Part shown: positions 1-38,323 of the stretch, in pieces
How the letters are laid out: every line of letters starts with the position of its first letter
Position numbering within the stretch: position 1 is the stretch's first letter
NCBI GenBank assembly: GCA_016650365.1
Contig: JAENVV010000006.1
Coordinates: 1 to 38,323, forward strand
Direction: 5' to 3'
DNA: 38,323 nucleotides
DNA from: Acidimicrobiia bacterium
Lineage (GTDB): Bacteria; Actinomycetota; Acidimicrobiia; Spongiisociales; JAENVV01
Position numbers and translations under genes: made by a program
Notes under the pieces: generated by a model
What the model saw: only the letters and a program-made list of their open reading frames with translations
What the model was told of the DNA's origin: nothing
Database searches by the model: none

Positions 1-2
1 AT

Positions 3-104
3 CAGTCGTGGTCGAGGGACACCAACTCCTGGTTCGGTGGCTTTGGCGGGGGCGGCGGCGTCGGCGGCGGTGGCGGTGGGGGCGGCGGGTCGAGCGGTTG
101 GTAG
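3..104 (+). CDS. C-terminal tail of a glycine-rich protein (partial)
   Basis: Only the last 33 codons lie in the window. They read as a few polar and aromatic residues (SWSRD, NSWFGGF), then a run of glycines broken by one valine, ending SSGW before a TAG stop. Tails of this kind are typical of DUF2207 or TPM-domain (YgcG-like) membrane or secreted proteins, but the diagnostic domains are outside the window. The frame is chosen because it gives the G/S/W-rich tail and a clean stop; the other plus frames give Ala/Val-rich shadows of the same GC-rich repeat. The family assignment is an inference from the tail alone. Confidence 0.6.
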   Translation, partial: QSWSRDTNSWFGGFGGGGGVGGGGGGGGGSSGW

Positions 105-118
105 CGCCTGCCATCCGG

Positions 119-124
119 TAGCGT
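119..124 (+). promoter_or_regulatory. Putative -10 box (TAGCGT) for the sugar dehydrogenase gene
   Basis: TAGCGT ends six bases before the GTG at 131, the geometry expected for a leaderless transcript. No ribosome binding site precedes the GTG and no clear -35 is visible. Confidence 0.5.
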
Positions 125-130
125 TGAATC

Positions 131-1312
131 GTGCGGTACATGTTGCTGACCCTGGCCGTGGTTCTATCGGCGTGTGCCACCGGCGAACTCGCACCGATCC
201 CGGTTACTGCCCAAGGTGGGACCCCGCCAGACGGATCAACATCAACGATTCCTTTCTCGACGTTGCCTATGCCGACGACCACGGACCCGGAAACATCGAC
301 GCCAATTACGACAGTGGCACCATTGTTGGGCCTGGCGCTCGAACCTGTCGATGTTGACGTGGTCTTCCCGGTACTGGTTTTCTCGTCGGGTCCTGATACG
401 TACGTGGCCGACAAGGCCGGGAGGATCGTCTCGATTGCGGGAGGCGCACCCGTGCTCGACATTCGTGACAGGGTGCTCAACGACGGAGAGCGGGGCCTCC
501 TCGGGGCGGCGTTCCACCCGTTGTATGAACCGGGTTCGCTACTCGTTGTCCACTACACCGACCGGGATGGCAACACCGTGGTGTCGACCTTTACCGTCGA
601 CGAGACGATCGCCGATCCCGATAGCGAACAGATTGTTCTGCGGGTCGAGCAACCTGCCGGCAACCACAATGGTGGCATGATCCAATTCGACGCCGACGGT
701 CATCTGTTTGTCGGACTCGGCGACGGTGGCGGAGCCAACGACCGATTCGGGAACGGCCAGAACCGTGAATCGCTGCTCGGCTCGATCCTGCGGTTGTCAC
801 TCACCGACGGGGCCGGGTATACGATTCCTGCCGACAATCCGTTCGTTGACCTGGCCGGTGCCCGGCCGGAGATTCGGGCATGGGGACTCCGAAATCCGTG
901 GCGCTTCTGGATTGACAACCTGAGTGGGTTGATGGTTATCGCTGACGTCGGCCAAAACACGTACGAAGAAATCGACGTCATTCAGACGGAGACCGGAGGC
1001 GCCAACCTCGGGTGGCCCATTACGGAAGGTCTCCATTGTTTTTCGCCTTCGTCGGGATGTGACACTGTCGGCTTGACGTTCCCGGTCCTTGAGATTTCTC
1101 ATGGGGACTCCGGTTCGTGTTCGATAACCGGTGGCATCGTGTATCGGGGCGAAGCCATTCCGGAGCTGGTTGGAACGTATTTCTACTCGGACTACTGCGG
1201 CGGGTATCTCCGTGGGTTTCCTGTTGATGATCCCACCGCCGTCACTGATTACGGCGACCAGTTGGGCGGCCGGATCGGCCGTGACGTCGTTCGGTCAGGG
1301 AGCCGATGGTGA
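131..1312 (+). CDS. PQQ-dependent sugar dehydrogenase-like lipoprotein, frameshifted near its C-terminus
   Basis: This is a predicted exported, lipid-anchored quinoprotein of the glucose/sorbosone dehydrogenase family, which oxidises sugars or related alcohols outside the membrane. The N-terminus is a lipoprotein signal with lipobox LSAC, followed by a Thr/Ser/Pro-rich linker. The beta-propeller part shows AGNHNGG, FVGLGDGGGAND, WGLRNPWRFW, IADVGQNTYEEID, GANLGWP and YFYSDYCGGYLRG, all hallmarks of the family. The annotated frame ends RDVVRSGSRW, which does not look like the family. The next plus frame, ending at 1364, continues VTSFGQGADGERY and LKVVP, the expected last strand. A one-base slip around 1262-1290 therefore separates the protein from its natural end. 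GTG at 131 is chosen from the promoter spacing; ATG at 140 is possible. Substrate is unknown. Confidence 0.85.
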   Translation: MRYMLLTLAVVLSACATGELAPIPVTAQGGTPPDGSTSTIPFSTLPMPTTTDPETSTPITTVAPLLGLALEPVDVDVVFPVLVFSSGPDTYVADKAGRIVSIAGGAPVLDIRDRVLNDGERGLLGAAFHPLYEPGSLLVVHYTDRDGNTVVSTFTVDETIADPDSEQIVLRVEQPAGNHNGGMIQFDADGHLFVGLGDGGGANDRFGNGQNRESLLGSILRLSLTDGAGYTIPADNPFVDLAGARPEIRAWGLRNPWRFWIDNLSGLMVIADVGQNTYEEIDVIQTETGGANLGWPITEGLHCFSPSSGCDTVGLTFPVLEISHGDSGSCSITGGIVYRGEAIPELVGTYFYSDYCGGYLRGFPVDDPTAVTDYGDQLGGRIGRDVVRSGSRW

Positions 1313-1421
1313 AAGGTACATCACCACTTCCGAAGCTGTTCTGAAGGTCGTACCCATTCGATAGAGGGCCAATTCACCCGTTGGGAACGAACGCCGCGCC
1401 GAAACTGTCACAGGGGCACGG

Positions 1422-1427
1422 TACGAT
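1422..1427 (+). promoter_or_regulatory. Putative -10 box (TACGAT) of the nurA-herA-sbcD-sbcC operon
   Basis: TACGAT lies seven bases before the ATG at 1435. There is no other promoter-like spacing within the operon, whose genes overlap or nearly touch. The box also argues against the longer frame open from TTG at 1381, because the transcript would begin downstream of that codon. Confidence 0.5.
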
Positions 1428-1434
1428 CGGCGTC

Positions 1435-2385
1435 ATGTTGTACGTTGAAAGTTGGGCCCCCGAATATGGAGCACCGATCGAGCACGATCCTTCGCTTGCT
1501 CCGAGCGAGTCGGTCATAGATCCGACTGTTGAAACAACCGACTGGCGGCCGATCACCCCGGAGTCCTCCGTTGCCGATGCGGTCGAGGCGGTGTGCTTTG
1601 TCGATGGAGTCCGACGCGTCGATGCTCGCTTGACGCTTGACGAACCGGAAGGACCGATTCCGGGCCTCTGTGGTTCGCTCGGGGTTGGTGCGACGCACTG
1701 GGATCGAAGCGTCCCAAGGGCGACGTTTGGGGACATCATGATCGAGCGATTGGCCGTCATCGGGTCGGGTCGGGTCGTCGACGTTCCTCCCGTCGGAAAC
1801 TTGAAGTACGAGGCAGTGTCGGTGGCGGGTACCGACCCGGCCGAGTTGGTTCGGCATTTCCATAATCGGATGCGGAAAGCCGAAGCTGTGCTCTCTTCCC
1901 GTTTGGCGGCCGAAGGGCATCTGGTGATCGCCGACGGTCCAATCAACGAACTGAAGCCCCAATCCGTCATCGGGTACATCAAAACCCACCGGGTCAATTA
2001 CCTGGGCCTTGAAGAGACCGAGGCGGTGCGGAAACTGCTGGCCGGGGACCGGACCCCGATGTTCCTCATGGATGGTCACATTTATGCGAGGTATTCCTGG
2101 TATCTCAAGCTGGCCGATATACCTGGTGGCCATACGTGGTCCGGGGTAGTGCGGTGCGAGGTTCCCGCCTCATTGGGAATTGAACAGGCGGCTATTTATG
2201 CCGACATTGCGGCCGTCCTGCTTCCGCAAACCGCCCCGCCGCTGCACGTTGATCCCCGGGCTCCACAGAATCTCGTGCCGATCGGTGCACTCGAGCGTGA
2301 ACTCCGGCGCAACCTGGGCGACCCCGGACTGGTCTATCGTGCCCTGCGGGAGAGTATTGGTCAGTCGACAAACGGAGCCGCATGA
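1435..2385 (+). CDS. nurA: NurA-family nuclease
   Basis: A predicted 316-residue DNA nuclease of the NurA family, the 5'-3' end-resection nuclease that works with the HerA translocase. Seen: an N-terminal strand with VCFVDGVRR (Asp57), matching the first acidic motif of NurA; a central strand VIADGPI (Asp167) followed by VIGYIKTHR (Lys183), matching the second; and a C-terminal VDPRAPQNLVPIGALE segment that aligns with the family's last motif. These are weak, family-level similarities, strengthened greatly by the directly adjacent herA. The reading frame is open from a TTG at 1381, but ATG 1435 sits seven bases after a TACGAT box and starts the protein MLYVESW. The stop overlaps the herA start by four bases (ATGA), so translation is probably coupled. 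Confidence 0.75.
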   Translation: MLYVESWAPEYGAPIEHDPSLAPSESVIDPTVETTDWRPITPESSVADAVEAVCFVDGVRRVDARLTLDEPEGPIPGLCGSLGVGATHWDRSVPRATFGDIMIERLAVIGSGRVVDVPPVGNLKYEAVSVAGTDPAELVRHFHNRMRKAEAVLSSRLAAEGHLVIADGPINELKPQSVIGYIKTHRVNYLGLEETEAVRKLLAGDRTPMFLMDGHIYARYSWYLKLADIPGGHTWSGVVRCEVPASLGIEQAAIYADIAAVLLPQTAPPLHVDPRAPQNLVPIGALERELRRNLGDPGLVYRALRESIGQSTNGAA

Positions 2386-4097
2386 GCGTCGGGCGAGTCA
2401 TTGGAACGGAAAAGACGTCAACCCAGGTTTTCCGGGTAGTCCTTGACGACGACCAGTACCTGCAACTCGATGATCTGGTCGTCGTGAGAACCCAGGTGCC
2501 CCAGGCCGGGGAGATTGCCACGTATGGCATCGTGACCGAGTCCGAGGCGGTCTATGAAGGGGCTTCATACGAGTCCGATACCTTTCGGATTGCCGAGCAC
2601 GGCATTTTGCCGGCTCAGAAAGTTCGGTCCGCCCAGGTGCAGGTAACCCGGGTCGACCCGGAGGTCTGGGTCTCTCCCGATCCAGGCGAACTGGTCGAGC
2701 GGGCCAGTGGCGAGGCCAGAGACAAGGCTTTGTACGCCGACGAAATGGGCCGCCCGTTGCCGGTTGGGATCGGCCGGGATGGTCAGCCCTTATACGTAGA
2801 TCTTGACTTCTTCGATGGTCGCAAGGGCGGGCACATGTCGATATCGGGGATCTCGGGAGTCGCCACCAAGACCTCCTTCGCGCTGTTTTTCCTCCGGATG
2901 CTGACCGGACGTCGGGACATCGTCGGCGAGAGCGGCGCCAACATGCGAGTGCTCGTGTTCAACGTCAAAGGGGAAGACCTGTTGTGGCTCGACAAACCGA
3001 ACGTGCTCTTTGACGATGATGCTCGAACCAAGTGGGAAGCCCTCGGAGTCGCCCCGACCCCCTTTCCTTCGGTCGGATTTTGGGCGCCTCCCCGCAAGAA
3101 GTCCGGGGACGTACTCCTGGCCGATGTGGCAGGGAGACAAGAAGGGGTACAACCGTTCGCATGGACGCCCCGCGAATTCATCGACGAAGGATTGCTGCGC
3201 TTCCTGTTTACCGACGCCGGCGACAGTCGTAATCAGTTGTCCTTCGTGGAGGAACGGGTCAGATCCCAGTTGCAGCGCTGGGCGGTTGATGTGGTCGGCC
3301 GGCCAGGAGCCGTCGTCATCCGCCAACCACCCGTCGGGGGCTGGCGGCGCGGCGCCGAGGTCAAGTTGGAGCCAGGGGAGCGGATCATCGAAGACCTGCC
3401 GAGTCTTGTCGAGTCCCTCGAAGAGTTTCTCGATCCCCCCGATGGCGAAGAACCGGACCGAACCTGGTCGGGAAGAGTGCAGGGCGGAACCGTCTCGGCA
3501 TTCATGCGCCGGTTGTATGCCGCCCAGTCGCGACTGGGCGAACTCATCCGGGCCGGTGATTCGCATCGGATTGATCGGGCTACGGCCCAGGTGACGGTGG
3601 TGGCGATCCAATCGCTCCACGACCTGGCCCAGCGATTCGTTGTGGGCGCCTTGCTCCAGGAAACGTTTGCCGAGAAAGAACAGACCGGCCAACGACTCCC
3701 CCTCTCGGTGGTGGTTCTTGACGAACTGAACAAGTACGCACCCCGGGAGGGCAACTCCCCGCTCAAAGACATGCTGATCGATATTGCTCAGCGCGGTCGG
3801 TCGCTCGGGGTGCTCCTGGTCGGCGCCCAACAGACGGCTTCACGGATCGCCCAGGAGGTCATGGAGAATGCCGCCATCCGGGTGGCGGGCCGGCTCGACG
3901 CCGCCGAAGCCGAACGCTCGGAGTACGGCTGGATGCTTCCGTCGACCAGGGCGAGGGCGCGCCTGCTGAAACCAGGCACCATGGTCATTTCTCAACCAGC
4001 CATTCCGGTTCCGCTGGTTGTCAACTTCCCGTTCCCACCGTGGGCAACCCGTAGGGAAGAGGTCAGCGAGGACGTAGATCCGTTCGTGGGTCTCTAG
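2382..4097 (+). CDS. herA: HerA-like DNA translocase ATPase (DUF87 type)
   Basis: A predicted hexameric ATPase of the HerA/FtsK superfamily that would pump DNA into or through the NurA nuclease. The first ~100 residues form a beta-rich segment (VVVRT, ATYGIV) compatible with a HAS-barrel. The nucleotide site is around residues 153-165, ISGISGVATKTS, with Lys163; the usual glycine just before the lysine is replaced by threonine and the spacing is unusual. Walker B is VVVLDELNKYAP (Asp447-Glu448). The C-terminal part has LLVGAQQTASRI and RVAGRLDAAEAE, typical of HerA motifs for sensing nucleotide and the arginine finger. The length, 571 residues, is normal. The ATG overlaps the nurA stop and the gene ends three bases before sbcD. 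Function as a NurA partner is inferred from gene order. Confidence 0.85.
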   Translation: MSVGRVIGTEKTSTQVFRVVLDDDQYLQLDDLVVVRTQVPQAGEIATYGIVTESEAVYEGASYESDTFRIAEHGILPAQKVRSAQVQVTRVDPEVWVSPDPGELVERASGEARDKALYADEMGRPLPVGIGRDGQPLYVDLDFFDGRKGGHMSISGISGVATKTSFALFFLRMLTGRRDIVGESGANMRVLVFNVKGEDLLWLDKPNVLFDDDARTKWEALGVAPTPFPSVGFWAPPRKKSGDVLLADVAGRQEGVQPFAWTPREFIDEGLLRFLFTDAGDSRNQLSFVEERVRSQLQRWAVDVVGRPGAVVIRQPPVGGWRRGAEVKLEPGERIIEDLPSLVESLEEFLDPPDGEEPDRTWSGRVQGGTVSAFMRRLYAAQSRLGELIRAGDSHRIDRATAQVTVVAIQSLHDLAQRFVVGALLQETFAEKEQTGQRLPLSVVVLDELNKYAPREGNSPLKDMLIDIAQRGRSLGVLLVGAQQTASRIAQEVMENAAIRVAGRLDAAEAERSEYGWMLPSTRARARLLKPGTMVISQPAIPVPLVVNFPFPPWATRREEVSEDVDPFVGL

Positions 4098-4100
4098 GCG

Positions 4101-5267
4101 GTGAAGATCCTCCATACCTCCGACTGGCATGTCGGCAAAAAGCTGGGCCGATATGACCGTATGGCTGAATACCGCGATGTGCTTGGTGAAGTCGTGCGGG
4201 TGGCCGATGCCGAAGACGTCGATTTGGTACTCGTGTCAGGTGACCTGTTCGACCGGGCGGCGCCCCCGATGGACGCGCTCGCGCTGGTCGTCGAGACACT
4301 GACCGACCTGTCGGGCGATGGGACCCGTCCGGTGGTGGCAGTGTCGGGAAACCATGATTCAGGTCCTCTGTTTGAAGTACTCGATCCGTTGCTGGCTCCG
4401 CTCGGAATCAGGCTGGTTGGAGACGTCAAGCGACCCGAGGAAGGGGGAGTCCTCGCCGTTACGACTCGCAATGGAGACGCGGCGATTGGCTGCTTTCCAT
4501 TCCTGCGTGAAGGGAGAGTTGTCGACTTCATGGAGGAAATGGGTTCTTGGTACGGGACTTATGCCGATCGGGTCCGCCAGATCACGACGGCCTATGCCGC
4601 CCGGGCATCGGAGTTGGCCGGACCTGATGGGGTGGCGTTGTTGGTCGCTCACTTTATGGTGACTGGTGTGCGAGTGGGCGGGCACGGACGGCCCAGAGGG
4701 GAACGGGCGTTGCACATGGGTGAGGCCTATTCAGCGACGTCCCAAGCAGTGCCGACCTCCCTGAGCTATGTGGCGATGGGCCACATCCATGCACCGCAGC
4801 CGATCCCGGGGGCCCAGGTTCCGGCCGAGTACGCCGGGTCCCTCCTCGAACTCGATTTTGGCGAGGCAGGAGAGCGCAAGAGGGTCGTCATCGTTGAAGC
4901 CGAACCTGGCTTACCGGCCTCGGTTCGCTCGGTCCCGTTGTCCGGCGGCCGGCGCCTGATGCGGGCGACTGGCCGATGGGAAGAACTCATCGAACGGCCC
5001 GATCTCGTCGATGCCTTCGTTGATCTCACCGTCGAAACCAACGGTCCTGATCAGGGCTTGGCCGATCGGGCCCGTCAGCACTTCCCATTCCTGGTGAAGG
5101 TCGCTGCCTCCTATGCTCGAGCCGAAGTCGATCGACCGGCGCGGTCCGGACTGGCGTGGGACGAGTTGTATCGAGACTTCGTGACCAAACGGACTGGGGC
5201 CGAGCCGTCCGATGAACTTTTGACTGCATTCCGAACCGTTCTTGACGAAGCTGGGCGCCAGGAGTGA
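4101..5267 (+). CDS. sbcD: Exonuclease subunit SbcD (Mre11 family)
   Basis: The Mn-dependent nuclease subunit of the SbcCD (Mre11-Rad50) complex, which trims hairpins and blocked DNA ends. All phosphodiesterase motifs are present: TSDWHVGK (Asp8, His10), VSGDLFDR, VSGNHDS, LLVAHFMV and MGHIHAPQ. After about residue 270 the capping and SbcC-binding region follows. 388 residues is a normal family length. The start is GTG, three bases after the herA stop, and the last four bases are shared with the sbcC start (GTGA), so all four genes of the run are probably co-translated. The assignment is secure; the link to HerA/NurA is inferred from the operon. Confidence 0.95.
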   Translation: MKILHTSDWHVGKKLGRYDRMAEYRDVLGEVVRVADAEDVDLVLVSGDLFDRAAPPMDALALVVETLTDLSGDGTRPVVAVSGNHDSGPLFEVLDPLLAPLGIRLVGDVKRPEEGGVLAVTTRNGDAAIGCFPFLREGRVVDFMEEMGSWYGTYADRVRQITTAYAARASELAGPDGVALLVAHFMVTGVRVGGHGRPRGERALHMGEAYSATSQAVPTSLSYVAMGHIHAPQPIPGAQVPAEYAGSLLELDFGEAGERKRVVIVEAEPGLPASVRSVPLSGGRRLMRATGRWEELIERPDLVDAFVDLTVETNGPDQGLADRARQHFPFLVKVAASYARAEVDRPARSGLAWDELYRDFVTKRTGAEPSDELLTAFRTVLDEAGRQE

Positions 5268-7783
5268 GACCGGTCACGCTCAAGCTTGACGGCTTTCGCT
5301 CTTATGCCAGCGAGGTCGAGATCGATTGGACCGGGCGCCACCTCGTCGGAATCGTCGGCCCGATCGGCTCGGGCAAATCGACCATTCTCGACGCAGTCTG
5401 TTTTGCCCTCTATGGCAAAACCCCCACTGAAAAGGCCAATCAGCGTTCGCTCATTCACCAGCGCGCCGATGTGGGCAAGGTCGAGTTGGTGTTCGACGTC
5501 GAAGGAATCCGATGGAAATCGGTCAGGGCGCTCCGGCGGAGAGGGCAGAGCCCCCATGCCCTCTATCGCATCGACCCGGATGATCCCGATGGCGAGCCAC
5601 TTGAGACGATTCTCGGCAAGGGGGACGTCGACGCTCGCATCGAGGAGATTCTGGGAGTCGATTTCGATGGATTCAACCGATCGGTCATGCTTGCCCAAGG
5701 TCGCTTCTCCGACTTCTTGAAAGCGGGTAACGCCGATCGGGACAAGACCCTCAAGGGGGTGTTCGGGCTCGACAAGATCGATGTCATGGAGGCGGTCGCC
5801 AAACGTATTCGAGACGAGGCCAAACGTGACCTCGACGAGTTCGGTCGCCGAAAGGCGGACCTTGACAACGTTCGCGCATTGGCCGCTCGGGCCGAGGAGG
5901 CACTCGAAAACGCCACCAAGCGGCTGGAGTCGTTGTGGCTCGTCGAAGCTGATCTTGCCGAAGCCGATCAGCAACGCCAGGCGGAGCAAGCGAAAATCGA
6001 GAAGGCCGATGAGCGCACAGCCGCCCTAAAGTCCATTGCCGCCCGGATGCCCGACCCCGGGAGAAGTCGGGAGATCCTCAGCGAACATGCCGCCCGACAA
6101 GCCGAGCTGGCGCTCGCCAAAAAGCACCTGGAATCACTTACAGCCTCAAGCGTGACCGCCAGACAGAAACGCGCGCACGCCCTGGAATCGGTCGGCGGTG
6201 AAGCCCAACTTGCGGTGGTCCGCCAGCAAGCGGCGCGGTACGACGATGCGCAAGCCGCACGCGAGCGGGAGGTGGAACGCCTGAGCATGGCCGGGTCGAA
6301 CCTTGAGAAGGCTGAGAGCCTGGTAACTCAGACCCGGGCCGAGGCGGATAAAGCGGTCGCGGGCGCTCAGGCGGCGGCGGCGGTGACGCTTACAGCGTCT
6401 GATGCGTTGCGCGGCTCCGAACAAGCTGTCCACGAGGGCCAACATGCCGACATGGCTGCGACACTCCGGGCTGACCTGGCCGTCGGTCATGAATGCCCGG
6501 TCTGTGCCCAACCGGTCGCCGAGTTGCCCAAAGCAGGTCGCCAGCGGGTCGCTCTCGACCAACTCGAAACGGATCGGGACACGGCGCGCCGCGTCCACGA
6601 AGAAGCCGTCGGCTCGGAAAAGATTGCCCTGGCGGGCGCAGCTCGGTCGACCGAAGCGGTTACCAATGCGATTACCAAACTGGAGGAGGCGAAGGCGTCG
6701 GTAGCGGCCGCCACCGATTCGAAAGCTGCGGCCGCCGCGATGGTCGTCGGCATCGAATCCACGTTGTCCGAGGTCCTCGGCGAAGAACCGATCGCCCGGC
6801 TGGCTACGGTCGAAGCGACACTCAAAGCGGCAACGAACGAGATAGATGAGCTCGAAGCTGCCTTGGCCGGAGCGCGGAGCGATGTCGAGCATGGCGCCGG
6901 AGCGGTAGAAAAGGCGCAAGCCGATCTCCGTGCCCTCGCCTCGGTCGTCGTCACCTTGGCTTCCCAGCTCCAGGTCGACCATGACGATGTCGTTGATGCG
7001 GACGGAACCGAGAAGCTCCTCGCGTTGGTCCGTGACATCTGGGTGCGGAACCAACAAGAGGCTTCGAAGGAGCGTGAGCTGGCCGTCGCCGGTCTGGCCG
7101 GTGCCACCCGAGGGCGTGCCGAAGCCATGGAGTCTGTCGGGCTGTCGCCCGACGACGACTTCGGGAAGGCACTCGCCAACGCAGTGGCAGCCGTGGCCGC
7201 CACCCAGCGGGAACTGGATCTTCGTAAAGAACGGCTCGCCCAGTCGGCCGAGCTCGATGAACAGATCACGGCGCGAGAATCGGTGGTCGGGCTCTACGAC
7301 GATCTGGCGAAGGATCTGCGGCCAGGGGGGTTTCTCGGTTACCTGCTGGAAGAAGAGCGGGCCGAGCTCGCCACGGTGGCTTCCGAACAATTCGAACAGC
7401 TATCCGGCGGGCGGTACCGGTTCTCTGATGGAGGAGAGTTCAACATTCTCGACCTCAACGCGGCCGAACTGGTCCGCAAGGCGTCATCACTGTCAGGCGG
7501 TGAGACATTCCTGGCGTCACTCGCGTTGGCCCTGGCGTTGGCCGAGATGGTTGCCAGGGGAAGTGGTCGGCTCGACGCCTTCTTCCTCGACGAAGGTTTT
7601 GGATCCCTGGATGCCGAGCATCTCGACCTGGCGATGGCAGGCATCGAGTTGTTGGTGGCCGGTCATGATGAGCGCCTCGTTGTCATCGTCAGTCACGTAC
7701 CTGACATGAAGGACCGTATCGAGGATCTCATAATCCTCGACAAAGACCCTGGCACTGGCGCCACGATCGTGGTTGGCGGCTGA
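5264..7783 (+). CDS. sbcC: Exonuclease subunit SbcC (Rad50 family SMC-like ATPase)
   Basis: The ATPase and tether subunit of SbcCD. Walker A is GPIGSGKST with Lys38. Two long Ala/Glu/Lys/Arg-rich coiled-coil arms flank a CPVC zinc hook at residues 411-414. The ABC signature SLSGGETF is at about 742-749, and Walker B FFLDEGFGSLD has Asp776 and Glu777. At 839 residues it is shorter than the 1048-residue E. coli protein, and the arms are correspondingly short (about 200-230 residues each). The start is GTG, overlapping the sbcD stop. The TGA stop directly abuts the stop of the convergent gpsA, forming TGATCA, so no room exists for a terminator between them. Confidence 0.95.
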   Translation: MRPVTLKLDGFRSYASEVEIDWTGRHLVGIVGPIGSGKSTILDAVCFALYGKTPTEKANQRSLIHQRADVGKVELVFDVEGIRWKSVRALRRRGQSPHALYRIDPDDPDGEPLETILGKGDVDARIEEILGVDFDGFNRSVMLAQGRFSDFLKAGNADRDKTLKGVFGLDKIDVMEAVAKRIRDEAKRDLDEFGRRKADLDNVRALAARAEEALENATKRLESLWLVEADLAEADQQRQAEQAKIEKADERTAALKSIAARMPDPGRSREILSEHAARQAELALAKKHLESLTASSVTARQKRAHALESVGGEAQLAVVRQQAARYDDAQAAREREVERLSMAGSNLEKAESLVTQTRAEADKAVAGAQAAAAVTLTASDALRGSEQAVHEGQHADMAATLRADLAVGHECPVCAQPVAELPKAGRQRVALDQLETDRDTARRVHEEAVGSEKIALAGAARSTEAVTNAITKLEEAKASVAAATDSKAAAAAMVVGIESTLSEVLGEEPIARLATVEATLKAATNEIDELEAALAGARSDVEHGAGAVEKAQADLRALASVVVTLASQLQVDHDDVVDADGTEKLLALVRDIWVRNQQEASKERELAVAGLAGATRGRAEAMESVGLSPDDDFGKALANAVAAVAATQRELDLRKERLAQSAELDEQITARESVVGLYDDLAKDLRPGGFLGYLLEEERAELATVASEQFEQLSGGRYRFSDGGEFNILDLNAAELVRKASSLSGGETFLASLALALALAEMVARGSGRLDAFFLDEGFGSLDAEHLDLAMAGIELLVAGHDERLVVIVSHVPDMKDRIEDLIILDKDPGTGATIVVGG

Positions 7784-8791
7784 TCAGAAGATGCCATGTC
7801 CTTCGGACTTGGCCGTTCTACCCATCAGGGCCATCATCGAGTCTTTCGGATCGGCACCCTCGTAAAGTACCCGACCCACTTCGGCAGCTATGGGCATCTC
7901 GACGTTCTCGCGTTCGGCCAGCGACAGAACACCCGACGTTGACTTCACCCCTTCGGCAACCATATTCATCTCGTCGATGATGTCCTGGAGGGCTTTGCCT
8001 TCGCCAAGGCCATGCCCGACGGTGTAGTTGCGGCTCTGTGATGAGTAGCAGGTCGCCACGAGGTCACCGATTCCGGCCAGCCCCCCGAACGTCAATGGAT
8101 TTCCGCCAACGGCAATGCCGAGGCGAACCAGCTCAGCGAGGGCTCGAGTGATGAGTGCTGCCCGGGTGTTATCGCCAAAGCCAAGGCCCGAGACCATGCC
8201 TGACGCGATCGCCATGACGTTCTTGCAGGCACCGGCTATTTCACAACCAACCACGTCAGGGTTTGTGTAGACGCGAAAGGTTGGGGTCATGAACCGGGTC
8301 TGGATTTCTTCGGCCAGGGCTGCGTCTGGCAGCGCGATGACCGTGGCGGCCGGCTCGCCCGCCATGATTTCCTTCGCCAGGTTGGGACCTGAAAGGACGC
8401 CGATGTGGCTCCGTGGATGGTTGGGCAGCACATCGGCAATGATCTCGGTCATTCGCATGAGGGTGCCGGCTTCAATGCCCTTGGTGAGGGACAAGATGGG
8501 GATCGAGTCGGGAATCGACGCGGCGGTCTGCTCCAGGATGTCACGGAATCCGTGCGAGGGAATTCCGATAATGAGAATCTCGCAGTTGGCTGCAACGTGC
8601 CTGATGTCCGCACTCGCCACCAGGGATTCGGGCAGAGAGAACTCGCTCATATAGTCCGGATTGAAGTGGATGCGATTGATGGTTTCAGCAACCTCGGGGC
8701 GCCGGGCCCACAACAGCGTGTCGTTCTTGGCAGCGGCCAGGGCGGCCACGGCCGTGCCCCAGGATCCTGCACCAAGTACTCCAACGGTCAT
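7784..8791 (-). CDS. gpsA: NAD(P)-dependent glycerol-3-phosphate dehydrogenase
   Basis: Reduces dihydroxyacetone phosphate to sn-glycerol 3-phosphate, the backbone for phospholipids. It has the N-terminal Rossmann motif VLGAGSWGTA, the family segments SLTKGIE and VLSGPNLAKEI, a catalytic-lysine region CEIAGACKNVMAIASG, and FGGLAGIGDLVATC. The length of 335 residues is exactly typical. The gene stands alone on the minus strand, converging with sbcC without a gap and diverging from the FlgM-like gene at 8938. The ATG lies six bases after a TAGCCT box and has no visible ribosome binding site. Confidence 0.96.
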   Translation of the reverse strand: MTVGVLGAGSWGTAVAALAAAKNDTLLWARRPEVAETINRIHFNPDYMSEFSLPESLVASADIRHVAANCEILIIGIPSHGFRDILEQTAASIPDSIPILSLTKGIEAGTLMRMTEIIADVLPNHPRSHIGVLSGPNLAKEIMAGEPAATVIALPDAALAEEIQTRFMTPTFRVYTNPDVVGCEIAGACKNVMAIASGMVSGLGFGDNTRAALITRALAELVRLGIAVGGNPLTFGGLAGIGDLVATCYSSQSRNYTVGHGLGEGKALQDIIDEMNMVAEGVKSTSGVLSLAERENVEMPIAAEVGRVLYEGADPKDSMMALMGRTAKSEGHGIF

Positions 8792-8797
8792 ACGTTC

Positions 8798-8803
8798 AGG
8801 CTA
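8798..8803 (-). promoter_or_regulatory. Putative -10 box (TAGCCT) for gpsA
   Basis: Read on the minus strand, TAGCCT is followed by six bases and then the gpsA ATG, consistent with a leaderless message. Confidence 0.5.
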
Positions 8804-8922
8804 CTGCCAATCGGCCCGAGGGGTGGGAGGTGACGCGGGTTACCCGAATCGTGGGATGGGACGAACCGGACGGTGTGAGGCGCCAAGTGGGATTCTTCCT
8901 AGGCGATTGGATCGGTCTCGGG

Positions 8923-8928
8923 TAGGAT
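8923..8928 (+). promoter_or_regulatory. Putative -10 box (TAGGAT) for the first FlgM-like gene
   Basis: TAGGAT ends nine bases before ATG 8938. A GGGAG just before the ATG is too close to act as a normal ribosome binding site. Confidence 0.4.
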
Positions 8929-8937
8929 ATCGGGAGT

Positions 8938-9150
8938 ATGGGGGCTTCAGGTGACATGTTGGGCGCGGATCCGTTCTCGGACGTCGATCCTTTTGAAGGT
9001 GGCCCCCACCTGTCTCCGATGGCGACTCCCGCCGAACGCAAGGCTCTTATAGGCGAGTTGCGTGGCCTCATCCAAACCGGCGACTACAAGGTTGACGTGG
9101 AAGTCGTCGCGTTCGCCGTGATGCGCGAAGGCCGCTGGGAAACTCTCTAA
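8938..9150 (+). CDS. Small FlgM-like (anti-sigma-28 type) protein
   Basis: A 70-residue acidic protein. Its second half reads ELRGLIQTGDYKVDVEVVAF, which matches the C-terminal sigma-binding helix-turn-helix pattern of FlgM (I..G.Y.vd...vA..m). In flagellated bacteria FlgM holds the flagellar sigma factor inactive. No flagellar gene or sigma factor is present in the window, so the true partner is unknown. The N-terminal 30 residues are Gly/Asp/Pro-rich and look disordered, as in FlgM. The neighbour at 9201 carries a related motif, suggesting a duplicated pair. The call rests on a short motif, so it is tentative. Confidence 0.6.
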   Translation: MGASGDMLGADPFSDVDPFEGGPHLSPMATPAERKALIGELRGLIQTGDYKVDVEVVAFAVMREGRWETL

Positions 9151-9200
9151 TCCGCCAGGGTTTTCCTTAATTACCCGCGATCGCCTGCCGATGGTATTGA

Positions 9201-9407
9201 GTGCACAAGAAAGACTCGACCACGTGGTGGACCCGGCGACTGAGCGAACTGGCTGACCGGATCGCCGCCGACGATTACTGGATACCCGCTGAAGACATCG
9301 CTCATGCCATTCTGTTCGGGCGCCCAAAATGGGGCGACAACCCGATCCCGGTTGGGTCGATTCGTGACGAGGAACTTTCCAACGCCGGACGTCGACCTTC
9401 CCGATAG
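9201..9407 (+). CDS. Small protein with a second FlgM-like motif
   Basis: A 68-residue predicted protein starting at GTG 9201; the codon just upstream in frame is a stop, so no earlier start exists. Residues ~14-36 (ELADRIAADDYWIPAEDIAH and then AILFG) fit the same I..g.Y.v....iA..il pattern as the gene at 8938, and a tryptophan follows at a similar distance in both (REGRW versus RPKW). I infer they are divergent paralogues. There is no clear ribosome binding site before the GTG and the 50-base gap to the upstream gene is A/T-rich. It could be a conserved small DNA- or protein-binding regulator; no function is assigned. Confidence 0.45.
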   Translation: MHKKDSTTWWTRRLSELADRIAADDYWIPAEDIAHAILFGRPKWGDNPIPVGSIRDEELSNAGRRPSR

Positions 9408-9449
9408 GGCCTCGACCTTGGCACCAGGACAAAGCCGGCATTAAAAAAC

Positions 9450-9478
9450 GAGGCTCCGGTTGGGGGTTCCGGAGCCTC
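9450..9478 (-). terminator. Intrinsic terminator for the DUF368 transcript
   Basis: A perfect 10-bp stem (GAGGCTCCGG / CCGGAGCCTC) with a 9-base loop. On the minus strand it is followed by CGTTTTTTAA, so it terminates minus-strand transcription coming from the DUF368 gene. On the plus strand there is no T-run after the stem. Confidence 0.85.
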
Positions 9479-9615
9479 TACTCCCGAAGGAGCCAAGCGA
9501 GAGTCGTAGCGAGTACGGCGCCAGGGTAAGACCGTGCTCAACTGCTCGCCCTTTTTGGGGGTTGCACCGGATTGCTCCGGTACCTGATCATCGTATCGGC
9601 ATCGATCGCGCAGTG
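9479..9615 (-). other. Structured 3' untranslated region of the DUF368 transcript
   Basis: Between the DUF368 stop and the terminator lie about 137 bases without a convincing gene. They contain at least two small hairpins: ACCGGA-TTGC-TCCGGT at 9566-9581 and CTCC-CGAA-GGAG at 9481-9492, plus a C-run/A-run/G-run element near 9550-9565. It may be a structured 3' UTR or the source of a small RNA. I could not match it to tRNA, SRP RNA, RNase P, tmRNA or a known riboswitch. Confidence 0.35.
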
Positions 9616-10527
9616 TCAAGCAGTTCTATTTGGTGCGCGCACAGCGTGGTCGACTGACACCACAACTGCCGCACCGACCAGAGCCAACCCGACTGCCAAA
9701 ACGGCCCGCGAATTGAGGATTGGGCTCGTCAGGGAATCGGTAACACAGTGTCCATCTGCACCAATGGTCTGGCAGATTCGCCATGGCCAAATCTTCCAGA
9801 GTGAGCCCGCCATGAACCCGGACAGGATGGCCAGGGTCAGGTCCGCCCGGGTATTCAGCAGCCTTCGCAACAGCCGGGCGAACAGGCCAAGTCCGATCAC
9901 GATACCGCTCACAAAGATCAACAACGTGCCGAAGTCCCTGGTCCGCACCGCGTCGAGAATGTTGTCGTATTGACCAAGTATGACGAGGATGAATGAGCCG
10001 GAGATGCCAGGGAGCACCATCGCGCAAATGGCGATGGCTCCAGCGGCGAACGTCGCGAACGCCGCCTTGGAACCGGTCGTCGGGGTTAACTGGACCACCA
10101 CGAGTCCGATGATGGCGCCCCCGATGAAGGCGACGGCAATCGGCGGCTTCCACGTCACTCTTCGCCCGATCACATATACGCTGGCGACCACCAGGCCGAA
10201 GAAGAAACCGAATAGGACAATGCGACCATCGGGGTCGTCGAGGAGTCGGCCGAGTGGTTCCGACAGCGTGAGAATGGCGGTGGCCATACCGGCCGCCAGG
10301 GTGAGTAGGAACGGAAGGCTGATAGTGCGGGCGAATTCGCGAAACTCGCGCTTGACGATGAGACGACCGCTGGTCACCCCGATAGAGATGATGGCGTTGA
10401 GCAGGCGATCGTAGATTCCAAACACGAGTGCGATGGTTCCGCCCGACACTCCCGGAACGAGGTCGGCGGCGCCCATCACGAATCCGGTCACGATAACGGG
10501 GATCTTGGACTGTTCTGTCTCGGACAT
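9616..10527 (-). CDS. DUF368 family undecaprenyl-phosphate translocase (PopT-like)
   Basis: A 303-residue multi-pass membrane protein of the DUF368 family, whose members (PopT) recycle undecaprenyl phosphate across the membrane for cell-wall polymer synthesis. Two copies of the family's inverted-repeat motif are visible: DLVPGVSGGTIAL near residue 18 and MVLPGISGSFILVILGQYD in the middle, along with about eight hydrophobic segments. The frame stays open for some 90 more codons upstream, but that stretch is Ser/Arg/Pro-rich and unlike a membrane protein; ATG 10527 begins MSETEQSK just before the first helix. It is divergent from the cytochrome c gene and ends in its own hairpin terminator after a 137-base 3' UTR. 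The role in this organism is inferred from the family. Confidence 0.88.
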   Translation of the reverse strand: MSETEQSKIPVIVTGFVMGAADLVPGVSGGTIALVFGIYDRLLNAIISIGVTSGRLIVKREFREFARTISLPFLLTLAAGMATAILTLSEPLGRLLDDPDGRIVLFGFFFGLVVASVYVIGRRVTWKPPIAVAFIGGAIIGLVVVQLTPTTGSKAAFATFAAGAIAICAMVLPGISGSFILVILGQYDNILDAVRTRDFGTLLIFVSGIVIGLGLFARLLRRLLNTRADLTLAILSGFMAGSLWKIWPWRICQTIGADGHCVTDSLTSPILNSRAVLAVGLALVGAAVVVSVDHAVRAPNRTA

Positions 10528-10580
10528 GCGACCAGTGACTCTAGAACCTTTCGGTCCCTGGCCTGTCGAACGGTCCGATC

Positions 10581-10586
10581 TAGACT
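10581..10586 (+). promoter_or_regulatory. Putative -10 box (TAGACT) for the cytochrome c gene
   Basis: TAGACT ends eight bases before ATG 10595; there is no purine-rich ribosome binding site in between. Confidence 0.45.
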
Positions 10587-10594
10587 CCTCGACG

Positions 10595-10900
10595 ATGCGC
10601 CTCGGTCTCCTGCTCGCCGCCTTGCTACTGGTTGTCTCTGCTTGTACGTCGGTTGATCCAAACGCGACCGGGCCAGAGGTTTTTGAGCAGGTGTGTGCCC
10701 GGTGCCATGGGATCAACCTTGACGGCGGAGTTGGCCCGTCGCTGGGTCCTGACTCGGAAGCGGCGTCCAAGCCGGACGAGTCATTGCTCACGACTATCAC
10801 CACCGGCCGCGCCAGGATGCCGTCCTTTCGAAATCAGCTCACTGAGGATCAGATCCGCGGGTTGGTTGAGTACATCCGGACGGTTCAGGGGGCCGGGTAG
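10595..10900 (+). CDS. Lipoprotein c-type cytochrome (monohaem)
   Basis: A small 101-residue exported electron carrier. The signal peptide ends in lipobox VSAC with lipidated Cys17. The haem site is CARCHG (Cys34, Cys37, His38), and Met75 in ARMPSF is the likely sixth iron ligand. The C-terminal helix LTEDQIRGLVEYIRTV is typical of class I cytochrome c. The frame is open from 10433, but that upstream part is antisense to DUF368; ATG 10595 begins the signal peptide. The last 16 bases overlap the end of convergent murI. Its redox partner is not visible nearby; the PQQ dehydrogenase at 131 could in principle donate electrons, which is speculation. Confidence 0.9.
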   Translation: MRLGLLLAALLLVVSACTSVDPNATGPEVFEQVCARCHGINLDGGVGPSLGPDSEAASKPDESLLTTITTGRARMPSFRNQLTEDQIRGLVEYIRTVQGAG

Positions 10901-11655
10901 ACCGCGGCGTCTTCGCTAAACATTTCGCTGAGTTGGCGTCGCATACGGACTGCATCGCCCGACGTCTCATATCGGATCCCGCCCTCAGCTCCGTCAAGTC
11001 GTATCGTGCGGCCGATCTGACGAGCGACCGCCTCGGCGGGATCGATGATCGCCACCCCCGGCCCGGCGACCTTGGCCACATGATCTGCGATCAACGAGTA
11101 ATGAGTACAGCCGAGGACCAGGGTGTCCGCACCTACCGTGACGAGGGGAGTCACGTACTCGCGCAGCAAGGCTTCAGTTTGCCGGCTATCTCCCAGACCA
11201 TCTTCGATCAGTTCCACGAGTCCAGGGCAAGCCTGGGTCAGGATCGTGCTCGTGCCGGCGTACTTCCTAATGAGCGAGCGGAGCCGCTCACCATTCACGG
11301 TGCCGCTCGTGGCGAGAACCCCGATGATTCCGGTCCGGGACGCCGCGACGGCCGGCTTCACTGCCGGCTCGATACCAACGAACGGCATGGCCGGATGTCG
11401 TTCCCGCATTCGATCGAGAGCCACATCGCTGGCCGTATTACAGGCGATGACCACGCCCTTGACGCCAGCCGCCAGCAACCGGTCGACCGCCATGACGGTG
11501 TAGTCGAAGACCTCTTCGCGAGTGCGATCGCCATATGGAGCGCGGCGTTGGTCGGCGAGATAGATGAATTGTTCGTTGGCGAACAGATGCCTGGCGTGGT
11601 GGAGGACCGATAGCCCTCCGAGACCGGAGTCGAAAATTCCAATCGGTTGACTCAT
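10885..11655 (-). CDS. murI: Glutamate racemase
   Basis: Makes D-glutamate for peptidoglycan in the cytoplasm. The two catalytic cysteines are present in ACNTAS (Cys72) and LGCTHYS (Cys183), and the N-terminal IFDSGLGGLSVL carries the conserved Asp10-Ser11. The length of 256 residues is normal. It is the last gene of a minus-strand run sufE-SDR-murI, three bases after the SDR stop. The C-terminal 16 bases of coding sequence overlap the cytochrome c gene on the other strand. Confidence 0.95.
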   Translation of the reverse strand: MSQPIGIFDSGLGGLSVLHHARHLFANEQFIYLADQRRAPYGDRTREEVFDYTVMAVDRLLAAGVKGVVIACNTASDVALDRMRERHPAMPFVGIEPAVKPAVAASRTGIIGVLATSGTVNGERLRSLIRKYAGTSTILTQACPGLVELIEDGLGDSRQTEALLREYVTPLVTVGADTLVLGCTHYSLIADHVAKVAGPGVAIIDPAEAVARQIGRTIRLDGAEGGIRYETSGDAVRMRRQLSEMFSEDAAVYPAP

Positions 11656-11658
11656 GGC

Positions 11659-12420
11659 CTACTTCGGGGCCATCCGGATGCCGCCATCCATGCGGATCGA
11701 TTCACCATTCATGTAGGAGTGATTCAGCAGAAACAGGGCGAGGTCGGCATACTCCGAAGGAAAGCCGAGCCTCTTTGGGTGCAGGACCTGTTCGGCCAGC
11801 GACAGACGGGCTGGTTCGGGCAGGCCCGCCAGGAGAGGAGTGTCGATAATGCCGGGAGCGATCGTGTTGACTCGAACGCCGATCGTGGAAAGATCTCTGG
11901 CGATGGGCAAGGTCATGCCCACAATGCCGCCTTTGGATGCCGAGTATGCGGCCTGCCCCACCTGACCGTCAAACGCCGCAACGGAGGCGGTGTTGACGAT
12001 GGCTCCCCGCTCATTTGAATCCTGAGGCTGATTTTTTGCCATGGCGGCGGCCGCCAACCGGATCGTGTTGAAGGTGCCGAGCAGGTTTATCTCGACGACT
12101 TTCCGGAACAGGTCGAGATCGTGAGGGACACCATCCCGATTGAGCGTTCGCGCCGGAGGTCCGATGCCGGCACAGTTGACGAGACCAAATAGGGGGGCCA
12201 TCTCGACGGCCGCATCGACCGCAACTTTCACCTGATCCTCCTGAGTTACGTCAGCGTGCACGTAGGCGCCACCAAGATCCTCGGCCAGGGTGCCTCCCAG
12301 GTCGTCCTGGAGGTCGACGATGACGACCTTCGCACCGCTACCGGCCACCCGGCGGGCGGTAGCGGCTCCGAGGCCGGATGCTCCACCGGTAATGATGACC
12401 GAAGTGCCAGAAAGATTCAT
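11659..12420 (-). CDS. SDR-family 3-hydroxyacyl-CoA dehydrogenase (type II, HSD10-like)
   Basis: A 253-residue NAD-dependent short-chain dehydrogenase. The cofactor motif is TGGASGLGAA, with Asp36 at the end of the second strand favouring NAD. The catalytic triad is Ser146, Tyr159 and Lys163 (YSASKGG). The overall pattern, including VNCAGIGPPARTL, GAIVNTASVAAFDGQVGQ and the C-terminal MNGESIRMDGG, resembles type II 3-hydroxyacyl-CoA dehydrogenases that oxidise 3-hydroxyacyl-CoA in beta-oxidation or isoleucine breakdown. It overlaps the sufE stop by four bases and lies just upstream of murI, with which it shares no obvious pathway. The exact substrate is inferred. Confidence 0.85.
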   Translation of the reverse strand: MNLSGTSVIITGGASGLGAATARRVAGSGAKVVIVDLQDDLGGTLAEDLGGAYVHADVTQEDQVKVAVDAAVEMAPLFGLVNCAGIGPPARTLNRDGVPHDLDLFRKVVEINLLGTFNTIRLAAAAMAKNQPQDSNERGAIVNTASVAAFDGQVGQAAYSASKGGIVGMTLPIARDLSTIGVRVNTIAPGIIDTPLLAGLPEPARLSLAEQVLHPKRLGFPSEYADLALFLLNHSYMNGESIRMDGGIRMAPK

Positions 12421-12890
12421 TCGGCTTCCTCGCTCGGCCGGGAAGGTGCGGCCCCGCTTGGCAGCTCAAGCTGATCGGATATCTGGCGCTTCAATCGGGC
12501 GACGATTGCCCCCATGCCTCGCAGCCGCTGGGGCGTGACGATGTCCTCCAGTCCGATGCCGTAGTAGAAATCGTTCGGCAGTTCGAGGATGGTGGTTGCC
12601 TGCTCGCCATTGAGCCCTTCGGCAAGGATGCCCGCGTACCCGCGTACCGTTGGGGCCTCAAGGGGGGATTCGAAAAACATGGTGACGGCTCCGTCCTTAT
12701 CGACCTCGGTAGCGAGGAAGAAAGGGCTCTGGCATTCATGGACCTGTTCAAGGCTGTCGCGGTTTTCGGCATAACGCGGCGGTAACGGCGGAACCCGATT
12801 CGAGTAGTCCAGAAGGGCCTGGATCCGAATCTCCTTGGGAGCACTTGCGAATAAGTCGACGATGCGTTGCAGCTTGGCTGGATAACTCAT
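12417..12890 (-). CDS. sufE: SufE-family cysteine desulfuration protein
   Basis: SufE accepts persulfide sulfur from a SufS cysteine desulfurase and passes it to the Fe-S scaffold. The active cysteine is Cys53 in HECQSPFF, where family members usually have GCQS. The preceding YSNRVPPLPPRY and the later IVARLKRQI helix fit the fold. 157 residues is normal. It is the first gene of a minus-strand run with the SDR and murI. No SufS or SufBCD genes are in the window; a rhodanese lies on the opposite strand at 13657. The ATG follows a TAAACT box by six bases. Confidence 0.85.
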   Translation of the reverse strand: MSYPAKLQRIVDLFASAPKEIRIQALLDYSNRVPPLPPRYAENRDSLEQVHECQSPFFLATEVDKDGAVTMFFESPLEAPTVRGYAGILAEGLNGEQATTILELPNDFYYGIGLEDIVTPQRLRGMGAIVARLKRQISDQLELPSGAAPSRPSEEAE

Positions 12891-12896
12891 GGAACC

Positions 12897-12902
12897 AGTT
12901 TA
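12897..12902 (-). promoter_or_regulatory. Putative -10 box (TAAACT) for sufE-SDR-murI
   Basis: On the minus strand TAAACT is followed by GGTTCC and the sufE ATG, giving a six-base spacing. Confidence 0.5.
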
Positions 12903-12975
12903 CGACGAGACCGTCCGTTTTGATTCCTTCGCCGCATCGACTCCGATCGAACGATCAGGATGGTTGACTGGCGGC

Positions 12976-13605
12976 ATGGAGCTCTATCGAGATCGTCGCC
13001 AGGCTGGCCGGGTGTTGGCCGCCCACCTGGCTTCTGCAGAACTGCCTGCCGATACCGTTGTCCTTGGTCTGCCACGAGGTGGCGTGATTTGTGCGAGGGA
13101 AGTCGCTGTGTCGTGCGGTGTTCGACCTGGCGCGCTCCTCGTTCGCAAGCTCGGGGTGCCGACCCAACCGGAGTTGACCTTCGGGGCCATCGCCTCTGGT
13201 GGTTTCATGGTGCTCAATCCGGAATTAGCCTCAAGGCTGTCGGCTGTAGAGATGGATCTCGTCGCGACTCGAGAGCGTAGGGAGCTCGAAAGGCGGGAGG
13301 CGGCATACGGTGCGAAGCAACTCGACCTGGAGGGACGAGTCGTTGTTCTGGTCGACGATGGACTGGCGACCGGGGCCACGATGCGCGTCGCCATTCAGGC
13401 GACGAGATCCCAATCGCCTGCCCGGGTAGTGGTCGCCGTTCCTGTCGCAGCAGGCGACGCCCTCGCCCTGGTAGCCGACCTCGCCGACCAGGTGGTTTGT
13501 CCACGTATCCCAGCCCGGTTCCGATCGGTTGGCGAGTGGTATCAGGAGTTCGCCGAGGTGACCGACGCACAGGTGATCAAGGTTCTGGCCGAGCCGCCTG
13601 GATGA
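12976..13605 (+). CDS. Phosphoribosyltransferase-domain protein
   Basis: A type I phosphoribosyltransferase-fold protein of about 209 residues. The PRPP-binding loop VDDGLATGAT is at residues 126-135, and LGLPRGGVICA and VRKLGVP match the stand-alone phosphoribosyltransferase family often annotated only by domain. The substrate is unknown; similar proteins occur in stress-related gene sets. The frame is open from an ATG at 12889, which shares bases with the sufE start on the other strand, but family members start near MELYRDRRQAG, so ATG 12976 is preferred. Neither start has a good ribosome binding site. Confidence 0.8.
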   Translation: MELYRDRRQAGRVLAAHLASAELPADTVVLGLPRGGVICAREVAVSCGVRPGALLVRKLGVPTQPELTFGAIASGGFMVLNPELASRLSAVEMDLVATRERRELERREAAYGAKQLDLEGRVVVLVDDGLATGATMRVAIQATRSQSPARVVVAVPVAAGDALALVADLADQVVCPRIPARFRSVGEWYQEFAEVTDAQVIKVLAEPPG

Positions 13606-13656
13606 ATTTGTCCTACCGGGGTAGTGTTAATGGAGAAGCCACTACGAGGATCGACT

Positions 13657-14532
13657 ATGACCGTTTCTGCCGACAGCGCCACCGAACACGCTCAGTATTT
13701 CAACCCCAGCAAACTTGTGTCGACCCAGTGGGTGGCTGACCACCTTGACGACCCCGACGTGGTGATTGTTGAAACCGACGAAGATGTCCTGCTCTACCTC
13801 ACCGGCCATATCCCGGGATCGGTCAAGATTGACTGGCACGATGACTTGAACGATCCACTGGTCCGTGACTACCTCGATGCCGATCGATTCGCCGAAATGG
13901 TCGGACGTAAAGGCATTGGCCGCGAGACGACTGTTGTCTTCTACGGAGACAACTTCAACTGGTGGGCCGCCTATGCCCTGTGGGTGTTCAGTTTGTTCGG
14001 CCACCCTGATACACGGTTGATGAACGGCGGTCGGATGAAATGGGTCGCCGAAGGCCGCCCTATGACGACGGATGGGTCGCCGGTGACTCCGGTCCGTTAC
14101 CCGGTCCCGGTCAGGAATGATGCGCCGATCCGGGCCTTCCGTGATGACGTCCTGGCCCACCTCGCCACGTCGGGACCGCTCGTCGACGTCCGATCACCCG
14201 AAGAGTTCTCGGGGGAGAAGCTGCATATGCCGGATTACCCGCAGGAGGGTGCCATGCGGGGTGGCCACATCCCGGGCGCGGTGTCAAAACCGTGGAAGGC
14301 GGCGGCCAACGACGATGGGACGTTTAAGTCGGCGGACGAACTGAGAGCCATCTACCAGGGCGAACTGGGACTTGGACTTGACGATGATATCGTCGCCTAT
14401 TGTCGGATCGGGGAGCGGTCGTCGCACACCTGGTTTGTGCTCACTCAACTCCTGGGGCACACCAACGTTCGTAACTATGACGGCTCCTGGACGGAGTGGG
14501 GGAACCTGGTTGGTGCACCAATCGAGAAATAG
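13657..14532 (+). CDS. Sulfurtransferase (rhodanese, two-domain)
   Basis: A 291-residue two-domain rhodanese of the thiosulfate or 3-mercaptopyruvate sulfurtransferase type. The N-terminal inactive domain includes [11 protein letters not shown] and [15 protein letters not shown]. The C-terminal catalytic domain has [23 protein letters not shown] and the active loop [10 protein letters not shown] with Cys249. It moves sulfane sulfur to acceptors such as cyanide or thiols. In many actinobacteria such a gene is next to sufE; here they are divergent with a phosphoribosyltransferase between. ATG 13657 is supported by the GAGGA ribosome binding site seven bases upstream; a TAGTGT box at 13622-13627 is a possible -10. 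Confidence 0.92.
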
Positions 14533-14572
14533 CCGAACGGTTCAGGACTCGTCGAGTGATCTTGTCGTTGGC

Positions 14573-14578
14573 TAAGGT
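14573..14578 (+). promoter_or_regulatory. Putative -10 box (TAAGGT) for the AI-2E family gene
   Basis: TAAGGT ends six bases before GTG 14585, supporting that codon as a leaderless start. Confidence 0.45.
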
Positions 14579-14584
14579 TCTGAT

Positions 14585-15766
14585 GTGGAAAACGATGTAG
14601 ACGACACTCTGGGACCGGGGGCCGAACGCGGCCGTCTCCACGACATGCCTGGATGGGTTCCTCGAGCGGCGGCCGTGGCCGTCTTTACGATTTTGGCGAT
14701 TGCTGCGGCGCTGTGGATGCTTGTCCAGATTCGCTCGATCATCCTGGCGATGTTCGTCGCGTTGTTTCTGAGCTTCGCTCTGGAGCCGGCGGTGGTTCGT
14801 TTGGTTCGCCGCCGATGGAAACGTCCGCTCGCGACGTTCGCCGTCTTTATGGTCCTCGTCGGTTTCCTGTTCGGGTTTGTGGCCATCATGATTCCTCCGG
14901 TAGCCACCCAGATCGGGGTGGTTTCAGAACGACTTCCGGCTTTTGTCGAGTCGGCGATCGATTTTGCCGACAAACGATTTGGAGTCGCACTCACCGGCGA
15001 CACGATCCTCAGCTGGGCGACCGGTCTGGCAGACAATGCCAGCCTGTACGTCGACGACGTGTTGTTCCGGGTCATGGGCGCGGGGTCGTTTATCGGCAAT
15101 TTCATCGTGCAGTTGTTGTCGGTGCTCCTCTTCACCTACTACCTGCTGGCTGATGGACCGAATATCCGTCGTTCGTTGTTCGCTCGCTTCGAAGGTGAGC
15201 GACAGGCCGAGGTCATGCGTATTTGGGAGCTGGCCATCGATAAGACGGGTAGCTACGTTTACAGCCGCCTGCTCCTGGCGTTGGTGAGTTCGGCTTTTAC
15301 CTGGATTGCTCTGGCGATTATCGGTCTCCCCAACCCGCTGTCGCTCGGAATCTGGGTCGGGGTGATGTCACAATTCATTCCTGCTGTTGGAGCGTTCATC
15401 GGAGCGGCCCTGCCCGTAGCGATCGGATTGCTCACCGACTGGCGTCAAGCGGTAGCCGTGCTCATCGTGCTCGTGCTCTATCAGCAGTTTGAAAACCTGA
15501 TTCTCGCACCACGCATCACCGCTTCGACGATGTCGCTCCATCCGGCGGTCGGATTTGCGGCCGTGATGGCAGGCATCTCATTGATGGGAGCGCTCGGGGC
15601 GATCGTGGCCCTGCCGCTCGTTGCCATCATGCAGGCCTTTGTCTCTGCGTATTTTCAGGAGCATGAAGTGGTTGCCTCGCGTCTGACCGATGACGGCCTG
15701 ACCCCCCGACGGAAACCGAAGCCATCCAGCCGCGAAACGCCCGCCGATGGCGCTAGCGAGTCGTAG
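14585..15766 (+). CDS. AI-2E family membrane permease
   Basis: A 393-residue inner-membrane protein of the AI-2E (PerM/TqsA) family, whose members export small molecules or act as ion antiporters. About eight hydrophobic segments are visible in the usual pattern: a pair at residues ~27-65, one at ~75-105, then an amphipathic region and the C-terminal bundle. Family signatures include FTYYLLADG, IGLPNPLSLGIWVG, FIPAVGAFIGA and QQFENLILAPRI. A Lys/Arg/Pro-rich cytoplasmic tail ends the protein. The family name does not establish autoinducer transport here. The gene converges with the amylosucrase gene across a 56-base gap holding an inverted repeat. Confidence 0.9.
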   Translation: MENDVDDTLGPGAERGRLHDMPGWVPRAAAVAVFTILAIAAALWMLVQIRSIILAMFVALFLSFALEPAVVRLVRRRWKRPLATFAVFMVLVGFLFGFVAIMIPPVATQIGVVSERLPAFVESAIDFADKRFGVALTGDTILSWATGLADNASLYVDDVLFRVMGAGSFIGNFIVQLLSVLLFTYYLLADGPNIRRSLFARFEGERQAEVMRIWELAIDKTGSYVYSRLLLALVSSAFTWIALAIIGLPNPLSLGIWVGVMSQFIPAVGAFIGAALPVAIGLLTDWRQAVAVLIVLVLYQQFENLILAPRITASTMSLHPAVGFAAVMAGISLMGALGAIVALPLVAIMQAFVSAYFQEHEVVASRLTDDGLTPRRKPKPSSRETPADGASES

Positions 15767-15779
15767 GATCCGATCTCGG

Positions 15780-15823
15780 ACGGCGGTCAGATCCGTTGAA
15801 GTAATCATCTGACTTCCCGCCGT
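15780..15823. terminator. Imperfect hairpin between convergent genes, possible bidirectional terminator
   Basis: ACGGCGG-TCAGAT at 15780-15792 pairs with ATCTGA and CCGCCGT at 15807-15823, leaving a four-base bulge and a 14-base loop. It sits exactly between the AI-2E family stop and the amylosucrase stop. There is no T-run on either side, so the terminator role is inferred from position. Confidence 0.45.
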
Positions 15824-17727
15824 TATCGGTCGGGGGTTACCCGAAGCCATGTGAACTCGTATGGTCCCAACCGCACCCCAGCGTCGAGTGACCGCGGCTG
15901 GCCGGAGATGAGGTCGAGTGCGTCCGGTGCGAATCCGGCCAGGGTCTCGTCGCTCACCACATGGTCGGCGTCGTCGAAGTTGGCCAGGACCAACACGACC
16001 GACGACTCGCCTGGCCGCTGATAGCCGAGGATGTGCTGATTGTTCGTATGGAAACCGATGAGCCGTCCGCCGGCGAGCTCCGGTGTGGCGCGCCGCAGCT
16101 CGATCAGTCGGTGGAGGCCCGCGTAGGTCATGCCGGCCGACGTGGAGAGGTCGTGCCGGTCGGCGTATCGTTTTGTGGGGAAAGGCGGCCGGTTGACCCA
16201 GCGGCTGTCTTTGGCGTGTTCGGGGTCGTCGAGGTAGCCGTAATCGTTGAGTTGACCGACCTCATCTCCCAGGAAGATCAGCGGTATCCCGCCGGTGCTG
16301 AGCGCGATCGAATGCGTAAGGAGGATCCGACGTATCGCAAATGGCGCGTCCTGTTCGAGCCCACAGAGGGATGCAGTCGTGCCGGCCACCCGTGCGTCAC
16401 CGGTCCGCGGGTTTTCCTGGAACGGGACGCCGCGGGCGAAGCTCCCATCGAACCGGTTCACATAGAAAGCGTTGAGGAAACGACGGTGGTCATATCCGTT
16501 GATTTCGAGAGCGGCGGCGTCTTCGTCGGAGAACGTCCACCCGATGTCGTCGTGACTCCGTACGTAATTGACCCAGGCCGTGCCCTCCGGGATCGTGTGG
16601 CGCCGGTCGAGTGCCTGGGCCAGCAGGCTGACTTGCCCGGTGGCGAGCGACTCCCAGATCAACGCCATCTGCAGTGGGTTGTACGAGAGTTGGCACTCGG
16701 CCGGGTGGATGTACTGCTTGACTTCGTCTGGGTGTACGATCGCTTCGGATTTGAAGACGAGAGATGGTGCGGCGAGGCGGCAGACGGCGTTGAACGCCCG
16801 GATGAGGGTGTGCGCCTGGGGCAGGCTCTCGCACCGGGTTCCAAGTTGTTTCCAGATGAAGGCGGCAGCATCCATCCGAAGAATTTCGATTCCCTGATTG
16901 GCGAGGAAGAGCATTTCGCCAGCCATCGCTCGGAACACGGCGGGATTGGCATAGTTGAGATCCCACTGGAATTGGTAGAAGGTCGCCCAGATCCACCGCC
17001 CGTCCGGCAGCTGCACAAAAGAGCCAGGGTGGTCGTCAGGAAAGATCTCCCTGACCGTCTCTTCGTAGGCGTCTGGGAGCTGACGGTCAGGGAAGATCCA
17101 GTAGTAGTCCTCGTATTCGCGTTCCCCGGCGATAGCCCGTCTCGCCCATTCGTGTTCGTTCGAGGTGTGGTTGAAAACGAAGTCAACCACGAGTGAAATC
17201 CCCGCCGCTCGGAGTTCGGTGGCGAGCTGGCGCAATGTGGCCATGTCGCCCAGAACCGGGTTCACTTCGCGGTAGCTCGACACCGCATAACCCCCGTCCG
17301 AATGAGGCTCGGGTGCTACAAAAAGCGGCATTAGATGCAGATACGTGAGTCCCAGTTCGCGGAAGTAGGGGATCTTCTGGCGCACGCCGTCGAGGTCTCT
17401 CGCGTAACGGTCGACGTAGCACACGCCTCCGAGCATCTCCCCGGATTCAAACCAGTGCGGGTTCTCTTCGCGCTGCACATCCAGCGCGATGAGATCTGCT
17501 GAACGCCTGGCGTATGACCTGGCAGCCAGTGCGAGGAGTTCGTCGAACTGTTCGGCCACATCAGGGCGATCTCCGTAGACCTCGGTAAACAGCCTGCCCA
17601 GCGTCGGATAGACGAGATCAAACCTCAGCTGGAACTGGACAAGAGCATCGCGGTCGCCGTCCCAATCCCGGGTGATCTTCTGCCAGTTGCTCAATGCATC
17701 GGCGGGAAGGTCGTCGGTGAGCGGCAC
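15823..17727 (-). CDS. Amylosucrase (GH13)
   Basis: A cytoplasmic glucansucrase (EC 2.4.1.4) that transfers glucose from sucrose onto an alpha-1,4-glucan, releasing fructose. Large blocks match the Neisseria polysaccharea enzyme as I recall it: [89 protein letters not shown] and [15 protein letters not shown]. Counting from GTG 17727, the nucleophile is Asp286, the acid/base Glu328 and the third acid Asp393, the same numbers as the Neisseria enzyme; Asp144 and Arg509 of the sucrose pocket are also in register. GTG 17727 is preferred over ATG 17733 because a TAGACT box directly abuts that ATG. With malQ at 30441 it could supply alpha-glucan metabolism. Confidence 0.95.
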
Positions 17728-17733
17728 GGGCAT

Positions 17734-17739
17734 AGTCTA
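17734..17739 (-). promoter_or_regulatory. Putative -10 box (TAGACT) for the amylosucrase gene
   Basis: On the minus strand TAGACT touches the ATG at 17733 and lies six bases before the in-frame GTG at 17727, which favours the GTG as start. Confidence 0.45.
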
Positions 17740-17864
17740 CGTCGGAAGCCCACCGACAGATTCTCCGCCGATCGCTATCCGATCAGCGAGGGTCATGCGG
17801 GCGGCCCGGGTCGGATCGGGCCAGAACTCCGCTAGCGTCGGTTTGACGTTCAGGAGGAACAGGA

Positions 17865-18665
17865 ATGTTCGAAAACCAGACTGCCGTGATCACCGGAGGG
17901 GCCAGCGGAATCGGCCTTGGGATCGGTAAAGCGCTCGGCCGACGAGGAGCCCGGGTGGTGCTCGCCGACCTCGACCGGAACGCCCTTGCCCAACAAGTCG
18001 GCGAACTCAGCGAGGCGGGTATCGAGGTGCTTGGTCACCCGACCGACGTGACAGACAAGCGGTCGGTTGCCGAATTGGCAGGCATGGTGGAAAAGGATTT
18101 GGGCGGATGTGACCTTCTCTTCAATAACGCCGGCGTGGCGGTTTTCGGTCCGTTTGTCGAAGCGACCGACGCAGATTGGGAATTCACGATGGGGGTGAAC
18201 TTCTGGGGAGTTCTCAATGGGCTGCAAGCCTTTGTGCCTGCCATGATCAAGCGAGGCTCCGGCCATATCGTCAACACCGCTTCGATGAGTGGGCTCGTCG
18301 GGATGGAGAATCTGAGCGTGTATTGCGCGTCTAAGTTCGCGGTGGTTGGTCTTTCCGAATCGCTCCGCCGTGAATTGGCACCGGCTGGTGTCGGTGTCTC
18401 GGTGTTATGCCCGATGGTGGTCGACACGCCGATCAGCGAAAACTCGGTCCGGATGCGACCGGCGGATCTCGTCAACGACGTCGCCGCCCCGGATGTCACT
18501 GCCAACCTCGTAGGTGGCGTCATCAGCGTTGACCAAGTCGCCGCGCTGGTCGTCAAGGCCGTCATCAACAACGATCCATACATTCTTACCCATCCGGATC
18601 AGGCGCCCATCTTGCTGCGACGGTCCTCTCGTCTCGCAGAGGCTGCTGATCGAGTGTTCGGCTGA
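17865..18665 (+). CDS. SDR-family oxidoreductase
   Basis: A 266-residue classical short-chain dehydrogenase with TGGASGIGLG for the cofactor, LFNNAG, and catalytic Ser140, Tyr153 and Lys157 (YCASK). Asp35-Leu-Asp37 after the second strand suggests NAD preference. The protein's C-terminus (DPYILTHPDQ) matches actinobacterial SDRs found beside acyl-CoA genes, often of unknown substrate. A strong ribosome binding site, AGGAGG, lies eight bases before the ATG, and TAGCGT at 17833-17838 is a possible -10. It overlaps the racemase gene by one base (TGATG), so the two are translationally coupled and probably act on the same acyl or hydroxyacyl substrate. Confidence 0.88.
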   Translation: MFENQTAVITGGASGIGLGIGKALGRRGARVVLADLDRNALAQQVGELSEAGIEVLGHPTDVTDKRSVAELAGMVEKDLGGCDLLFNNAGVAVFGPFVEATDADWEFTMGVNFWGVLNGLQAFVPAMIKRGSGHIVNTASMSGLVGMENLSVYCASKFAVVGLSESLRRELAPAGVGVSVLCPMVVDTPISENSVRMRPADLVNDVAAPDVTANLVGGVISVDQVAALVVKAVINNDPYILTHPDQAPILLRRSSRLAEAADRVFG

Positions 18666-19807
18666 TGGCTGGCCCATTGACCGGGGTCCAGATCGTCGAA
18701 CTTGCCGGCATCGGCCCCGGTCCGTTCTGCGCAATGATGCTTGCCGACATGGGAGCTGAGGTCGTCCGGGTGGATCGTCCCGACCAGGTAGGCAGATCGA
18801 ACTGGAACTCGTATGACGTTCTCAACCGTGGGCGGCGGACCATCGCAGTGAATCTGAAGCATCCTGATGGCGTCGAAGTCGTGATGAAACTGATCGAAGC
18901 GGCCGATGGGCTTATTGAGGGATTTCGGCCGGGGGTTGCCGAGCGGCTCGGGCTTGGGCCGGATTTGTGTTGGGAACGCAATCCCGGTCTTGTATATGGT
19001 CGGATGACCGGGTGGGGGCAGAACGGCCCGCTGTCACACACCGCCGGGCATGACATCGATTACATTGCCATATCGGGCGTTCTCGGTGCGATTGGGAGGG
19101 CAGGAGAAAGGCCGGTACCGCCGCTCAACCTCGTCGGCGACTTCGGAGGGGGCGGCCTGCTGCTGGCGTTCGGGATGGTTTGTGGACTGCTCGAGGCCAG
19201 GGAGTCAGGACTGGGCCAGGTCGTCGATGCCGCGATGACGGACGGTTCGTCGATCCTCTCCACGTTTGTCTACGGTTTGGCAGCAGCCGGTTTGTGGGAC
19301 CTTGATCGCAAAGGCACAAATCTCCTGGATTCCGGGGCGCCCTGGTACGACACGTACGCGACGGCAGACGGGCTCTATATGGCGGTAGGAGCCATCGAGC
19401 CGCAGTTTTATCAGGCGCTTCTCAACGGCCTCGGATTGTCAGAAACCGATCTCCCCGCTCAGCACGACGCGGCGCGATGGCCAGATCTGCGCCGGGCCTT
19501 CGCCGAACGGTTTGCCGAGAAAACCCGGGAAGGATGGGTGGCGGTCTTCGATGGTACCGATGCGTGTGTTGCGCCGGTTCTTCGGCTTAGCGAGGCGGCT
19601 GAGCATCCTCACAATGTGGCGCGGTCTACCTTTGTCGACATCGATGGGATCACGCAACCGGCCCCTGCCCCCCGATTCAGTCGGACCCCGTCGGCTACGC
19701 CAGCTCCTCCTGCCGGGCCGGGTACTCACACCGACTTGGTCCTCGCAGACATGGGCCTGTCTGTTTCGGCGATCAAGGCACTTCGTGAATCGGGTGCGAT
19801 CGCCTGA
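18665..19807 (+). CDS. CaiB/BaiF CoA-transferase family protein, alpha-methylacyl-CoA racemase type
   Basis: A 380-residue class III CoA-transferase-fold protein. It resembles alpha-methylacyl-CoA racemase, which interconverts (2R)- and (2S)-2-methylacyl-CoAs so that acyl-CoA dehydrogenase can act. The racemase catalytic residues appear in place: His129 in TAGHDIDYIA, Asp159 in LVGDFGGGG and Glu245 in VGAIEPQFY. The N-terminal ELAGIGPGPFCAMMLADMGA and VNLKHPDG are family hallmarks. The start overlaps the SDR stop. The neighbouring acyl-CoA synthetase, hydratase, dehydrogenase and acyl-CoA dehydrogenase support a branched-chain fatty-acid or sterol side-chain role, which is an inference. Confidence 0.92.
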   Translation: MAGPLTGVQIVELAGIGPGPFCAMMLADMGAEVVRVDRPDQVGRSNWNSYDVLNRGRRTIAVNLKHPDGVEVVMKLIEAADGLIEGFRPGVAERLGLGPDLCWERNPGLVYGRMTGWGQNGPLSHTAGHDIDYIAISGVLGAIGRAGERPVPPLNLVGDFGGGGLLLAFGMVCGLLEARESGLGQVVDAAMTDGSSILSTFVYGLAAAGLWDLDRKGTNLLDSGAPWYDTYATADGLYMAVGAIEPQFYQALLNGLGLSETDLPAQHDAARWPDLRRAFAERFAEKTREGWVAVFDGTDACVAPVLRLSEAAEHPHNVARSTFVDIDGITQPAPAPRFSRTPSATPAPPAGPGTHTDLVLADMGLSVSAIKALRESGAIA

Positions 19808-19876
19808 CTGCTCCTCGCCGTAGCTGCCTCGGAGTGACTACGATTGGGTCCACAGAACGAGGTTTTCGGAGGAATG

Positions 19877-21664
19877 ATGCAGGAGTATTCGAGTCCGGTC
19901 GCGGTTGAGGTCGACCCCAATGAAACCGTGCCGGATGGATTGTGGGAGGCCGAGCGCAACCACCCGAATCGGGCTGCCCTTGCCTACCGTGATGGTGAAG
20001 GCTTCGTGGATGTTTCGACCAAGGAGCTCGCTGATCGGGTTCGGAGGATCGCGGCCGGATTCATGGCGGCCGGCATCGAGAAGGGCGATCGGATTTGTCT
20101 GTTCTCGTCGTCTCGTCGTGAGTTCACCGAGGTCGACTACGCCATTTGGGCGGCCGGTTGTGCGACCGTGACGATCTATGAAACGTCTTCTTCTGAGCAG
20201 GTTGAGTGGATCGTCAAAGACTCGGGAGCGACGGCCATCGTTTGCGAGAATGATCGACTGGTAGCGGTCTTCAATGAGCGGGCCGGTACGTTGGGTACGG
20301 TCAAGCATGTGTACTCGATCGAGTCCGGTGGCCTCGATGCGCTTGTTGAGGCTGGAGCAGCGATTTCGGATGATGAGGTGATGGCTCGCGCCGCCAGCGT
20401 CGACCAGGTGGATCTCGCCACCCTTGTGTACACATCTGGCACTACCGGTCTACCGAAGGGGTGTCATCTCACTCACCGCAACTTCGTGTTCATCATTCGC
20501 AACGTTGCTTCCGATGCGAGCGACGTGCTCTACGCGGGCGCATCGACCCTGATGTTCCTTCCTTTGGCTCATATTTTTGCCAGACTCGTTCAGGTTGGAT
20601 CGGTCAACGTAGGTTCGAAGATTGCTTTCTCCACTGGCATCCCGCAGCTGATGGAAGAGTTGCAGATGGTCAAGCCGACCTGGATCTTTTCGGTCCCGCG
20701 GGTTTTCGAGAAGGTGTACAACAGTTCCGCGGCCAAGGCCGCCGATGATGGCAAAGGCAAGATATTCGATATCGCTGCACAGACAGCAATCGATTTCGCC
20801 AAACAGCGCGAAGCCGGGGCGGTTGGCTTGGCGACACGTCTCAAGCACATGGTCTTCGACAAGCTGGTCTATGCGAAGATTCGCGCGGCGCTCGGCGGCC
20901 GGGCTGCCCACGCCATCTCCGGTGGGGCACCACTGGGAGAGCGGCTCGGGTACTTCTATTCAGGGGTGGGCTTGAAAGTCTATGAGGGGTATGGCCTAAC
21001 GGAGACCTCGGCCGGATCGACTCTCAACCGTCAAGGGGCGATGAAGATCGGAACGGTCGGCAGACCCATCTCCGGTGTGTCGATCAGGATTGCCGAGGAT
21101 GGTGAAGTGCTCATTGCCGGCCCTCACGTGTTCTCGGGATACTGGAACAACGATGGCGCCACGAGCGAAGCCATCAAAGACGGTTGGTTCCATACCGGTG
21201 ATATCGGAGCGTTGGACGATGAGGGGTTCCTTCGCATCACCGGTCGGAAAAAGGAAATCATTGTCACGGCCGGCGGCAAAAATGTCGCGCCGGCGGTCCT
21301 TGAGGACCGTTTACGTGCCCATCCTCTTGTAAGCCAATGTGTGGTGGTAGGCGACGCCCAGCCATTCATCGCGGTCATGGTGACGATCGATCCGGATGAG
21401 TTCGTTCGGTGGAAGGGTCAGCACGACAAACAAGGCGACATCCATGAGTTCGTCGATGATGTACATCTTCGAGAAGAGATTCAGGCAGCCATCCAGGAGG
21501 CCAACAATGCCGTATCCAAGGCAGAGGCCATCAAAGAATTCCGGATTCTGCCTGCCGACTTCACGATCGAGGGCGGCGAGATAACCCCGACGCTCAAAGT
21601 CAAGCGCAACGTCGTCCACGACAAATACGGCCACGTGCTGGCCGATATCTACCGCAAGAAGTAG
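19877..21664 (+). CDS. fadD: Long-chain acyl-CoA synthetase (AMP-forming)
   Basis: A 595-residue ANL-superfamily enzyme that activates fatty acids as acyl-AMP then acyl-CoA. Signatures are the P-loop YTSGTTGLPKG, VYEGYGLTETSAG, the DGWFHTGDIG hinge-side motif, and GGKNVAPAVLED; the catalytic lysine region EITPTLKVKR is near the C-terminus. It resembles the mycobacterial FadD15 group. ATG 19877 is chosen because GGAGG ends four bases upstream; the adjacent ATG 19874 would leave only one base. A TACGAT box at 19839-19844 may be its -10, so it can be transcribed separately from the racemase. A strong hairpin terminator follows. Confidence 0.93.
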   Translation: MQEYSSPVAVEVDPNETVPDGLWEAERNHPNRAALAYRDGEGFVDVSTKELADRVRRIAAGFMAAGIEKGDRICLFSSSRREFTEVDYAIWAAGCATVTIYETSSSEQVEWIVKDSGATAIVCENDRLVAVFNERAGTLGTVKHVYSIESGGLDALVEAGAAISDDEVMARAASVDQVDLATLVYTSGTTGLPKGCHLTHRNFVFIIRNVASDASDVLYAGASTLMFLPLAHIFARLVQVGSVNVGSKIAFSTGIPQLMEELQMVKPTWIFSVPRVFEKVYNSSAAKAADDGKGKIFDIAAQTAIDFAKQREAGAVGLATRLKHMVFDKLVYAKIRAALGGRAAHAISGGAPLGERLGYFYSGVGLKVYEGYGLTETSAGSTLNRQGAMKIGTVGRPISGVSIRIAEDGEVLIAGPHVFSGYWNNDGATSEAIKDGWFHTGDIGALDDEGFLRITGRKKEIIVTAGGKNVAPAVLEDRLRAHPLVSQCVVVGDAQPFIAVMVTIDPDEFVRWKGQHDKQGDIHEFVDDVHLREEIQAAIQEANNAVSKAEAIKEFRILPADFTIEGGEITPTLKVKRNVVHDKYGHVLADIYRKK

Positions 21665-21698
21665 ATATCGGCCTGGCTTCGGCCAGAGCGTGTTATCG

Positions 21699-21731
21699 AA
21701 AAGAGGGACCTTCCGCTGAGGTCCCTCTTTT
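21699..21731. terminator. Bidirectional intrinsic terminator
   Basis: AAAAGAGGGACC pairs perfectly with GGTCCCTCTTTT around a nine-base loop, giving A-runs and T-runs on both sides, so it can end both the fadD transcript and the convergent cNMP-binding gene. A smaller CTGGC-TTCG-GCCAG hairpin with a stable tetraloop precedes it at 21673-21686. Confidence 0.92.
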
Positions 21732-21759
21732 CAATGCAGCCGGAACAACGCCCGGTTGG

Positions 21760-22194
21760 CTAGCCCAACCAACTCTTGTCTGTTTCCCGCAGCCTTTCCG
21801 AAAGGGTTTCGAGGAGCTTGCGTGAGACGCTCGGCAGCTCGTTGATGATCAGTCGGAAGTCCCGGCGGCTGAATACCAGCAGGTTGGAGTCCTGGCTTGT
21901 GACCAGCGTCGCCGACCGGGGGAGCTCGTCGAGAAGGGCCATTTCACCGACAATCTCTCCTGCTCCTTTGACGGCAAGTTTGCGGTGGTTACGCCGAATG
22001 GTGATCTCACCCGAGACAATGATGAAGCACTCATCGCCGGGGGATCCCTCGTTGGCTAGAACTTGATGGGAGGCGACGCTCATCTCGTCGCAGTGCCGGG
22101 CTACCTCTGCCAATTCCTTTTGTGAGAGTTTGCTGAATAGCGGGATCGACTTGATGTGGGCGATCTTGTCGCTTTTCCGTTTGAAATGAGCCAA
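21760..22194 (-). CDS. Stand-alone cyclic-nucleotide-binding (Crp-like) domain protein
   Basis: A 144-residue protein that is essentially one cNMP-binding beta-roll: IPLFSKLSQKELAEVARHC, GDECFIIVSGEITI, GEIVGEMALLDELPRSATLV, then SRRDFRLII and a C-terminal helix. The phosphate-binding cassette GEMALLDELPRSAT is well preserved, so it probably binds cAMP or a related ligand, but there is no DNA-binding helix-turn-helix or other output domain. The frame is open to an ATG at 22236, but a strong GGAGGAGGGAG ribosome binding site inside that extension points to TTG 22194 as start. A TATGCT box (plus coordinates 22225-22230) is a possible -10. It probably signals by binding a partner protein; the partner is not evident. 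Confidence 0.85.
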   Translation of the reverse strand: MAHFKRKSDKIAHIKSIPLFSKLSQKELAEVARHCDEMSVASHQVLANEGSPGDECFIIVSGEITIRRNHRKLAVKGAGEIVGEMALLDELPRSATLVTSQDSNLLVFSRRDFRLIINELPSVSRKLLETLSERLRETDKSWLG

Positions 22195-22281
22195 CGTGCT
22201 CCCTCCTCCTATTGGTGAGGGGATAGCATATGTCAAGATCCTGGTGGCTGCGGTTTATCCAAGAAATCGATGGATCGCGTG

Positions 22282-22287
22282 TACATT
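22282..22287 (+). promoter_or_regulatory. Putative -10 box (TACATT) for the DUF4870 gene
   Basis: TACATT ends six bases before ATG 22294 and selects that start over the in-frame ATG at 22270. Confidence 0.45.
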
Positions 22288-22293
22288 CTTGGA

Positions 22294-22665
22294 ATGGACA
22301 TCAATGAATCTGCCAATGCACCGTTTTCGGGTATGACCAAAGAAGAACGAGATTGGTCAATGTGGGCCCACTTCTCGACACTGTCGGTGTTGGTTGCGAT
22401 TCCCGGATTTATCGGGCCGGCGGTTATCTGGTTTTTGAAGAAGGATGAGTCGCCGGTTATTGCCGGACAGGCCAAAGAATCACTCAACTTTCAGATCACG
22501 ATGTTCATCTACATGGTGATCTCGGCGCTCCTCATCCTGGTCCTGGTTGGGGTGATTCTGTTCCCGCTTGTGATCATCGCGGACATCGTGTTTGCGATCA
22601 TTGCCGGAGTCCGGGCTGGAGAAGGTGTCGAGTACCGATATCCAATGACCATCCGGTTCCTCTGA
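22294..22665 (+). CDS. DUF4870 small membrane protein
   Basis: A 123-residue predicted membrane protein of the DUF4870 type. The pattern TKEERDWSMWAHFS, a first helix ending GPAVIWFLKKDESP, then AGQAKESLNFQ and a hydrophobic pair of helices ending in GEGVEYRYPMTIRFL is characteristic of the family. The function of the family is not known. It is divergent from the cNMP-binding gene and followed by a 112-base gap before the beta-oxidation genes. Confidence 0.85.
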   Translation: MDINESANAPFSGMTKEERDWSMWAHFSTLSVLVAIPGFIGPAVIWFLKKDESPVIAGQAKESLNFQITMFIYMVISALLILVLVGVILFPLVIIADIVFAIIAGVRAGEGVEYRYPMTIRFL

Positions 22666-22716
22666 AGTACCGTTCAACCAGTCGTACTCCGGGGAGGGAT
22701 CGGGCCGACCGATGTA

Positions 22717-22726
22717 AACCGCGGTT
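22717..22726. promoter_or_regulatory. Palindrome AACCGCGGTT, possible operator
   Basis: A perfect 10-bp palindrome within TAAACCGCGGTTAA, 51 bases before the start of the SDR-MaoC-acyl-CoA dehydrogenase genes and just upstream of a TAGGCT box at 22740-22745. It could be a repressor site for this operon. No regulator of the TetR or FadR type is present in the window. Confidence 0.35.
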
Positions 22727-22777
22727 AACACGCGACCGCTAGGCTATCGGGGTTGCCGAAAACGGAGCCTCAGTCGC

Positions 22778-23683
22778 ATGTCTGACATCACTTTTGATAA
22801 TCGGGTCGCCATTGTCACGGGAGCTGGTGGCGGCCTCGGGAAAACCTATGCGCTCGAGTTAGCGCGTCGTGGAGCCAGAGTTGTTGTCAACGATCTGGGT
22901 GGAGGGGTGGACGGATCCGGCCGTTCCACGCGAGCCGCCGATACGGTGGTGGATGAGATCGTGGCAGCTGGTGGAGAAGCCACCGCCAACTACGATTCCG
23001 TGTCGACGCCCGAGGGTGGCGCCAACATCGTCCTGACAGCCATGGACTCGTTCGGGCGGCTCGACATTCTCGTGAACAATGCCGGCATCTTGCGTGATAC
23101 GTCGTTCGCCAAGATGACTACGGACCAGATCGATGCCGTCATTGATGTTCACCTTAAAGGCGCCTTCTATGTGTCACAACCAGCCTTCGCCATCATGAAG
23201 GAGAGTGGGTACGGGCGGATCGTCAACACGTCCTCGCCGTCGGGTCTCTTCGGTAACTTCGGTCAGGTCAATTACGGAGCTGCCAAAGCCGGATTGATGG
23301 GTATGGCATCAGTCATGGCGATCGAGGGAGTCAAGTACAACATCAAGGTCAACACGATTGCCCCGGTGGCCAAGACCCGGATGACCGAAGACCTGCTCGG
23401 CCCACTCGCCGACCTGGTCGACCCCGAGCAAGTCACCCCGATGGTCGTCTATCTCGCCTCAGAGGCGTGCGAACTCACCCATCAGGTCTTTTCGGTGGGA
23501 GGTGGCCGCTACGCCCGCATTTTCGTCGGAGTTGGTGACGGCTGGTTCGCCGGCCAAGGAGTGGTACCGAGCGTCGAAGACATTCACGCCAATCTTGAGA
23601 CCATCCAGAACATCGATGAGTTCATCGTGCCGATGAACAACAATGAGGAGATGGCCCTGCTCTATAAGGCGCTTCAGGGATAA
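22778..23683 (+). CDS. SDR dehydrogenase of the peroxisomal MFE-2 type
   Basis: A 301-residue short-chain dehydrogenase that resembles the (3R)-hydroxyacyl-CoA dehydrogenase domain of multifunctional enzyme 2. Signatures: VTGAGGGLGKTYAL, VVVNDLGGGVDGSG (typical of this subfamily), LVNNAGILRD, and catalytic Ser153, Tyr166 and Lys170 in VNYGAAKAG. The C-terminal ~60 residues (VGGGRYARIF and later) follow the MFE-2 pattern. The start has a weak CGGAG upstream. It overlaps the MaoC-type hydratase by one base (TAATG), so the two activities that are fused in eukaryotic MFE-2 are split but coupled here. Confidence 0.92.
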   Translation: MSDITFDNRVAIVTGAGGGLGKTYALELARRGARVVVNDLGGGVDGSGRSTRAADTVVDEIVAAGGEATANYDSVSTPEGGANIVLTAMDSFGRLDILVNNAGILRDTSFAKMTTDQIDAVIDVHLKGAFYVSQPAFAIMKESGYGRIVNTSSPSGLFGNFGQVNYGAAKAGLMGMASVMAIEGVKYNIKVNTIAPVAKTRMTEDLLGPLADLVDPEQVTPMVVYLASEACELTHQVFSVGGGRYARIFVGVGDGWFAGQGVVPSVEDIHANLETIQNIDEFIVPMNNNEEMALLYKALQG

Positions 23684-24537
23684 TGCCGATCGACGTCTCC
23701 AAAGCCCTGGATGCGTCCCTCCCGGACGGTTCGTACAGTTGGGACGCCAATGATGTAATCCTCTATCACCTCGGAGTCGGCGCAGGGGTGCCTGCCACCG
23801 ATCCCAACGAGCTTGAGTATGTGTACGAAGCGAATTTGAAAGTGCTTCCGAGCTTCGCCTCCATTGTTCCCTTCGGGGCGATGATGGGTGTCACCAATGT
23901 CGACGGACTCGACTTCAACCTGGCCATGCTTTTGCATGGTGAGCAAGAGGTCACGCTATTTCGGCCCATCCCGCCAGACGCCAAGGTCACGAATCAGGGT
24001 CGGATCGCCGGGATTTATGACAAGGGAAAAGGCGCTCTGGTGGTGGTCGATATCGATTCGCGTGACGCCGCCGGAGATCTGTTGTTTACGAATCGTTCGT
24101 CACTCTTCCTGCGCGGCGAGGGTGGTTTTGGGGGAGAGCCCGGGCCTCCGCCCCGGCATGAGGCGCCCGATCGCGAGCCGGATCACGTCGTCGAGTCGGT
24201 GACGTTGGAGCAGCAGGCGCTGCTGTACCGGTTATCGGGGGATAGGAATCCTCTGCATGTCGATCCCGCATTCGCGGCGATCGGCGGGTTCGACCGACCG
24301 ATTCTGCACGGGTTGTGCTCCTATGGCATCGTGTGCAAGGCGGTCGTTGATACCGTGTTGGCCGGAGATGTCTCACAAGTACATGGGTACTCTGCCCGCT
24401 TCTCAGGACCGGTGGTTCCTGGCGAGACGATCGTCACCAAGATTTGGGAGAGTGAGTCGGGTTTCCTGGTGGAGGCGATCACCAAACAACGTCAGTCAAA
24501 AGTGATTTCAAACGCCAACTTGACCGTGTTTAGCTGA
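23683..24537 (+). CDS. MaoC-family (2E)-enoyl-CoA hydratase (hydratase 2)
   Basis: A 284-residue double hot-dog hydratase of the MFE-2 hydratase 2 type, which converts 2-enoyl-CoA to (3R)-3-hydroxyacyl-CoA. The catalytic motif YRLSGDRNPLHVDPAFA in the C-terminal half has Asp187 and His192. The N-terminal half is the non-catalytic hot dog that binds the acyl chain. Followed by GFDRPILHGLCSYGI, a conserved hydratase 2 segment. Start overlaps the SDR stop; the stop is eight bases before the acyl-CoA dehydrogenase ATG. The stereochemistry matches the neighbouring R-specific dehydrogenase. Confidence 0.93.
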   Translation: MPIDVSKALDASLPDGSYSWDANDVILYHLGVGAGVPATDPNELEYVYEANLKVLPSFASIVPFGAMMGVTNVDGLDFNLAMLLHGEQEVTLFRPIPPDAKVTNQGRIAGIYDKGKGALVVVDIDSRDAAGDLLFTNRSSLFLRGEGGFGGEPGPPPRHEAPDREPDHVVESVTLEQQALLYRLSGDRNPLHVDPAFAAIGGFDRPILHGLCSYGIVCKAVVDTVLAGDVSQVHGYSARFSGPVVPGETIVTKIWESESGFLVEAITKQRQSKVISNANLTVFS

Positions 24538-24545
24538 GGGATGTC

Positions 24546-25739
24546 ATGACGACCACACCCGATACCGAGCAAGAACTGATCGACGAGCGAATTGCGCAAC
24601 TTCTGGCTGGGACGGCCGAGCGCAGCGGGCCTGAGTTCTGGGGCAAGATGTACGACCTCGGCCTCGCCTGGGTCCACTTCTCAGAAGGGTTCGGCGGGCT
24701 TGGCTTGAGCCCGAAGTATCAAAAGAGCATCATCGCCAGCCTGCGAGACAAAGGGGCGTCTTTCGCGAACTACCAGATGAACCTTCTGGGGATCGGGATG
24801 GGGGGACCGGTTCTTTCGGCCCACGGCACCGATGAACAGAAGATGAGGTGGCTTCGACCGATGTTTACGGCCGAGGAGATCTGGTGTCAGATGTTCTCCG
24901 AGCCAGGTTCCGGGTCAGATGTCGCTTCTCTTTCCATGCGGGCGGTTCGTGACGGGGACGAATGGATCGTGAACGGCCAGAAAGTGTGGACCACCCTGGC
25001 TCACGTTGCATCCTGGGGCATGCTGGTGACCCGTACGGATCCGGATGTGCCCAAGCATCAGGGTTTGACCTACTTCGTCGTCGATATGAAATCGCCAGGT
25101 GTGGAGGTGCGACCGCTCTACCAGATTACCGGCGAGGCAGAATTCAACGAGGTGTACTTCACAGACGCCCGGATCCCGGATGGTGACCGGGTTGGAGAGG
25201 TTGGCGATGGATGGAGACTCACGCTCACCACACTCATGAATGAGAGGGTGGCAATCGGGTCAAACGTGAGCCCCCGTGGGTCAGGGGCCATCGGCGATGC
25301 CGTTCTGGTTTTCAACGAAAAGGGGATCACCGACCGATTGAAGCGAGACCAGCTTGCCGGCCTGTGGGTCGAGGCTGAGGCGATGCGACTCACGAATATT
25401 CGCGCCTCGGATCACCGCAAGAAGGGCGTACCCGGCCCGGAAGGCTCGACCGGCAAGTTGCATTGGGCCGACCTGAACAAGCGGATCACCGAGTTCACCT
25501 TGGACTTATTGGGTGCCGATGGCCTGGTCCTGCCCGGTGGGTATACGCAGAGTCGCCCGTCCGTCGCCGGGCTAAGCGGTCAGACTGCCCAACGGGCGTT
25601 CTTGCGAGCTCGCGCCAACAGTATTGAAGGTGGGACGTCGGAGGTCATGAAGAACATCCTGGGCGAGCGCGTTCTGGGATTACCGGGGGAGCCACGGGTC
25701 GACAAGGATTTACCCTGGAAAGACGTCCCGCGTTCCTAG
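24546..25739 (+). CDS. Acyl-CoA dehydrogenase
   Basis: A 397-residue flavoenzyme that introduces the 2,3-double bond in acyl-CoA. FAD and substrate motifs: CQMFSEPGSGSDVASL, NGQKVWTT, and C-terminal IEGGTSEVMKNILGERVLGLP. The group resembles actinobacterial FadE enzymes used for branched or sterol-derived acyl-CoAs. A GAGGG ribosome binding site is five bases before the ATG. It closes the SDR-MaoC-acyl-CoA dehydrogenase operon; together with racemase and fadD upstream it makes an almost complete beta-oxidation spiral. Substrate specificity cannot be read from sequence. Confidence 0.95.
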   Translation: MTTTPDTEQELIDERIAQLLAGTAERSGPEFWGKMYDLGLAWVHFSEGFGGLGLSPKYQKSIIASLRDKGASFANYQMNLLGIGMGGPVLSAHGTDEQKMRWLRPMFTAEEIWCQMFSEPGSGSDVASLSMRAVRDGDEWIVNGQKVWTTLAHVASWGMLVTRTDPDVPKHQGLTYFVVDMKSPGVEVRPLYQITGEAEFNEVYFTDARIPDGDRVGEVGDGWRLTLTTLMNERVAIGSNVSPRGSGAIGDAVLVFNEKGITDRLKRDQLAGLWVEAEAMRLTNIRASDHRKKGVPGPEGSTGKLHWADLNKRITEFTLDLLGADGLVLPGGYTQSRPSVAGLSGQTAQRAFLRARANSIEGGTSEVMKNILGERVLGLPGEPRVDKDLPWKDVPRS

Positions 25740-25766
25740 GAACCGTTTGTTGAGCTGAGGCGTCAG

Positions 25767-26657
25767 ATGATCATGACTCGATCCTTATCAGTATTGTTAT
25801 TGACCGTTGCGCTGGCCCTTACTGCTTGTGGGGGAGGCGATATAACACAACCAGAGCCCGATCCCGTCGGTGGTGGCTCGCCCACCACACAACCTGTTGG
25901 ACCTGTCGATACCGATATCTGGGGTTTCGATGCGCCGACGAACCCCGACGCCGTTCTGTTGGAGTGGCTGTCGGTCGGTGGCTTTGTACCGGTTGAGTAC
26001 AACGTTGGACGGGCTCCCCGGTACGTGCTGACGGCCGGAGGCCAGTTGTATTTTCAGGGTCCCATGACCATGATCTATCCAGGCCCGCAGTTGATTCGTT
26101 TCCAGAAGGTCCAACTTGATCAGGATCAAATGTCATCCGTGTTGCAGGCGATCAGCCAGACCGAACTGGTCCGGTCACCGGAAGGCTCAAACGAGACCGC
26201 CAATCAGTTCGTAGCCGATGCCGATACGAGTGTCTTCGTGCTCCATCATCGGGACGGCACAACCAGCCAGTACTCCATTTACGCGTTCGGGCTTGGTGAA
26301 AATCAAGACGCAGATGTTGTGGAGTTTGCCGCGTTGGCAGCAGCCGTTGAGGCAGGCAGCAGCGGAACACCAGTCGATGCTGCCGTCGAACGCCTTCAGG
26401 TGGTCATCTCACCAAGTGGGCCGGTTGATGACATCGAGTTGAGCTCGGTCGTTGTCTGGCCGTTCAGTGATCTTGGCGAGGTACCTGCAGTATTCAATGA
26501 CGTTCGTTGCCTGGAAATTGGCGGAGATGACCTGGCTGAGGCCGTGGCCCTATTCGATGCGGGGAATGATGCGACGTTCTACGAATCGGGAGACCAAACC
26601 TGGCGGGTCCTCGTGCGACCCTTGCTGGCTGACGAGGAGGCGTGCGTCACCCGGTAG
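25767..26657 (+). CDS. Predicted lipoprotein of unknown function
   Basis: A 296-residue predicted lipoprotein. The signal has a basic start, a hydrophobic core and lipobox LTAC with Cys21, followed by a Gly/Pro/Thr/Gln-rich linker to about residue 50. The remainder is a soluble acidic domain with two cysteines near its end (VRCLEI and EEACVTR) that might form a disulfide. I do not recognise the family. It starts 27 bases after the acyl-CoA dehydrogenase stop behind a GAGG, so it may be co-transcribed. Its stop directly abuts the stop of convergent thiamine pyrophosphokinase. Confidence 0.8.
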   Translation: MIMTRSLSVLLLTVALALTACGGGDITQPEPDPVGGGSPTTQPVGPVDTDIWGFDAPTNPDAVLLEWLSVGGFVPVEYNVGRAPRYVLTAGGQLYFQGPMTMIYPGPQLIRFQKVQLDQDQMSSVLQAISQTELVRSPEGSNETANQFVADADTSVFVLHHRDGTTSQYSIYAFGLGENQDADVVEFAALAAAVEAGSSGTPVDAAVERLQVVISPSGPVDDIELSSVVVWPFSDLGEVPAVFNDVRCLEIGGDDLAEAVALFDAGNDATFYESGDQTWRVLVRPLLADEEACVTR

Positions 26658-27299
26658 TCAGGCGCCAGGAATGACGGCCAGAAGGATGCCCGATTCCAGG
26701 TTGATGGTGGCAATCGGAGAGCTGAATTGGTTCGAAAGGCCGCGGGACTCCCACGGTTCAAGCGCCTCATTCGCCAGCGGCCATCTGAGCCCCTGCGTGA
26801 CGACGCCCGTGGCTGGCCCGCCGACAGCCAGGAGGCTGACTGTCGCGCCGACCGATCCGTGAAGCTGAGTCCACCGACGCACGACATACACATGGGCGTG
26901 ACCGGCCAACCACTCAACGTTTCGATTGGACAAACTGGGAGCCGTGAGCACTGCGGCGTTTCCAAAGAAGTGATCGAGTCGTCCGCCATGGCCGCCCAGT
27001 ACAACGATACGTTCGGCGTCGAGTCGGACAGCTGCATCGAGGGCCAGTTCAAGATCCGTGTAGTTCTTGTCGGTCGGGTACTGTTCGATGGGGATGCCCT
27101 CGGAATCTGCCAACGCCTTGGCGGAAACCGAATCGAGGTCACCCACGATGAGATCCACTGCCAGGTTGAGGCGCCGGGCATGGTCAAGACCTGAATCGGC
27201 AGCTATGACGTAGGCGTCGGCCGGCACATCTTCGATCTGGTCAAGATGAACCGCGTCGCCTCCGGCAACCACAACCGCAGTAATCGGTTCGTCCAACAT
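26658..27299 (-). CDS. Thiamine pyrophosphokinase
   Basis: A 213-residue enzyme that converts thiamine to thiamine diphosphate using ATP. Motifs: VIAADSGLDHA (31-41), LIVGDLDSV (50-58), PTDKNYTDLELAL (75-87) and LGGHGGRLDHFFGN (101-114), which form the ATP and Mg site. The C-terminal beta-domain carries a thiamine-contact segment ending LESGILLAV. It follows the S9 peptidase by four bases on the minus strand, apparently an operon of unrelated functions. Confidence 0.93.
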   Translation of the reverse strand: MLDEPITAVVVAGGDAVHLDQIEDVPADAYVIAADSGLDHARRLNLAVDLIVGDLDSVSAKALADSEGIPIEQYPTDKNYTDLELALDAAVRLDAERIVVLGGHGGRLDHFFGNAAVLTAPSLSNRNVEWLAGHAHVYVVRRWTQLHGSVGATVSLLAVGGPATGVVTQGLRWPLANEALEPWESRGLSNQFSSPIATINLESGILLAVIPGA

Positions 27300-27303
27300 T
27301 ATG

Positions 27304-29235
27304 TCAATCTAGATAGCGTGCGAGCCAACCGTGGACCTCTGAGTACCAGTAGATCGAGTTGTTCGGCTTGAGAATCCAATGGTTTTCGTCAGGGAAGTAA
27401 ACGAGACGAGCATCCACGCCTTTGGCCTTGAGGATGCCGTACAGCTCAAGTCCCTGATTGATCGGGACGCGGTAGTCCTTCTCTCCGTGGATGATGAGCG
27501 TCGGCGTCTCGTAGCCGCCATAGTGGAACGATGGGCTCCAGCGGGCATTACGGATGGGATCTTCCCAGGGGGAGGCCCCGGCCGCACGTTCCAGGCCGGT
27601 GCTCCAATCGGTCGCGTACATGCTTGCGAGGTTTGTCACGGCCGCATGGGCGATGGCGCAGGCGAATCGGCTGTCCTGGGTCGCCAGCCACGCCGTCAGG
27701 TACCCACCGTAGGAGCCACCAGTAATGGCCATCCGCTCGGGATCGATAAAGCCGCGGACGATCAAAGATTCGGTGGCTGCCAGGACATCGGCGGCCGGTC
27801 GCTCGCCCCAGGCGCCTGAGATCGATTTGGTGAAGGCATGGCCAAAAGACGAGGAACCATGGAAGTTGACCATGGCGACGACATAGTCGGGCGCGGCGAA
27901 AGCATGAGCGTTCCATCGTTGGTGCCAGACGTCACCGAAGCTCGCGTGCGGTCCGCCATGAATCATGTGGACGAGTGGGTATTGCCGGCTGGAGTCGAAG
28001 TCAGGCGGGTATATGACATACATTTGTACTGCTGCACCATCGGCGCCTTCGATCATCGTGCTTTCGACTTCACCAAGGTGGAGGCCGTCCAAGGTGGCGT
28101 CGTTGAAATGGGTGAGGCGTTTGAGCGACTCGCCAACCCAGGGGATGCTTATAAGTTCCGGGGGTTTGGACAACGACTGTTGCAGGAGGAAGAGGCGGTC
28201 GGGGGTCGCCGCCGGGTCCGACACCGAGTGATCGGCGAGCATCCGACGTGGTTCTCCTCCGTCAAGCGGCACCAGGTAGGCCCGTGATTGGGCGGACTCT
28301 TCGGCGATTGCCAGGACGCCTGAGCCGTCCGGTACGGCAACCCACGAAGACGGTGACAGGTCCCAATCGTCGGCGAGGGCGGTTTGGGTTCCATCAGACT
28401 CCAGTAGCGTCAACCGCACCGGGCTTGCGTAGAAATCCAGTTCCGCAGACGCCCCGAATACGATTCGGCCATCCGGCAGGAACACCGGACGGTCGTCGTC
28501 GCCGGGATTGTCGGGAGTGAGTTGGGTCAGTTCGCCGCCGGCCGTCGGGACGCTCCACAGTTCGTACCGTGGCCGTGGAAGGGTCCCGTGGTCAAGGAGG
28601 GCCGCGCTCACCACGAGTTGGGTACCGTCGGGCGAAATGTCGAAGTTCTCGGTGATCCCTGACAAAGGAAGGCTGATGAACGCTTTTAATGTAGGAGTCA
28701 GGTCGTGCGTCAACCCTGTCAATTCGACCTTGAAGAGATGGGTAACGTATTCGTCGGTGAGCCACGTGTCCCAATATCGGTAAAACCGGGCTTCGGTCGA
28801 CTTGGCGGTCACCTTCGATTTGGAGCGTTCTTCGACGATCTCAGCAGTTCGGTCCGTGTCGGGACCGTACACGTTGGCCGCCACAATCAAGCCGCTTTCA
28901 TCGGGTAGCCATCGCATGGCCTCCACGCCGAGCGGGAAGGAGGTCAGCACTTCGGACTCCCCTCCATCCAAGGGCATCACGTGGACCTGAGGTAGATCGC
29001 CAACCTTGCGCAAAAAAGCGAACTGGTGGCCTGACGGGGCGATGGCCGGGGAAGTGGCGGATGTACCACCGGTGAGGGGCTTCGCGTCAGTCAATGAGTA
29101 AATGCGGGTCAGCCCTGCATCGGTGTCCATGTCGAATGTCGTCACGGGGAAGACGCCCTGACCATGCTTGGCGACCGAGGCCCTGCCAACTCGGGCGATT
29201 GCCCAGAGGTCTTCTGCGGTGATGGTTCTTGTCAT
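27304..29235 (-). CDS. S9 family prolyl oligopeptidase-type peptidase
   Basis: A 643-residue serine peptidase of the S9 (acylaminoacyl peptidase / DPP) family. The N-terminal ~390 residues form a beta-propeller with repeating blocks such as AIAPSGHQFAFLRK, NFDISPDGTQLVVS and VAVPDGSGVLAIAEE. The C-terminal alpha/beta-hydrolase has HGGPHASFGD and the nucleophile elbow TGGSYGGYLT with Ser508; Asp587 (HGEKDYRVP) and His619 (DENHWI) complete the triad. There is no signal peptide, so it is probably cytoplasmic and recycles peptides. The ATG is six bases after a TAGGTT box and diverges from the phosphofructokinase gene. Confidence 0.94.
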   Translation of the reverse strand: MTRTITAEDLWAIARVGRASVAKHGQGVFPVTTFDMDTDAGLTRIYSLTDAKPLTGGTSATSPAIAPSGHQFAFLRKVGDLPQVHVMPLDGGESEVLTSFPLGVEAMRWLPDESGLIVAANVYGPDTDRTAEIVEERSKSKVTAKSTEARFYRYWDTWLTDEYVTHLFKVELTGLTHDLTPTLKAFISLPLSGITENFDISPDGTQLVVSAALLDHGTLPRPRYELWSVPTAGGELTQLTPDNPGDDDRPVFLPDGRIVFGASAELDFYASPVRLTLLESDGTQTALADDWDLSPSSWVAVPDGSGVLAIAEESAQSRAYLVPLDGGEPRRMLADHSVSDPAATPDRLFLLQQSLSKPPELISIPWVGESLKRLTHFNDATLDGLHLGEVESTMIEGADGAAVQMYVIYPPDFDSSRQYPLVHMIHGGPHASFGDVWHQRWNAHAFAAPDYVVAMVNFHGSSSFGHAFTKSISGAWGERPAADVLAATESLIVRGFIDPERMAITGGSYGGYLTAWLATQDSRFACAIAHAAVTNLASMYATDWSTGLERAAGASPWEDPIRNARWSPSFHYGGYETPTLIIHGEKDYRVPINQGLELYGILKAKGVDARLVYFPDENHWILKPNNSIYWYSEVHGWLARYLD

Positions 29236-29241
29236 GGTGCG

Positions 29242-29247
29242 AACCTA
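29242..29247 (-). promoter_or_regulatory. Putative -10 box (TAGGTT) for the S9 peptidase gene
   Basis: On the minus strand TAGGTT, six bases and then the ATG: the leaderless spacing seen at several other genes here. Confidence 0.5.
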
Positions 29248-29329
29248 CCAGGCTCCCCAGACGCGAATCCCCCGCAAGTAACGGCGAACACCAGTGGCAG
29301 GTGTGTATCGTCGTCCGGACTTGCCGGTC

Positions 29330-29335
29330 TAAGCT
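29330..29335 (+). promoter_or_regulatory. Putative -10 box (TAAGCT) for the phosphofructokinase gene
   Basis: TAAGCT ends seven bases before ATG 29343; no ribosome binding site is visible in between. Confidence 0.45.
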
Positions 29336-29342
29336 TTTGCCC

Positions 29343-30425
29343 ATGGACACAATCGGCGTACTGACTTCTGGTGGCGATGCTCCTGGTATGAACGCAGCCA
29401 TTCGGGCAGTCGCCAAGGTCGCTTCGGCCAGGAACGTCAGGGTCCTTGGCATCGAACGCGGCTATGACGGCCTCATCGATGGTCGGTTTCGCCAACTCAC
29501 CAGGGCGGTGAGTTGGGGGATGGCTCCGATCGGCGCCCTGCAGTCGGAGGGCAACAAAGGTGGCACGATGCTCGGGACAGCCCGCAGCTCCCGTTTTTTG
29601 GCACCCGAAGGTCGTCAGGAAGCCTCGAATCGTTTGCAGAGCCTCGGAGTGCGCGGCCTGGTGGTCATCGGGGGTAACGGCTCGGTAGCCGGGGCTCATC
29701 ACATGGCGATCGAATCGCCGATCCCGATCGTTGCCATTCCTGCGTCCATCGACAACGACATTGGTTGCACCTCGGACGCCATCGGTGTCGACACAGCTCT
29801 CAACACGATCGTGGAAGCCTGTGATCGAATCTCCGACACCGCCCAGTCTCTCAAACGGGCTTTTGTGGTCGAGGTGATGGGTCGTCAATCCGGCTATCTG
29901 GCGATGTCGGCGGCAGTCGCGTCGGCAGCCGACGCAGTGCTGATACCTGAGCATCAGAGTACTGAGGAAGAAATCGTCGATTCGATTGCCGAGCTCATTC
30001 ACCGGAATCTGGCGACCGAACGGGCCAAAAGGCTTGTGCTCATCATCAAGGCCGAAGGGGTATCGATTCCCACTGATCGGTTGGTGTCAGAAATCGGAGC
30101 ACGGCTGCTCGATACGAACATTGACGTGCGGGGAGTGGTGCTTGGTCACATCGTCCGGGGTGGAGCCCCCTCGTTTCATGATCGTATGTTGGCCGGTCGT
30201 CTCGGCCTGGTCGCCGTCGAGGCCATCATGAATGGGATTACCGATCACATGACCGCCTGGAGAACGACGGTGAGTGGAGGACGGCTCACCTCCGATCCAA
30301 TGGTCGAACTCTTCCCGATCACCGATGTGCTCAACGAAACCGAGGCGCTTCTTGATGGGAGCTCGGAGATCACCAAGCGCCGGATTCGTCGCATGGAGGA
30401 CATTCAGGGCGTCCTGGCTCTCTGA
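29343..30425 (+). CDS. pfkA: 6-phosphofructokinase
   Basis: A 360-residue group A phosphofructokinase, which phosphorylates fructose 6-phosphate. LTSGGDAPGMNA is the N-terminal phosphate-binding loop, the active-site segment is PASIDNDIGCT (Asp138 and Asp140), and VVEVMGRQSG and GHIVRGGAPS are also present. In the VIGGNGSVAG loop, Gly113 matches the glycine that marks ATP-dependent enzymes (Gly104 of E. coli), while Asn112 replaces the usual Asp103, a residue near the metal and catalytic site. PASIDND also differs from the common PGTIDND. The frame is open back to 29229 but ATG 29343 begins the fold directly (MDTIGVLTSGG). Its substrate could include fructose 6-phosphate made from amylosucrase-released fructose. 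Confidence 0.93.
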   Translation: MDTIGVLTSGGDAPGMNAAIRAVAKVASARNVRVLGIERGYDGLIDGRFRQLTRAVSWGMAPIGALQSEGNKGGTMLGTARSSRFLAPEGRQEASNRLQSLGVRGLVVIGGNGSVAGAHHMAIESPIPIVAIPASIDNDIGCTSDAIGVDTALNTIVEACDRISDTAQSLKRAFVVEVMGRQSGYLAMSAAVASAADAVLIPEHQSTEEEIVDSIAELIHRNLATERAKRLVLIIKAEGVSIPTDRLVSEIGARLLDTNIDVRGVVLGHIVRGGAPSFHDRMLAGRLGLVAVEAIMNGITDHMTAWRTTVSGGRLTSDPMVELFPITDVLNETEALLDGSSEITKRRIRRMEDIQGVLAL

Positions 30426-30440
30426 ACGGGCCCGCCTGGC

Positions 30441-31922
30441 CTAGCGCCCGGTTCGCTCGTTTAGCTCTCGCATCCGCTGCACCACCCCGGCCGGGATATC
30501 GACGTCGCTCATCCTCCAGCTCCAGTTCCCGGCTGGCTCGCCAGGGAGGTTCATTCGGGCCGAACCGTCGAGACCGAGTAGGTCCTGCAGCGGAGCGATC
30601 GACAGGGCGGCCCGTGATTCCCAGGCGGCGGCGATCAAGTCCCAGGCAATATCGGACCCGTCGATGCTGAGGTAGGTTCGTGCCTGGTGCCGGGTGGCTT
30701 CGTCGGAAGCGTTCCACCATCCGACGGTCGTGTCGTTGTCGTGGGTCCCGGTGTAGACGACGCAGTTGGTTGGGAAGAAGTGGGGCAAGAAGGGATTTGC
30801 TTCGTCGCCATCAAAGGCGAATTGGAGGATCTTCATTCCCGGCAGTTCGAACTTGTCCCGTAGCGCGAAGACGGCCGCCGAAATCTCACCCAGGTCTTCG
30901 GCAATGATTGGCATATCGGGGAAATGTTCTGCAACGACGTGAAAGAACCCTTCGCCTGGTCCGTCGAGCCACCGGCCACTTTCGGCAGTCGGGCTGCCAG
31001 CCGGGATCTCCCAATAGTCTGCGAACGCTCGGAAATGGTCGATGCGGACGAGATCCACGAAGCGGAGGGTGGCGGCCAGGCGGTCCATCCACCAGCGGTA
31101 GCCCTGGTCGGCATGGACATCCCACCGATACTGGGGGTTTCCCCAGAGCTGTCCGGTGGCTGAGAAGTAGTCGGGTGGCACGCCCGCGATGAGTGTGGCC
31201 TTCCCGGTGTCGTCGAGTTCGAATAGTTCCCGGTTTGCCCAGACGTCGGCCGAGTCGGATGAAACAAATATGGGGAGGTCGCCAATGATCCGAATTCCCC
31301 GGGAGGCGGCGTATTGATGCAGTGCATGCCATTGCTTGAAGAACAAGAACTGTCCGAATGCCACCCGGCGGAGTTCGTCGCCAGCGCCGAATCGTAACTG
31401 TTCGATGGCAGCCGGAACGCGGTCGCGAAACTCGGGCGACCAACTGGTGAAGCTTCCACCGCCCTGGCGAGCTTTGATGACCATGAACAACGCGAAATCG
31501 TCAAGCCAAGCAGACTCTGATTGGACGAATGTGTCGAATTCATCGACCAAACCGGCAGGATTGGTCTGGCAGAACGTCAGATAGGCCCGGTCGATCAAGG
31601 TGGTTTTCCACTTGATGGCTGCCCCGTAGTCGACCGAATGAGACGGAAGGGGCGGACGGTCAGCCGGTTCGTCCAGCAGCTGATCGCGGATGAGGAGGTC
31701 GGCACTGATGAGATACGGGTTTCCGGCAAACGACGAGAAACACTGGTAGGGAGAATCCCCATATCCGGTTGGTCCAAGGGGGAGGACTTGCCAGTAGGTG
31801 CAGCCCATGGCTGCGAGTGTATCGATCCACGCGGATGCGGCCGGTCCGAGATCTCCGATTCCGTCGGGCCCCGGTAGGGAGGTGGGATGGAGTAACACTC
31901 CACTTGAACGTTCCTGCAGCAT
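30441..31922 (-). CDS. malQ: 4-alpha-glucanotransferase (GH77)
   Basis: A 493-residue disproportionating enzyme that transfers maltosyl or longer units between alpha-1,4-glucans. Family blocks: SSGVLLHPTSLPGPDGIGD, WQVLPLGPTGYGDSPYQ, the catalytic nucleophile in LVRIDHFRAF, IIAEDLGEI with the acid/base, and TGTHDNDTTVGW. The length is typical of bacterial short-type MalQ. It ends 15 bases from convergent pfkA and diverges from the channel-like gene at 31955. With amylosucrase in the same window it can shorten or rearrange linear glucans. Confidence 0.95.
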   Translation of the reverse strand: MLQERSSGVLLHPTSLPGPDGIGDLGPAASAWIDTLAAMGCTYWQVLPLGPTGYGDSPYQCFSSFAGNPYLISADLLIRDQLLDEPADRPPLPSHSVDYGAAIKWKTTLIDRAYLTFCQTNPAGLVDEFDTFVQSESAWLDDFALFMVIKARQGGGSFTSWSPEFRDRVPAAIEQLRFGAGDELRRVAFGQFLFFKQWHALHQYAASRGIRIIGDLPIFVSSDSADVWANRELFELDDTGKATLIAGVPPDYFSATGQLWGNPQYRWDVHADQGYRWWMDRLAATLRFVDLVRIDHFRAFADYWEIPAGSPTAESGRWLDGPGEGFFHVVAEHFPDMPIIAEDLGEISAAVFALRDKFELPGMKILQFAFDGDEANPFLPHFFPTNCVVYTGTHDNDTTVGWWNASDEATRHQARTYLSIDGSDIAWDLIAAAWESRAALSIAPLQDLLGLDGSARMNLPGEPAGNWSWRMSDVDIPAGVVQRMRELNERTGR

Positions 31923-31930
31923 ACGGCGAC

Positions 31931-31936
31931 ACGATA
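31931..31936 (-). promoter_or_regulatory. Putative -10 box (TATCGT) for malQ
   Basis: On the minus strand TATCGT lies eight bases before the ATG. It sits only six bases from the opposing TAGGAT box, so the two promoters probably interfere. Confidence 0.4.
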
Positions 31937-31942
31937 GCTGCC

Positions 31943-31948
31943 TAGGAT
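31943..31948 (+). promoter_or_regulatory. Putative -10 box (TAGGAT) for the channel-like gene
   Basis: TAGGAT ends six bases before ATG 31955; the whole divergent intergenic region is only 32 bases. Confidence 0.5.
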
Positions 31949-31954
31949 CGGCGG

Positions 31955-33055
31955 ATGGCTGTTGCTGGATCCGTTGTGCTCTTCTCGCTCGGTCTCGTAT
32001 TGGTGGCCGCCACGCTCATCTCGGCAGTCCGGACCGTCGTTTTGGCGCGAGCCGCCCAATCGTGGCTCACCGGGATGCTGTTCGGAGCTTCCGGCAAGTT
32101 CTTCCGTCTACTCGCCAACGAACGACGGTCCTTTGAGGCCCGTGATCGGGTCATGGCGTTGTTTGCGCCGATCACGTTGGTACTGCTGCCGGTGGTGTGG
32201 GTCATTGTGGTCGGAACGGGCTACACCGCGATGTTCAAGGCGATCGGGGCGACAACCTGGACCGAGGCATTCCGCGTTTCTGGTTCGAGCCTTCTGACCC
32301 TTGGATTCGCCCCGGTTGAGACGAACCTTGAGCACGTCGTGGCTTTTTCTGAAGCCATCCTGGGATTGGGTTTGGTGGCGTTGCTCATCACCTTCCTACC
32401 GTCGATCTACTCCTCGTTTGCTCGGCGGGAAGCCATGGTCACCCTGATGGAAGTGCGCGGTGGAACTCCGCCAAGTGCCACCCAGTTTCTCCTCCGATTT
32501 CATCGGATCGGATGGATCGACCATTTGGATCAGGAGTGGGCGGCCTGGGAGCAGTGGTTTGCCGAAGTGCAGGAAGCCCATACGACATTCCCGGCGTTGA
32601 ATTTTCTCCGATCCCCACAGATGGACCTTTCGTGGATAACGGCCGCCGGTGTTGCACTCGACGCGGCCGCGCTCGCACAGACATCGTTGGTTCGTGAGCC
32701 CAGCCCGGCAGGACCGGTGGTGATCCGGGCCGGGTTCATAACACTGCGACGGATCGCAGATGTATTCGGGATCGTCTACGACCCTGACCCCCAGTACGGC
32801 GACCCGATTGCCCTGACGTTCGCCGAATTCGATGAGGCGCTCGACGTGCTGGCCGAAGATGGAATCGCGGTGGTCGATGACCGCCAGCAGGCGTGGAGGG
32901 ACTTTTCGGGTTGGCGGGTCAACTATGAGGCGGTGCTCTTGGAGATTGCCGAACTGATTATGGCGCCGTATGCGCCCTGGGTTTCCGATCGCTCAAGTGT
33001 GCAGCTGCATCCGCCTAAGCGGATTCGCTGGGGACCTCGTCGATCTCGATCGTGA
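31955..33055 (+). CDS. Membrane protein with an ion-channel-like pore domain
   Basis: A 366-residue membrane protein. A first helix is at about residues 5-25, a second at ~68-90. Then a re-entrant-like stretch SGSSLLTLGFAP (about 108-120) is followed by a third helix, GLGLVALLITFLPSIYSSF, and a basic patch ARREAM. This helix / pore loop / helix order resembles two-TM potassium channels, with TLGF where the filter TVGYGD would be, so selectivity is unclear. The remaining ~200 residues are a soluble, mostly helical cytoplasmic domain I do not recognise. The last 41 bases overlap the convergent ATP-grasp gene. A channel function is an inference. Confidence 0.7.
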   Translation: MAVAGSVVLFSLGLVLVAATLISAVRTVVLARAAQSWLTGMLFGASGKFFRLLANERRSFEARDRVMALFAPITLVLLPVVWVIVVGTGYTAMFKAIGATTWTEAFRVSGSSLLTLGFAPVETNLEHVVAFSEAILGLGLVALLITFLPSIYSSFARREAMVTLMEVRGGTPPSATQFLLRFHRIGWIDHLDQEWAAWEQWFAEVQEAHTTFPALNFLRSPQMDLSWITAAGVALDAAALAQTSLVREPSPAGPVVIRAGFITLRRIADVFGIVYDPDPQYGDPIALTFAEFDEALDVLAEDGIAVVDDRQQAWRDFSGWRVNYEAVLLEIAELIMAPYAPWVSDRSSVQLHPPKRIRWGPRRSRS

Positions 33056-34283
33056 GCTTTTCGAAGGCACTCCGCAAGGCGCGTTCGACGTGTTCAGGGC
33101 GGTCGGCCGTGGCGAATAGGAACCCGAGGTAGCGGTTGCCTTCCGGCCATGCCTCGACCCGTTCGCCCACGGGAATGCTGATCGTAAGCTTGGTTATGCC
33201 CGGGACCTTCAGCGCGGCTTGCGTCCCGTGGACTCCCCGGAAAAAGCCAGTCGTGGCGGTAGGCAGCATCATCACTCCGGAGGCGGCGTGATATGGGCGA
33301 ATCTCGGGAATTCTCATACCGAGGGCTGCCCGGAGCAGCATGGTTTCGAGGCTGGTCCCGAGGAGGCCAAATTGCAGGGCTTGACCGCACAGGCCACCGA
33401 TTGGTCGGGCAGCTATTTCAATGACTCGAACGAAGGATCCATCGATACGGAGCTCGGCATGGATCGGGCCTTCGGTTAGACCGATCGCATCAATCGCTCT
33501 CTGGGTGGTGGCGGCCACCTCGGTAAGTATTTCTGGATGGTGCCGGGAGGGGGTTATGTACAGGGACTCCTCGAAGAACGGCCCGTCAAGCGGATCGGGC
33601 TTGTCCAGGACCGCAAGTATCTTCAGGCGACCGCCGACGAGCACGCCTTCGACCGCTACTTCCTGGCCGGGCACGAACCGTTCAAAGAGCAGTGGTTCGT
33701 TGGGGTTGCGGCCTGCGCACGCCAGGATTCGTCGGATTCGATCCACCGCTTCTGGTGCTTCTTGCGGTGAGTTGATCCGGATGACCCCCTGAGAAGCCGC
33801 CAAACTCAGGGGTTTGATGACCAGTGGCATGGTCAATGCGGAAGCCGCCTGAGCCGGATCTGCCGACCGTTCGACGACGACGAAGGGCGGCTGGGCCACC
33901 TTGCCGCGCAACGCCCGACGTAACATGGCCTTCTCCCTCGTGATGGCGACTGCCGCAGGATGGTTATGCGCGAGTTTGAGGTCGTGGGCGGCGTAGGCAG
34001 CCACCAGCATGCTTTGATCGTCGACTGGCACGATCGCTGCGAATGGGGTGGTGGCATGCCGTTCGACGATGACGGCCGCCGCTTGAATCGGATTGCCAAG
34101 ATCGACGAGAAGAAAGTCGGCGTCGTCAAGAAGTAACTGGCGGCGCTCCGACACGACCGTGAGTCGAACTCCAAGGTCGCCGGCAGCTTCGATGAAAGCT
34201 GTGGCCCGATACGTCTCTGAGGGAAGGATGATCGCGACGCGTTGCACGTCTCCATATTTGCCGGTTTGTGCGATGACAGCCAA
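33015..34283 (-). CDS. ATP-grasp domain ligase of unknown substrate
   Basis: A predicted carboxylate-amine or carboxylate-thiol ligase of about 410-422 residues. An N-terminal Rossmann-like region (RVAIILPSETYRA, then IVPVDDQSMLVAAYAA) precedes the ATP-grasp fold: LVIKPLSLAASQGVIRI, LLFERFVPGQEVAVEGVL and the metal-binding VRVIEIAARPIGGLCGQ. This order resembles amino-acid ligases and carbamoyl-phosphate-synthase-like enzymes, but the substrate cannot be named. The frame runs to TTG 34283; GTG 34247 would start MQRVAIILPS, right at the fold, with GGAG two bases before it, so the true start is uncertain. Its end overlaps the channel-like gene. Confidence 0.82.
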   Translation of the reverse strand: MAVIAQTGKYGDVQRVAIILPSETYRATAFIEAAGDLGVRLTVVSERRQLLLDDADFLLVDLGNPIQAAAVIVERHATTPFAAIVPVDDQSMLVAAYAAHDLKLAHNHPAAVAITREKAMLRRALRGKVAQPPFVVVERSADPAQAASALTMPLVIKPLSLAASQGVIRINSPQEAPEAVDRIRRILACAGRNPNEPLLFERFVPGQEVAVEGVLVGGRLKILAVLDKPDPLDGPFFEESLYITPSRHHPEILTEVAATTQRAIDAIGLTEGPIHAELRIDGSFVRVIEIAARPIGGLCGQALQFGLLGTSLETMLLRAALGMRIPEIRPYHAASGVMMLPTATTGFFRGVHGTQAALKVPGITKLTISIPVGERVEAWPEGNRYLGFLFATADRPEHVERALRSAFEKLTIEIDEVPSESA

Positions 34284-34323
34284 AACTGAAGTAACATAGC
34301 GTTTCGCGCACAGTGGAGATCCC

Positions 34324-34953
34324 TTGAGTACTCAACCGCTTTCGATAACCGATGATGCTGTCGGCAAGATTATCGAGATTCGCGATGGCGAAGAGTCCGA
34401 ACACGAACTTGCCCTATTTATCGAGATTACCGGTATCAAAGGCCCACAGTTTGTCTACGAGCTGAGCTTCATGCCGGTTTCGGACCAAAAAGAAACCGAT
34501 GAGAGCTACACCTACGGACTGCTGTCGGTTCTTATTCCGAAGAAAGATGTCGTCAACCTCGACGGCGCCGTGCTGTCGCTCGGATCTGACCCGGCCAACC
34601 CGGCATTGGCGATTGATAACCCCAACCAGCCATCCACGCCGTTGATGAGCGGGGCAGGCATCCCGGGGGATTTGGTTGGCCCGCTCGCCGACAAGGTCCA
34701 GCAAGTGCTCGAGCGTCAGGTCAATCCTTCCATCGCCGGACACGGGGGAGCGGCTCGTCTCGTTTCTGTCGATGACCGGACCGCGTATCTCGAGCTGATG
34801 GGCGGCTGTCAGGGCTGTGGCATGGCATCTGTAACGCTCAAGCAGGGGATTGAGCGGATCCTTAAGGATGCGATTCCCGAGTTGCTGGCGGTGGAGGACG
34901 TGACGGATCATGCTTCCGGCACTGACCCCTACTACGAGGCCGCCAAGAAGTAA
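34324..34953 (+). CDS. nfuA: NfuA-type Fe-S cluster carrier
   Basis: A 209-residue Fe-S carrier that delivers clusters to apoproteins. The N-terminal ~110 residues look like a degenerate A-type (IscA-like) domain with no cysteines, as in E. coli NfuA. The C-terminal NifU domain contains GGCQGCGMAS, whose CXXC cysteines 162 and 165 bind the shared cluster at a dimer interface. TTG 34324 is the start, with GGAGA four bases upstream. It diverges from the ATP-grasp gene. The TAA stop is directly followed by the stop region of the minus-strand pseudogene. SufE, at 12417, is part of the same general pathway. Confidence 0.92.
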   Translation: MSTQPLSITDDAVGKIIEIRDGEESEHELALFIEITGIKGPQFVYELSFMPVSDQKETDESYTYGLLSVLIPKKDVVNLDGAVLSLGSDPANPALAIDNPNQPSTPLMSGAGIPGDLVGPLADKVQQVLERQVNPSIAGHGGAARLVSVDDRTAYLELMGGCQGCGMASVTLKQGIERILKDAIPELLAVEDVTDHASGTDPYYEAAKK

Positions 34954-35396
34954 TCAGCGGGTTTCGATCCGCAAGATGTGGGTTCAGTTCGCCCAAACCA
35001 GGCCGGCTCGAGTTTCCAGTCGAATCCAGGGTTCCTTGATGGCATCCGATATCCGTTTTCCCCGCCCCTCCTCAAACAGGAGTTGTCCATCAAATCGATG
35101 TCCGCCCACCAGTTCGATCAGGGCGTGGGCCCGCCCGTAGTAACCAACGGGGTCGGCGCCGGACACGGCCCGGATGGCCGACACCGCCGCTTTGCCGATC
35201 AGCTGAAATCTTTCTGCGCGGATCTCTTGAATGGGAGCATCGGCTCGCCGTCGTCGGTCAGCAGTTCGCCGATTGTCTCAGCCCCGCTCCGATGAATCGA
35301 TTGGTGAGCCAGGAAAATCGTTGCTGCGTCCACCGCCCCGTTGACGAGATACAGCGTGGCAGGCACCGGTTGTTTTTTGACGTGTAAAGCCTCCAT
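34954..35396 (-). pseudogene. Frameshifted paralogue of the PilT-linked protein
   Basis: Two overlapping minus-strand reading frames together align along the whole length of the intact neighbour at 35457. From ATG 35396, MEALHVKKQPVPATLYLVNG aligns with MNDYRVAKLETPASLYLTNS. The first frame then stops at 35199. The adjacent frame carries on with FQLIGKAAVSAIRAVSGA, then VGGHRFDGQLLFEEGRGKRI, matching FFLVGRHHIVGTEVLATSAG and GDRISDAL of the neighbour. Losing one base near 35205-35210 explains the break. The second frame has a stop at 34984 whose readthrough would give THILRIETR, similar to the neighbour's end, so it may be either a second lesion or just a shorter end. A sequencing error cannot be excluded. 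Confidence 0.75.
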
Positions 35397-35456
35397 GGGC
35401 ACCAACCCTAGCCCTGGAGGCCACGCAAAGCGGTTGCTCTGAGCTGGCATGATTCG

Positions 35457-35906
35457 CTAGCTGTCTGTGTGCGCTTTGATGATGTGTTGCCGGCTCAGCC
35501 ACGTGATGACCGAACCGGTCTGGAGAGCGTGCCAGTCGAAATCGCCGTTGAGGGCATCTGAGATTCGGTCACCCATTCCGGCCGGAATGCGCAGCTGGCC
35601 TTGGAAGATATGACCGCCGGTGGTCTCGATCCGGGCGGGCACGCTGCTGACCAGGTTCTTGGCACCGGCGGAGGTTGCCAAAACTTCGGTGCCGACGATG
35701 TGATGGCGACCGACGAGGAAGAACCGACCGGCCTGATCGTGCATTGGCAGCATGGGGCTTGATGAACGCATCAGATCCAACACGGTCTCATGGCCACTGT
35801 GCGTGGCTGAGAACTCTGCAAGGAACACTGTGCCGCGAACGACGGTGGAATTGGTCAGGTACAGGGAAGCGGGGGTTTCAAGCTTGGCGACCCGGTAGTC
35901 GTTCAT
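35457..35906 (-). CDS. Conserved PilT-linked protein of unknown function
   Basis: A 149-residue protein. Its two halves look alike: ASLYLTNSTVVRGTVFLAE...SGHETVLDLM in residues ~13-46 and ARIETTGGHIFQGQLRIP...MGDRISDAL in ~91-120. Each has strands with a central glycine, then a polar-helix segment with a conserved Asp, so I infer a duplicated small beta-barrel-type domain, possibly PilZ-like or DUF6812-like. The start overlaps the pilT stop by four bases, so translation is coupled to pilT. The following copy is a frameshifted paralogue. I assign no function; a role in regulating PilT or a pilus is a guess from coupling. Confidence 0.75.
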   Translation of the reverse strand: MNDYRVAKLETPASLYLTNSTVVRGTVFLAEFSATHSGHETVLDLMRSSSPMLPMHDQAGRFFLVGRHHIVGTEVLATSAGAKNLVSSVPARIETTGGHIFQGQLRIPAGMGDRISDALNGDFDWHALQTGSVITWLSRQHIIKAHTDS

Positions 35907-36982
35907 GCCTGTTTGGCTGGATGGTCGGGAGGCAAGAACGGAAGGATGAGCTCGGTGTTAATGGCACGTTCGAAAGCGGTTTCCGGGTCGATACGCTTGG
36001 CCGTCAGAAGCTCAAGAATGGCGTGGTCGAGTGTTTGCATTCCTCCTGACCGCCCGGTTTGCATCAACGAGGGAATCTGGAAGGTCTTTCCTTCGCGGAT
36101 CAGGTTGGCGATCGCCGGGGTGCCGATCATGATCTCGAGAGCGGCTACCCGGCCCGGGGTATCGACGGTCCGAAACAGCGTTTGTGCAACGACGGCCTTG
36201 AGCGAGTCTGCCAATGTTGAGCGTATCTGTTCCTGCTCATCGGCGGGAAACACCTCGATGATCCGATCGACCGTCTTGGCCGCGTTGTTGGTGTGAAGCG
36301 TACCGAAGACCAGGTGGCCGGTGGCGGCGGCCTCGATGGCAAGGCGAATGGTTTCCAGGTCGCGCATTTCGCCAACCAGGATGATGTCCGGGTCTTCGCG
36401 CAGCGCCGCCCTGAGTGCGGCTGAGAACGAACGTGTATGGCTGCCGACCTCCCGATGGTTCACGAGAGCCATCCGGCTCTTGTGGACAAATTCGACCGGG
36501 TCCTCGATCGTCAGGATGTGATCATTTCTGGTCTTGTTCGCCTCGTCGATGATGGCCGCCAACGTGGTGGACTTGCCAGATCCAGTTGGGCCGGTAACGA
36601 GTACGAGGCCCTTGTGGAGTTGGGCCAGGTTTGTCACCTGGCGCGGAAGATTCAGCTGCTCACAGGTGAGGATGTCTTCGGGGATGAGACGGAACACGGC
36701 CGCTGCTCCGCTTTTTTGTACAAAGAGGTTGGCCCGGAAGCGGGCCAGACCGGGCACCTGGTACCCAAAATCGACGTCACCGCTCTCCTCGAAGGACGCC
36801 CAGAGCTCCGGCGGCGTGATTTCCCGCAGCAAAGCTCTGACCGTCTGGTCATTGAGCCGCTCGGACTTGACCCGAACCAGGTTGCCGTGGATTCGCATGA
36901 TCGGAACCTGGCCGGCGACCAGGTGAAGGTCCGACCCACCTTGTTGATGGAGCCCCCGAAAGAGCGGATCAAGTTTGGCCAT
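35903..36982 (-). CDS. pilT: Type IV pilus retraction ATPase PilT
   Basis: A 359-residue secretion-type ATPase that powers pilus retraction and twitching. Walker A is GPTGSGKST at residues 131-139 (Lys137). The Asp box LTIEDPVEFVHKS and Walker B region EDPDIILVGEMRD follow, with a His box TGHLVFGTLHTNNA. The PilT-specific C-terminal motif appears as NLIREGKTFQIPSLMQTG (AIRE-like with LIRE), close to the consensus. AGAGGG is four bases before the ATG. No other pilus gene (pilB, pilC, pilin) is within the window. It heads a minus-strand run with the small protein and its decayed copy. Confidence 0.95.
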   Translation of the reverse strand: MAKLDPLFRGLHQQGGSDLHLVAGQVPIMRIHGNLVRVKSERLNDQTVRALLREITPPELWASFEESGDVDFGYQVPGLARFRANLFVQKSGAAAVFRLIPEDILTCEQLNLPRQVTNLAQLHKGLVLVTGPTGSGKSTTLAAIIDEANKTRNDHILTIEDPVEFVHKSRMALVNHREVGSHTRSFSAALRAALREDPDIILVGEMRDLETIRLAIEAAATGHLVFGTLHTNNAAKTVDRIIEVFPADEQEQIRSTLADSLKAVVAQTLFRTVDTPGRVAALEIMIGTPAIANLIREGKTFQIPSLMQTGRSGGMQTLDHAILELLTAKRIDPETAFERAINTELILPFLPPDHPAKQA

Positions 36983-37249
36983 GTGACCCTCTGTCGTCGA
37001 ATTGCATCGCCGAGCGTTGCTATGACTCCATCGACCCTTCTGGCGTCCTGGTTGAGGACAACCTTGCTAGCCGGGTGGCGGGCGGCCATGGAGCCAGTCT
37101 CACTATTCCCCATGGTCACGCTGGGTTTTGGGTATTTGTTGGTCCTGAGGTCTGGAGCACTGAGTCCTTACGCCGGCGATCATATTTGTCGCGGCCGGGA
37201 ATGAGCTGACCGGAAGTACGGAGGATCCCGGGTAGCCAGGCGATCCGCG

Positions 37250-37255
37250 TAGGCT
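37250..37255 (+). promoter_or_regulatory. Putative -10 box (TAGGCT) for the M50 protease gene
   Basis: TAGGCT ends six bases before ATG 37262. The 279-base gap between it and divergent pilT holds no other feature I can support. Confidence 0.5.
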
Positions 37256-37261
37256 GTCGGC

Positions 37262-38323
37262 ATGAATGACGGCGAAGGATACGTACGAGAGAACCCTCCT
37301 CCGCTGCCGAAGCGCCGTACGGCGTTAAAGGGCATTTACCTCGGTCGAGTGTTTGGGATTCCGGTGACGGCAGGTCCTTCATGGGTCGTGATCATGGCCT
37401 TGCTGACCTGGAGCCTTCAGAACAACCTCGACGCCGGGCCGGCTGGTTGGCTAGCCGGTGCGTTCGGAGCCTGCATGTTCGGGGCGGGGGTTCTTCTCCA
37501 TGAGGTCTCCCATTCAGTGGTGGCGATCCGCCGGGGCGTCCCCGTCAAGCGCATCCGGTTGATGATATTCGGTGGGGTGTCTGAGTTGGCCCATGAAGCA
37601 AAGCGGCCCGGCGATGAATTTATGATTGCTGCTTCGGGGCCGGTCTCTTCGGCCGCGTTGGGGGTTTTGTTTCTCGCCGCAACGAATCTCACATCTTCAG
37701 CCGTTCTGGATCCGACGCTTCGTTGGGTCGGGTGGATCAACATCTGGTTGGCGGTTACGAACCTTTTGCCGGGGATCCCTCTTGATGGCGGTCGAGTGCT
37801 TAGGTCGGCGGTTTGGAAGGCGACCGGTAACCGGGTTCAGGCGACCAGGGTGGCGGCCCGGGTGGGTCAGGTCCTCGGTGGGGTCATTGTCTTGACCGGG
37901 TTAGTTCTGTTCGGATGGCTTGGGTTTGATGGTCTGTGGATCGGGTTTATTGGATGGATTCTGTTCGGGGCGGCTAGCGCGTCGTACGCACAACCTTTTA
38001 CCGACAGCGACCTGCTGGAGCTACCGGTTGATCGGGTCATGCACCGGGTAGAGGCATATGTTTCTCCGGCGGCAGGAGTTGAGACCGTCGTGTTCGGTGA
38101 GCATGAGGTGGTCCCGGTGATGGGGCCGTGGGGTGACGTACTCGGGGTTCTGCATCGTTCGGCAATAGATCCGGCAAGTACTCAGCAGGTGAGAGATGCC
38201 ATGATCCCGGTTCGTAAGGCGGAGATTGTTGCCAGTGGCACCACAGTCGGCAGTCTTCTCATGGCATTGGGTTCGGCCGATTTCAACGCAGCCGTGTTGG
38301 CCTCCGGGGAACCGGTCGGCACC
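37262..38323 (+). CDS. Site-2-protease-type M50 zinc metalloprotease with CBS-like region (partial)
   Basis: The open frame runs from ATG 37262 off the window end (354 codons). It encodes a multi-pass intramembrane metalloprotease of family M50. The zinc motif HEVSH is at residues 80-84 inside a helix. The second motif NLLPGIPLDGGRVLRS provides the third zinc ligand Asp. IFGGVSEL is the conserved loop between them. About six hydrophobic segments precede a soluble region starting near ASYAQPF, which resembles the start of a CBS-domain pair (ELPVDRVMHRVEAYVSPAA). This is the subfamily linked to regulated proteolysis in many bacteria; its substrate is unknown and the C-terminus is cut off. Confidence 0.92.
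   Translation, partial: MNDGEGYVRENPPPLPKRRTALKGIYLGRVFGIPVTAGPSWVVIMALLTWSLQNNLDAGPAGWLAGAFGACMFGAGVLLHEVSHSVVAIRRGVPVKRIRLMIFGGVSELAHEAKRPGDEFMIAASGPVSSAALGVLFLAATNLTSSAVLDPTLRWVGWINIWLAVTNLLPGIPLDGGRVLRSAVWKATGNRVQATRVAARVGQVLGGVIVLTGLVLFGWLGFDGLWIGFIGWILFGAASASYAQPFTDSDLLELPVDRVMHRVEAYVSPAAGVETVVFGEHEVVPVMGPWGDVLGVLHRSAIDPASTQQVRDAMIPVRKAEIVASGTTVGSLLMALGSADFNAAVLASGEPVGT

Follow-up and report, generated by a model that had tools for sequence, protein, structure and literature searches.

The closest described relatives of the locus presented here are already known: an archaeal operon uniting four functions, and a bacterial herA-sbcD-sbcC cluster published in 2017 for Oceanithermus (PMC5448004). 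Bacterial NurA-HerA has been described as limited to a small number of bacteria that have no RecBCD (PMC9960219). The role of HerA-NurA is contested: it is linked to resection in Archaea, has little or even negative effect on repair in Deinococcus and Thermus, and was proposed in 2026 to serve antiviral degradation. The archaeal gene order, given as herA-mre11-rad50-nurA, would correspond to the bacterial order in which nurA comes last. The archaeal set, named in that order in PMC4351679, is essential in Sulfolobus islandicus (PMC4351679), which blocks clean genetics in Archaea.

The window, i.e. the whole stretch of DNA analysed, is an entire contig (C6) of 38,323 bases from a genome of 3.49 Mb (98% complete, 341 contigs). 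A HerA identical at 100% is encoded in the metagenome-assembled genome of an uncultured member of the Acidimicrobiia. Four forward-strand genes lie end to end from 1435 to 7783, namely nurA (1435-2385; ATG start, 316 aa), encoding a bacterial-type NurA nuclease, herA (2382-4097; ATG start, 571 aa), encoding a bacterial-type HerA hexameric translocase, sbcD (4101-5267; GTG start, 388 aa), encoding an Mre11-type nuclease, and sbcC (5264-7783; GTG start, 839 aa), encoding a Rad50-type SMC ATPase. The open reading frame coordinates, with junctions of -4, +3 and -4 bases, confirm the contiguous four-gene operon announced in an earlier note on this DNA, and the arrangement is more than chance since it recurs in dozens of loci.

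HerA and NurA were identified by searches of PDB sequences. HerA matches Deinococcus radiodurans HerA over ~560 aa (residues 2-562; E 1e-122, phmmer), and NurA matches both D. radiodurans NurA (E 8e-24) and Thermotoga maritima TM1739 (E 1.5e-11). The Pfam models for NurA and HerA/DUF87 match neither protein, and Pfam, NCBIfam and PADLOC alone yield no NurA or HerA call. This failure is misleading, because the proteins are of a divergent bacterial type and the Pfam models are archaeal-centred; the naming of the two proteins in the earlier note therefore stands through their D. radiodurans and T. maritima homologues, and what did not hold is the match to Pfam profiles. The residues tested in D. 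radiodurans, with numbering checked on pairwise alignments, have counterparts in the window. In HerA, K163/T164 (Walker A), D199 (ASCE acidic residue), D447/E448 (Walker B) and the pore/translocation arginines R455 and R512 align with K175/T176, D220, D487/E488, R495 and R552 of the Deinococcus protein, and these catalytic and translocation residues are invariant or nearly so among relatives. In NurA, D57, K183 and R275 align with D53, K201 and R309, and the same holds among relatives for D57, D167, K183 and R275. The AlphaFold model of NurA (pLDDT 91.7) has an RNase H-like fold and matches 7f6d and 1zup (TM 0.73 by query length against Deinococcus NurA); the first 50 Foldseek rows for this model include no archaeal NurA. 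The HerA model (pLDDT 82.6) matches 7wrw best (TM 0.88 by query length), followed by Thermococcus, E. coli Sir2-type and Sulfolobus HerA. The two proteins are clear relatives of Deinococcus NurA-HerA, and a bacterial-type complex is predicted.

The bacterial character extends to the other two proteins. SbcD passes the TIGR00619 model (146 bits, cut-off 77.65), the best family for SbcC is TIGR00618 sbcc (224 bits, under that model's cut-off of 478.5), and the Metallophos, AAA_23 and SbcC_Walker_B models exceed their cut-offs in the SbcD and SbcC proteins. SbcC displays a P-loop (residue 32), a CPVC zinc hook (411), an LSGGE signature (743) and a Walker B motif (773). These scores bear on the idea that the archaeal herA-mre11-rad50-nurA operon was recently transferred as a block, which the presence of the same four functions in one operon would favour. 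Archaeal Mre11 models give SbcD at most 50 bits and archaeal Rad50 models give SbcC at most 78, the archaeal-centred profiles miss NurA and HerA, and a NurA profile search of the PDB matches bacterial NurA only. Given the PDB homologues and the far higher scores of the bacterial SbcCD models, each of the four proteins is of bacterial type; the archaeal affinity that the earlier note had suspected gives way to bacterial-type families as the closest for all four, and recent transfer from Archaea is very improbable.

The distribution of the genes was surveyed in 148 genomes of the class Acidimicrobiia and in 296 near-complete genomes of Actinomycetota, all counts treating related genomes as independent. 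Within the class, HerA is present in 52 genomes, NurA in 51 of these while absent from the remaining 96, and SbcD over its cut-off in 51 of the 52 as against 11 of the 96. In 49/52, HerA and SbcD share a strand and lie at most 10 kb apart; in the other three, the genes are on separate contigs or SbcD is undetected. In the phylum, 56 of the 296 sampled genomes (~19%) encode a HerA of the window's type, and 52 of 58 HerA copies are linked to SbcD within 10 kb. The opinion that HerA/NurA usually occur apart from SbcCD in bacteria is thus the opposite of what is seen in Actinomycetota, and the supposed rarity of a bacterial quartet is at odds both with these numbers and with the Oceanithermus cluster. 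Two gene orders exist, nurA-herA-sbcD-sbcC as in the window and herA-sbcD-sbcC-nurA in many Actinomycetota including Actinoplanes, Catellatospora, Streptosporangium and Frankia; the HerA tree shows a single switch between them (support 99). The quartet occurs in cultured Actinoplanes, Catellatospora, Streptosporangium and Kineosporia, some of which also carry the promoter motif discussed below. The cluster is found as well in Chloroflexota (metagenome-assembled genomes) and Cyanobacteriota, and on plasmids of Streptomyces, Sphaerospermopsis, Aulosira and Candidatus Chlorohelix.

Linkage of this kind might reflect shared regulation alone, with two modules merely co-transcribed, SbcCD acting on hairpins or crosslinks and HerA-NurA separately, without a joint machine. 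Consistent with such independence, SbcCD of the operon type also exists without HerA/NurA (loci L200 and L201), unrelated genes separate herA from sbcD in some families, and Thermus and Deinococcus have nurA-herA without sbcCD alongside (PMC5448004; PMC8708640). Against it stand the surveys, where NurA always comes with HerA and HerA nearly always with SbcD, and the history of SbcD itself. Of 26 standalone actinobacterial SbcD rows, 22 fall in one clade (support 100 on an unrooted tree); the operon SbcD, the sole SbcD match in the window's genome, is placed outside it, and the separation holds even for copies from the same class. On this tree, it is a lineage apart from ordinary actinobacterial SbcD. 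Pairwise distances of the four proteins are also correlated (r 0.88-0.92, 45 loci). Because the four genes are inherited together with an SbcD lineage of their own, the quartet is most readily interpreted as a functional unit, and mere co-transcription is an unlikely account.

The 'promoter-like box' reported before nurA is real and is conserved upstream in relatives. It is a PafBC/RecA-NDp-type promoter of predicted activity (1406-1427, forward strand), TGTCACAG-GGGCACGG-TACGAT, which can be written cTGTCACAG-N8-TACGAT, with 16 nt from TGTC to TANNNT; a scan with the sigma-70 consensus missed it. The ATG of nurA follows the -10 hexamer by 7 nt, which would make the transcript leaderless, and TGTC falls near -26 if transcription starts at this ATG. 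The consensus of mycobacterial RecA-independent (RecA-NDp) damage promoters is tTGTCRgtg-8nt-TannnT (PMC5656591), and PafBC, which is activated by single-stranded DNA, engages the -26 motif (PMC11804915). The operon promoter agrees with this consensus in its TGTCR core, spacing, position and TANNNT element and differs in the lower-case gtg. In a search of the 150 bases that precede the first gene, TGTCR-N11-TANNNT was found at 25 of 68 loci (15/40 with nurA first, 10/28 with herA first), as compared with 6 of 428 upstream regions of flanking genes (Fisher test with loci treated as unrelated, p 1e-18) and 0.28% of random windows; the motif is missing from many quartet loci.

The same element marks recA. 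Among the 21 relatives with a locatable recA start (8 further ones, in which it was not parsed, were left out of the count), the motif upstream of recA has the YGTCR form in all and the TGTCR form in 20, and in most cases an SOS box lies farther upstream. TGTCACA-N9-TANNNT occurs at 16 sites in the window's genome and its reversed control at none. These sites include the quartet operon, recA, an AdnAB-like pair (~145 nt upstream of its first open reading frame), and genes for a UvrD-like helicase, a YifB-family ATPase and DUF222/HNH proteins, and at many of them a start codon lies 6-7 nt past the -10 element. Across 40 relatives, the leaderless form of the motif gives ~100 sites and its control 1. 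The genome also encodes pafA-pafB-pafC (contig C211), PafC carrying the HTH domain PF19187. Owing to the conserved motif, the recA and AdnAB-like sites, the controls and the presence of pafA-pafB-pafC, the quartet operon is, as a prediction, a well-supported member of the PafBC (RecA-NDp) regulon; such membership was not reported in the literature searched. A predicted damage element shared with the recA promoter suggests a repair pathway rather than phage defence.

Defence would mean that invading linear phage or plasmid DNA is degraded in the manner of HerA with Sir2 or DUF4297 nucleases, SbcCD sensing the ends. The HerA fold is common to Sir2-HerA and DUF4297-HerA systems, occurrence is patchy (52/148 in the class), an antiviral role has been proposed for an archaeal HerA-NurA that degrades both strands (PMC12977600), and some relatives' copies are plasmid-borne, with Wadjet-type genes next to one of them and TIR-domain or ImmA/IrrE genes in the vicinity of others. 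The surroundings of the operon in the window speak otherwise. The flanking genes are metabolic, with products such as a glucose/sorbosone-dehydrogenase-like protein, GpsA, a DUF368-type (VCA0040-like) transporter, short-chain dehydrogenases and an Asp/Glu racemase family protein (probably MurI), and no Sir2 or DUF4297 gene was found among those scanned. In 123 flanking proteins from relatives, no defence family has more than two members, and comparison with PADLOC and antiphage-HerA models gave no strong match (HerA_antiphage_2, 11.5 against a cut-off of 850). Moreover, the quartet is mostly chromosomal and single-copy, with parallel distances among its proteins, and has a recA-type promoter. 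Defence is accordingly rated as quite improbable, and the chromosomal end-processing module without Sir2 or DUF4297 partners favoured in the earlier note is strengthened by the metabolic setting, the lack of recurrent defence neighbours and the promoter.

The genome also retains an AdnAB-like pair, encoded side by side as UvrD + PDDEXK proteins of 989 and 1031 aa. Replacement of AdnAB by HerA-NurA is ruled out as an explanation, PDDEXK_1 proteins being encoded in 146 of the 148 class genomes and the AdnAB-like pair here.

The locus is thus probably a chromosomal, DNA-damage-inducible operon for the processing of double-strand-break ends, beside AdnAB. This reading draws on the retained functional residues, the co-occurrence and linkage of HerA, NurA and SbcD, the correlated distances, the separate SbcD lineage, the promoter and the metabolic neighbours. 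From the motif, the gene content and published work on PafBC, damage would generate single-stranded DNA that activates PafBC, which would let sigma-A RNA polymerase start at 1406-1427 and produce a leaderless four-gene mRNA. By analogy with the SbcCD family, SbcC-SbcD would bind and tether DNA ends and nick or open those that are blocked or hairpinned. As in D. radiodurans and archaeal biochemistry, a HerA hexamer with a NurA dimer cap would then load on the opened duplex and pump it into NurA at the expense of ATP, and degradation would leave a 3' single strand for RecA, or a trimmed end if both strands are cut. The promoter shared with recA implies a damage-response role in actinobacteria and is compatible with either product. 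HerA-NurA-SbcCD would act beside AdnAB, whose upstream region bears the same motif. The binding of Mre11 to HerA reported for Sulfolobus (PMC2288612) counts for this reading. The plasmid-borne copies, the many loci lacking the motif and the departure from the mycobacterial gtg weigh against it. Also counting against it, D. radiodurans deleted for nurA/herA withstands mitomycin C and high-dose UV better, and the Deinococcus complex makes 3' tails in vitro only weakly (PMC9960219); also adverse is the cutting of both strands by Thermococcus kodakarensis HerA-NurA, whose authors doubt end resection and favour other roles, e.g. antiviral degradation (PMC12977600).

On a wider scale, HerA-NurA and its own SbcCD lineage may constitute a break-processing machine inherited as a unit in many Actinomycetota and some Chloroflexota and Cyanobacteriota, switched on in Actinomycetota by PafBC together with recA, in parallel to AdnAB, and forming an extra pathway beside RecBCD/AddAB/AdnAB and RecJ-RecQ; this generalization is plausible but held with slightly less than even confidence. 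No mention of how widespread the quartet is in Actinomycetota, of its distinct SbcD lineage or of its predicted PafBC promoter was found in the literature searched, and older work may mention bacterial herA-nurA-sbcCD operons. According to the survey, cultured actinobacteria carry a conserved HerA-NurA-SbcCD unit with a recA-like promoter predicted to respond to damage, and since an AdnAB-like pair is also present in the window's genome, the role of HerA-NurA could become testable by deletion in actinobacterial hosts.

Compared with D. radiodurans NurA-HerA (7f6d, 7wrw; PMC9960219), the window encodes the same bacterial-type proteins, with the tested residues kept and matching predicted folds. 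The Deinococcus genes are, however, not clustered with Mre11/Rad50 homologues (PMC8708640), whereas in the window they share one operon with SbcCD. Deinococcus-Thermus lacks RecBCD/AddAB (PMC9960219), while the window's genome has the AdnAB-like pair, so that HerA-NurA is here an addition. Oceanithermus profundus likewise has a bacterial herA (hepA) followed by sbcD and sbcC, but as a lone thermophile case read as recruitment (PMC5448004), in contrast to the quartet described here, which is widespread among Actinomycetota, occurs in two gene orders and has a predicted PafBC promoter. The mycobacterial PafBC/RecA-NDp regulon (PMC5656591, PMC11804915) shares the TGTCR core, the 16-nt spacing to TANNNT, recA as a member and pafBC beside pafA; unlike the mycobacterial gtg, the letters after TGTCR in the loci surveyed here are mostly CACC or CAG. 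Finally, the archaeal herA-mre11-rad50-nurA operon of Sulfolobus and Thermococcus also joins these four functions into a single transcription unit, with presumed joint end processing, but the proteins of the window are of non-archaeal type, and their regulation and partners (RecA, AdnAB, PafBC) are bacterial.

Within the quartet (nurA, herA, sbcD and sbcC, with bacterial-type NurA-HerA and SbcCD in one operon), SbcD-SbcC is separable from herA and nurA, since the operon-type pair occurs with both of these genes absent from the fetched neighbourhood at two loci (L200 of genome G304 and L201 of genome G367). In one family, represented by loci L057 and L067 of the class relatives G109 and G030, a gene for an AlkZ-like DNA glycosylase (L057:5732-6895) lies immediately 3′ of herA and ahead of sbcD-sbcC; AlkZ is connected with the repair of interstrand crosslinks.

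Complete second quartets are found at loci L204 (G275:C15) and L203 (G397:C1), in genomes that both hold another herA copy, and the L204 quartet is strongly divergent, its HerA being 35% identical to that of the window. A distant HerA-like family, exemplified by G215:C1:2441110-2441781, is present in those phylum-sample genomes that bear the family code f47, and its proteins match mainly residues 330-558 of the query HerA (E ~1e-21 to 1e-35).

Four quartets (L084, L085, L086 and L087) are carried by plasmids. The one on a Streptomyces plasmid adjoins TIGR02680, TIGR02678 and DUF2397 genes (Wadjet-like) and an ImmA/IrrE gene. The quartet on a Chlorohelix plasmid neighbours genes for a sigma factor and a TIR protein, together with ImmA/IrrE.

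The damage-type motif found upstream of nurA also precedes several other genes of the window's genome, which start 6-7 nt past it (L249, L250, L247/L252 and L253); the two that were scanned belong to the DUF222/HNH family. This arrangement in the sequence suggests that these genes are members of the same predicted damage regulon. In Actinoplanes and relatives, a TGTCRGWG...TGATAGTTT motif recurs upstream of one flanking gene of ~380 aa (L140, L143, L144, L147 and L162), and this motif closely resembles the canonical PafBC consensus.
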